Shown here: piece after piece, positions 1 through 64,000 of the stretch
Layout: every line of letters begins with the position of its first letter
Numbering within the stretch: position 1 is the first letter of the stretch
NCBI GenBank assembly: GCA_015852425.1
Contig: JAAAIG010000013.1
Coordinates: 17,554 to 81,553, forward strand
Source: Gryganskiella cystojenkinii
Taxonomy: Eukaryota > Mortierellomycota > Mortierellomycetes > Mortierellales > Mortierellaceae
DNA length: 64,000 bases
Reading direction: 5' to 3'
The notes under the pieces: generated by a model
What the model was told of the DNA's origin: nothing
What the model saw: the letters and a program-made list of their open reading frames with translations, nothing else
Databases searched by the model: none
Program-made: the position numbers and the translations under genes

Positions 1-130
1 CGTTATGTGCTCTTGTCTTCCCACATATAGCTCACTTGCTGACAACAGCAACAACAACAACAACAACAACATCAACAACAGAAAAAAAATATAAAAGAGG
101 AATTCACGTTTATTTCTGTCAATTCTGGAC
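1..130. other. Intergenic end with CAA repeat; 3' flank of MPC1
   Basis: A CAA/AAC trinucleotide tract lies at about 42-80. A minus-strand AATAAA (reverse complement of 109-114) sits about 17 bases past the MPC1 stop codon and is a plausible poly(A) signal for that gene. No coding sequence is visible. Confidence 0.5.
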
Positions 131-1302
131 CTAGGCCTTGGTGTCTTCGGTGACCTTGACCTTGAGATCTTCCTTGGGTGCTGTAATCTGTTTGCCACCA
201 AAACTATTGGAAAATCGAAAAAAAAAAAAAAGTTTTTTAGGAGATTGAGTCAAACTGTTAACTGTGCGAACAAAGGAACAAGGTCGTTTTCGGCACTCAT
301 GCACCTACTGGTGGTACTCAAGGAAACGATAGCCTTGCACCAATTGAGCAGTCTCGTTAGTGGCATGGCAGGCGAACAAAAGGTAGTTGCGGGGCTGAAC
401 CATCCAGGCAAAGCGCATGAACAGAAGCGAATACACTGTCAAGGCTCCGGTCATCTTGCCCGAGATCAGTTCGGGGTCCTTCTTGAAATCCGCAATGGCG
501 GCCAAAGGCAGTCCCCAGTTGGCAACTAGAGAGAGCACGGCACAAGTAAACGGAACGAATACCCGTGAAAGAGAATTAGAACGCCATTTTACGCTCTGCC
601 AAATCATTGTCAAACCTATTCCTTGCTACTTACCGGGACCCCAGAAGTGCTAGAGCGAAAAGATCATGGTCATGACGTGTAATAGGAACATGGGATATGG
701 GATGGTCAGAAAGAGGCCTTGCTGTCGAAACTAGCAGTTGCAAGGCGAGTATGAGCCCAGAACTGTGCACGTCCCGAGATTTTTTTTTCCTCCAAGATTT
801 CCCGCGTTCCTCTCCAAGTAGTATGAGTGGTTGAGCCATAAGAGTATTGGGTGATTGATGCCAGCCTCTGGAATGCAGATTTCGAGAGCTTCCCCGAGAA
901 TCAAGAGACAGACTCTCTCATGCTATTCATGTTGTTCATGCTGTTCATCCTGGTCATCTGTTCATCTGTTCAACTGTTTATCATGATTTTCCGTGCCATC
1001 CAGTCATAAAAAGAATCCAGAAATTGTTGAAATGCCGACTTGTACTATCACTCACGGTGCTAATTGAACAGGAATTCGTGGTTAGAGAAGAGAAAAAGAG
1101 ATGAAGAAAAAAAGGAATGTGAGTACATCTATCTATCTATTCACCAACAGTGTGGTGTGGTACCATGACACGGAGGCGCCGTCGGTGGTCTTTTGCAAAA
1201 GTAATGAAGAACACACAAAAGCAACCGTTTCTACCTCATAAGATACTGTTTGAACTCGGGACTGGCGACTTTTTGTCCCAACTGCGATACCCAGGAAGCC
1301 AT
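131..1302 (-). CDS. MPC1: Mitochondrial pyruvate carrier subunit 1 (Mpc1), 5 exons including 4-nt and 16-nt exons
   Basis: Mpc1 forms, with an Mpc2/3 partner, the inner-membrane heterodimer that imports pyruvate. The exons that rebuild the protein are 1302-1235, 1059-1056, 649-634, 525-309 and 203-131; they sum to 378 nt and give 125 aa. Diagnostic blocks are STHFWGPVANWG, the run [24 protein letters not shown] and [10 protein letters not shown], all signatures of the family, and the length matches family members (about 110-130 aa). All junctions are GT-AG: donors GTAGAA, GTGAGT, GTAAGT and GTAGGT, and acceptors TTAG, CTAG, CTAG and ATAG. The start [10 protein letters not shown] resembles the amphipathic N-terminus of family members. 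The 4-nt exon is inferred from reading frame and conservation. The gene is divergent from bL32m (start 1727). Confidence 0.93.
1056..1059 (-). other. MPC1: 4-nt microexon of MPC1
   Basis: On the minus strand the bases CACC lie between a TTAG acceptor and a GTGAGT donor. Exon 1 ends ATG-AG and the exon after the microexon starts CAC-TTC. Inserting CACC gives AGC ACC CAC, i.e. the Ser-Thr-His of the conserved STHFWGP block, and restores the frame into exons 4 and 5. Without it the frame is off by one base. It is supported by frame, splice consensus and protein conservation, but no transcript was seen. Confidence 0.85.
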
Positions 1303-1497
1303 TATTAAAGAGAGGAGAGTGAAGAGGGGTGCGTTTGCAGGAAAGAGTCGAGAGAGAGGAGAGAGAGAAGGATATGGAGCAGAAGGAGGGACACGATCCG
1401 TTATCTTTTCATTGAATATTTTTTTTGTTTCTTTTGGGGGTCTCGCCAAAATTCACCCCAAAGGGAGAGGGGGAGACGGGCAAACTCCCTGGCCCTC

Positions 1498-1522
1498 GGT
1501 CACGTGCCAGGTCATGTGACCG
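1498..1522. promoter_or_regulatory. Paired E-boxes in the MPC1 / bL32m divergent promoter
   Basis: The sequence holds GGTCACGTG and, 4 bases on, CATGTGACC in inverted orientation, so CACGTG (1501-1506) and the palindrome GTCATGTGAC (1511-1520) sit side by side. These are bHLH-type sites. GTCAC is also the half-site known for yeast Rtg1/Rtg3 retrograde regulators. The element lies about 200 bases from both start codons of two divergent genes for mitochondrial proteins. The factor is not known here. Confidence 0.55.
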
Positions 1523-1726
1523 ATTCCTTCTTGTCGGTGGCTTAGCCCATGTTGTCCCCGTCTGCATCTCTCTCGACATCTCCTTGTCTCGTTCTCTGCG
1601 TCCTTCTCTGTTTCCTCCAATTTCGGACAATTTGAATTTCGTTCTTTTCATTGACATCCTCTTCCCCATTCCACCCTTGAACCATCCCCACATCGTGGAC
1701 AATTCTCTTTCACCTCGCTGCACACA

Positions 1727-2170
1727 ATGTCCCTTTTGAAAGCCCCAACCTCAAGGGCCGCCACAATGTCGCTCGCCCTCTCCTCCTCAAAGCTGATTCC
1801 ACATCGTGTCCGGGCTTACACCGTCTCGGCCTTTGCCCACCCCACTCTCTCTACCTTCATGTCTTCTCCCTCTTTATTGTCTTCAGCAACGACAACGAGC
1901 GAGCCCTCGGCCATTTCCACGACTGCTCTGGGTCGCCTGGGCAATTACATCTCTGATCTGATCCCTTCCGTCGTTTGGGCCTCCGTTCCCAAGAGCAAGA
2001 CATCTCATTCCAAGAAGCGCATGCGTCAGGCTACCAAGGGTCTGAAGGAGCAGCGCAACATTGTCCAGTGTCCTGGATGCGGACAGGCAAAGCTGATGCA
2101 TCACCTCTGCACACACTGCTACCGCGATATGAAAGGTCGTGGTCCATCCTCTACGACAGAAGAAGTATAA
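1727..2170 (+). CDS. MRPL32: Mitochondrial large-subunit ribosomal protein bL32m
   Basis: This is a component of the mitochondrial 54S/39S large ribosomal subunit. The single-exon frame encodes 147 aa: about 85 residues of Ser/Thr/Ala-rich presequence, then the L32 core. The core begins VPKSKTSHSKKRMRQ and carries a zinc ribbon with CPGCG and CTHC (four Cys) near residues 115-133, the hallmark of L32. A long N-terminal extension fits the known m-AAA-dependent maturation of bL32m. An internal Met at codon 14 (1766) is an alternative start; the first ATG is preferred because it keeps a longer basic presequence. It is divergent to MPC1, which also works in mitochondria. Confidence 0.9.
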   Translation: MSLLKAPTSRAATMSLALSSSKLIPHRVRAYTVSAFAHPTLSTFMSSPSLLSSATTTSEPSAISTTALGRLGNYISDLIPSVVWASVPKSKTSHSKKRMRQATKGLKEQRNIVQCPGCGQAKLMHHLCTHCYRDMKGRGPSSTTEEV

Positions 2171-2749
2171 GCTACAGGGCATACCCTCAACAGGCCACGC
2201 CGCAATGATTTGCATGCCACATATTGCATACCACCGACCTCTCGTCATAGAAACTCCTTTCAACAATAGACTCTTTTTTCGCATTTTTATGTTTTTTCTG
2301 CGGTTTTTTATTCATGCTCACCTGCTCACCTAGGGTCACGGGACTGGACTGCTTGTATCGAAACTGTGTTGTGTTGCATGCATGCCTTTCTTTCTGTTTC
2401 TTTCCTGTTCAAAGGTTGACTGGTAACCGAGTAGGATGGTGTCGCATATCCAAACACAGAGAGAGGGCCCTGTTGTCTCCCTATTTTTTTGGTCGCCACT
2501 ATCCGAATGACCCCTCCTTCATGTAAGACAACAGTATTCGGTTCGACAGACTTCCAGTGTGACCTGACAAACTGTCTGCCGTTTTTGACAGTCTGAATCA
2601 AAGTCGGCCCAGTTGCCAATCGCTGCTCTCCTTATGCGAAAATAAGACCCTAGATAACACCCTGTACTTTAAGACCCTGCAAATATACGCCCTTCTGCTC
2701 CTATTGATCTCCATTTTGCTTTTCAACCCCTCCAAGGTTTTTCACTCTC
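2171..2749. other. Intergenic region upstream of the M13 peptidase gene
   Basis: No convincing coding sequence. Several GACAG/CTGTC elements lie at about 2545-2592, including TGACAAACTGTC (an imperfect palindrome) and TGACAG (2587-2592). The last 80 bases before the ATG at 2750 are pyrimidine-rich, as is usual for leaders in this window. Confidence 0.4.
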
Positions 2750-5466
2750 ATGGCTTCCTCATTTCTCTGGATGGTAGCCATCGGAGTTGCCCTTCAGACC
2801 GCTCGGTCTGCAGCGCCATCAAGCAGCCAGGTAAACAAAGAGGCTGTTTTTACATGTCACTCATACCTTGAGTCTAGGCAGAACCTAACAGGATTACCTC
2901 TCTGCTAGCCCATATGCACGACGCAACAATGTGTCTTGACTTCTTCGGATATTATTCGCGATATGAACCCTCAAGCGGATCCGTGTCAAGACTTTAGCGA
3001 ATTCGTTTGTAAAGTACATCAGTCAGAAAGACCTTGATAATATGAACCCTTCTACTGCTTGTGTTGACACCCCACTCTCTCCTGAACCCCATTAGGTGGT
3101 GGATTTGAGGCGCGATCAGAGATTGCGCCTGATCAATCCTCAAACGACAATTTTTTGGCGTTACACGAGCGAAATCAACGAATCCTTCACTCAATCGTGG
3201 ATACCAACAGCTCTTCAGCTCCAAAAGCGCCTGCAGGAGATCTCAGCGCTCACCGCAATATCGAGAAATTTCAGAGCCTCTACAGCAGTTGCATGGATCA
3301 GGATCGATTAACTCAACTTGGCCGAAAGCCACTCGAAGATGAAATCCAACAAGTCCTCAAGCTCTTCCCAGTCACGGAAAGCGATCTCAAAGCTCAGCAG
3401 GACCAGAATCAGTTGGAGGTGGTGGGTATCGCCGCCGTGGACAAAGAATCTCTCTCCAAAACACTGGCTTACTTCAACAAAATGGGTATCGACACTCTTG
3501 TTGGACTTTCTGTCGGTCAAGATCTCAAGGTGCCGTCCAAGAACGTACTCTCCGTCACAGAGGGGGGCCTCGGTTTGCCTGCTAAAGATTACTACTTGGA
3601 CAAGGCGATTATAGAAAAGTACCAAGACACAGTCAGGCGGATGTTAAGCCTTATTTTTGGACCACATAGGCAAGGCAATGCAGGCGCCGTCGCTGTTCCA
3701 GAGACCGACGACCGGTGGACCACAATAGCCAAAGATGTTGTCGACTTTGAGACCAAGCTGGCTGGCATTGGAACAGGTGTCGATGATCTCTATGATCCCG
3801 TCAAGACTTACAACCCATCAACGGTCGATAAACTCGGCTCAATGACCCCTTCCATTAACTGGCCTCTCCTACTCAACAGCGCCCTGCCTACTACTATCAA
3901 GCCTCCGGCACAGGTGATTGTCTCCTGGCCTGCGTTTCAGATCAAACTCGAGGGCCTTCTCAAGAGCACCGCACCCAAGACTCTCCAAAATTACTTTTCC
4001 TGGTCTGTCATCCGGTCGCGTGCAGGCGACCTGGGTCCCGAATACCAGCAGCCACTCCGCGATCTCAACGCTGCCTTGACAGGAGAAAGTGCGGCGATTG
4101 TCCCTGAGCGCTGGAAGCACTGCGTCAGTGTTGTTAGCAGAAGTGTTGGTGAGCTGGCCGGCCATTACTACATCGAAGAAGCCTTCAAGGGCAATAGCCG
4201 AGATCAAGCCAGCGGTATCATCCAGTCTCTACTGTTGACGTACAGCAAAGTTTTTCCAAAGCTCGAGTGGCTTGATAAGGCCACGACCATTGGTGCCGTC
4301 AAAAAGCTAAAAGCCATCAGATCACTCGTTGGTTACTCAACTGAAGAACCCAATACCGAATCATCAGACTCCCTCGATGGATATTACAAGGATCTTCGCG
4401 TGGATCCTATGGACTTTTATGGGAATCGCGCTCGGGCCAGTGCTTGGACTACAGAGCAGAATTTTCTGGATCTCAACAAGCCTATAAATAAGAAATCGAT
4501 GGGTAGCCCTCCTCAGACAGTCAATGCCTTTTACAGCCCGTCCGTTAACCAGATCTATTTTCCAGCTGGTATTTTGCAGCCACCGTTCTTTCATACAGAT
4601 AACCCAGAGTACATCAATTATGGGGGTATAGGTGTCGTGGCTGGCCACGAAATCACGGTAAGTATGCCCATTAATCTCACAACTTCATAGTAGAAGGAAA
4701 CACACGGTGATCCTCGTCTTACGCAATCGTTTGTTTCGATAGCACGGGTTCGACAACAAAGGTCATTTGTTCGATTCTGAGGGGCGCATGATAGACGTAA
4801 GTATATATGTAAGGTCCTTATTGTGGTCAAATCACGAATGATGATAGTTATTAATAATTTTCATATTATTAATATGTGCAATCCTTAGTGGTGGACCAAC
4901 ACAACTAGTAGAGCCTTCGACGAGAAGGCGCGGTGTTTCGTGGAGCAGTATGGAAATTTCACGATCAGCGGCCCTGACGGAAAGGTGTATCATGTGAATG
5001 GTCAGCTCACCTTGGGAGAAAACATCGCGGACAACGGAGGATTGAAGCAATCCTTCAACAGCTGGCAGACTCGTTACAAAGCCGACAAGACTGGAAAAAA
5101 GTATAGCCACTGCATTGCTGGCATATGTTCATTCTTGGCTCGTAAACAGTTTCATTCATTTTTTTTTAATTTTTTTACTTTATTTATTTTTTGGGGTCCT
5201 CTACGGCTCGTGACAGGTACATGAACATGAAGCTCCCCGGGCTAGAAAATTTTTCCCCTGAGCAACTTTTCTTCATCTCATATGGTCGCCTCTGGTGCTC
5301 CAAACAGAGGCCTGAGTCGTTGATCCAACAGGTCATCACCGATCCGCACAGTCCTGCCAGATGGAGAATTAACGGCGCTGTTCAGAATTCAGTCCAGTTT
5401 TCAACGGTCTTCAAGTGCAAAGCCAATACGCCAATGAATCCCTCCAAAAAGTGTGATCTCTGGTAG
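2750..5466 (+). CDS. Secreted M13-family (neprilysin-like) zinc metallopeptidase
   Basis: Predicted exons are 2750-2830, 2909-3008, 3096-4657, 4743-4796, 4889-5100 and 5217-5466, with GT-AG junctions, 2259 nt and 752 aa. The N-terminus MASSFLWMVAIGVALQ is a signal peptide. The mature start PICTTQQC and the PCQDFSEFVCGGF block are the N-terminal landmarks of M13 enzymes. The catalytic zinc motif HEITH is created across the exon 3/4 junction (about residues 578-582), and GENIADNGG supplies the third ligand Glu (about residue 643). The protein ends with the typical CxLW-type terminus (CDLW). Human neprilysin has 749 aa, so the length fits. No transmembrane anchor is seen other than the signal peptide, so secretion is inferred. 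The gene is tail-to-tail with the cyclase gene. Confidence 0.92.
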
Positions 5467-5488
5467 ACGAAATGGCAGACTTGTTTTT

Positions 5489-5514
5489 TTTTATTTAAAT
5501 TATTTACCAATAAA
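5489..5514. terminator. Overlapping poly(A) signals of convergent genes
   Basis: A plus-strand AATAAA at 5509-5514 lies 43 bases past the M13 stop but inside the last codons of the minus-strand cyclase. A minus-strand AAATAAA lies just past the cyclase stop (5500-5502). The two genes must therefore have overlapping 3' ends. Confidence 0.5.
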
Positions 5515-8500
5515 TGGCACGGCGGTCGTGTCAGTACTTGACCCCACCTCGGTTTCTCCACCAACTTCAGGTGCCTGCCACTGAACAGGCAAATCGATCA
5601 ACCATCCAGATGGATCTAGGGCCATGGCAGAAAAGAGGAGGTATGCTTCGGAATAGCACCTATTTTTTTCGATCGCGTCTTCAGAGTGTTGACCCATCTT
5701 GGCCAAGTAATAGGCTCGTACATAGTTGACCCCATCCAATCCTCGATCAAGCCGATCCCAGCTCCGGCGTAGCTTATAGAGACCCTCGCGATGGTGGTTT
5801 TGACCCTGGATAATGAAGGAACGAAATGCCTCGGCAAGCGTGATAAAACATTGTGCAACCGCCTGGAATGGATCCTGCGAAAGACTGTGGAGCACTGGCC
5901 GAAAAATCATCTCTATCTTGTTCAACCGATAGTTGTCTGCAGGCACGCCAGAGACATTTGAATATGCGCCATCAAGCATCTCATAGAGAGACATGATTGT
6001 GAACGCGCAACATAACATTGGAAACGGGTGAGCAGCCACGCCTTGTTCGTCAAGACGCTCTGCTACGAGCTCGGCATAGATTCGGGCCCTGGAAAAGTTC
6101 CGCATCTTGGCATAGTAAAAGCTCAACATTGCATGAATCACCAACAGATTCATGAGCCGTGACCTCGGCATTGTGCGCCGCTCAATCAGCACGATCCAGC
6201 TCTCTGCATCCCTCAGTCGATCCTGAAGCAGCAAGTTCGCGAGATTAAGGATGGCAAACAAAGTCTCGCCTTCGGAATCACCGTTCTGGGCTGCGACAGT
6301 GGATATAGTACGCAGCAGCAGAAGATCCTCAGGGTGGTCGATAAAGGAACCTTCCCACATCCGATAGGCATACTTGAGGATCACGGACCGATAGAACGTT
6401 GCAAAGTTGGACACAACACCAAAGGCCTTGCTCTCATTAATGGCATCAGATAGCATCTGATGCGCGATATCTGGTCTACCTTCGCAATACTCGACGTAGG
6501 CCCGCATGGAGAGGAGCATGCCTTCGGTGCCTTCGGTGCCTTCGCCTGCCTCGTCTGCAAGTCTGGCCTTTTCCATGTACTCGCTACAAGTATGTTTGTT
6601 ACCCTTGAAGTAATGCAAGATACCATAACGACCTAGGGACACGGTTTGTTCGCTCGAGGGAAGTCCCAACCGGCGAGAGTAGTTGAGTGTATACAGCGTT
6701 GACAGCATGGCGGCGTTTGGCTCTGTTTTCCAAAAATAGATGTTCTGCAGACATCCAAGCACTCGAATAATCCGCTGGAGGGTCACCTTTGTCTTTGGAT
6801 CAACTTTGGCTTTAGGCTTTTTCCCGGACTGAGAAGGACCTGGGGTCGAGGTGCCGTGGTAATGAAGGTTGAACTTCCATTTTTCCATTAAAAGAGCAAC
6901 ACGCCACTGCTGGTGGGATTTGGGCCAGTGAAGCCCGTAGCGCGCTAGACTGTCTAACAGTGCTGACTCTGCTTCCTCGATGCGCATGCGTCGAGAAAGT
7001 GCTTCTCCCTTCATGCCATAGATATCTGCGAGATCCGCTTGACTGACCATGCTGTTTCCCCCACGGGCAGTATCGATGATATTTATAAGGTCGGTCAGTC
7101 TCTGGGTTGCCTCCGCGAGCATGTTGCTCTTGAGGTCAAAGGCAGACAGCGCTTTGAGATACTTGATCTTTTTCTCTGTGTGTTCCGTCTTGAGATAGTG
7201 CCGAGTAATCAATGGCAACAAATCGGAAAACTGACCAGGATCCAAGATAGACTCGCACAGCTGGGAAGGTTCCAGGAAAGACTCGTAAAACTGACCCATG
7301 ACCAAGTGATATGATACACGGTCCTCATATGGTATAGAGTCATAGATGTCGCGCGATGTCGATCCGGAACCAAAAGTATAGAGCGTGTTCATGACCACAT
7401 CCTCAGAGAATCGCACGTTTGTCTGCTGATGATCTGTCGTGATGGAAAGGAAACGGAACGTATCCAAGTCACTGATTATGGTCGGAAAGGTCTGGCCCTG
7501 TTCAGGGACGCCAAGCATGGTCTCCAAAGGACGTATGGCTGCAACCTCTGCGAGAGAGAACTGATCCCCCAGACAACTGGCAATCTTGAGAAAGTCCTGG
7601 AACCGAGGTGTCATCCGGTCATACTGCATGAGGATCATCTTCTTGCGATCTTGCTTCACCAGCATCTGCTCCATCTCCTCCACGTTCTCGTATGATTCGC
7701 TGATATTGGCGTCCTGCCCTGTCATGACCAACTCGCCGTCGACAATGTTGACATGGCAAAAGTCCTTCAACATGTTGGCCATGTTTTTGACGAATTTAGG
7801 ATTACCCTTGGTCTTGTCCTGCACGAGTTCGATTACCTCAGGGCAAATCTTTGTCACCGCTTTCGCCTCGAACGCTTTTAAGAGTGCCAGTTCAATCTCA
7901 CGCCGCTTCAATCCTTCGAGTGAGATCTCGAGGTGTTTGAAGTGGCTCGTAATTGATTGAAGGATATTACCGCCATAGTCGCGTTGTGGGCGCGAAAAGA
8001 TGACGACTAAAACTTTTGGACACCTCTCGTGTATGACTTGAAGAATATCGAGCGATTTCGCATCAGTCCCTAGAGTCCACAGATTTCAGAAGTGACTGTT
8101 AAATTCATGGAACAAGGAGAAGTGGGCACGAAGCTAGCAGAACGAAACAAGCCCACCTACATTGGACATCCTCGAACATGACTATGATCTTTACATAGGT
8201 GCTCGCATAGTTAAGCATACGAACGATAAAATCCGCGAGCATCTCGTCGTCATACTCATTCATAACTGGGGCCGAGTAATCAGATGAGAGTGTGGCGATA
8301 ATATCATGCAAGAGGTGCATAAGCTCGTCGCCCTCGCCCATCTTCTGAAGCGACACATTAATCAACTGCTGCAACTTTGTGATGTAGGTTGAGCTCCTTT
8401 TGGATTGTTCACCGAAATTGCTGATAGATGGACTCGGTGAAAGGTCCCAGACAGCATTAGAAATGATGCTCGAGTGGACAGATCGCCCAGATGTGCTGAT

Positions 8501-11500
8501 ATTTGGCGAGCAGAGTCCTTCCACTGGCGTTCGAGATCCGCTGGGTGTGGATAGAGATGAGGGATCCGACTCTGAGGAAGAGTAAAATTCCGACTGGGGA
8601 AGAGTCAAGTTGGTCGCTGAACCGGTATTTGAGGTCGCATTGGACAACCGTCGGGACTCGTTGGTGCCGCGAGAGAGTCCAGAGATGCCTAGATCCTGTG
8701 GAGACCCTTTTGATGCATATGGAATTTCTTTCTTGCGCATGATATCGAAGAGACCGAGTAGAAGGAACTTGCAAAGGTAATATTCCGTGTTTTTCTCCAC
8801 CTCTGCCGACGCTGCTGAGCACACATAGTAGCCGTTCCTGTCGGCAATATGGCAAATTTGTTGGTAGAACATGCTCTTACCCGAGCCACGTGGACCGCTC
8901 ACGAGAATCGTGTTCCTGTCTGGAGTTTTGTCCCAGGTGGTGATAAACTGACTGACCTTTTCCCGCTCGGGTTCATAACCGATCGTCTCATCCACCATGA
9001 TATCGTCAGGTCGCCTTATTTGTTTTTTGGCTCCAAAGTGGACCAAACGCCAGATCCTGAGTGGCTGGATCTTGCCCTTCACAAACTCTTCACCCATGTC
9101 CTCGAATTCACAGAGCCCGTCGTGATCAGAAGTACAGGCTTCCTTTGTGGCGTCATCGCAAACAACGGACTCGGTTGCATAATCGAATTTGAGGATACGG
9201 ACAGCAATCACTATAGTGTCTCCAACGATGGCTGGATCTCGCCTGAACTCGTTCCCGATCATGCTGGTGAAGATCACTCCGGTTGCAAGCGAGATCTTGA
9301 ATCCCTGGATGCCTTCCTGCAATAATCGTCGCCGCATCATCCAAGCGGATTTTGCCGCAAATACTGCCTCGCGTTCGTGTGATCTGGGATAAGGAAGACC
9401 ATAAGCACAGAGTAGTGTTGCCCCTTTGTCGTCGACAGCAAATTGTTGAATAAATCCTACGTATTTGCAGATGCGCTAGTATTGGTTAATGGCTAAAGAC
9501 CGACTCAAATACCTGAACAGCGTGGTTTACAGTTGGAGTGGAAAAATGTACCTTCATATTCCGAAGTTACTTTATGGACCTGAAAGAATGCCTTTTGGCA
9601 AGTAGCGAGCCCTTCTGCGGTCCACGGCTTGACATCTCCCAGGCTCACAAAGAGAATTGTGACTGTCCTGAACTGAGCTGGGAAGGTATTGTCAGGGTAG
9701 AGGATGAGTCGGTGGATAGCAGACTTGTTGATGTACCTATAACAGGATATTTCAATAACAATTGGATTAGTATGTACTGGTAATTTTGAACGAGCATTCC
9801 GAGAACATGTGTCATCTTACTTGTAGTAGTGGGGATTACTCTCCACAGAGGTGTTCAGCAGTTTTTCATTTCTGATCCTCCTTAATAACGGATCGATGTT
9901 CGAGTTTTGAGCGCTCTTCAGAATATAGCACTGTCGCCGAGGTTCATAAGGATATGAGTCTGGATTCACAAACTTCCATGCTGCCGCGGTGATCGTCAAT
10001 TCCCCGGCACGCGCCATATTCAGCGCATCATCAATAGTTGACATTTGCTCCCCACAAATCGCGTATTCGAGTCGTCCAGTAGCTTGCAGCAAAAGATTGT
10101 CCAGTCCATTGTCGCCCCCGATGTCGCCAATAATGATGTTTGCTATGTCATGAATGAGTGACCGAGTTCCGATTAGCCATACGAGATCAATTACGGGTAG
10201 CATTGTAAAAGACCCTAGTGAAACTCACATATTGAACCTGCTGAAAGGGCCATATGAAGCTGCAGTTCATGAGAGTCGTCCGAGACATCCTCAGATGGTA
10301 CCGTGTTGCGGTCGCTGCTAAAAGTGGTGTTTGTGAAGAGGTTCTTGGCGTTGGCAAAAAACGAGCCAACCTTGTTTTGCTTGGAGGTTGCTGATCCTGG
10401 TCGACTGGACAAGATGGATTCTTCTCTTTTCCGATGGAGACTTCCGCCCACGCCGCCACTCGCCGCAATGTCCAAATTGTTTCCAGAGGCGAACTTTGTC
10501 GTTATCAATGGAGGAGATGTATTACTGGGAACAGATGACCTTCGAGAGCTGGAATTGCTTCCACTTTGGCCATTCGAACTGGGTCGAGAGGGAGGAACGC
10601 TCAAGAAAGAGGACGCTCCTATACTCCCTGTGGCACTACTAACCGTCCCAGAGTTATACGCATTCCATTGTGAATTGCTGTTCCCGCTTTGATTACTGTT
10701 GACTGCATTCATGTTACCATTGTTCCCGTCTTCATTTGAGAGGGTCCTTCCATTGGCCGCGGTCTCATCTAATGGTGATCCTGAGAATTTTCTAGAGTAC
10801 TCCCTTTCGGACAGGTATATCCGGTAGTTGGAGAGTCGTGCCAGTAGTTCCAGTCCGCACTCAACAGCCTTGCGGACAATGACTCTATTACGACGATTGA
10901 CCGCGACCGGTTCCTCCCCGGTTGGAGAGTCCATTTGATCGTTTGGGGGTGATGCAGACGAATCGTCGCTGACGTGATTCTCGTTGACAGGATCAGACTG
11001 GAACACGACCAGGAGAGCATCTCCCAAGAACTATGTTGCGGCATGAATGAGGCACAATCCGATCAGAGATCTACGCAAGTTGTCAGTCTTTGCTATCATA
11101 CCAAAATGTCTCGTTTTGTCTACCTACCTTGACTACGTCGCCTCCGTGATATTCAATAATGCGAATGGCAATGTCAAAGTAAGCTCCAATCTGGGAAGAG
11201 AGCATCTCTGCCCCGAGGTCACCCTTCGACGAAGCGATGCTCGTCATCTGAGGTCCAGGATTCCAGGAACCGCCATGACGAGGAAATACAAGAGTGAGTG
11301 AGTGAGTGAGTGAGTGATTGGCGACAAAGAACAAAACAAAAATAGTGCACGCGTTTTGTTTTTGCGCACAAGCTTTGACAACAGGGGGATGACATAAGCA
11401 GCATAATAGTTTTTGGGCTGAAGGGACGCGTTTCCTTTCATTTTTCTATTTTCCTTTCTCTCTTTCTTCTTCCGCCTCTTTACCCTCATTTGTATAATAC

Positions 11501-11866
11501 CCACCCACACTCACTTCCACGCCTCTTTTCATGTTATCATTCGTCTCTTCCACCTTTTTCCTTGCAGCTCACTCACCTGACTAAACCCCACAATGTCGAC
11601 CATCAGTACCGCCCCAAACTGTGTAAACTGGAAGGGCATCTCCAGATTCCTGTCTTCTTCTGCAACATGCAGACTTCTCACAAACCTATTTTTTTTAAAA
11701 TATGCAATCAGCATTGTCGCGATGCCATGGCGCAGATGCGATGTTAGTCGAGGATGGGAAAGTCGTTCTTGAAAAAAAAAGAAACCATGGTTGCCTTTAA
11801 GCAATTAGTCGATGTGTTCACTTGCTTGGACATGTACGGTGCAATGTTGATGGATTGTGTCGCCAT
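5500..11866 (-). CDS. Soluble-type (ADCY10-like) adenylyl cyclase with P-loop and TPR-like C-terminal region
   Basis: Predicted exons: 11866-11838, 11685-11577, 11247-11128, 11030-10229, 10142-9821, 9736-9552, 9456-8161 and 8069-5500 (5433 nt, 1810 aa). The first exon is the least certain. The order matches mammalian sAC: cyclase domain C1 with FGAVLMVDIVGFSQ and VVKFLGDALLVVF (two metal Asp and a Lys kept), C2 with FRTVTILFVSLGD and VDDKGATLLCAYGLP, a STAND-type NTPase with Walker A GPRGSGKS (about residue 711) and Walker B IVMFEDVQW, then about 850 helical TPR-like residues. A Ser/Asn-rich insertion splits C1, and a second Ser-rich stretch follows the P-loop. The expected role is cAMP production from ATP in the cytosol or organelles. 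Usual fungal cyclases are Cyr1-like, with LRR and PP2C domains, and this is not one. Confidence 0.85.
11293..11316. repeat. GAGT tetranucleotide microsatellite
   Basis: About six tandem GAGT units lie inside the 329-base intron of the cyclase gene between exons ending at 11577 and starting at 11247. On the transcribed strand this reads as CACT repeats shortly before the acceptor. Confidence 0.8.
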
Positions 11867-12966
11867 GGCCTCTGTCTCCAGTTCTTTGACCTTCTTGATC
11901 TTGCTGGTTGTTATTTTTTGTGTCCGTTGACAGTTTTCAAACGGCAGGTGAGGCGCGGCAGTCGAGGTTCAGTTGCTGAACCGGGGTGGGAATGTGTACT
12001 AGGTCCGAACTTCAGAGATCAAGGACTGAAAAAAGGGCTGTAAAGCACTTCTGTACTGTGAAGGAACAAAATAAAGGCTGAGGGATGGGATAATGGTCTT
12101 GTTTGGCGGTGGTGGTTGCCGCTGGCGGTGCAGACGAGGAGGGAGAGGTAAAGAGGGAGGGAGGGAGGGAGGGAGGGGGGAATGCAAAGTGGGATAGACA
12201 AAGTGAAATAATTTTTTTTTAAGACGACCAGTCGAAGTTTGCGCGCGTGCTGTCCTTCTGTTTCGTCCACGCCGGCTGAACCGTGCAGTGAAGACAAGAA
12301 TCGCAAAAACTCCACAGGAAAACAGGAACAAGACAGACACGGAAAACACCGAGGGATGGGGATTTTTTCCCCTCCTGGTAAAATTGAAGAAGGGATTTGG
12401 AACTGAGACTGGGGGAAGAGGGAGGTGTATCAAATGAACGAAATATGCAACAATTTTAAGAACGAGAGCCAGTCTGGTTGTAAAAGGAAAGGAGGCGAAG
12501 GGGGCCGATGGCAGGATGGGAAAAAAAGGAAACAACCCAGGATCGACTAGGAGTTGTTTAAAAAGCTATTTTTATGTGTGGAGAAGAGTTGTAAGCTGCA
12601 CAAAGAGAGTGTAGAGAAATAACAAGAAAACAAAGGCAGAAAAAGATGATCTGATTCCTTTTTGAAGTCACGCATGTTCAGATTGAAGAGAAAGAAAGGA
12701 GAGAAAGACGGACAACGACGCGACACTCACAGACTGACCATCTGAGTTTTTTCTCTTCACACGCCGCCTACGCTCACCGCATAACGCATTGATCCTCTGC
12801 CCCGTTTATGCTGCATGCTGCGGTCGACTCGAAGCAGCGCCACCCCTGCATTTTGTACAACGTCCTCCAGAATCATGCGAAAGCCGTGGGCAAAGCAATG
12901 GGCGAACAGTGGCAGATCTACATGTGACATTCCACATGCGGGGGCCGTGCTTTTATATTGTCAAGA
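11867..12966. other. Intergenic region upstream of the cyclase, with G4-type tract
   Basis: No supported gene. Read on the minus strand it is strongly CT-rich from about 12540 to 12000, as expected for promoter and leader of the cyclase. A GGGA tandem array lies at 12154-12180. An open frame on the minus strand continues upstream of the proposed cyclase ATG to about 11970 but has no ATG. Confidence 0.4.
12154..12180 (+). repeat. GGGA tandem repeat with G-quadruplex potential
   Basis: Five runs of three or more G separated by single A bases, the last run being six G. It lies about 290 bases upstream of the proposed cyclase start, with the C-rich strand being the coding strand of that gene. 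Confidence 0.7.
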
Positions 12967-14514
12967 TTAGTTATCTTGCTCCAGCAGGAACAGTGGTAGC
13001 TCTCTCGAGCCTTCTTTCACTTGTTGCTTTGGTTGTGCGACTAGAGCACTCTTGCTTTTCATTTGTGGCGCATTGGTTGATGTTGGCGATGAAGACATGG
13101 TCGTCTCTACTGATGTCGGTGCCATGTTCTGTGGAGATGTATCAGGTGCTCCAGAAGCTGATATTGGTATCCGTCCCCTCAGTTCAGGAGCGGTATCAGT
13201 CTGGAGTAGTACCGATTGTTGTAGATTAGAGTCCAAGTCAATCGGTATATCAACTGTGTCCCGGAATTGTTTGTCGAGTGCAAAGAGGGTCTCAAACATA
13301 GCCGACCGCTCGGCCTGTATAGGCGCCATCGGTACCACTTCTTTCAGACTCTTGGATCTGACATAGTCAAATATAATAAAGTTCAATGCACCTGCTGGTA
13401 CGGCCAAGATGGCCCGCGCTTTTGTTCCTGAAAAGAATGCCATGGGTCCTTCTTTCTTCCAGATTTCCTTGAAAACATCCATCCATTTCAAGGAAGGTAA
13501 TGGGAGCTTGATACCTGATCCGTTGGTCGGCTGCAGTCGTTGTTCTGTTTGAATACGCGTTTTGACCATGTCACACGGCGAAGATAGCACGACTCCCGCC
13601 AAGGACGCAAAACATCCTGCGATCGACGAGATGATAAACTGGTGCGATTGTACTGGTGGAAACGGATTCGAATTGCGTGTCCTTGACGCCTGAATCTCCC
13701 GCAAATAGTCGATCTTGTCCTTGACCCAGACTCTCGAAATCTCATAGGTCGGGAAATATGCTGCAAAGAACGGCATTGTGGATAACAGAGTGGCATAGTA
13801 TCCGCGGAAGAGAAAACGAAGGCCCTCCTGTCTGAACTGCGACCGCAATGAGTCGTAAATCGTCATAGGTGGCGCTCGGTCCAGTGGTTCGTACGATCCT
13901 GTGACGTACAAGGGTATATTAGAGGCATTGGGTAAATGCCCTGCCTTCGCGATCGTGATTTGCTGTGAGATCTGTCATGTGAAAGAACGGGAATATCGAG
14001 TATCAAGACCGTGCTCTTTTTTACGCGTGTGTTTTCTTTTGGATGCACATATTTTTGGGGAGACTTCATCACATACCATGTCAAAAGGTACGATGAAAAA
14101 AGTCGTGACCATGGCGGAAAAGGAGCCCAAAACACCACTGAGGACGTGAGAGTTTCGTAGGATCGGGTATCCAAAGTACCGGTGCTCTTTGATTTTTTGT
14201 GCGGTGTAATCATAGGTCGCAAACTGCAGAATCTTTGTTGTTGTGAGTCCTATGGTAAAGATGGTTGATCCTGCAAAGAGAGCAAGGATGCCGTTGCGTC
14301 GGTGCACATCTCGGATGACGTGAAAGACCGAGTTCGAGATAGGACTACTGGATTTGCTCTGCTGAAGCAACCGCACGGTGCGGAAAGGGTACATGAACAG
14401 GATCGGGGGTACATTGAGCAAGGTTGCATAGAGGTAATATCGGTGAAAGTCGATCCTTGAGTGGTCAAAAGACTCGGGTATGGGCGGCATTTTCGCGTCA
14501 GAGGTCGGATCCAA
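12967..14514 (-). CDS. Mitochondrial carrier (SLC25 family, SLC25A44-like)
   Basis: Two exons, 14514-14077 and 13971-12967 (donor GTATGT, acceptor CAG), give 480 aa. Three carrier repeats are visible with signature-like sequences YPFRTVRLLQQ, VPFDMISQQ (built across the intron) and SPCDMVKTRIQTE. The third fits PxDxxK well. The layout and the motifs around the first two repeats resemble SLC25A44, a branched-chain amino acid carrier, but the substrate cannot be read from sequence. After the sixth helix there is an unusual C-terminal tail of about 130 Ser/Pro/Thr-rich residues. A second in-frame Met at 14490 is an alternative start. Only 237 bases separate it from the condensin stop upstream. 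Confidence 0.85.
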
Positions 14515-14751
14515 GGAGAGGACAGATGGATGAGCAGAGAGATGGTCAGTCTAATAGACGCTCAAACGGACAAACGGATAGACACGGAAAAGAAAGAAGA
14601 AAAAAAAACTAATGGAAATGGCAAAAAAAACTCCTCATTCATTCCATGCCAATTCGAAAAAACGTCGCGTGCGGTCTCACTTTCATCACCCAGAGTCCAA
14701 AATTGACAGTCACGGATTTTCCAATGCGTTTTATTTGGACTGCCGTGCGTT

Positions 14752-17700
14752 TTAGTCATCGTCTTCCTGGTCGTCTTCCTCTTCCGATTCGATGATCCGC
14801 CTCGACTTTAATGTCACGGCCCGTCTTGACCGGGGAGGAGCCGGAGCAGCTGCAGACATCGAGGGAGAAGAAGTTGATGATGAGGCCCCTTTGCTGACCC
14901 GCTTGCCTGAGGATCCATGGCCCTTGGATGAGACTGTCTCGTCCGCCTCGTCCTCTTCGTCTGCACCAGACATATCAATGTCCTCATCCTCGTCCTCGTC
15001 CTCGTCCTCCTCATCTGACCACTTGGGCTTTTTACCGCCAGACTTTGATCGACTAGTCGATTTGCCACGGGAAGAGACCTTTGTGGAGCTTGATATAGGA
15101 GCCGTTTTTTTGCCCGACTTGGATTCTGACGATTTGCTTGGCCGATGAGCCTTCTTTCCGAGCTTCGACTGGTCCAACACATCCTCTTCGAAATCGTCAC
15201 CGTCCTCCTCCATAGGTGTATCCAGATCGAATTCCTTCGGTCCAGACCGTGCTCTGCTCGCTCGTTGCTTCGATCTCATATTTGTGTTGCTAGACTCTGG
15301 ATCTCGGACAGCCAGGTGCTCCATACTGCTCTCCATTTCAATCTCACTCTCATCCACTGCATCAGCATTGGCATCTGCAGAGGGACCACCAGCCAACTCT
15401 GCTGACGCCACCTCTTCCTCTTGCGCTTCATCATCAGATTCCTGCCTCTTTGAACCGCGAGTTTTCCTTCTAGGCTCAAAGGACTGATCAGGAACTCCCT
15501 TGACCTTCAAACCTGCCAAGGCGCTTCCAGCTTTTCGGCCACCCCTCCTTCCTCCTTTCTTAACTGCTGTCAGAGCCTTATTTTCTGTTTCAAGCACCTC
15601 CTCGCCCTTGGCCTTGAACTCTTTCAGCCTGTTCTCGAACTCGTCCATAATGGGCTTCATCTCGGGCTTTGGCGGTTTGATGGATCGGCCCTATTATTTG
15701 CCAACGTGAGAGAAGAGTTCGAGTTTATAAGAACCAAGGAAATTAAAAAATCGCAAATAAAAGAAAAGCAAATAGAGACACCCAAAAGATAAACACTAAC
15801 CTTTGCAATGATATCTGTAAGATATTTGTATACGGCTTCCTCATGCACCTTGTCCTGGTAGTTTGGAAAGCCTTCCAACAACTTCTTGAAACTCTTCTCA
15901 GTCTTAAACGGCAGCATAGAAAGACAGAATGCAATATCTCTCCACCCTCTTTCATCGTCGGTGTTCTTGAATCGTTGACAGAGTTTCTCAATCATAGAGT
16001 CCATAGTCTTGTCCTTGATCAACTCAAAAAGGAACCTCATAATCTTCCTATAAGAGTCCTCGTCAATCTTGGCGTTTGAAAGGTGAGAAATAATATCGGG
16101 CATGTTGTTGTAAACTGCGTTATCCTTGCTGGTCAACTCTGTAAAGAACAGGCGAGCGAGATCACTGATGCGCGCGTCCTCGTCCACAAGACAAATGGCC
16201 ATCTCTCCAAGCTGACCCTTGACTTTGACCATTCCATTCAGAATCAGATGTGTCAACACCATGAGCGTGTTCTTCTTGACAGCCGTGTCAGAGTCCGACA
16301 GTCGCTTGTACAAATAGGTAATGTTGGCGTCGATCAGGTTGTTGAAACACACAGCCATATCTCCAAGAGCGATGATGATGTTGGACCTGATTGCGGGTTC
16401 TTTCGACTTTTCCAGGATCGTAAAAAGCAGCTGGAGGTTGTGTTCGCAAAACTCAGCAGAGATACACATCAGCTTACAGAGAGCCAGTGTCGCCGAGCTT
16501 TGGAGAGTTTTATCCTAAAAAAAACATTACATAAAATTGTCAAGTCAGCAACATTGCATCCTATCATCAAACAATTTCAGAGACCACATCCACGTAAGAG
16601 GCACACTTACAGAGTAGAGGGTATTGTTGCCACAAATAGTGATAATGAGTGGTCCAAACACTTGGAGCAAACTGCCTTCGCCAAAGAGAAGTTCCCGCTC
16701 TCGAATGTGTGCCATGGCATCACCAAATTCGTCTTCAGTAGTGCCAACGACCTGGTCCAGCTCATCATCTACAGCGCTGTCCTTGTCTTTCTTCTTTTCG
16801 CTTCCGGCGGCTGCCTTTCGACGCTTGAACTCCTCCTCAATCACCTCCATATGGACGATATGCTTGATAGCAACGTGACCCACGATGAACAACAGCTGAC
16901 TAAGCTTCCAAGGGTCGATCACAAAGGCGTTCTCAAAGTTCATGGTCGGGTCCTCGCTCAACATGCTCATGGGCAAATCCGCTTCAGTTTGGTCTTGAGG
17001 CGAGTCGACAGATTCCGTCAAATTGAAGATTGCTTTGCACCTAGTCTTGATGATGTCTCCACAGAGGACGTCGGGATGTTCACCGAGTAAATAGATGGTG
17101 TTCAATGCCTGCTCCGCAACCGCAAACCTAAAGAATTGAATATGTTAGATCCAGCTTTATCTCTTTTGTAATCGGTTGTTTATCTTTGAAGTACAGGGTA
17201 CGTTAACTCACCAGTTCTTGGATGTTGTCGGAGAATCAATCAAAGTGCCTAACTTGGCAAAGATGGGGTGCTTCATAGGCAAGCGGACCGTATCCTGCGC
17301 AAGGACGCCCTTTTGCTTCTTTTTCTCTCCTGCTACGCGCTGAAGTGCAATGCAAGAGTACCTGGCAAGTGCGAGATCCTCCTTGCCAAGGTCACCGAGA
17401 CCGATCCTCAGAATGACATCGACTTTCTGCGCCACAATGTCCGGCTTTGCCTTTGCCAACATGCCAAGGATAATGATAGCTCCACGGCGCTGTTGCTTTG
17501 GGATAAACTTGCCATGGCAATAGACCTGCCAGAGTTTCTCCACGACTTCGTCCGAGATGGCAATATCGCTAGTATGGGCAGCCGAGTCCGCAACAATTGT
17601 GCTCAGAAGTTGCTCCAGAGAGGTCAACTCTGCCAATGTGCTTCCATATGTCAGACTATGAACAAATATAAAGTAACAAATTATAAAGTTGTGCTTAGTA

Positions 17701-20357
17701 CGAAGGGCAAGTTCTTGATATCAGTGAGCGAATGCATTGTTTTCAGCACCCATTACGTACCTGACTAAGTTCCTTGCCACTGTGGCAATGTTCTCCTTCT
17801 CCGTCAAAGCTTCGTCAGGCGCGAGATAAATTTGCCAGTAGCACTCCATCAGTCGGGCACGAACGCTCTTTGCCTCATCGCCGTTATCCTTCATCCAGAC
17901 GAGATGAACCATCTTGCGGATGCCGTCCTATAAGTCCCCCAGTGTTTAAAAAGATATTGCATGTGAGAAACTTGTATGAATGATAGATCTCGAATGTCTA
18001 CACCGTATCGAAAAAGAGGCTTACACTGGCAACGCGGACTTTGTAGCGGTGAAGAGTGACGAAGAACTCCATCGCCTCGACAACCTCGAGCTTCATGGTT
18101 GACGCCAAGAGTTCGCACATCACAGGCACAGATCGGTGGATGAGGTGGATGAATCGAATGGCGTCAGCGTAATATCGTTGCTGCAGCGTCTTGGTGACAT
18201 ATTCCTTGGACGCCTGCAGGGCCAAAAGTTCCTCATCGGTCGGAAGCGCTATATCTTTGTCTTCGTCACTCTCGTTTTCCTCTGCTTGTTCCGGCGCATC
18301 CAGGTCCATGCTTTCGCCCATGGCGGCCCGTCTCTTAGAAGGCTTGGTGATCATTGCCTTCAACTCATCTGTGACTTCTGTGTATTGCACTTCCCACTCC
18401 TCCAAATCAAGCTCGCCACCGTGCATCGAATATGGGTGTGATTCAATCATGCGAATCAAGGTTTTGATAGCTTGCTTCCGGGTCCAGAAACTCTTGTCCG
18501 AAAGTCTTCCAATAACGAGCTCAGTCAGCCGCTGTCGACGCTTTGGAAACTTGACTCGAAGGTCGCAAAGGCTACTTGCGATCTGCAACACTTTAGTGCG
18601 CACATAAGAGTTTGTGTCCATGAAGCGCTCCTCCAGGATATCGAAAAATCCGTCGATTTGGTTCTTGACTTGGTCTGTTTGTTCAACTTCTGAAAGGTAC
18701 GAGATGAGGTTTCCGATGACCTCAACAATGGCCTGGCGCATAGTGTATGACTGCAATCAGATTCACAGGGCATAAAGGAGTTGGTTAGCTCTTAGGTTGG
18801 TACTGAAAGCGGTGAAAGACGTGTTTTTCGCAGGCATTTTCGTCTTTGTAATTACTTCTCCGTCAAGATGGTCAATCAAGAGACCCATCTGCTTGAGAAC
18901 AATCTTTGGGGCGACTTCGGAGAGTTTCACTAAGAACTTTGCAAACGCTCGGGGAACGCTGGTATCCTTGATATTTTCATCGAATTCTTTGGAGCTGACA
19001 TCCCTCAAGATGCTGTCGGCCAACTGTGGAAAGTCAAAGTTGTTGATCAGCATTTCCAATAATTCGGCCATTGGTTCAGGAGTATGCTCCCAATACTGCA
19101 AGTTCTGAAGGATGGTCGTCCTGGCACCTGTTTAGAAGAAAGTGATATTAGCGTCCATTCCTGCCGTCCACACAACAACACTAACAATAATAACTTGCTC
19201 AAAAGTATCTCAGAGGTACAAGAATACCATACCGAACTCGTGGTTGTGATTCTTGATGCAGACACAAAGAACCTTGTACACCCTTTGCTTTAGTGCTTGG
19301 ATCTTGATGTTGGCCTTGTTTTCCAGAATTTGATAAGCGGGCTTGAACGATAAGCTGACAAACGTCTCTTTTTCATGAGTCGCTGTCCAGATCTTTGAGA
19401 GGTGCAGTTCCAGACACTTGATCATCATGTCCATAGCCTTTTGCTTCTCGGAAGTCCAAGTAGAAGTTCCTTCCTCTGCATTTTCGGTGTCCTTATTGGC
19501 TTTGCCGGCCTTGCCTCGCTAAAAAGAAAGTGAGGACAATTAGAATGTCGTCTTATTATTAGTTCACCATTTTTCCAATTGGTCTCCATGCAAAGTCTGT
19601 TGTTCGTGGAAGGCTGAACTAACCGCAGTCTTGCCCGCCTTATCCGTTGCTGCTGCCCTGGAGGTAGCCTTTTGTTCAGTAATATTGATAAGCCAAGAGA
19701 TGAGGAAGGCATACATCTCAAGCGGTTCCCGATGTTGCATGTATACATCCTGGTCGTTGCTGTCCAAGTCTTGTGAGGTCGATGAGATCTCCGAGTTGAA
19801 GCCTAACGAAAGAGGGGGGTAGCAAGGTTAGGCACTGGATTTACTTTCTTAGGATGGGAATGGCCATTATGGTGGAACCGTACCTGAGAGTATAATATCC
19901 CAGACCTTGGTTGCAGTCTGGAGTTTGAGGGTATTGAAGTGTCTATGAAAATAATCAAATAAATAGGTAAAGAGCAGTTTGAGTGACCAGGACAGCTTTG
20001 AAAAGAAACAGAGGATGTGATTGAACTCTAGTTTATGGTGATGACTCTTTACTTGATGAAGCTCCGTAGTTGGTCAAACGTGGTGCTGTCTGTGATGTTG
20101 CCTGATGATTCCTGGATGGTGTCGACAATCTCTAATTGAATGAATGAAAAGAAGATGACATGTAAAGAAAGCCATCAAGGCGCGTAAAACCCTTTTGATA
20201 TTGNNNNNNNNNNAAAAAAAAAAAAGGGGGTTGTACCATTAAGAATCCTGTCGAGGGTCTTTTGGTGTTCGCCCTCAATGGCGATTTCACGGGGGATGTG
20301 GATCGACTCTTGCTGAATGTTGCTCAGCTCCTCATCGAGCTCAAACAGGCCGGGCAT
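14752..20357 (-). CDS. YCS4: Condensin complex subunit 1 (Cnd1/Ycs4/NCAPD2)
   Basis: This HEAT-repeat non-SMC subunit of condensin acts in mitotic chromosome compaction. Twelve exons were placed: 20357-20237, 20131-20053, 19942-19884, 19802-19624, 19518-19233, 19127-18856, 18750-18025, 17927-17761, 17655-17212, 17127-16611, 16514-15801 and 15690-14752. They sum to 4503 nt and 1500 aa (human NCAPD2 has 1401). Landmarks are the N-terminal LFELDEELSNIQ, the HLDGESYTMRQAIVEVIGN block formed across an intron, the LALCKLMCISAEFCEHNL repeat, and NTDDERGWRDIAFCLSML near the C-terminus. The C-terminal 300 residues are acidic and Ser/Lys-rich (runs of Asp-Glu at 14990-15020), as in other D2 subunits and likely phosphoregulated. 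All junctions are GT-AG. A 10-N gap lies in the first intron. Confidence 0.92.
20204..20213. other. Run of 10 N (assembly gap)
   Basis: Ten unknown bases next to a poly-A/T stretch, inside the first intron (20132-20236) of the condensin gene. The true gap length is unknown, so the intron may be longer than it appears. Confidence 0.99.
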
Positions 20358-20579
20358 GGTGTCTATGCTTGGCCGTGCTTGTCTGTGACCGTAAAAGAAA
20401 AAGGGTTGATGAGTGTGAGAGGAGATGGATGAAAGAAATGATTTTGTTTTCAACAAAAAAAAAAGCGCGTTTCCCATTCAACAGAGAAAGAGAGGGAGAG
20501 AGGGAGATTTGCAGAAAGCAGTCCCGTTTGAACCTTTGAAAATATATTTGGTGGCAAAATTGAATTTTTCTGTGTTCGT

Positions 20580-25034
<4,455 letters not shown>

Positions 25035-25480
25035 CGTTTCGACTCTCGATGTTTTTTTTTTTCTTTACGCAACTGAAGATCTCGAGTGAACAGAGGATTG
25101 AAAGGCAAAGTGGGCAGAGAAGAGAAAGAAAAAGATATCTTCTCTGCTGGAGACTTCTCTATTTGACAGACAAGAAGTGCTTCGCTTCTGCGCGGCGGTT
25201 TCGGGAAACCTAAAATTTGTTTTGGATGAGCCTTAAAAAAAGGGCAAGAACGAAGGCCAAATTTGGACATGAATGCGCAGCTAACATGGCTCACAGCAGT
25301 TTGGGTTATTTTTCTTCAATACACAGAGTACATTTTGAAAATGAGCAGGCCGAAGGACTCAAACACAAAAAAAGAAACCCTTTGATCGAAGCGCGCGTGA
25401 ATCGCATGTCATTTTATACCACTCTGCATGTTTTGCGCTCTCGTTATTTTCACTCTTAATCCTAGAGTTTCTTTACTCCT

Positions 25481-26710
25481 TCAGGCTACGGCAGCGGCGA
25501 CAATAACCTCAGAAACATCTTGGTCCGAGCCAGAGCTGGAGACCGTTACGAGCCCACCAGGACCTCCATTCGGTTCCAGGAGTGGCTGCGAGGTACTAAA
25601 CGACAGAGCGGACTTCATAGAAGGGCAATACATGGCCAGGATCGAAGCTGCATCGGCCAAGGAGCCGTTGGGTGAGGACTTTGGACTGCCATAGAGAGCC
25701 ATGATCGAGCTCGAGTAATGAGTTTCTGTGGTCGTTGTCATCATGGACGGAGTTGTCGACGGGAAAGTCTGGGTGTGTGAGCCACTCGCTAGAGTTCGTA
25801 GATCGAGATGGGGTAACGCAAGCGCGGATTCCTTTTGCTTTGGTGCCCTTGTTAAATTTGAGACCGTTTGTAAATTCTCGCCAGTAGGGACGATCAACAG
25901 TGCGCGATCGGGGGCAGCTAATGATTCACAGAGGACGTGCGTGAGCTCCGCCGAGGATGAGCTGGATGGAGGACAGGCTTTTGGAGGTCGAGAAGGAAAG
26001 AAGAGTCGATGCCTGCTCTTGCGCTTGATGCTGGAACGGGCCTTAGTTCGGGTGAGCGTAGGCATACTGCTGCTCAGCTGAGGTTTGCTGCCCTTCAAGA
26101 TTGAAAACACGGAGGTTGAAGGAAGGTCTTCGAGACGAGCAGTGGATGGGGACGACTCTGAAGGCGAGGGAATTTGTAGATCGTGGTGGCTAGTAAGCGC
26201 TTCGTCGACTACGTTCACATGACAAGAATCTGTAGTTGTCGTTACAGTGGCCATAGCGGCTGTTGAGCCAAGTTCTTGGTCCAAGTCCCGTGCGCTCTCA
26301 GAGTTCTTTTTGCGCCTTTGGCGCCAAGATCGACCGTTGACAAAGTAAAAAGTCACTGCAACAACAAGAACCAGGATACCGACGCTGAAAACAATAACGC
26401 CTGCAACAACATCTGCTCTCGAGATAAAACTTTCTGCGAATATGCCTCGTCCTAGACTGTGACCTTTGTCCTGTGACTCACTTTTTGTTACCTCCTTGGT
26501 GTTGTTGGCGATGGAGTCCGTGAGAGTTGGTCGAAGATGCTGTAGAGAGGTCGATACGTGATGTGACTTGTCGACTGTGGTTGAGGCAGATTGATCTGTG
26601 CTTTCGCTTGAGGTATGTTTGTCTTCCTCAGAAAAGAGGAACCTTTCAATGGTGTAATGGAAAGGCAGGCTACTGAGCGTAAAAGATGGCATGATGAGAG
26701 GGTGATCCAT
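25481..26710 (-). CDS. Single-pass membrane protein of unknown function, Ser/Thr-rich
   Basis: I do not recognise this gene. The intron-free frame encodes 409 aa. About 95 Ser/Thr/His-rich residues precede one strong transmembrane helix (about residues 101-123, starting VVAGVIVFSVGILVLVVAV). A basic stop-transfer stretch (RSWRQRRKKN) follows, then about 270 low-complexity Ser/Pro/Thr residues with basic patches such as SIKRKSRHR. The charge pattern predicts N-terminus outside and C-terminal tail in the cytosol, but no clear signal peptide is seen. This resembles fungal wall-sensor or receptor-like proteins in form only. Length and codon structure support a real gene; an upstream intron cannot be excluded. 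Confidence 0.65.
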   Translation of the reverse strand: MDHPLIMPSFTLSSLPFHYTIERFLFSEEDKHTSSESTDQSASTTVDKSHHVSTSLQHLRPTLTDSIANNTKEVTKSESQDKGHSLGRGIFAESFISRADVVAGVIVFSVGILVLVVAVTFYFVNGRSWRQRRKKNSESARDLDQELGSTAAMATVTTTTDSCHVNVVDEALTSHHDLQIPSPSESSPSTARLEDLPSTSVFSILKGSKPQLSSSMPTLTRTKARSSIKRKSRHRLFFPSRPPKACPPSSSSSAELTHVLCESLAAPDRALLIVPTGENLQTVSNLTRAPKQKESALALPHLDLRTLASGSHTQTFPSTTPSMMTTTTETHYSSSIMALYGSPKSSPNGSLADAASILAMYCPSMKSALSFSTSQPLLEPNGGPGGLVTVSSSGSDQDVSEVIVAAAVA

Positions 26711-27828
26711 AGTTTGTAGGCTTGTGGGAATGCTGGAAACAAGAGTTCAATTGAATGGGTACGGGGGAACAGAAGGAGGCGAAATGGACCGTTGAAAGAA
26801 GAAAAAAAGCAGATCCTTGCATGCGAGGGGGCATTACTTTCATTTCTTGCAACAACGTGCGCATTGGAATACGTTTCGTTCTTGTGGTCTTTGTTATCCT
26901 TTTGATTTTTTACTTGCTTTCGGTAGGTTCCAGCCCGTCGAGTACGCGTTGAGGCTCCTACGGAAATGTAATAAATGAGGACATATGGGCCGCGCGTCTT
27001 ATTGGAGATCGGTCAGTCATGTCTCCCCATGATGTTCTTTTGTTGGACGGGTGATCCAACTCGAGCAAATAAACAGTCGGAGGGATGAAAGAAGGCGAAC
27101 GCGTTTTGCTCAATGCCCTGTGCACTTTCAAGACAATGCGGATAGAAGAGATATTGGGAGGCTATCAACATGAGACAAAAGACAGCAACCCGTGCGTGGA
27201 TTGTGCGCCCAGAGTGGTCAAGAGTGCACAAGGAGACAGATCCACGTTGCGGAACACAAGGAGGAAATTTGTGTGGCGATTTTGCGCACGAACAACAATG
27301 TTCAAACTCCATGTTGGCAGACAACAGATGGATATCCACAAAAGCTGCCTGTCTCGATCGATGGGCGAAGGCATAAAAAAGAGGGGTGGGTGATCATAGA
27401 CGATGGTGAAATATGAAGAAAAAGAACGAATAGGATGAAGCTCCTGCAGCAAAAGGGGGTGGAGTAAGAGGGGGTGGAGGGGAGTATGTCGGTCAGCCTG
27501 TCAGCCAGTCTGCCAATTGCCGCCACCCTCAGGTCAGGGGGGAAGAAAGAAAGAAGCGACTCGACAGACTTTTGTTCTTTCAACAAAAAAAGCGTTCATA
27601 AACTCAATGCAATGAAAAGGAAGGGAGGAATGAATGAACGAGTGAAATCCACACTCACTCATTCGTTTCCATTCACTCTTTTCTCATTCTTCTCTTTCTT
27701 CTCTTTATCTCTCTGTCTCTCTTCTCGAGGACACAAACTCTCCACTCTTTCTGTGTATATTAATATTACCCCACTCTCCTCAACTACTCCTGATACCCCT
27801 GCAGACAAATCGAGTAGAATTACCAGTG
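26711..27828. other. Divergent intergenic region between the membrane protein and GPI-PLD genes
   Basis: No supported gene; the open frames here overlap each other on both strands and lack family features. A G-rich direct repeat (GGGGGTGGA twice) lies at 27456-27480, and the stretch 27650-27790 is CT-rich on the plus strand, fitting a leader for the GPI-PLD gene. Confidence 0.4.
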
Positions 27829-30800
27829 ATGCGATTGTCCACTGTTCCCCCTTTGCCCCGTGTGGTCTCCCTGTCTGCAGTGATCCTGATGGTCCTCGGT
27901 CTCGATTTTGTGCAGGTCCATGGTTGTGGTATCACTATCCACAACGAGATTGCATTTCGTGCCAGCCAGCTCCTGCTCCAGTCCCCCCTTTCATCCTCCT
28001 CCTCTTCGTATTCTTCGTCTTCCTTTGCTCATATTCACTCACATTCAGTCGCGCATGCTCATTCCCATGAGAATGAGAAGTCACATTCCTCGGCCAATGA
28101 CCCAACAAGGTTACTCACTTATGCCCCCTTGCTCGAGAGAAAGGAGTCCCTCTTTGCCGGCAGCTTTTTCCCCGATTGGGGCTACAACTGCGTCGGAAAG
28201 TTGTGGAACGATGCCGCGGAGGAGGTAAAGAGTCCATTCCTTTTCCTCTCCCCTATTTTTTGTCTGCAACAATCAACAAGCACAAAAGAAAACACGTCGT
28301 CTAGCTAGGGGAAGGATACAAAGCTGTGAGGGCGGGCCTTCTGATCGTCGCACCGGCTCTCGTTTATTTTTCATCATTTATAGGCTCACTGGCCACCGTT
28401 CGCAGAGGCTGCTGTTCGATACATTCTCGAGACGTATCCAAAGCCATGGACAGAGCCAACCAAAGTAAGACCTGATTATGCGAAGGTCCAAGCTATCGCA
28501 ATCTCTCGTTAACTTGCTCAAACTTCAAATCGTCATTTTTCTTCCTTTCCTGATACGTGCCAGGACTTAATTGCGTTCTTGTTTGGGACAGTTTCTCATT
28601 CGCTCGGGGATGTGTCATGGCATGCCCTTCGGGAGCTGGATGCAGGCTTTATCAAAGCCATAGCAGAGACAAGCTTTGATGGTGACTATAGCAAAGCTCA
28701 TTCGCTTGCCGACATTGGAGCCGAGTTTGTTCTCAGGTGAGAAGTTAGAGAACAAGACCTTTTGGTATGAAACCAAGAAGCTGCTCTAATATCTTTTCTT
28801 TTTTTATTTCCTGCGCCCTCGTTTCATCGACTCTTCCGATGATCCCTCAACAGCCACATGAGCAAAATGGACCATCTGGTAGTAAGTTTTACCGTCATAT
28901 TGTGGCAACTGATATTAATTTTAAAATGACATCGGTCTCATATACTTCTCTTTTTTGTATATTCACAACAGACGCCGTGGAAAGTGCCAGTCAAAGATAT
29001 CACTGCTATTTACAAGCGTATGGGATACTATGTCCCCGGCCCTGTTCTGTCCCACTGCATGCGAAATGGATATGCTGGAGCTCAAGCGAATGCTCGATTA
29101 GGAAGTCAGCTGTTCCCCGTCTATGCATCAAAGGTATGATAGATAACGACACATGACCAGCAACTATCGGGAGCAAATCCTCACGACTGCGCCTTTCTCT
29201 TTTTCTCGTTAGTCGCCATTTCTCACCGAACAGGTCGAAAATTACCCAATGGGCGGACTACGGGACATGACCGAGTGGACAGTTGATTGCTGGAATGGAC
29301 TTGCCAGTTATTTGGACCAAGATCGAGCCCTCCCAGCGGAACCAAAACAGAATCATACCTGTTATGACCCCACCTCGTTCAATCTGTGCCATGCCCTCTG
29401 GGAAGATCGAACAGGCGAAAACTGTACCGAAGTCCCTGGAGAGAATCAACGGGGTCGAGTCCGCCATCATCATAGTCGACATGGCGCAGGAGCGAGTGAT
29501 CTCTTGGCTCATAGTCGATTGAGCCAGGCTGGACTGCGAATCGAGACCACCGAAAATGATACGACCGGTATCGTGACGTTTTCTATTGTGGGTGAGGGCA
29601 AGAAAAGTCACGACTATTCTATGGATCAGCCCGATGAGTTCACATCTCGGGAACATCAAGAACCCCTTAAACCACGCTCTACCGTTAAACAAGTGACGTC
29701 AACATGGCAACGAGTCTTTGGACGACGTCCCCGCCGACTTTTACATCATCGCCAAAGCGGCGCGAACATATGTCTTACATTCTCAGACGACGAAGAGACT
29801 GAGGAGACGCAGACATTGTTCCTGCCTCTCCCATACGCCTCCTTTGGCCACGCTGTTGTCACTGGTGACTTTGACGGGGATGGAGAGACAGAACTGGCTG
29901 TGGCTGCTCCGCATGCGACTTTGAATCCCCTGGTTCCATCCCAGGGGGCGGTCTACATTATCCCAAGCCAGTCTCTGTTTTCTGATGATCCATTCAACCC
30001 TTCCACCTCTGGCTCCTCGCAGCTCAATGACAACCCAACCAAGAACAATAGAGACGTACGAACGGTTGCCTCTCGCATACTCCACGGCCAATCAACAGAG
30101 CCGCAGTCCAGATTTGGATGGTCGCTGGCGGTCGTTGACTTGAATCAGGATGGTATCGATGATCTCGCCATCGGCGCGCCTGGCGTTGGAGCCAAAGACC
30201 TTCGGTACGACGGATCTGTCTTTGTCTACTTTGGACGTGCTGGACTCGGTCTTTCTGACGAGCCTGACCTAGTCCTCCGTCATGATCCTCACACAGAAGG
30301 GGCAATCCCAACCGGATTCGATTCGTTAGCTGGATTAGGCTATGTTGTTCAGGGCTTGGATCTGACAGGGTCTGGGTTCAAGGATATGGTGTTAGGCCTG
30401 CCCATGGCCACAGTCCGAGCAGAGCACACCGAATACATTGATGCCAAGAAGAACGAAACTGCCGCCAAGAAGAAGTTTCGACAGCAAGCAGGGCGTGTTT
30501 TGGTCTTTTTCGCATCCGAGTCTCACAACGGCGAGAAACTGGATTCGGATCGAGACTGGGAATTGCGAGGACAAGATTCTTATGAATGGTTTGGAGCATC
30601 CATCGCAGTCATTCGGACGCAAATTTATACACAAACTTGGCCGTGGTCAACTCAGGACCGCATCCTGGTGGTTGGCTCTCCGACTTTTGGAGTTGGCGAA
30701 CAAGACTCAATGAGAGGCAAGATCCAAGGATTCTTGGTCCCAAGTCGACGGAGTCGAATCAGTCTATCCAAGCCAACCTTTATCATCCATGGCGATGCTA

Positions 30801-31677
30801 GGTTTCAGCAGTTTGGATCCCGTCTGGCTTCTCGTCTTTCCCCAACCGAGGTGTACTCAGCAACTACTACTTTGCATGACCTTCTTATCGTGGGATCCCA
30901 GTCGGAGGACATCCTCAAACGTCTACCCAGAGTCGGACGTCTGTGGCAGGCAGGCAAGGTCCGAGTGCTCGATATCTCCCGTATGTTGAAGATGGACAAC
31001 ATGGATGCTCTTGTTGAGGTCACAATATCTGATCTTGATCTTGATCCACGGATCGTGCGCGATTCGATGCAGGGCTCACAGTCCATGGCCCATCTATCTG
31101 CGGCAATGGGCATTTCGACTGATGGGCAGACATTATGGCTAACGGAGCCTTACGCGGAGGGCGAGGTTGGAAGAATCTTGGAGTGGTTTCCTAACCTTTT
31201 GGAAGTTGAAAAGGAACGAGAACTCTTTAAGGTCTCAAGAGTCGTAGGTATCCGCGGACGAAAGCCTGTCGAGATTCTTCCGGTGCTTAAAGTCGGTCGA
31301 GTTAGAGACGGGGATGGAGACGGCGGTGAAGGTGATGATGATGATGATGATGACGATGATGGTGTACAGGACCGAGTCAGGCAGTGCTTCATCGGATCTG
31401 ATTATCGAGGTCGATTCGGTTCTCAGCTTTTGGTTGCAGACCTAAACAGGGACGGCAAGGACAATGTTATTGTTACCTCTTCGCACTCATCCAAGTTTGC
31501 CATGTAAGTTCTGTCCATTTGCTCAAGTCGTCTCTTTTATCTGCAAAAAGACGGAAAGAGTCCAGACCAAATGTTCTCTTTGTTGACGGTCTTCATTACT
31601 TTCTTGCGCCTTTTCCTTCCTCCTTGTCTTTTCGATATAGAATGGCGGGTACCTTGACCATCAAGCTCCGTCCATAG
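27829..31677 (+). CDS. GPLD1: Glycosylphosphatidylinositol phospholipase D (GPLD1-like), secreted
   Basis: Seven exons (27829-28224, 28384-28464, 28564-28736, 28854-28881, 28972-29133, 29213-31503 and 31641-31677; 3168 nt, 1055 aa), all GT-AG. After a signal peptide (SLSAVILMVLGLDFVQVHG) the mature start CGITIHNEIAFRA is that of the GPLD1 zinc-dependent phospholipase domain. SFFPDWGYNCVG, FGTVSHSLGDVSWH and LADIGAEFVL carry the expected His/Asp/Trp ligands. The C-terminal two thirds hold FG-GAP beta-propeller repeats with Ca-binding loops such as DFDGDGETELAVAAP, DLNQDGIDDLAIGAP and DLNRDGKDN. The enzyme cleaves GPI anchors. Oddities are a His/Ser-rich insertion of about 45 residues soon after the first catalytic His and a poly-Asp loop encoded by GAT repeats (31335-31362). 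A 28-nt exon is required for frame. Confidence 0.9.
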
Positions 31678-32401
31678 TTAAAACAAAAAAAAAAGATTCC
31701 TCTTTGTAAATACCCGAGTTTTATTCAACATCCAAGAATCAGTGTGGTTTTTGTCCTTCAAAATACCCCAATCTGTCAAAAACTCAAAACTGAAAAGCAA
31801 AAACATAAAGAAAAACGATACCATCTACGACTCCAAAGGTACTCCTTTTTTTTCTTCCTGCAGGAGGGCAAGGGGAGTCTGAAATGTTGATCAAGGTTGT
31901 CAGAATTGACAAGTCCAAGTGGACTAAGATGGCCTCTCATGGAGTTTATCCGTGGGGTGTCCGCTGGTCCAGATGCACAAGATTGCAAGTTTCCTCTCCC
32001 GCCCCATCATGCAACGGCTCTCATCGTTTGATGTCCATGCCACGCCTTTTGCCTCTCGATCTCGCGCCCAATCAAAATTTCTGACAGCTGTCAACTTTTT
32101 TCATCTTTGCGATTACTCTGACAGGGATTCGTGAAATTTTCCGCAATTTTGTTGTTCCTTATGCTCGTTTTGTTTGTTCCACTTTTGACAGGTTGTCATT
32201 TTTCTTTTTCTTTGACAGGTCTGCCGCTTCTCCCTTGTATCAGACAGTACACGAAGTCTTCCTCGAGGGTCCTCGGTCTGTGTCGATCTAATATCATTCT
32301 CTATTTAAGCGGACCAATTTTTTCTTGTTTCTCTCTGTCCTTTCTCAATCCCCCCAACTTCTTCGACTTGCTTCCGGTCCAACACATCATCGCACATTAA
32401 C
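31678..32401. other. Intergenic region; promoter of BIM1-like gene with TGACAG cluster
   Basis: No gene seen. The first 100 bases past the GPI-PLD stop are A-rich 3' flank. The segment 32080-32220 carries four TGACAG sites, and the last 150 bases before 32402 are CT-rich leader with a TATTTAAG element at about 32301. Confidence 0.45.
32082..32218. promoter_or_regulatory. Cluster of TGACAG elements upstream of the BIM1-like gene
   Basis: TGACAG occurs at 32082-32087 (as part of the perfect palindrome TGACAGCTGTCA, 32082-32093), 32119-32124, 32186-32191 (followed by an inverted TGTCA) and 32213-32218. TGACAG-type sites are bound by TALE-class homeodomain proteins in other eukaryotes. A link here is inference. 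Confidence 0.45.
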
Positions 32402-33150
32402 ATGAAACTGTCTACATCTTCCCCAAGATCATCCACGCCTTCTTTGGCGTTGGCCTTGACCATGATCGTCACTCTTGCCCTGACCGCCGTCCAAGCTCAT
32501 TTCATCCTCGACTATCCTGTCTCTCGTGGATTTGACGATGACGCCGAACCCACCGCACCCTGTGGCGGTTTCAATGCTGTGCCTACCAACCGATCCATGT
32601 TCCCTCTCAGTAAGTGTCTTCGCTATTGTTCTCCAAGGGTAATGTTCTTGATTCATAGCAACTTGGGCTGACCTAACATTTCTCTTTTCGTCAAACAGCC
32701 GGCGCTTTTGCCGACATCGAGTCGTTCCATCCTTCGTCCACGGTCACGGTCAAACTCGTCCTCGGTAACAACCCGACGGATCAAGACTTCACTGCCGCCA
32801 CTGACTTGGCTCCCATGTTCAACCTGAATCACCCTGGTCATGCGTGCTTGACCCTTTCCAACTTGACGGCCTCGATTGCCACTGCCGTTAGTGGAGCAAA
32901 CGCGACGCTGCAGTTGATCTACAACGGTGGTGACGGTAATCTCTACCAATGCGCAGATGTGACCTTGGTGACGTTGGTTGCTGCTGGTTCCAAGTGGGAT
33001 CCCAGCCAATGTATCAATGACAACGGATCGAGCACGACGACAGCCTCCCCCAAGCCCACTTCTGGTGCATCTTCGTTTCAGTCCTTGGGAGTTGTCGCGA
33101 CTGTTGCTGTGGCCCTGTCTACAACCATGTTTATGGTCTTGTTCACCTAA
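32402..33150 (+). CDS. GPI-anchored BIM1-like copper-binding protein (X325 LPMO-like fold)
   Basis: Two exons, 32402-32609 and 32699-33150, give 219 aa. A signal peptide ending TAVQA is followed by HFILDYPVSRGFDDD, so that His becomes residue 1 of the mature protein, as needed for the copper brace of X325/BIM1-like proteins. APCGGFN just after it is a family signature, and ESFHPSS supplies a likely second His ligand. Cys residues (PCGGF, HACLT, YQCAD, SQCIN) fit two disulfides. After a Ser/Thr-rich stalk (about residues 178-200), the hydrophobic end VVATVAVALSTTMFMVLF indicates a GPI-anchor signal. The Cryptococcus BIM1 relative acts in copper acquisition; X325 proteins do not cleave polysaccharide in known cases. 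The function here is inferred by family. Confidence 0.85.
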
Positions 33151-33263
33151 CTGTCCCTTTACTTCGCATTCTTCGCTTCAGCTCTTGCACCTTCATAATG
33201 ATAATAACTATAATAGTAATAAAGGCAAAGAGGACTTTGTCCAGCAACATCATCATTGATCAA

Positions 33264-33275
33264 AATCACGTGATT
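33264..33275. promoter_or_regulatory. 12-bp palindromic E-box upstream of TTI1
   Basis: AATCACGTGATT is a perfect palindrome centred on CACGTG, 131 bases before the TTI1 start codon and 114 bases after the BIM1-like stop codon. TCACGTGA is the classic Cbf1-type core in fungi. Confidence 0.45.
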
Positions 33276-33405
33276 CGCCCCTGCGTCTTCAGTCACCAAC
33301 TCTTTGCTCACTTCCGTTTTCTTCTTTTCTGTCCTATTACTTTTCCTTCAGACTGACAAAAAGGACAGACCTAAAATAGCAGCATAGCAGGAGCTATTCC
33401 ATCCC

Positions 33406-36400
33406 ATGAGTCAGAACAATGGTCCGCCCGAGAGCTACTCTCACGAGACAGCAGCGACCTTTGATCAGGTATTTTTGTTTTCTGTCATTTGAACTTTTAC
33501 TAATTATGCATCAACATAGACTGAAATACATGGTTGCGTGAATACTTCAGTTGACCATTCAAATCCCCCCGCTTCATTTTTCTAGCTCAGAGGACCTGCC
33601 TCCCGTGTCATGACTCTGCCCAAGATCGACGCCTCAAATGCAGACATGGTTGCACGCGACCTAAGAGCAATGGTCTCGGTCCTGCTCAACATGCCCGACC
33701 CAGACTTGCACATGACAAGACACCTCTGCGCCTATGTTCTCCACACCCTTAACCGTGTCGCACACTACTGTCAAGCCTTTACAACGCTCGAGAAACGATT
33801 CGATTTCATTGTTGAACCTTGGTGTCAATGCCTTGAGTTTATCTTGCATGTGCCGGATGGCTACGGCCTCGTGGCAGATTCAGGCTGGATCCAGGTGGAA
33901 CGGTTATTCAAATTTCTGTTTGTCAACCTCGACGGTATCCCCGAGGCTCCCAAAGATCCTGAACGAACACGGCAGCTGGCTCAGAAACAGAAGCAGATCA
34001 GGAGTGGCGCGGCGGTACCCGACGCCTGGGAAACGAACAGGATGTCGGACGATACACGGCTAGCGGCCCTGAGACCTCTCATCCTACTCGTTCCTCTGGG
34101 TTCGCACGTCCCGATGATACAAAACTTCTTTCCAGAGGATCTGATCACGGACAGAGAGTCGGACACTACCACCAACGACCGAATCTCTTTTAGGGCTGAC
34201 CGGGAAGTGCGAACCAAAGCGGATGAAGTTGTCCTTGGCTACCTCCTCGACCCCAAAGGTCAAGATACCATTGCAAAGTACATCGTCATGCTTCTGGACA
34301 CTGCCACGGATTCTACCCTCGTCGCGCTGAGGACCACAGCCCTGGAAGGCATCATGAAGATGCTCAAGTCCCTTGAAACACCGCGACGAGTCGCTACCTG
34401 GGTACCGGGTATTTCTGCAGGAATCGTAAAAGTTATGAAGGAGAGGGGGCTCAAGGAACATCATCTCGTTCAGTGCTATTGCATCCAGATCTGGACCTTT
34501 ATGATTGTCCTCGTCCTAAAAGGTTGGCAAGATGAAGAAAGTAGAGCACAAGGCAGGTCCTCAACAACGTCCACAACCAACTTGGGCGCCGATCTGATGG
34601 CAATGTACAGGACCAAGGAAGCTGGGTCAAGTGCCCCAAATCGATCTCAGTCCACCACCTTTGTCTCAAAGGAATGGATCGACCGTATGATTCATGGTCT
34701 ACAAGTCATGTTCGATCAGGTTGCCAAGATCCGGTTACACCCACATTGGAAGGTCCGACTCCAGTTCGCAGAGATGGCGTTCAGCATCCTCAGGAACTGT
34801 CAGCGATCCATTTTATCTGAGGAACAAGCAGGTGCGACAACTAGCGCAGCTCGATTCTTGCTCGAGACTTTGATCGGTGTTACGCAGGATGATTTCAACC
34901 AAGTCAGCCGTCCCGCAAGGATGTATCTCGGGCAACTGGCGTTGCAGTACAAGAGCCAAGAGCTTTCCAATACAGCCAAAGAAATCTTGCGAACAAGACT
35001 GGTCGCTTTACCCAGAGACTTGTACGGGCCGGACGAATCCTTGAAGCAGAATTCAGTCAAGATGGTTCAAGGACTCTCTCTTTTCCTTGGTCGAGACGTG
35101 GAGCTCATGGTCAACTATCAGACCTTGTGGAGTTATGTCGAGCCTTGGATCAATGTCTTGCGTCTCGAGCAACTGGACCACCATAACATGGATGAGAGAG
35201 GAGGGCTGCTAGGTGTTAGCTCAAAGTCTCTGAGTTCAGTACCTACGTCTGAGGAGGCAAGGTGGACTGCCTGGACCCAAAGTCGCTCTAGTTCAGCACG
35301 AAAGTTTGGATTCCCAAGAAGAATTCACTTGCACCTCAGGGAGCAAGCGACCTCGGATGCGTTTTTGGGGTTCGTGAGGCAAATTGGAGCATCTACGGAT
35401 CTCGCTCTCTGGGCTGATACGTTGACCGCAAGGATACAACAAGATACTCGAAGTGTGCGAGACCAAGAAGGTTGGTTCGAAATCGGAACCGTGTCAACAG
35501 TCCTGCTCCTGAACCACTTGTTGCTGGGTGCCGCCAACGTTGGATTGTCCCCTTTTGGTGATGAACTGGACAAAGAAAAGTCGACATCAGACCTTGTCTC
35601 GTCAGAGAAGCGGATAAAGGACCAAGCAGCTCACCACAAGAAGCGCAAACGGCAAGTTCGCAAGACAGCCCGAGGTATCTTGGAGGAATACTTGGACGCC
35701 TTGATCGAGTGTTCTCAAATGTCCATCGATGCCAGGGCTCGAGAAATGGTAGATCGTCGAGCACGTTCTATGTTCCCAAGAGGGGACGCGCAAGAGGAAA
35801 CAAAATTAAACAAAAGGGGGACTTTGTCAAAATTGCTGGCAATGGATGACGAGGAAATCGATCTGGAATTGCCAGAGGCTCGGATATACGACTACAATGC
35901 CGATGTCATGCTACGCTGTCTACTGCTCCAAGGTATTGCTTCCGTCGCAGTCGTCATGGGCGGTGCCGAGTTCGAGATGGAACTGATCAAAGTCCTTTAT
36001 GTCCTCCTGGAACACCTTGGTGACCAAAACTCGGCCCTGATCCGGGATACAGCCCATGCCGCTCTGGTGCACGTCGCCTTTGTCTGCCACTCCGATTCTG
36101 TTGGGGACCTGATCCAGTCTAATTACGACTATGTGATCCAGCAAGTCTCGCAGAGGATCGCATTCCTGAGCACCAACCCTAGTACACCGCAGGTCCTGTG
36201 GGCGTTAATTCATACAGTTGGAATGCCCGCAGTCTCAATGTTGGAGGATTCGGTCACAGAGATCTTTGAGGCCCTGGATCAATGGAGGAACAAGGAAGAC
36301 CAAGTCGGCGAGGGGCTCTTCAAGACACTCGTAGAGATCGTCAAGGTCATTGCCGCAGCTGCTTTATCTCGACCTCCTCTGTCCGGTGTCGATTCAAAAC

Positions 36401-37620
36401 CACCAGGAGCCAGAACCATGGATCCGTCGCTGGCCCAACTGCCGTCCCCAGAAGTTGCCGAGTATGCTTCAGTTTACCGCATCATGACTGGAGAGAAAGA
36501 AAATCTAAAGGAGGCGAAAGAGGACGAATTCATCAATAGTCTCAAGAAGAGTCCTGAGGAGATTGAAGAGTATTTCACAAAAGTGCTAAGGGATGCCAAA
36601 GAACGCGAGGAGCAACGACTTGGACTTCAAGATGACGACAACGACCTTGATGCGGACAAGGACGACGATGATGACACGATGTCGTTTGGTGAGCTCCGAT
36701 CTAGAATGCCAAAGCCTGCAAAGGAGAAAAAACCAGAGCCGCCGACGAAACACGAGGCCCTCTCTCTGCGGATCCTGAACAAAGCCGGCTATTTTTTGAC
36801 CGCTTCCTCTCCCCGTATGCAGATCTTGGCGTTGGAGGTGATTCAGAACGCGATTGTAGTCCTGAAGAGCCGACCCGAGGAATTGAACCCTGCCATTTAC
36901 GCATGTTGGCCCCAGATTGTCAATCGAGCACTCCAGAGGTCTGAGCAGGACAAATTTTTCGTGGGTCTACATGCGGTCGAGGTCATTACATCTTTGGCTG
37001 AGCACTGCAGTGAGTTTCTGGGGGGCCATCTAAGGGACGACGTTTGGCCCTCACTGATAAGAGCTCTGGAAACCTGGACTCAGGCGCCTACGCCGATCAA
37101 CAAAGACTCTAGAGTGCGAACACTGGGACAGAGTACGTACTTTACATCTTCAAGCGGCCTTGTCAGCGAGGTCAGCAGGATCGGATCCAAGGATCTGAGT
37201 GGTCGAGAGTCGCAACAGCAGCAAGAGCGGCTGCGACTGCAACAAAATCGACAACAGCAACAGGGTCAAGATCGGCAGAGAACTACCTCCAAGATCTTTA
37301 CCAAAGAGCACCGGTTACAGATGGCGATCCTTCAGAGTGTCTCCAAGATTGTTAAACGCGTCCGGATACAGTTTAAGGACGTGTGGAGCATGCTGTTGCT
37401 CGCAAGGGATGCGATGCTGGACCGACACTGGATCCTTCATCAAGACGTTCGGTTAGCAGCAGTCGAGGTTATCAAGAGCGTCGCGACTGCGGGTCATGGC
37501 GACTCTGTCTGGCTGGTCCTGACAAAGGCCATAGAGGAGATGCAGTCTATCGATGAAGGAGACGACGCTATCCAGATGTGTCTCGATATCCTAAATTTCA
37601 TGGACAAGAACAACCTATGA
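33406..37620 (+). CDS. TTI1: TELO2-interacting protein 1 (Tti1), TTT complex subunit
   Basis: Tti1 works with Tel2 and Tti2 as an Hsp90 cochaperone complex that stabilises PIKK kinases (Tor, ATM, ATR, DNA-PK type). Exon 1 (33406-33468, MSQNNGPPESYSHETAATFDQ with the last residues joining LRGPASRVM) and exon 2 (33586-37620) give 1365 aa, close to family size. The protein is all-helical and HEAT-like. Diagnostic blocks are VATWVPGISAGIVKVM in the N-terminal third and, near the C-terminus, KHEALSLRILNKAGYFL, PAIYACWPQIVNRAL and AVEVITSLAEHCSEFL, which align with conserved Tti1 C-terminal repeats. An acidic loop (DDDNDLDADKDDDDDT, about 36630-36680) and a poly-Gln/Arg linker (37210-37280) are insertions. 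An E-box lies in its promoter. Confidence 0.85.
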
Positions 37621-37848
37621 AACATTCCATTCAAATGAATGCATAGAGTATTACTTTCATTTCTGTTTGTGATATTTATGATAATAGGAGACGTTTTAAT
37701 GAAAATCTATTGAGATGCAAGGGGGACAGGAGTTTTGAAGGGATTGTGGGTGATTTTACGAGAAAGGGACTATGCTGATTTATGCTAATGATTTTGAGGG
37801 TGGGGGTAAAGGAGATGGTAGTCTTTTGAGATACAAAAGGCTGGGTAT

Positions 37849-39156
37849 TTACGAGAGTGGTTTTGGTCCATCCTGAACGCCGGGCAAGCTTGGACAGGAG
37901 ACCGAACGGATCTCGCCCGTCTCGACAACGTAGCCAGTCAGGACTCGACCGTACACACAGCCGGAGTCCAGTCCGATGGACCACGGCATCACGTTCAAGG
38001 AACGACTTGCATCATGGCCATAGACGATCATAAAGTCACTGTTTCTGGGCACCGTGGAGGAGGTGGCGGACCAAATCGATTGTGGTGCCAGAGTAGGTCG
38101 ACGGTCACAATGGATCTCGTTAAACGCTCTCGCCCATCCATAGCCGCTGTCTCGCTGACTAGATGGAGTTCCGTCCTTAAGCAAGTTGCGGATGTTGACC
38201 AGGACCCAGGGTCGTTGCTTGAGGATGTCCCTGCTGGGGTCGATTCCAGCATGGACAACATGGACAGGGAGGTTGTGAACAGAGAGTTGACGAGGGAGAG
38301 TGAGGATCAGAGGACAATTGCGAAGGTATTGGTATTGAGCACGAGTCATGGTGCGCGCAAGATGATAATGATCGGATTTCCGGTCGAGGTCCAGAGGGAT
38401 CTTGAGTCGCCAGTCCTTTTTGTTGTCCTTGTTTTTGTGTTTCTTGTGCGATATCTGGATTTGATCGTTTTCGTCAAAGGCAAGATCAATTGCCTCCACG
38501 TCGTCATCGTCATTATCGTCGTCATCCATGGCTTGCTGTTGTTCCACGAGGGATAGACTGTCCAAAAAAGCTCGCCAACGAACAACTTTGTCATCGTGGT
38601 TGCCCCTCACACAATAGGCTCCAAGGTCACGGGCTCGATCAATTACTCCGAGGGACTGGTCACCCTTGGTGACAATGTCTCCAGCAAGGATGAGGGTATC
38701 TGTTTTGTTGTTGAAGGCAATCTTTTCCAGGAACCAGTTGAGACCCCTGAGATGGCCGTGTACATCGCCAACGACGATGGTTCTCGTTGTTTGTGTTTGC
38801 TTTCCTCCTTTGAGGGAGAAGGAGCGTTTGCGTGGAAGAGGGAGCTGCTTTTGATAGATATAGTGAGCAAAGGGGTCGGATGGAAGCGACTTTGGCGGAG
38901 TGGTTGGTTCTCTGAGGATAGGGTGGTGGGTTGTATGGAGGGGGAGAGAACTAGTAATACTCGCGTTTCCCGGGGTATAATCGATGTTGGTGTCGTTATC
39001 ATTGCTGTCGTTGTCAGAGCGAAGACAGTGGCTGTTCCAGGGCGTGGTCTGGTTCGAGATGGCAGAGTTGAGACCTAGGGTGAGCAGGACAAGGACAAAG
39101 ACGATAGCACTCAGGGTAGCAATGGTCCTGCGGTGAGAGGATGCTTGCCGAGGCAT
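37849..39156 (-). CDS. PPN2: Ppn2-like zinc-dependent endopolyphosphatase (calcineurin-like phosphoesterase)
   Basis: The intron-free gene encodes 435 aa and resembles yeast Ppn2 (YNL217W), a vacuolar enzyme that cuts inorganic polyphosphate chains. A basic N-terminus and one membrane segment (about residues 12-32, IATLSAIVFVLVLLTLGL) predict a type II protein with a lumenal catalytic domain; N-glycosylation sequons follow. All metallophosphatase motifs are present: GDVHGH, GDIVTKG, GNHD, HAGI, YGHDAS and GLDSGCVYG. An Asp-rich loop (DDDDNDDDD) and a Lys-rich loop interrupt the domain between GNHD and HAGI. Related ApaH-type enzymes are the alternative assignment. It is divergent from the F-box gene, with 334 bases between start codons. 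Confidence 0.85.
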   Translation of the reverse strand: MPRQASSHRRTIATLSAIVFVLVLLTLGLNSAISNQTTPWNSHCLRSDNDSNDNDTNIDYTPGNASITSSLPLHTTHHPILREPTTPPKSLPSDPFAHYIYQKQLPLPRKRSFSLKGGKQTQTTRTIVVGDVHGHLRGLNWFLEKIAFNNKTDTLILAGDIVTKGDQSLGVIDRARDLGAYCVRGNHDDKVVRWRAFLDSLSLVEQQQAMDDDDNDDDDVEAIDLAFDENDQIQISHKKHKNKDNKKDWRLKIPLDLDRKSDHYHLARTMTRAQYQYLRNCPLILTLPRQLSVHNLPVHVVHAGIDPSRDILKQRPWVLVNIRNLLKDGTPSSQRDSGYGWARAFNEIHCDRRPTLAPQSIWSATSSTVPRNSDFMIVYGHDASRSLNVMPWSIGLDSGCVYGRVLTGYVVETGEIRSVSCPSLPGVQDGPKPLS

Positions 39157-39490
39157 TTGGGTTGGGTCTGTTTTTGAGAGTCGTCAGAGAGCAAGAGATG
39201 GAGGTGATTGATGGAGGAGATGAAGGGAGAAAGAGGGGGAGGGAGAGGGAGAGGGATGGAAGGATGGAGAGCTGGAGGGAATGGAGAGAGCAAAGTAGAA
39301 AAAAAAGGCGCCAAAAAAAAACAAAGGCGTACATGCCAAGAGCACCGCAAATTCCTGCAGGATGACATACAACGTTACAATATACAAACTGACGACATTG
39401 TTCGACAAGGGGTCAAAGGCTTTTCCTTTGTTTCTCCCTTAGCGCCAAATCTCCTTTCCATTCTGCTCCCATTTTATTCATTTCAAAGCC

Positions 39491-41353
39491 ATGGACCTGC
39501 CTCCAGAGATCACTCCAACCATAGCGCGGTATCTCTGTCTCGACCAACTTGCTTGCTGTGTCCTTGTCTGTCGCGCCTGGAACTCAATCTTCAGCCCTGC
39601 ACTCTACCGCCGTGACATTCGCTTCTCTCACGATGACACCCTCCAGGTCCCATCTCTCAAGGCCGCATCCCGTAACGCCCCCCTCTTTCGATCCTTACTC
39701 TGTGCGGGTGTGGTCCAATCCAACTATCTCTCGCTTCCCGGAATCACCAACCTCACTCGTCTCAGTCTCTCCCGCGGAGCTCTTGGTCCCGTTCGGTTTC
39801 CATCCCTTTACTGGAACTCAGTCACTGCTCTCCTCCGAAGAAACCCCTGTCTTCAAGAACTACGGCTCGGAACTGGCCTCTTCCCACCCACGCCAACTTT
39901 ATTGGACGCTGCATCAGAGACGCAAACGCAATTGAGGGACCACTTTTGGGATGCTGCCGCGGATATCCCCCATCTGAAGAGTCTTATCCTTGTGAGCACT
40001 CGTTCGCAGACCGACAGCAGAACTCATTGCGCTGGGTTCTGGAGAGTTCTTTCAAGGTTGGAACTCCTGAAACTTGTCTTTTGTTGCCTTACTCATCTTC
40101 AAGAATCGACTTCTTTTATTTCCTCTTCATTTTCTTCGTCGTCGTCTTATTCTCCTTCTTTGCCTTTATCGCTATCGCCAACACAGAAGACTCCGCCGTT
40201 CGGTTTCAAACCGAGACTGAAAGAGTTACGACAGATGCCCTATCTTATGGGAACCGCTGAGGCATTGGAACAACTTCGAATCCTCTCCTATTGCACAGAG
40301 TTATCGAGACTGTACTGGACCTTTGCAATGCGTCAAGGAGATGACACAGAGGGATCCTCATTCCCAAGGGCAGAGTTCTTGCGATTGATCCGGGCACAGA
40401 CCTGGCCTCTGCTCCGAGAGCTGAGATTAAAGGGTGTCGATTTCGATGACAATGAAATTTCCCAAATCCTGGATGGGTTGCTTCAGCAGCGAGAGCACAA
40501 CCGTGATAGCTGCCACAACGACGACCAACGCGATACAATGACCTTGAGCAACAACAGCAGCAACAACAACAATAACAGAAGCAGTCGCGGTCATCTCGTG
40601 TACCGGTCTTATCAAGCCTCCAGCAGCATGGAAAAGTTCAGTGTCTCGGGACATGGATTCGGTTTTAGAGCGATACACTCCCTGTCTCAACATTTCGCAA
40701 CACTACAATGGGTCGACATCTCTGGCGGCGCAAACCGGACGAGTCATGCACTTCAATCCATCTTGCAGTCATGCCCTGGTCTCAAGGGTATCGAGGGCGA
40801 TATCTTGCGAGTCTCCGATATGGCCCTAGGAAAGCCCTGGGTCTGTTTGGGGTTGACTTATTTCGGGGCAGACATTGTGGTCAATAGCGTTGAGGTCAAT
40901 CCTTCGCGAGAGCGGACACCACACCACCCAGGACAAATTCTCGAGTCTGAACAGCAATTGAAACTAGGAGGGTCTGCGCATCCGACTCCAACTATGACTG
41001 GTCACGATTTCGTGTATGAGCAGCTGTCCAGGTTGACAATTCTCCAAGACCTGAATCTCCATGGCATGTACAAGTCATTATCGTCGAACGAGAAGGATTA
41101 CGACGAGAGTCATCAGCGGCTAAGGTTGGATCTGGACCATGGCCTAAATCGACTGGCAGATCTGAAGCGGGTTCAACAGCTGTTTTTCCGTCGTCCTCAA
41201 AATATGACGATGCGGGAGATGGATTGGATACAGCGGCATTGGTGCGGATTGCGGCAGATCTCGTGGGAGATGAATGGTAGTGATACGGCAATACAACAAG
41301 ACCTGGCAGACGCTTGCAGACAGTGGGGGGTCAGCCCTGTGCGACTTTCGTAG
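39491..41353 (+). CDS. F-box / leucine-rich-repeat protein
   Basis: A single-exon frame of 620 aa. The first 40 residues form an F-box (LPPEITPTIARYLCLDQLACCVLVCRAW split across the motif, with Leu-Pro at the start and the VCRAWN end), which binds Skp1 in SCF ubiquitin ligases. The rest carries irregular leucine-rich repeats, e.g. LTRLSLSRGAL, LQELRLGTGLF, LLRELRLKGVDFDD and LQWVDISGG, for substrate binding. Ser-rich and Asn/Gln-rich low-complexity loops (about 40110-40190 and 40540-40590) lie between repeats. The substrate is unknown. Such F-box/LRR genes are numerous in Mortierella-type genomes, and a remnant of a related gene lies at 58609-58944. Confidence 0.8.
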   Translation: MDLPPEITPTIARYLCLDQLACCVLVCRAWNSIFSPALYRRDIRFSHDDTLQVPSLKAASRNAPLFRSLLCAGVVQSNYLSLPGITNLTRLSLSRGALGPVRFPSLYWNSVTALLRRNPCLQELRLGTGLFPPTPTLLDAASETQTQLRDHFWDAAADIPHLKSLILVSTRSQTDSRTHCAGFWRVLSRLELLKLVFCCLTHLQESTSFISSSFSSSSSYSPSLPLSLSPTQKTPPFGFKPRLKELRQMPYLMGTAEALEQLRILSYCTELSRLYWTFAMRQGDDTEGSSFPRAEFLRLIRAQTWPLLRELRLKGVDFDDNEISQILDGLLQQREHNRDSCHNDDQRDTMTLSNNSSNNNNNRSSRGHLVYRSYQASSSMEKFSVSGHGFGFRAIHSLSQHFATLQWVDISGGANRTSHALQSILQSCPGLKGIEGDILRVSDMALGKPWVCLGLTYFGADIVVNSVEVNPSRERTPHHPGQILESEQQLKLGGSAHPTPTMTGHDFVYEQLSRLTILQDLNLHGMYKSLSSNEKDYDESHQRLRLDLDHGLNRLADLKRVQQLFFRRPQNMTMREMDWIQRHWCGLRQISWEMNGSDTAIQQDLADACRQWGVSPVRLS

Positions 41354-41806
41354 AAGGTATAGAGGGGGAAAGAAGTAGAGTGATGAGGGGGACCAGAGAG
41401 AGAAGTAGAGGTAGAGCGAGAAGGTGAGGACGAAGAAAAGTAATGTTTTAAATGCACGCCACTAAAAACAGCATTTGATGTGACTGAGCTTTCTTTGTTC
41501 TTTCAAAAGTGGTGTGATGTCAAAGAGCCGCTGAAGTCAAAGGAGAGACGGTTTGTTGGTGGCCTGTTCTTTTTTTTTTTTTTTTTTTTTTTTCTTTGTC
41601 TTTTCACGTCATTCCATCCTCCCCTTTCCATTCTTTCACTTTGCACTTTTTTCCGTTGCTGCCACATATCCATCCCTGGCTAACAGTTTCCCCCACATCC
41701 CACCCCTGAAAAATAAACACGGTTGACATTGCAACCGGTGTATTCTCATTCCTCAACTGTTCCTGTTTTCTTGTTCTCTTCTCCTCTTCATACTCATTAC
41801 ATCCCA
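41354..41806. other. Intergenic region with long poly-T tract
   Basis: No gene is seen. A run of 24 T lies at 41570-41593, followed by a pyrimidine-rich leader for the START-domain gene that starts at 41807. Confidence 0.6.
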
Positions 41807-43108
41807 ATGGTCGACACAACCCAGTCGCCGTTGGCGATGTTGGTCCTCGTTACACCCTATACCATCCTCTATGTTGTAAACGAGCGTGAGTACCTTTTCT
41901 TCCTCTTTTATACCCGTTTACAGTTTGCCTCTCTGCTTTTCTCACGCCTACTAATAATGATGTCAAAAAATATCTTTTTATTTTTTTCTTTATGCCCAAT
42001 CCTATAGTCTTCTTGCATGGCATCCTCGACAGGATTCATTATCTCTTCTTTGAGCTGATCTTTGTCCTTGCCTTCCGCAGAGTCTTTGGACTACCTGACC
42101 TTGCAGAACGATTCTTCCCCGCGCGGTTCCTGGCACCAAATTCAACCCTGGAACAAAAGAATGTTCAAACTGTCGAAGGCGTCCAACCGATCAAGACCAC
42201 TCTTGCTACAGGAACCGATCTCACAGGAAACACAAAGCCAACAACGCAAAGGATAGCATCAACTGCAGACGACAACAAAACTGCTGCAACAACAGCAACA
42301 CTGACCACATGCACAACTCTTGCAGGAACAACCCTGGCAAAGTCAACGACAACCAATCGACCCATCGTCGGGGCTGCGCAAACTGCTACTGCAGCGGCAG
42401 CTCATCCCTACGCACAGGACCTCTTGTCCATGGAACACAAATTCATGGATTACATCAACAACAGCGATATCTGGGATAAGGTCTACGAGGACAAAACTGT
42501 CACACCTGCGTCCAAACCAGGAGAACCCTGGATTGAGGTCTTTCAATACAAGGAAAGACCCATGTGTTACAAGATCATGGCGAGGATGAACAGTTCTGCA
42601 GCCGTGACCTTTGACACGCTCTGCGATCTCGATCGAAGGTCTGATTGGGATCCCATGTGTGTCGAAGCCCGTGTTTTGGAGAATGTCAAGACTCTACCGG
42701 GCACGACGGTTCAATACGTTCGCACAAAGGCTGTTTGGCCCACGGCTTCCAGGGACACTGTCGTTTTGGGAACGATCAAGGAATTAAAGAACGGACAGCT
42801 GTTTATGGTCAATGCGAGCGTGCAACATGCCAGTATGCCTGAACGCATCAAGGAAAAGATTGTCCGGATGGAAACCGCGGTCGCAGGACATATTATCACG
42901 CCAGAGGGACCTTCATCTTGTCGTCTCGTTCAAGTCTTGGATGCGGATTTGAAAGGCTGGATCCCGGACAAGGTTATTCAAATGGGTAAGAGTGTAGGGG
43001 TGGTACTTTTTACTGTTATCTCCTCGATAGAAAAAAAAGGATCGGGGGGGTTCGTTCATTTCACATGGACTGCTTCTCGTTTCATTTTCTTTTATTAATT
43101 CTTTCTCT

Positions 43109-43140
<32 letters not shown>

Positions 43141-43804
43141 TTGTTTTTATCCTCTTTGTTTAGTCTCTACAAAAGCCGTACCTGATGGACTCCGTGCCGT
43201 GAACGCGTTGATCCCAAAAGTCACTTCGTACTCTGTCTCCAAATCACTTGCTAAGGCCGCCAAGGATCAGATGGAGCTCGAGACAACCCTACAGGATCCA
43301 AGACGAGGCAACTACAACAGCGAGTCCATGCTGGAGGGCCACACGAACGACTTGGAACTGGACCCTGAAGAAGTGGAGCTTCCTCGAGAAGACAATGAGA
43401 ACAAAATTGAGGACAAAAAGACCAATCTCGAAAACCAGGATGATGATGACGACGACGACAACAACGACAAGGGATTAAGAGCCACTGAGAGCAATATCTC
43501 CCTATCAGCTCTGTCAGAACGTCTGCGAGCGCTCGAAACCGAGATGGGCATGGGATTGCGGTCAAGACCCAGAGCTGAAGTAGCAGATGGAAAGTCGAAA
43601 ATCAAGTCCTCTCGCAGTGGTAATTCTGCCGATGCGGGCACTCTGGAAAAGGTCAAACCCGCAGGAAGCACTTTCCGAATGTTTTGGGAAGGTGTCAAAG
43701 AAAACTTTGGATTGGGACTCGCTGGCAAGGCCAACAAGATTCTTGTCGCCGTCTTGGTCGTCGCCATCCTAGGATCCAGTCTGGCAAAGTTCAAGAGACG
43801 TTGA
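41807..43804 (+). CDS. START-domain lipid-transfer-type protein with N- and C-terminal membrane segments
   Basis: Exons 41807-41885, 42008-42985 and 43164-43804 (GT-AG; 1698 nt, 565 aa). The N-terminus has two hydrophobic segments (MLVLVTPYTILYVV and a second one after the first intron, HYLFFELIFVLAF). A Thr/Ala-rich linker follows, then a START domain (about residues 170-400) with EPWIEVFQYKERPMCYKI, DRRSDWDPMC, RTKAVWPTASRD and a C-terminal helix ending AVNALIPKV. An acidic, Asp-rich linker precedes a final hydrophobic segment (KILVAVLVVAILGSSLA) ending in KFKRR, a tail-anchor-like terminus. START domains bind sterols or phospholipids. With both ends in membranes, a role at an organelle contact is plausible but inferred. 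The second intron holds a CT microsatellite. Confidence 0.82.
43103..43142. repeat. CT microsatellite in START-gene intron
   Basis: A tract of TCTCTCCC and CT repeats lies in the intron 42986-43163, just before the acceptor, where it also serves as a long polypyrimidine tract. Confidence 0.75.
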
Positions 43805-43989
43805 ACGTCGTTGTATAATAGCATGACTACTCCTTGTAAAATATAATTTCCTAACATGTAAATTCTTGTAATGCGGCCTTCTGTCCTTATTCTGTCTTAC
43901 CCATAACAATATCCATTTATGTGTTGTATGATCATGTTTATGTTACAAAGTTCTGGATTATTCCAACGGTGTCTTTTTTGGTATCTATT

Positions 43990-46900
43990 TTACAAGTCTG
44001 GTTCCTCATGAACCACCAAGGCCTCAAGATCGGCCTCCAAATCCGTCGATGTCACTGTCGCAGACACCTTTCTCAATTGATGCGGCGGTTGCCGCGCCTG
44101 CTGCTCTTGACCATCCAAGAGGGTCTGCCAGGCTTTGAGTTCCAAAAGATCATGCTCACTTTGGAACGAGATGGACATCTCAAGACACTCAACATAGATC
44201 TGATACTTGACCATCTCCTTGAGCAAGTGCCTCGATCGTCTCTCCCAGTTATTGAATGCTTTCATGTGGTTTGTTGACTTTGGGGGGAACTATAGGAAAA
44301 GAAAGAAAATCAAAACATCAAAAAAGAAGAGTGTGTTAGTGGTCGAGTATGGCGATCGCGTTTTTTTGATAGTAGCCGAGAATTTGTTGCATAAACAAAA
44401 GAAATGAATGCATATGTATGCCTTACTAGTTTCAACATGGGTCCGCGATGTTCCTGATGCAATTCCATTTCAGACTCCAGTCCTCGGACATACTTCTTCA
44501 AAGCCCGCAACTGATCTGTCTCTTCCGCATGAGGACTCAACGCCATGGCAGGTTGAGGCGCAGTCCATTCAAAGATTGTTATCTGATCACCCAGAGGAAT
44601 AGACGCTGATCCGGGTGAAAGGGAGTTGCTTGCTACACTGCCGCTACCAGTGATGGCGCTAAAGCTCGACAGGGAAATTGATCCGCGTCTGGAGGACGAA
44701 GATTTCATGGACGTGGATCTTCCTGTACTCCGGCTCTGAAGAGGACTACCACTGGTCGATGAGGTTGCTCCAAAGTATCCATTGGCATCAGCAGGCTGAT
44801 TCAGATTGTGGCTCGAAGACGACAAAGCAGGTGGCGATGGGCTTGCCAACGCCACTGGACTTTGAACAAAGGGACTTCCGACGGCTGTTTGACTGACGGG
44901 ACTCAAACCCAATTCCTGTTGGACCGAGGTCAACTGTGGATATAATGACGATGAGGGCGAGGACGGCGTGGGTCGTGACATGTAGACCTCCAAGGCTCTT
45001 CCCCATCCGTAATCCATGTTAATAACGCCTCCGATCAGAGGTTCCTTACTCGTCCTTGCGGCCCAATAGTTGCAGCTCCGGGCCCAAATCTCGCATTCCT
45101 GTGGGCTCGAGGTCTGGAAGAGGTAGACTGCGCCAGTGAACAACTGGACTGCAAAGACATGTTGGCGTGTAGAGGAGTAACCAGGCGGTGGGAGAATGTT
45201 GGTGATGGTATGTTGCAGTGGGATCTCGTCAAACAGTGGCATATTGATCATTACGGATGTTGCTGGTGCTGAACTAAGATCACTCCCCTGTTGAGCCGAG
45301 CTCGGAGTGCTGGATGCTGAGGACGATAAAGGTTTTGAAGTTGGTGACGTCCAGGAGGCTTTTGGTAGCGAAGGAAGTGTTCCATCAGATCGGAACATGG
45401 TCAAAGATCCTTGCTCCATGTCCAGAACAACCAAGAGTTGTCTCCAGGCTCGATGCTGCGCCTTTTTGTCACTCCGTTCCAACAGATGCTTTCGCCAGAG
45501 AATACCCTCAATTCTATATCGTGATTGAAGGTGTAGATGATGGCGTTGCTCCTTTTGCTCCTTTGTGAACTCGTCCATAAAATTGGCTAGTGGATGTGGT
45601 TCCTCGGGGCGTGCGGTCTCCAACAGAACATCCTCGCCATCCACTCGGTTCCGCCGTTGTTCATCGTGAGGACCACCTACAGACAGTGATAACGTGCTGC
45701 TTTGTAGAGATGCGAGGCTGTTCTGGGAGGCAGAGGGGGTGGTCGTATCACTCGAAGTAGTTGTGTGCACGGAGCTGGGTCCTGTCGAAGCGATTGTTCC
45801 TGTCGAGTCGAGCATGGCGGGATTGCTGTGGGGCATATGCTGTGGATACACAATATCTTGTGAGCTGACCGGTCCTCGGTTCACAAACGAGCTACCACTA
45901 CTGCCACCGAAATTGGTCTCAAAGTTTCCAAAGACGCTGTGCCGAGATCTGCTCGTAGGCGGTACGATAGACAGAGTAGAAGTGATGAGTGTTGAGACTG
46001 GTCGATTAGAGCTTCTCGTCTTTGTCTCCGCCTCTGCCTCAGCCTGAGCTTGCGCCACTGCCAGAGCAGTAGCTCTTGACTGCGCTCTTGTCTCTGCTTG
46101 TGCTTGTGCTTGAGCGTTCAGTCTCTGGATCGCTTCGTTTCGTAGTTGACTCGTCCTTGCGCTGATGGACCGCTTGCGGCTCAAATTCGCACCCGCTCCG
46201 CCAAATAGTCCCACGCCTGAATCCGTAAGTTGATCTGGACCACCAGGGTAGAGTCCTTGAGGCTGCTGACTTTGTTGATTAGATGCAAACAGCGAGTTGG
46301 GTTGGATCAGGCGACTCATCCGGTTTGAGGAGAACAGCGAAGATCCAAATCCACCGCTGGTCGGTACCAAGGAGGGTGATGTTGGAGGAGATGATACTGC
46401 ACTGAAAGTACTGTTCGATCTTGAGCCTGACCTGCTGCCAAGAGGTCCGGTTACTGGTGTTGTCGCGGTGGTCGAAACGGCGGAGCTTGGCAATCGAATC
46501 TGACTCTGCTTTACGGATGTATAAATCTCCTTGAAGAGGTTCTCCAGCTCCTGAGTCCATGCCTTGCCATTTCCATAGCCACCGTTAGCAGAAGGGTCAG
46601 TTCCCATCTTGCTGTTATTGGAGTTCAAATTGGTGTTAATATTGTTGCCTGGATCGTATCCTCCGCTTTGTTGACTGTGACCACTCTTCCAGCTCTTGAC
46701 ACTCGGCGTTCTCCGTTTACCCATCGACGGGAAACTGGAAGCTGACGTTGACGGTGCAAGGCCAGTTTCAGGGATAGAATCTGAAGTCAAGGACCTTGGC
46801 ATGCCCAAGCCTGCGGGATCCACGACGAGCGACATGTTTGCTGCAGAACCGAGTCCTGAGCTACTCTTCTGAGCCTGCACGACCTCAAGCGTGTTCTTGA

Positions 46901-49416
46901 CAAAGGCTGACCGAGACATCTTGGTTGATTGTTGAACGACGTGAAGGTCCGTGTTCAGAAGCAATATTGAGTAACTGACGGCATGCACGACGTCCTTTGC
47001 GTTGTCTGCGACGGCCAAGAGCATGGGACGACTTCGTCCACCGGCACTACTTCCGCTGCTTCGGGTATCGTTGCAATCCACATACCGCTGTGCAAAGGCC
47101 TCCAGAATGCGATCGACCTCCTGTGTCTCGCCCTTGAGGATAAGCTTTTGGCACAAAAGTCGGAAAGCAAAGTCGATTCGTTTGCCCCGGAAATCAAAAT
47201 GGTTCATATAAGCTGTCACGACCTGCTGATGGAAAGGCTTTGGGGTTCCCAAGTATTCCGAGATCTCTTCACGCCGTAAGAACGATTTGTCCTCGTCAAA
47301 ACATCGTCGAGCGGTCCTCTTTGCAAGTAATTCCGAGCTCTCGAGTTGATCCTCCGTGGTTGAGATGTTCGGTGTTACAAGTGTCGGAGTTGCAAGAGGG
47401 TGTTGAGGCTTTAATACATTGTCCGTGTCAACGCAAACAGTCAAGGGTCTCTTTGGTACCGGTGGTTGGACGAGGATACGACCAAAGGAGCTCGGTAGAA
47501 TCGGACTGGAATCAGGGCCATCGGATGGTGGTAGTGATGAAGTCTCGATTGTCAATGGCTTCGTTGCTGATTCAGAGACGGGCGAGATTGGTTCAGGTGG
47601 AGCTACGAATCTTTCTGTTTCCGACTCTTGGACTGATGGAGTGGTCGGAGTCTCTCTGGAAGTGGAATCCGTACCGACGATCGAATCTGCTTCAGGGTGA
47701 TCATCGTTTCCAGAGCTCAAGGGTATAAACATGGTCATGGGTCTCCTGGCAATTGACCTTCTCGCCTCGCCGAATTCATTATGAGCCGAGGGGCTGCTCA
47801 TTCCCCGTACTGTTCCTGGAGAAGATGGCGTGGAGGTTGATGAGGTCAAAGGTTGAACAGGTGCGCCACTAAATCCATGTAGGCTTCCCAGACTGTATTG
47901 CGAAAAGCGGATCGAGTTTCCACGAGAGAGACCTAGGGAGTAGCCGAGCGCATCTTGGACATACGAGGCTCGCCTGCTGTTCCTGTCACTGGCTTTGATA
48001 TTGATCGGGTTGGAGGTTTCAGAAGAATCCATGGATTCCCTCCTCTCGGCAGCGTCCTCGTCAGACAGCGTTGACTTTACAGAGTAATAGAGCGAGGTTT
48101 GCGACTGATTGAGGTGGATTGATCCAGTGTCATAAAGTCTTGAGAGCCGATTCGTGATGGCAGCAGGGACATCCTCATCCTCATCTTCATCCTCGTCTCC
48201 GTCCTCATATTCCTCATCTTCCTCATCCTCTTCGTCTTCCTCTTCATCGGGGTTTCTTTCACGGGTCTCGTCGTAGTCCTCGGGTATAAGCACTGCTTCT
48301 TCAACCAGCAGTGCGAGGCTGTCAGCGACTTCTTTTGGTGTGAAAGCTGTGGACATGAATTGAGGATCGCCCGTCACTATGGTGTCGACTGCTGTGAGGT
48401 CATTGGTATGCTGCTCAGGCTTGCCCCCAAAAGTGAACCTGGATGACAGTTCCTGACCGAGTAGAGGTGAGAGAGGCGGCGGTGTGTCCAAGGGTCTGAC
48501 TTTACGACCGCTCTGTGATGAAAGTGATCGAACCATGGAAGGGTCTGGAGACGTCAATTGTGGAGTCGTGGTCGTGGTCCCTGATGGTGAGGTCGCGCTG
48601 ATTTCAAAATAATTGTTTGGGGTTGGTATTGGTGGCGCATCCTTGTCATCAAAATTCTACGAGAAAAAAGAGAGCTTTTTTTCTAAGTCCGCGGAAGCAT
48701 AAAAGTATGAAGAAAGATATCATTAAAAAACAAAGAGTGCTCTGTAGAGAACAATACCTTCACAAACTTTTTCAAGAAGTTACTGCTCCCCTTTCTGACG
48801 ATCCTTGAGATGTTCCCTGCAGTTGACTAGAGATGAAAGAGGACAGTAAAGACAGCTATTGACCGTTAGTGTCTTTGGCTACTTAGATCGATATGCTCAA
48901 GTCTATTTCTTTTTTGGCTCGAAGGGAGAGAGGAGATCACTGTTAGCTTTTTTATAATTATACCTTGAATCCGCCTGTGCTCTCACTTCTCTTGCGATGT
49001 TTATGAAAGGAAGCACTAGAGCCGCTGTCGATGCTCGCCATCGAGCCCAGACTTTGAGCCTGGACTTGCGCCAATGAAAGTGCGCCCCTGCTGCTGATGC
49101 TGCTGCCGTTGTTGTGATGATAATGACTCATGAAATCGCCTTCTGCCGTCGTGGTCGCGATCCCGGTAGAGGCCATGGAGGAGAGTGAGAAGGAGGTGAA
49201 TGAGGTCGGGATGGTCTCGTACAGTTCATTATTTGCTGTATCGTTGTGGTTGTGGTGATGATGGTTGTGATGAGTGCTCCCGCCTAGGTTTGGTGTGCTG
49301 GCAGCGGATTTACTTCCAGCCCAGTGCCCGTACGAGTTTCTGTTGCCATTGGAGGATGGTTTGAGGGAGGCGATATCCGAGTCATCAGCGTGTGTGTTTA
49401 TGGATCCACCGAGCAT
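43990..49416 (-). CDS. Sec7-PH ARF guanine-nucleotide exchange factor (Syt1-like)
   Basis: Exons 49416-48964, 48826-48758, 48656-44427 and 44289-43990 (GT-AG; 5052 nt, 1683 aa). The central Sec7 domain has EISEYLGTPKPFHQQVV, the catalytic-Glu loop ILKGETQEVDRILEAFAQRY and SILLLNTDLH, so it should promote GDP-GTP exchange on Arf GTPases. A PH domain follows (RYRIEGILWRKHLLER to the Trp near SCNYWAARTS), and the C-terminus is a coiled-coil-like segment (FNNWERRSRHLLKEMV). Sec7+PH with long disordered regions is the layout of yeast Syt1. About 25 residues are inserted in the Sec7 domain between YVDCND and VVHAVSY. Low-complexity parts include an acidic Glu/Asp run (about 48165-48250), a His-rich stretch in exon 1 and an Ala/Gln-rich repeat (46025-46120). 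Confidence 0.88.
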
Positions 49417-50490
49417 TGTTAAGAAGGAGATACAAGGCCAGGAGAGAAGGAGAAGGGGAAGACAGGGTTTGAGGAACGGGAATGGAATCTGTGCAACAAT
49501 GAAATAGGTCAGTGCTGCTATAAAGTTGAAAGGAGAAAAAAAGGCAAAAAAAAGGGGGAAGACGACCGGATGAGTGTTTTGGAGAGAGACCGAAGACAGA
49601 CAGAGAAGAGAGCAAGAGCGACGAAGAGAGAAGACGGGGTCAGTCAATGAAGTAAAACAGTCAGAGGAGTGTCATCCGTTTGATATTATTCATACACTAA
49701 AAAAAAGAACGAAAAAAAAGTAACCCGAGATAGTTGAGCGTGTGAGCATTCGGTGGATATTAACCAGAAAAAAAGGGTGCGTGTGTGTGGTTTGATTTGA
49801 TTGATCGCCATTCATTGAAAGATCGAAGAGGACAAAGAGGAGGAGAAGTAGCAAAGGGAAAAGGTTAAGATCATGTCGTTATCCACGAGGTAACTGAAGA
49901 CAGACGCGAAACTCGGCAGGGTGACCGCCGCACGCGCTGAATCCCAAAGGAAATAAAGAAAAAGTCATATTTGTGGAGGATATAAATACCCTGTCGAGCC
50001 AGCGAACAAAGCTCAAAGACCACGGAGGGAGGACAGATAATAAAAGGACATGGAACGAGAAAAGAGGGTTTGAACAATGCGTACCACTGTTTCCTTCTGC
50101 TGAGAGTAACAATTGACCGGTATATAAAGCAGATTAGACCGAGTCGAGGAAGTTAGAAGAAGAATAGAAGGATGATGGAGTCTGCTACTGGAAACAGACA
50201 ATAGAGAGAGGGAGGGAGAGAGAGAGAGGGATGAGATATGAACAGAGTGACGATTACAAGCAGAGAATGAAGATGGAGAGAGATTTCGTATGTGAAGTAG
50301 AAAGAAGAACAGTGTGTGCATGTGTATGTGAGTGTGTGTTCCCCCTATGTGTGAAGGGTCCATTTAATTGATGGGAGTGACTGTCTTTTGATTACTGATT
50401 GATGGACCAACACACAGAACGCGCTCTGTTTCTTGGCCTTCGTTCACTTGATGCATTCATTGATTCCACCACACACTGCAATAGAGTATA
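49417..50490. other. Divergent intergenic region between the Sec7 and PMS1 genes
   Basis: No supported gene. It is strongly purine-rich on the plus strand (CT-rich leader for the minus-strand Sec7 gene) up to about 50330, with GA tracts at 50200-50230 and a GTGTG tract near 50310-50340. The last 100 bases before 50491 form the PMS1 promoter side. Confidence 0.5.
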
Positions 50491-53400
50491 ATGAACAGCA
50501 TTAGGGCCATAGACAAGGAATCTGTCCACCGCATCTGCTCGGGGCAGGTTGTCCTCGACATGGCCACCGCCGTCAAGGAACTTCTCGAAAACTCGCTCGA
50601 TGCTGGCTCAACCACCATCGGTAACATGATTGAAATAGTTTTTTCCAAATATTGATTCTTTATCGTCCTTGACCAACGAATGATTCATCAAGTGTCACTC
50701 ACCCCTCTGATATCCTGTCTATTCCCATCAGTTGTCAAGTTCAAGCAGAGTGGCCTCGAGTACATCACCGTGACAGACAATGGCTGTGGTATCTCCGCAC
50801 CCAACCTCGAGACTCTCGGCAAGTCCCCGAAATTTCATTTTTTGACCTCGTTTTGCCACCAAATTTGCTGTTACTATACCATCTTTTCTCCTTTTCTAAC
50901 GATGTACTAACCCGATATTCTAACACTTCTTTTGTCTTCTTTTTCCTTTCTTTCCAACAGCTCTTAAACACTACACATCAAAACTTAGTTCGTTCAATGA
51001 CTTGGCCTTGGTCACATCCTTTGGTTTCCGTGGCGAAGCCCTGTCCTCTCTCTGCGCACTTGCCACTCTCTCCGTCACCACGTCCACAGGAGAATCGCCC
51101 GTCGGTGTCCTCGTCGAGTACACTTCAGAGGGCACAATCCAGTCCAAGAGTCCAACACCCATGAACAAAGGAACCATTGTCAAGATCAGTAACCTCTTCG
51201 AGGGTATGCCTGTTCGCAGGAACGAGTTTGTCAAAAACATCAAACGAGAGTACACAAAATGCATTGGACTCATTCAGGCCTATGCTCTCATCGTCCCCAA
51301 TGTCAGGATCAGTTGTGTCTCTCAGACCGATAAAAAGTAAGCTGTCCTATAGTTTTTCTTTTCTTTTCTTTATATCTTGAATGGGGGGAACTTGTAACTA
51401 ATCGACTGCCTAACACTCAACTCAATTTAGACCTGCCGTAACCTATATCTCTACTAGCGGAAACGCCTCTGTGCGACAAAACATCATCAATGTCTTTGGT
51501 GCCAAGGCCATGGTGGATGTGATTGAGTTTGACCTCGAGCTGGTTAAAGGGAAACCCAAGAATGGCGACAATGGCGACGACGATAACAACAGTGGAAATG
51601 AGCAAGACCAAGATCAAGGCACAGAGACCAAGGATGATAAAAGCACCGGCATTCGCTTGATCGGTTACATCTCCTCCCCAAGCTTTGGTAAAGGTCGTTC
51701 GTCAGCGGATCGTCAGTATATCTATATCAACGGTCGACCCTGTACACTACCCAAGGTTGCCAGAGTCATCAATGAGGTGTATCACTCCTTTAATACGAAC
51801 CAGAGCCCCTTCTTGGTCGCCAACCTGATCCTCCCTACGTCTTCGTACGATGTCAATGTCAGTCCGGACAAAAGGACGATCTTCTTGCACGACGAGCGCA
51901 TGCTGGTGGAAGAGCTCAGGACCAAGCTGACAGAGTTTTTCGAACCCAGTCGGAACACGTTTGCGGTCAGTGAGGCAAGGCAGTTGATCAAGAAACCGGA
52001 TCTTTTCAGCCGTTTGAAGTACGGTACTGACAACAACAACAACAACAACAACAAGGACAAGCCCGAGCAGGAAGAATGCGATGATGAGGATCTTGCCGAG
52101 AATGACTATGATGAAAAAGAGAAAACGACTACCAAGCAAGCCTCACGTCCTGGAACAGTTGTTCAGTCCATCACCATGTCTTCCCTCTCTACGAAGAAAG
52201 TTTCCTCGTCCACTTCTTCTGCGACCGTCGCCAATTCGTCTTTGCGACTTGCTCAAACCAGTCTAATGGATTCAATGCAACAAGTCGAGTCCCCGGTCAA
52301 GAAGCGGAAGGCTCTAGACTCTAGTCTGGACTCGGAGTCGGACTCGGAGCAAGTATCAGGGGAAGACCCGCGTGTGGTCAAGATTATCAATATTGGCAGG
52401 CGTCCAGTGGAGAGAGATACTGTTGCTTCTGCGCGTGATGAGGAAATGGACGCTCAAGACACGACTAGCGTACCAACTTCTATCGCGACAGATGGTGAGG
52501 ATTCGACCCTCAATGTCCTGGAGGGCTACGACCCCTTAGATGACCGAGCACGTAAGGATGAGGAGGATGATGTCAGTGACAGTGACGAGGAGGGTCAAGA
52601 AGCCTTTGATATTTTACAGCAACAGCAACAAACACAGCAAAAATCAAAGCCACAGCAGCGAGTCGTTGTTTTGGATTCAGTGGTGCAGAAAGAAGGAGAG
52701 CGTGACTGGATCATGATCGGATTCGATATGGAGGAGCAACGTCGAAAGCGCACCTTGCGAATGAAATCCCTAACCGAGTCCCGTCAAGTACATCAAGAGA
52801 AGGCCGCAAGACGTCAAGAACGCCGTCAGCAGACTCGTTTACAGATGGATCGAGAGTCCGAAAAGAACGACAAGGACGAGTCAGGTGTAGCCGTTGTAGT
52901 TGATGAGGAAGAGAACAAGGAGAACGAAAACCGTCAGAGTGGGCGTTTGAGGAACAGCAAGGAGATACGGAGAAACGACCTAAAGCTCTCGGATGCCAGT
53001 TTTGCCAACCTGGACGATGCCAAAGCTCAAAAATCGCTCAGTCGTGTCATTTCCAAAGATGACTTCTCAAAGATGAAAGTTCTTGGTCAGTTCAACCGTG
53101 CATTTATAGTTGCCCGCTTGGACAAGTATTCGTCATCTGCTGAATCCTCCCCTCCCTCTTCTTCTCTGTCCTCGCCCAATGATCCCTCGGCACGGAACGA
53201 AAGGAGACGACGCCGTCTCCAACGAATCAGCTCGGACATCTTTGTGATTGATCAACATGCGTCCGATGAAAAGTACAACTTTGAGACCCTTCAAGCCAAG
53301 ACTGTGTTTTCGACTCAGAGGATGTTCCAGCCCAAGAAGTTGTACCTAACAGCACAAGAGGAGATCACGGTCGTGGATCATATGAAGATGCTGAACCAAA

Positions 53401-54038
53401 ACGGATTCTACCTCGATTACGATCCTCAGGCACCGGTGAGTCATCGACTCCAGCTTGTGACGTTGCCCGTGAGCGAGAGAGTGGTCTTTGATCTCCAGGA
53501 TTTCGAGGAGCTCGTGTTTTTGTTGTCGCAGCAGACCAGTACGCCTTTGGAGGATGTCAAAGAATCGGATAGTCATCAGCACTCAAGCAAGATGGTCCGA
53601 TGCTCCAAAGTACGGGCTTTGTTTGCGTCAAGGGCCTGTCGTCGGTCTGTAATGATTGGCCATGTCCTGAATCATACACAGATGAAACGAATTGTCCGAC
53701 ATATGGGCGAGATTGATCAGCCTTGGAACTGCCCTCATGGTCGGCCGACGATGCGCCATCTGTTGGATCTAACAGAGTTGGATGCACAGGACAAGCAACA
53801 GGAAAGGAAGCAAAGGCAAGAGCAGACGACACGTCGGTTCCATAAAGGAGTCGGGGATGATCAGGATGAGTTTGAGAACAGCAAAGGAGAAGAAGAGGAA
53901 GAAGAGGAAGAGGAGGATGAGGGTTCTGATGCGTATGTTCCGATTGCGGTGAAGAGACCGACTCGTCATCAAGGATCGATGTTCAAGCAGTTCCTGGCTG
54001 TGACGCCGAAACCACAGTCGGCGATAGTATCACTTTGA
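50491..54038 (+). CDS. PMS1: DNA mismatch repair endonuclease Pms1 (MutL homolog, human PMS2)
   Basis: Exons 50491-50620, 50732-50818, 50961-51336 and 51431-54038 (3201 nt, 1066 aa). The start [21 protein letters not shown] and the GHKL ATPase motifs [17 protein letters not shown] and FGFRGEAL identify the MutL family. The C-terminal nuclease motif [12 protein letters not shown] (about residue 804; consensus DQHAxxExxxxE) and ACRRSVMIG plus CPHGRPT identify it as the endonuclease-bearing Pms1/PMS2 partner of Mlh1. The 500-residue linker is acidic and Lys/Gln-rich with a poly-Asn run (52031-52053). Intron 2 (50819-50960) has a GC donor; the other introns are GT-AG. An acidic Glu run lies near the C-terminus (53886-53925). 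Confidence 0.95.
50819..50960 (+). other. PMS1: GC-AG intron in PMS1
   Basis: Exon 2 ends ACTCTCG and is followed by GCAAGT, and the intron ends TTCCAACAG. Splicing here gives [17 protein letters not shown], the conserved MutL sequence. The only nearby GT (two bases further on, AAGTCC) would shift the frame into a stop. Confidence 0.85.
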
Positions 54039-54225
54039 GAAAGGAGCCAGATAGATATATCCTACCAAGATGCATTGTTCTCATCAGAAAAGAAAAGAAA
54101 AGAGCTAAAACAGCCGATTTATCACCGCACAAATTACTGATAGTCATATATGTTTTTTCGTCCTTTTGAAGGCTGTTCGCTGTCCGATGCTCCTTCCTTT
54201 CTTTGATCTTTTGCCTTCCCACCCA

Positions 54226-54248
54226 TACACACACACACACACACACAA
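54226..54248 (+). repeat. CA dinucleotide microsatellite
   Basis: About eleven CA units in the leader about 100 bases before the proposed start codon of the Arg/Ser-rich gene. Confidence 0.8.
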
Positions 54249-54348
54249 ACCTCCTTCCATTCCTGCCTTTCTACTCATCTTCGTCTTTCAATTACATCTT
54301 TCGACCAATCCAACTACTATACACCTTATTACCCCGTTCCACTGCAGG

Positions 54349-57300
54349 ATGAACAGGCTCGAATACATCATCCCAGCTCTATACTCTGTCGCTCCAAAAC
54401 AATCGTTGATTCTCGATCAAGCCTGGTCAAGCGCCAATCACTCTGTCCCGAAGAGCGATGTCCTCATCCAACTCCAGACCAAGACTGGCCTCCAGTCCAT
54501 GGTGATTCGGTACTGGTTCCAGTGCAAACTTCACCTTGACGAGATCGACACTGCCCTCGATACTCATAAGGGCAAGCATGTTCGATTCCCGCAACTCGAG
54601 AACTTTCATGAGCTCATCCTCTTTACAGTCTCTGGGTCCTGTTACTGTGACCAAACTTTTGATGATCCTCCTTCGTCTTCGACTCTTTTCTCGTCGAATA
54701 CCAGCACAAACTCAAACTCAGCCACGACCGCAAACACGGCCGGCACACAAAGGACCTCCCGTCAGCAACTCTCTGTGCCCCGCCTTCCGGATCTACTTCA
54801 ATCGAACACTTTGAATAACACCAAGCCTGAAAAATCAAAATCTATGACAGTGAAAAGGCAACCTTCACCATCACCACTGCCAGCACGACCACAGCGACAA
54901 ACTCGCGGATTGTCCTCGACTCACGATTTTGCTTCTGCTACATCATCCTCTTCTTCAAATAGACCCATTCAAAAACCAGGAGTTCAAACCAGATCACTGC
55001 GATCTCGCGTGCGATCGCCTCAGCAACCACCACCACTAGTGCCAGTCCCCCACGTGACCGAACCAGATCCTCCTGTTCGTCGTGGTCGTGGTCGCCCAAG
55101 AGGCTCTGGTAGGGGTGGTGCTGCTGCTCGAGGTCGTGGCCGCGGTCGAGGACTCGATACTGTCTACGCAACACGTTCGTCACGCCGTCAACACAACGGT
55201 GATCAACGACAAAGCCAAGACCACTCGTACGTTAATACTCAGTCTACTGCCACTAACACTGGCAGTCCAACAACGCGGCCCTCAACCCCGCAACCGACAA
55301 TCGAGCAATATCAACAACCAGTCCCAGGACGTGGACGTGGTCTTGGTTTGGGAAAAGGCGTCGGCAGCGCTTTTCTTATGCGTCGACCCAATACTCAAAA
55401 TCGTCAATCGAGCCACAGTCAGAGCCCGAGTAGCTCCGATTCTTCGTCTGACTCTGGAAATAGCTCTTATAAAAGCACCCGAAGTCGATGTCGAAACCGA
55501 AGCAAGTCCCCGTGTCGAAAAACTAGAAGCAGACGGTCGGATATGCGCCATAGCCGAGGCCGTGATCAAAGCCCTGACCGCGGTCCAGCATCAAGCCGTG
55601 ACCGAAGAAGTCCTAGTCGAAGCAGCGGAAGCAGTGGTCAACGTCATCGAGGTCACCAAACACGCCAGAGCAGTTTGAGCAGTCGAAGCAATCGGAGTCG
55701 TCAGAATTCTCAAAGTTCTCAGAGTCGTAGCAGTAGCAGTGACAGCGGAAGCAGCAGCGACAGCAGTGGTAGCGAGAGCGACAGTGACAGCGATAATGAC
55801 AGTGATATGAAGACTTTCACCAAACACAACAACCGCCATGCGCTGGTTAGACGAGTCACCGGCGCCAAAACTCCAAAGATCACGATCAAACTCCAGACTC
55901 AAGAAGAACCGGTTGTAAGGGAGAGAGGGATGATCATTTTCAGTGAGGACTCCAAGTCTGATTCCGAGCCATCGAGTCAAGTTCCTGAGGTTTCAACGGT
56001 CTCCGAACCAAAAAGTGTCTCCGGTGTAGACAAATCGCCAGAGCCGTCACGAATACTAACGCCTAACCAGGTCGTTGTTAGATCATACGAGACCTTCAAG
56101 TCTAACGAGTTCTCAAAGCGGAATGAATCTCGAATGACAGAAGAGGTTTCTTCAATTACGAACAGAACACAAAAGTCGAACGGCTTTCCCAATGCAACGG
56201 AGGAGAATCCCGGAGTGCAGGACACTTCAAACACTTTTGACTTCTCATGCACAGAGGCCAGTTCGAGATACTTCGCTCCTGTGGTGCAGGTGGCAGTCAA
56301 GCATTCCAATATGAACGGGTTGTCCAGGGAAACCAACACACTGGCTCTTGCCATCGAGATTGAAAGTGACAAAGGCGACGGCGAGGTCGGTGCGGGATCT
56401 GTATCTACCAAGGTGTTTCTCCCTTCTGTGGCCGTCGCCGGCAACTCGACCTCGTCCGGAGTTACCATGGCAGCGACTGTTCCCGTTATCACTTCTGATA
56501 GCGACAGCGACGAAGTAAGTCTGGGATCATTGCCTACCGATAAGCGTCGTGCTTTACGGTCGCCGTTTGCTCATGCTGCTCAAACCGCGCCTCCTCCCAA
56601 ACAAGCGACCCCTGACAAGATGACCAAAACTACCAACTCAGATACTCCTGTCTCGATGCAAACAGACGCTGCAAATGCATATGGTGATCCGAGAGCAGGT
56701 GATCAATCACGCAACGAGCTCATGATGAACCAACGACAGGGCCGCGCACCAGGCAAGGATGGGGACTCAGCAGTGGTGGTTCATAATTGTTCAGATTCCC
56801 CAGCGCAGGCAACTGACGATCGACTTACCAAGACGCAGAGAGCCAGTCTCGCACCGGTCCCAGAGAAGACCACAGGAGTCCTCGAGTCGGACTGGCGAAA
56901 ACAGTACTCCGCTATCACTGCTGCCAGACGCGCCACTACTGCCGCCACCCCTTACTCTGGTGGTCCAAAGATGAAGACTGAAGGAAAGCCTACAGGCACA
57001 GTCAACGATAACGTAAACAACTTCTCATACCCTCAACTCCTGTCCTCTCAAATCGTTCCCGACAAGAAGCAGATTTTCCGATACATGTGTAAAATTCGAG
57101 CTCAATGCGACGAACTTTTGAAAGGGACACCCACACTTTCGCTCTCCAGCAACAATAACATTAACAACACCAGCATCACTTCCACCACCACTGGAGCGTC
57201 ATCGTCGATTACACTTCGTCATAACCTTCAGAAGCGACATGGATCAAACCTTGACCATTACCTTGCTCCTACCAAAAATGGTCCTTATGGTCCGAACCGT

Positions 57301-58245
57301 GGATGGATGTCTTTAACCAGCTGCCAACCAGACCAACGGCTACAAAAGCGAGCCAGAGTGGATTACATGGACATGTACGCTGAGTCGCAAAGCATCCAAG
57401 GACTTGTTCGACCATCAACCATCAATCCTGGTACACTTGAGCAGGTCCAGCGGCAAAGGGTTTTAGAGCGACAAGGACAGCCCCTCGAAAACCCGTTCCA
57501 TCGTTACCTTGGCGATCACCGAGGTCAAAGGCAGGATGGTGGAGGTCAGCTCAAACGCCAAGAGAGATCTCGAGACCAACAATCCGACCTTATTTCTTAT
57601 GCTTCACAATCGGAGAACTGCGAGTCTTCTCGAGGAAGAGGAAGAGAACGAGGACGCGGAGGAAGGTTTGATCGGTCGAATTCCACGAGCACACAAGGCA
57701 GTGCGAACGACGATTACGGTGTCAACTGTTCTTCCATGTTGCAATCACCTCATGTTAGTCCCGCAGTCCTTTCACTTGTTCCCAGTACTGCTGAGAACGA
57801 AGAGTCGCCCAAGTTGGTGATATCGCCCCACATGACATTGATCCAACCCCGTCAACAGAAGGAGGAGGAGGAAGAGAAAGATAAGCAACAACTCTCCTCG
57901 TTGTCTTTGTCGTCTAACCTGCCTTGCTCGACAATAATGTCCAACGGCAATTTGCCGCCAACGGTCATTTCAGATGGATCATTTAACGGTGGCAGTATGT
58001 CAGATGTCGAGGAGGTTCTGTCTCAGACAGGATTGGAAGATAGAAATGATAACGCTTTGTCTTTGAACAACAACTGGTCCGATCCTTCCAAAGGTACCAA
58101 AGCCGCGTCAGCGACAGTTCCGACATCAAGCGACTCAACCGCCACTTCGGCCACGAAGGCGTCAAGAGGTGGACAACAGGGTCCGGTTGTGAACGGATCT
58201 CAAGTGCTTTCTCCGGCTATTCACGACGCAAAGCCCTGGTTTTGA
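54349..58245 (+). CDS. Large Arg/Ser-rich protein of unknown function with AT-hook-like motifs
   Basis: I do not recognise the family. From the ATG at 54349 the frame gives 1298 aa without an intron. It is open further upstream to an ATG at 54166, but that part is a CT-rich, CA-repeat leader, so the inner start is preferred. Residues 1-105 look folded (MNRLEYIIPALYSVAPKQSL; later RYWFQCKLHLDEID and FHELILFTVSGSCYC). Then come RGRGRPRGSGRGG, an AT-hook/RGG-like stretch (about 55085-55150), and a long RS-dipeptide region (about 55400-55800) ending in Ser-Asp repeats. The rest is mostly disordered. A short ordered patch, KKQIFRYMCKIRAQCDELL (57064-57120), stands out near the C-terminal third. 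RS and AT-hook features suggest a nuclear role in RNA processing or chromatin, by inference only. Confidence 0.7.
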   Translation: MNRLEYIIPALYSVAPKQSLILDQAWSSANHSVPKSDVLIQLQTKTGLQSMVIRYWFQCKLHLDEIDTALDTHKGKHVRFPQLENFHELILFTVSGSCYCDQTFDDPPSSSTLFSSNTSTNSNSATTANTAGTQRTSRQQLSVPRLPDLLQSNTLNNTKPEKSKSMTVKRQPSPSPLPARPQRQTRGLSSTHDFASATSSSSSNRPIQKPGVQTRSLRSRVRSPQQPPPLVPVPHVTEPDPPVRRGRGRPRGSGRGGAAARGRGRGRGLDTVYATRSSRRQHNGDQRQSQDHSYVNTQSTATNTGSPTTRPSTPQPTIEQYQQPVPGRGRGLGLGKGVGSAFLMRRPNTQNRQSSHSQSPSSSDSSSDSGNSSYKSTRSRCRNRSKSPCRKTRSRRSDMRHSRGRDQSPDRGPASSRDRRSPSRSSGSSGQRHRGHQTRQSSLSSRSNRSRQNSQSSQSRSSSSDSGSSSDSSGSESDSDSDNDSDMKTFTKHNNRHALVRRVTGAKTPKITIKLQTQEEPVVRERGMIIFSEDSKSDSEPSSQVPEVSTVSEPKSVSGVDKSPEPSRILTPNQVVVRSYETFKSNEFSKRNESRMTEEVSSITNRTQKSNGFPNATEENPGVQDTSNTFDFSCTEASSRYFAPVVQVAVKHSNMNGLSRETNTLALAIEIESDKGDGEVGAGSVSTKVFLPSVAVAGNSTSSGVTMAATVPVITSDSDSDEVSLGSLPTDKRRALRSPFAHAAQTAPPPKQATPDKMTKTTNSDTPVSMQTDAANAYGDPRAGDQSRNELMMNQRQGRAPGKDGDSAVVVHNCSDSPAQATDDRLTKTQRASLAPVPEKTTGVLESDWRKQYSAITAARRATTAATPYSGGPKMKTEGKPTGTVNDNVNNFSYPQLLSSQIVPDKKQIFRYMCKIRAQCDELLKGTPTLSLSSNNNINNTSITSTTTGASSSITLRHNLQKRHGSNLDHYLAPTKNGPYGPNRGWMSLTSCQPDQRLQKRARVDYMDMYAESQSIQGLVRPSTINPGTLEQVQRQRVLERQGQPLENPFHRYLGDHRGQRQDGGGQLKRQERSRDQQSDLISYASQSENCESSRGRGRERGRGGRFDRSNSTSTQGSANDDYGVNCSSMLQSPHVSPAVLSLVPSTAENEESPKLVISPHMTLIQPRQQKEEEEEKDKQQLSSLSLSSNLPCSTIMSNGNLPPTVISDGSFNGGSMSDVEEVLSQTGLEDRNDNALSLNNNWSDPSKGTKAASATVPTSSDSTATSATKASRGGQQGPVVNGSQVLSPAIHDAKPWF

Positions 58246-58608
58246 GGAAGGGAGAGTCTGAAATTTCTGACAAGGTGGTCAAGCTCAACACTAGCAAATG
58301 AGCTCTTCCCACAAATAATCAGATGTAGATGGTTTTTTTTTGCAAACAAGAGAGTCATCACGTAAGTCCGTAGCTCTGTTTTCAACACATCGTCAAGTCT
58401 ATCACCTTTTGATCTAATTAAAAGAGCCAGGCAGATGCCAATCCAGCAGAGAAAATGACAGGAAGACATCGGGGATGCGTTCATGGACGATGAGAACCAA
58501 TGGTACCTGGGAAAGGGAGTAGGTTTAGCCGTGTCTGTCTATTCCTATACCTCTAATCGTCCTTATATTTTCTGTGCCGGTCCCTCCACCAGAGCCTCCG
58601 ATCCTTGA
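58246..58608. other. Intergenic stretch after the Arg/Ser-rich gene
   Basis: It holds the 3' flank of the Arg/Ser-rich gene. An open frame on the opposite strand has no family features. Nothing else is supported. Confidence 0.4.
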
Positions 58609-58944
58609 TATGGCTCAGTCGCTCCGCCATCCTTGTTTCAGACCCTGTATATCAGACAATGCGAGGGGAAACTGACGAACCTGTGGTTGTTTCAATACTG
58701 TCGGAACCTCCGACGGATCTATTGGGAGCAAATGCGTGGAAACGAGTCTTTCCCTCTGGGGACTCTGGGGGATGTGCTGTATGAGAGTATTGCTTGCGCT
58801 ATGACTACGGATGCAAGTTTCGGCGACAAGACGAGCAGGATCGCGATCACAACGTCAACGACGACAACTTGGCCGAAGTTGGAAGAACTCGAAATCCTGA
58901 ACGCAGTTCGATCCTCAAGTAAATCTTGTCAAAATTGCCTGTAA
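58609..58944 (+). pseudogene. F-box/LRR gene remnant
   Basis: An open stretch of about 110 codons between stops at 58606 and 58942 has leucine-rich-repeat character: LTNLWLFQYCRNLRRIYWEQM, then a charged linker, then TWPKLEELEILNAV. The spacing matches the middle of the F-box/LRR protein at 39491-41353 (SYCTELSRLYWTFAM, a linker, then TWPLLRELRLKGV). There is no ATG, no F-box upstream and no continuation after a short tail. Bases CCTCAAGTAAAT at 58914 could be a donor, so a live exon of a larger gene is possible but no partner exon was found. Confidence 0.45.
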
Positions 58945-59547
58945 AAAATATGCGACGTTCATCGCGACATATTATTAGTATGATAGAAAGAGCCGACATT
59001 GAAGAAACAAATAGCGACATCGCTATGAAAGGTTTGCTGCCGCAAGCCAGTCATCCCCAGATTGTTTATATATGCCTGCCATTCATCCTTTGTTTTATTC
59101 TTCGCTTTATTCTATTTTTTTTTTTTTGTCTTTCGGTCTCCTTGGAATTGTGTGTTCTGTCTTCTCTCCATCTCCCTGTCTTTTCTTTCTTTTGCGTAAC
59201 CATACTTCGGCTATCCCCTATTTTTGTATCCTTATTTTTCTCTTCCATTGATTCTATCCACAGGTGTTATCCTTTGATTTGAAGATTGACGACCTTTGGT
59301 GATTCCGTCCAAGAGTAACATTTTTCTGGATCCCGAATTGCGCCCTCAAGATGTTTCGAATAAGCAACTCCATGATCCCAGAATACACAATCACCCCTCT
59401 TTCCCTCTTCCACTTTATCTCTTCTTTCCTCTTTCTTTATCTGCTATTTTTCCAAATACCCAATTATCTTAATCCCCTCCCCTCCCCCCTCCCCCCCCCT
59501 CTTCCTCTATCAATCTATCCACATACTTTGTTGCTCCAATCTTTAAC
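58945..59547. other. AT- and pyrimidine-rich intergenic stretch
   Basis: No gene seen. T-rich tracts lie at 59110-59130 and a C-rich leader (59465-59505) precedes the HNH nuclease frame. Confidence 0.45.
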
Positions 59548-60243
59548 ATGAAGATTTCATTAACAATCTTGATAGCAAATGTCACCGGGGCATCCCGGTC
59601 TTCCCAGCGAAGAGATAAAAGCCCCCGCATGTGTATTACCGTCTTAATGACCGCCGCGATCGCTCTTCTGGGTACTGTAGCACCTGTATTTGCCACGCCT
59701 CCAGGAATACCAACCGCCTTTGATGCAGGGGAGCAACTGAATGAACTCCAAGTCCAGCCTAAGGCCAGTATCTCCAAATACGATAGAGCACTGTTCTCAC
59801 GCTGGATAAGGATCAGTGGCACTTGTGACACCAGAGAGACTGTCCTCATACGTGATGGCACCAATATCGTCATTGACAGTAACTGTGCCTCCGTCTCAGG
59901 CAGCTGGTACAGCCCATACGACGGCGCCACATGGGACCGTACTGCCGATGTGGACATCGACCACGTAGTGCCTCTAAAAGAAGCGTGGGCATCCGGTGCC
60001 AGTTCATGGACCACCGACAAGCGGCGACAATTCGCAAATGACCTCTCCAACCCTCAGTTGATGGTAGTCACTGACAGAGTCAATCAAGCCAAGGGAGACA
60101 AGGGTCCAACTAAATGGTTGCCACCGCTCGCTTCTTACCACTGCACATACGCCAAGGCTTGGATTAGGGTGAAGTATGTCTGGGATCTCAGCGTCGATTC
60201 TGATGAGAAGAGCACACTCACTCGCCTGCTCGAAACCTGTTGA
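59548..60243 (+). CDS. Secreted HNH-family nuclease (DUF1524 / GmrSD C-terminal type)
   Basis: The frame encodes 231 aa from the ATG at 59548, or 204 aa from the ATG at 59629. The second start is attractive because it gives a clean signal peptide (ITVLMTAAIALLGTVAPVFA) ahead of TPPGIPTAF. The mature part matches small secreted HNH nucleases: DVDIDHVVPLKEAWASGAS with the catalytic His next to Asp, then FANDLSNPQLMVVTDRVNQAKGD split over the helix (Asn ligand), and KWLPP followed by YHCTYAKAWIRVKY. Two Cys pairs (CDTRE/NCASV and HCTYA/ETC) suit an extracellular protein. The family is common in actinobacteria and fungi, so lateral origin is possible. It probably degrades nucleic acid outside the cell. 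Confidence 0.8.
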   Translation: MKISLTILIANVTGASRSSQRRDKSPRMCITVLMTAAIALLGTVAPVFATPPGIPTAFDAGEQLNELQVQPKASISKYDRALFSRWIRISGTCDTRETVLIRDGTNIVIDSNCASVSGSWYSPYDGATWDRTADVDIDHVVPLKEAWASGASSWTTDKRRQFANDLSNPQLMVVTDRVNQAKGDKGPTKWLPPLASYHCTYAKAWIRVKYVWDLSVDSDEKSTLTRLLETC

Positions 60244-60482
60244 CCACGTGCGCAGTGGCGATAAATCTCAGAACATAGTTCCCCCAGGTACGGTCCCTGA
60301 TCAAAAACTGTGCATATGCCATCGACTTTGCTTGATTCGATTTGATTCGAATGAAATAAAGTCGTGTAGGTTTAAAATCGACTTGAAAACCCCTGTATTC
60401 TGCACAGGCCGGGGCCATATCGATATGGTGCGGTATCTTGCTGTTGGTCGTCTTTGTATGTTCATCGCACTCGAACAAGTAG
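60244..60482. other. Intergenic, 3' flank of HNH nuclease gene
   Basis: It contains AATAAA (60354-60359, plus strand) suited as a poly(A) signal for the nuclease gene, and a short direct repeat GATTCGA/ATTCGAAT near 60335-60350. No gene seen. Confidence 0.4.
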
Positions 60483-60830
60483 AAGTCGAAACTTGTCTGC
60501 GAATTTATTGAGGACATCCAGGCAGGAACTCTCCTTGAGCAAGACCATGAACAATCTAGGAATCAGGTACTCAAGCAACTCGTAGATCTGGGTCAAATGG
60601 CGCAGATTCCCTTCCGAATGGCGATCAGTCGCTTGTTGACTTGGCTTGAAGTCCGAGCATAGAGGAGAACCGCATTATCTCTCGACTTGGTTGGATATCG
60701 ACTAGATGGTCAAGACCTGGTCTGGGATGCGAAGGTTGAGCTTGTACTTCGCGCCAACGACGTGGTACCGGTCACCATCAAGCGCTTTACAGCCAAGTCT
60801 TTGGTCCAGGCTTCCTTTTGGGTGATATGA
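60483..60830 (+). pseudogene. Coding remnant broken by one in-frame stop
   Basis: One frame runs from 60483 to the stop at 60828-60830 and is interrupted only by TAG at 60660-60662. Both halves have protein-like composition: EDIQAGTLLEQDHEQSRNQ and PFRMAISRLLTWLEVRA before the stop, LSLDLVGYRLDGQDLVWDAK and VVPVTIKRFTAKSLVQASF after it. There is no ATG at the front. I do not recognise the family. It looks like the 3' end of a decayed gene. Confidence 0.4.
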
Positions 60831-61297
60831 CTTCTGTCTTTATTCATAACGAGAGAACGATAACTTTCAGATGTACCCAAACTCATTTCCGATCCTTAAG
60901 TGAAACTATCATTAATACTGTAATATTGAGCGTTTTTGTAGAGCTCACTTAAACCATGAAAGGGTTGGAGCAAACTGGTTTTCCTTCCTGTGCGTGACCA
61001 ACGATAGTGATAGGTTAAAACTGCGAGCACTGCATAATCATTGTTTTGTTTTGAAAGCATGGGCCTTCCTTTGTACGCACGCATGTCCTCTGCCCACAAG
61101 ACCTTCCTTGACACAAACGAGCACGAGCAGGAACCCGACTCGTGGGCAAAAAAAGGGCAAACAATGCGACCAGTTTTTATTTTGCAAGTTGGACAACTTG
61201 GTGCGGTTTTCTTCACTTTTTCCCTTGACCCATCCACCCGTCTCCTCCCATACTCAACGTTCTTGTCAGCTTTTTTCCCAGACAGGAAACAGGAAAA
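60831..61297. other. Intergenic region upstream of the small DUF7514-like gene
   Basis: No convincing gene. CT-rich sequence at about 61210-61280 fits a leader for the ATG at 61298. Confidence 0.4.
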
Positions 61298-61905
61298 TGG
61301 CGTACCTGTTATTCCCACTTCTTGACCACGAGTACAACTCGACAGAAACCTTGCACGCGTTCTCCAACGCCGTTTTCAGTTACCTGGATACCCGTTACGA
61401 ACCCAGAGGATCTCAATTGCTCGAGCCCGAAAAGATGAAGGCTCTGGCGACTTTTATGGTACCACAACACCAGGTCGACTTATATCGCCAAATCAGCTCC
61501 TTGGTCCTCAATGCCAATTTTTTGGCCTTTCGGATTGAGACCGTCTATACAGCCAGTGGGCCTTCTGTGACGCGAGCAGGTCTACTGGCCTTTCTTCGAG
61601 CCGAGATCATGTCTGATCCGAACGAGGCCTTCAGGGGCTTCAACCAGGCGAACCAGTTCATGTTACTCGGGCCGCCTTTTGTTCGAGCGCAGTTTCCTTC
61701 CGTGGCAGAACCAAGGACGAAGGTGCTTGCATCCTATGTTGACGCAAGCATGCTGAAGACGGTCAAGGATATGGGCTGGAGTTCAACAGCTGGTCAAGAG
61801 GAGCAATTGAGAATTGCGAGAATGAACGCTTCCATCAAAGCGCGGGGTGAGCAGGCATGTGTTGACCTCCTTTCTGACTCAAAAGTGGTGTACAGATATC
61901 GCTAA
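61298..61905 (+). CDS. Small protein resembling fungal DUF7514
   Basis: A 202-aa single-exon frame from an ATG in good context (GGAAAATGG). The first 70 residues (FPLLDHEYNSTETLHAFSNA, later YLDTRYEPRGSQLLEPEKM) resemble the start of DUF7514 domains, which have a Leu-Phe/Asp-Gly opening, a Thr-rich turn, a helix with Tyr-Leu and a PEKM segment. The middle part (VTRAGLLAFLRAEIMSDPNE) is helical. There is no signal peptide or membrane segment. Function is unknown for the whole domain family. The frame is open upstream of the ATG but that part is leader-like. It is convergent with the phosphoglucomutase gene, the stops being 120 bases apart. Confidence 0.6.
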
Positions 61906-62025
61906 TATTTGACATAAATTTGGTGTGCAGTAAACATCAACAGTTTTCGTGGTGATGTATGGCAGTTTTTTTGACATTATTTTATATTTCGAGAAATTCT
62001 CTATTTGTTTAAGCCATGGAATAGT

Positions 62026-64000
62026 CTATGCCACAACACGATACTGAAGACCATTGACTTCTGGCTCAAGAAGCTGACTGCACATGGCAGTCTCGATCGC
62101 CTTGGCTTGTGACTCAGCCTCTTGTTGGGTCGAGGCCGAGACCTCGAGGTAGTACTTGATCTTGGGTTCCGTTCCACTGGTACGGAGCGTGAACACACAT
62201 CCGTTCTCGAGGTAGAATGTGATCATTTGAGCCGAGGGCGAGACTGGGAGAGTCGGGACACCATCCTTCTTGGAGGTATCGTATCCAAGAGTCAAATCAC
62301 GGACGTTTGCGACCTTGTCGGATCCAATGTGGGTTGGGTACTGAGGCTTGAACTGGAATCGACCAGTCTCATCTGCCTGCGGGGCACCACCGAAACGCAT
62401 CTTGTTGAAAATACGGTCGATCGTGTCTTGCTCGTGGCAGATAAAGTAAGAGTTGGCGGAAGCGAAATAACCGTACTTCTTGTACAGGCTGTCCAAGTAC
62501 TCTGAGATCATGGTACCTTCCTTGTAGAGACGAGCAGCGAGTTGAGCAAAGCATCCAAGGGCACTGACACCGTCCTTGTCGCGGACGATATCTCCCAGCA
62601 TGAATCCGATAGCCTCTTCGTATCCGAAAATGACGTTGTATCCCTCCTTCTCGAGATCGATGGCGCGGTTACCAATCCATTTGAATCCAGTCAAGGTGTC
62701 CTCCCAGTGAATGCCTTCTGTCTTGGCCACCTTGGCAAGCATGTTGGAAGAGACAGTCGAACAGAGCACAGCAACCTTGGCTTTAAAGACATGAATAGCG
62801 TGAAATTGAGGATAAGCTCGATGGTATGAGAGGAAAAGTTGCGCAAAAGAGCATAAAAAACAAAAAATACATACCATCACTCTTGCCAGATGACCTCCAG
62901 TTATCGAGGGCATTACAGGCGAACATAGTTCCAATTTGGTTTCCAGTAAAGAGAATCCACTCGCCCGACTTTTGCTTTTCCGCGACGGTGAACCGATCTG
63001 CATCTGGGTCGTTCGCAAAGACGACCGAGGCGCCGGCCTCATCCGCAGCCTTAAAAGCCAGGGCCAAAGCACCTTTGCCTTCCTCAGGGTTAGGGAAGGC
63101 GACGGTAGGGAACTCTGGGTCGGGCTGAATCTGTTCCTTAGTAGGGATCAAGGGCTTAAATCCGAAGCGCTCAAAAACCTGGGTCGCGAAGGGGTAACCG
63201 ACACCATGCATAGCGGTGTAAACAAACTTTGTCTCGGATGCGGCGTTCTCAGCCTTGGCAATGCAAAGTGAGTCGACTTCATTGAAATAAGCAGGGACCA
63301 ACGTCTCTGTGGGGTCGATCAACGCAGGGTTCTCAAAGGACTTGTAATCCCAGACCCAGGGCTCGAGGTTATCCTGAATCATTTGCGCGATGCCAGCATC
63401 GTGAGGGGGGATGATCTGACAGGCATTCTCCCAATAGACCTTATAACCGTTGTCCTTCTTTGGGTTATGCGAGGCCGTAATCATGATACCACAGGCGGCC
63501 TTGAGGGACTTGACACCAAAGGGGACCATGGGCGTGTGAACCAAATCCTTGTAGGCATAGACCTTTACACCTTTGGAGAGAAAGACACCGGCGGTGAGGC
63601 GGGCAAAGTCATTGGAATGATGACGATGGTCATGACCGATGACGACGCCTCGTTCCTTCGCATTGGGGACGTTCTCGAGGACGTAGAGGCAGAGACCCTG
63701 GGACGCCTGGATGACGGTGAGGTCGTTCATGCGAGAGAATCCAGCTTCCATTGCAGCACGCAAACCTTTTTGAGTGAGTGTTGCGTGGTTAGTAAAATGT
63801 GCGTTGTTTGATGGAGCTTATTTTCTTGCAGCATAAGTGGTGATGAACAACGACGAAAAAAAACCACTTACCAGCGGTTCCAAACTCAATGCGGTGACGA
63901 AGGCGGGCCTCGAGCTCCGCAGTGTTGTTGGACTCGAGTAAGGTCGAGATTTCCTTGCGAGTCTCTTGGTTCTATGAAGGATTTGCAGATACGAATGGGC
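62026..64000 (-). CDS. Phosphoglucomutase / phosphopentomutase (PGM2/Pgm3 type), 5' end outside the window
   Basis: Visible exons are 63971-63872, 63765-62875 and 62780-62026 (GT-AG); the first codons lie beyond 64000. The alpha-D-phosphohexomutase signatures are intact: RIEFGTAGLR formed across an intron, the active-site Ser loop TASHNPKKDNGYKVYW, the metal loop DPDADRF, the sugar loop GYEEAIGF and the phosphate loop RTSGTEPKIKYYLE. The KKDNGYKVYW form and the loop PNAKERGVVIGHDHRHHS point to the PGM2/Pgm3 branch, which interconverts ribose-1-P and ribose-5-P and also glucose phosphates, rather than classic Pgm1. It is cytosolic. About 580 residues are visible, so only a few N-terminal residues are missing. 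Confidence 0.93.

Follow-up and report, generated by a model that had tools for sequence, protein, structure and literature searches.

How does Gryganskiella cystojenkinii encode an intact MPC1 protein at a locus whose exons, when joined directly, lose their reading frame? The fungus belongs to the Mortierellaceae (Mortierellomycota). The locus lies on the minus strand of the window, by which we mean the whole stretch of 64,000 nucleotides analysed here, taken from contig 143 (17,554-81,553). The first-pass annotation had held that the segments 1302-1235 and 649-634 cannot be joined in frame, and indeed splicing exon 1, which ends in ATGAG, straight to the 16-nt exon CACTTCTGGGGTCCCG shifts the frame right after YLMST and leads to an early stop. 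It had also pointed to the letters TTAG-CACC-GTGAGT in the intervening intron; the minus strand there reads AATTAG-CACC-GTGAGT, with CACC exactly at 1059-1056. Insertion of these four bases was said to mend the frame and to restore Ser-Thr-His, and this is what we find: CACC finishes the Ser codon (AG-C) and then codes for Thr (ACC), the expected junction being ATGAG-CACC-CACTTC, versus ATGAGCACTTC without the microexon. The resulting MPC1 has 125 amino acids, includes YLMSTHFWGPVANWG, reads YLM-ST-HFWGP and matches the Pfam MPC family (PF03650) with 122.1 bits. A four-base coding exon is thereby supported as the best reading of the MPC1 gap, the splicing itself being predicted from the DNA.

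Predicted Structure of the MPC1 Gene

The gene is composed of five coding exons, which measure, in order, 68, 4, 16, 217 and 73 nt (Table 1). Its donors are GTAGAA, GTGAGT, GTAAGT and GTAGGT, and TAG ends all four acceptors. An in-frame TAG immediately 5' of the CAC of exon 3 implies that this exon starts no earlier than 649. The gene at 131..1302 belongs to MPC1 rather than MPC2: the best solved chains for the 125-residue product are named MPC1 (E 3.4e-42, query residues 7-100), whereas solved MPC2 chains reach only E 5.9e-08 or worse, and in the search against solved chains the product aligns with human MPC1.

Table 1. Features of the MPC1 locus of G. cystojenkinii (positions in the window)
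Feature	Position	Strand	Remarks
MPC1 coding exon 1	1235..1302	-	68 nt, ATG ... CTT ATG AG; followed by donor GTAGAA
MPC1 intron 1	1060..1234	-	175 nt; acceptor ATTAG
MPC1 coding exon 2, predicted microexon CACC	1056..1059	-	4 nt; context AATTAG-CACC-GTGAGT
MPC1 intron 2	650..1055	-	406 nt; donor GTGAGT, acceptor CTCTAG
MPC1 coding exon 3, microexon CACTTCTGGGGTCCCG	634..649	-	16 nt; HFWGP and first base of Val
MPC1 coding exon 4	309..525	-	217 nt; Pfam MPC match
MPC1 coding exon 5	131..203	-	73 nt including stop; preceding donor CCA-GTAGGT at 308, acceptor CAATAG
Spurious 26-nt 'exon' of public model P0010	1164..1189	-	absent from the spliced MPC1 proposed here

As laid out here, the gene would contain two consecutive microexons, one of 4 nt and then one of 16 nt (649-634). 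Intron 2 carries a short degenerate stretch of ATGAACAG-like units at about 980-920 on the minus strand. Immediately upstream of MPC1, head to head with it on the opposite strand, an open frame (1655-2170, plus strand) encodes a Ribosomal_L32p domain. Two further open frames of the window, at 5500-8085 (minus strand, 861 codons) and 54109-58245 (plus strand, 1,378 codons), gave no Pfam match at E 0.001.

CACC among the Possible Joins

We enumerated the ways in which one internal exon of at most 60 nt, with an AG acceptor, a GT or GC donor and flanking introns of at least 40 nt, restores the frame between exon 1 and exon 3. There are 215 such joins, 158 of which are free of stops, and a single one of these 158 restores YLM-ST-HFWGP, namely the join through CACC (1059-1056) from the donor that follows exon 1 at 1235. 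Among the 158 joins, those that use the exon-1 donor GTAGAA include just one whose internal exon has a GTRAGT donor of its own, and this again is CACC. That GTAGAA itself deviates from GTRAGT is a point against the microexon. Direct joins of exon 1 to exon 3 were rejected as well: only two keep the frame, at the cost of 13 or 12 residues, QYLMST among them.

As a chance control, the 585-nt intron between exon 1 and exon 3 was subjected to 20,000 dinucleotide shuffles. The bare motif AGNNNNGT is found in 70% of these, which places the weight on the coding of Ser-Thr and on the strong donor: AG[CT]ACNGT is present in 2.97% of the shuffles, and in 0.075% once a GTRAG donor is demanded.

Public MPC1 Models of Mortierellaceae

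The locus already has a public protein, P0010, 'pyruvate transporter mpc1 [Gryganskiella cystojenkinii]', which is identical to the MPC1 described here over the part that the two share. The first-pass annotation had expected gene prediction to fail on so small an exon, and P0010 bears this out, being truncated to 106 amino acids: it begins at the ATG of 'YLM' and has lost the N-terminus, and its model continues from ATGAG through a spurious 26-nt exon at 1189-1164 to exon 4, leaving out the 4-nt exon as well as the 16-nt one.

How relatives fare was read from three protein searches, of which we considered the best 120 of 1,956, of 1,492 and of 1,987 matches, together 288 distinct entries. These entries are clusters at 90% identity, and all counts refer to entries and not to species, some species appearing more than once. 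Forty of the first search's best 120 form the Mortierellaceae set, assigned by genus name and including P0010; entries without a name were counted with the others. The exons of relatives are deduced here from faulty protein models, not from genomic DNA.

Only three of the 40 listed Mortierellaceae entries contain STHFWGP (P0002 from Dissophora, P0003 from Benniella and P0007 from Gamsiella). The models of 25 are correct through YLM and wrong thereafter, 12 lack exon 1 (P0036 and P0043 are partial records that start at HFWGP), and HFWGP, which is encoded by the 16-nt exon, is missing from 11. For Gamsiella multidivaricata a right model (P0007) and a wrong one (P0050) coexist. The three correct models carry identifiers that we take to be JGI-style. 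JGI-style gene models are often built with transcripts.

The errors themselves are informative. Three of the 25 entries that go wrong after YLM read STSGV, a direct skip of the microexon. Six others read YLM-ST-V and come from Entomortierella, Linnemannia (two), Podila (two) and Mortierella: P0001 (STVSNT), P0015 (STVRTS), P0016 (STVRID), P0020 (STVSDS), P0022 (STVSHW) and P0026 (STVIAN). All but P0026 show STV[SR], the translation of AG-[CT]ACN-GTRAG, as obtained when a gene finder uses the microexon acceptor and overruns its donor. Reading through the G. cystojenkinii DNA in this manner yields STVSDSTS, and the Podila entry P0020 likewise has STVSDS. From these read-through peptides it follows that the acceptor, the four bases and the donor are apparently conserved in Entomortierella, Linnemannia, Podila and Mortierella. 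In P0019 (Mortierella sp. GBAus27b) RT stands in place of ST, which would mean a faulty model or another 4-nt exon.

Other Fungi and Vertebrates

Outside the Mortierellaceae the junction is right in 77 of the 80 remaining entries of the first search's best 120 and in 53 of the 55 new entries of the second search (best 120 of 1,492). Models broken at the same residue occur in Chytridiomycota, in P0064 from Gaertneriomyces (YLMR-HFWGP), P0086 from Polychytrium and P0122 from Rhizoclosmatium, and in Blastocladiomycota, in P0098 from Allomyces arbusculus; the Allomyces macrogynus entry P0032 is right. These breaks suggest that the microexon may be present in chytrids and Blastocladiomycota, too. 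Correct entries elsewhere may reflect absence of the exon, its introns having been lost, or merely better annotation. In the fifth broken entry outside the Mortierellaceae, the MPC1-like P0126 of the second search, the model errs later, within HFW-GP (STHFWVSKN...), which suggests an intron at a place other than in the G. cystojenkinii MPC1.

Vertebrate MPC1 provides a control, because the main text of Koh et al. (2023, PMC9929638) describes human exon 2 as a constitutive 4-bp exon, TACG, with a donor that is apparently guAaga. Among the 113 new vertebrate entries of the third search (best 120 of 1,987), 82 contain STHFWGP and 31 do not. In 30 of these 31 the residues that separate YL[MT] from HFWGP are incorrect or absent; the remaining one, P0204, has scattered substitutions. 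Two entries scored as right, P0190 and P0241, show an insertion or a different start. A cat entry, P0196, reads YLM-STVRKLF, as if translated from AG-TACG-GTAAGA, and this read-through matches the exon and donor given in the main text of PMC9929638, placing the vertebrate exon at the same codons and in the same phase. Eight vertebrate entries and the chytrid entry P0122 have R followed by W, S, C, F or Y in the gap, the signature of exon 1 overrun by four intron bases (AGG TNN), which indicates that the gap measures four bases there as well. P0176 (116 members, isoform X1) has SR instead of ST and P0284 (52 members) has RS; these letters may stem from real alternative isoforms rather than from errors or frame-fitting artefacts.

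Candidate Splicing Signals around CACC

Upstream of CACC, intron 1 contains a pyrimidine tract from -58 to -25 (33 of 34 positions), the best 25-nt stretch of which holds 24 pyrimidines (-49 to -25). The best 25-nt counts at the four MPC1 acceptors are 24, 20, 19 and 22, the microexon acceptor being the highest, and three other introns of the window, picked by rules that already require a donor and a branch motif and hence no true control for splice strength, score 19, 16 and 16 versus 24. On both strands of the window, 20 of 3,156 YAG sites have at least 24 of 25 pyrimidines within 80 nt. Branch-like motifs are found at -23 (CTAAC) and -61 (CTCAC). The GTGAGT 3' of CACC is what we take to be a consensus donor.

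Discussion

Could the MPC1 frame be rescued without CACC? Conceivably, the reading frame is mended by another small exon within the 585-nt intron or by another donor of exon 1, CACC being there by coincidence; 157 further stop-free single-exon joins would restore the frame, and the public models of some relatives use exons of this kind. We consider this highly improbable, since none of the 157 alternatives yields Ser-Thr at the junction, which is present in 212 of the 248 listed entries outside the Mortierellaceae set (77/80, 53/55 and 82/113), no alternative on the exon-1 donor GTAGAA has a GTRAGT donor, and the faulty public models vary widely between entries, as guesses would. The frameshift that results from joining exon 1 to exon 3 directly would also be expected if the locus were misassembled, or were a degenerate copy, with an intact MPC1 elsewhere in the genome. 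The 35.0-Mb assembly of 1,050 contigs has only two Pfam MPC matches, however, the gene described here and an MPC2-like gene on the reverse strand of contig C723, and neither the intact state of the remaining MPC1 exons and splice sites nor the identical break in many relatives fits decay or misassembly, an explanation to which we attach next to no weight. From sequence motifs, we presume that the C723 gene is MPC2 and likely the partner subunit. As a bearer of the microexon it was ruled out: its KTIHFWAPAAKW / HFWAP exon is continuous, without a 4-nt exon.

Returning to CACC as a coding exon, how might four bases be recognised by the splicing machinery? The exon would have to be included constitutively, in every functional mRNA, because skipping yields a short frameshifted product. 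In human MPC1, as the main text of Koh et al. reports, no exon-2-skipped transcript is seen even when nonsense-mediated decay is blocked, 67 nt of upstream and 6 nt of downstream sequence are enough for the 4-bp exon to be spliced in minigenes, and exon 2 is still spliced when cut to 2, 1 or 0 bp, the 0-bp exon being processed as two introns (PMC9929638). By analogy with these minigenes, we envision that CACC is recognised from signals in the introns, namely the pyrimidine tract, CTAAC and ATTAG upstream and GTGAGT downstream. The two introns would probably be removed successively; if intron 1 left first, exon 1 and CACC would come to lie before an intact GTGAGT, and the second splicing step would meet an ordinary exon.

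Comparison with exon 2 of human and mouse MPC1, as described in the main text of PMC9929638, shows the same gene, the same length, the same Ser-Thr codons of YLMSTHFWGP and the same phases. Well upstream of the exon both have a pyrimidine-rich stretch, with 22 pyrimidines among the 25 positions from -67 to -43 in human and 24 among the 25 from -49 to -25 in G. cystojenkinii, albeit closer to the exon in the fungus. The exon bases differ, CACC versus TACG, as do the flanking introns, which span 175 and 406 nt in G. cystojenkinii but more than 12 and 3 kb in human. Major branch points map to -68 and -64 in human, where the pyrimidine-rich stretch covers -67 to -43, whereas the candidates in the fungus are CTAAC at -23 and CTCAC at -61. 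The human exon has been proven by splicing experiments; its G. cystojenkinii counterpart is predicted from sequence.

Fungal and vertebrate exons agree in position (after the AG of a Ser codon), in phases (2 upstream, 0 downstream) and in length, and models break at the same residue in Mortierellaceae, chytrids, Blastocladiomycota and vertebrates. In our view, CACC is very probably a constitutive MPC1 microexon that is homologous to the vertebrate 4-bp exon and goes back to an ancestor shared by fungi and animals. It is likely, if somewhat less firmly so, that the exon predates the split between fungi and animals as one unit, its four bases, codons and phases having been kept in Mortierellomycota, probably in chytrids and Blastocladiomycota, and in vertebrates. 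Alternatively, the 4-nt exon may be real but have arisen independently in fungi, introns having been gained on either side of the same four bases in both lineages. AG-N contexts are favoured sites of intron gain, and the mostly intact junctions outside the Mortierellaceae (77/80 and 53/55 of the listed entries) would fit absence of the exon elsewhere. Yet independent gain requires that two intron sites, separated by just four bases, both recur with the same position and phase, and the same-residue breaks in P0064, P0086 and P0122 (Chytridiomycota) and in P0098 (Blastocladiomycota) suggest that other early fungi carry the exon; we regard a separate origin as unlikely. The G. cystojenkinii exon would then be a well-supported fungal instance of a known MPC1 exon, with which it is very likely homologous.

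Because a 4-nt exon is already proven for human MPC1 in the main text of PMC9929638, what is new is how old and how widespread the exon appears to be rather than that it exists. Among the literature matches listed, a search that covered the main texts of open papers, PMC9929638 was the one paper on the MPC1 microexon; none described a fungal 4-nt exon of MPC1 or a pre-vertebrate age, and the main text of PMC9929638 has no word starting with 'fung'. The passages checked of a mouse knockout paper (PMC5346765) give no detail on exon 2, and a paper on Mortierella alpina (PMC4462047) has 'microexon' once, as an aligner setting. When contigs of prokaryote genomes were searched for the DNA of the gene, a single locus came up (27 residues at 48% in a MAG) and no DNA of relatives; viral contigs gave none.

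Plant microexons of 1-15 nt resemble the MPC1 exon, as far as the main text of PMC8831610 describes them, in being conserved, mostly included, often unannotated and accompanied by U-rich intron motifs, and rice offers a 4-nt example. They differ in residing in other genes as far as seen, that main text having no word that starts with pyruvate or MPC. The Xlr2 microexon of Trichoderma virens (PMC11121469) is likewise fungal, but, unlike that of MPC1, it is described there as an alternatively spliced regulatory switch; according to the abstract of that paper, functional microexons had previously been undescribed in filamentous fungi, and its introduction names Schizosaccharomyces pombe as the only fungus in which microexons had until then been put to experimental test.

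If the proposed history is true, few known coding exons would be as small or as old as that of MPC1, and inclusion of a 4-nt exon by means of intron signals would already have been within reach of the opisthokont ancestor's spliceosome. An exon of four bases that breaks the frame when missed, and that has apparently persisted since the ancestor of fungi and animals, is a clean natural test of the minimal spliceable exon, as hardly any exon sequence can help. Early-diverging fungi whose introns are short would offer a simple setting in which to study such splicing. For the Mortierellaceae the consequences are immediate: the junction is not right in 37 of the 40 listed entries (two of the 37 being partial records), and a missed microexon corrupts the N-termini of a carrier central to metabolism, along with its targeting predictions and phylogenies. 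Many of the MPC1 entries of this family should be repaired once the microexon is included in their gene models.
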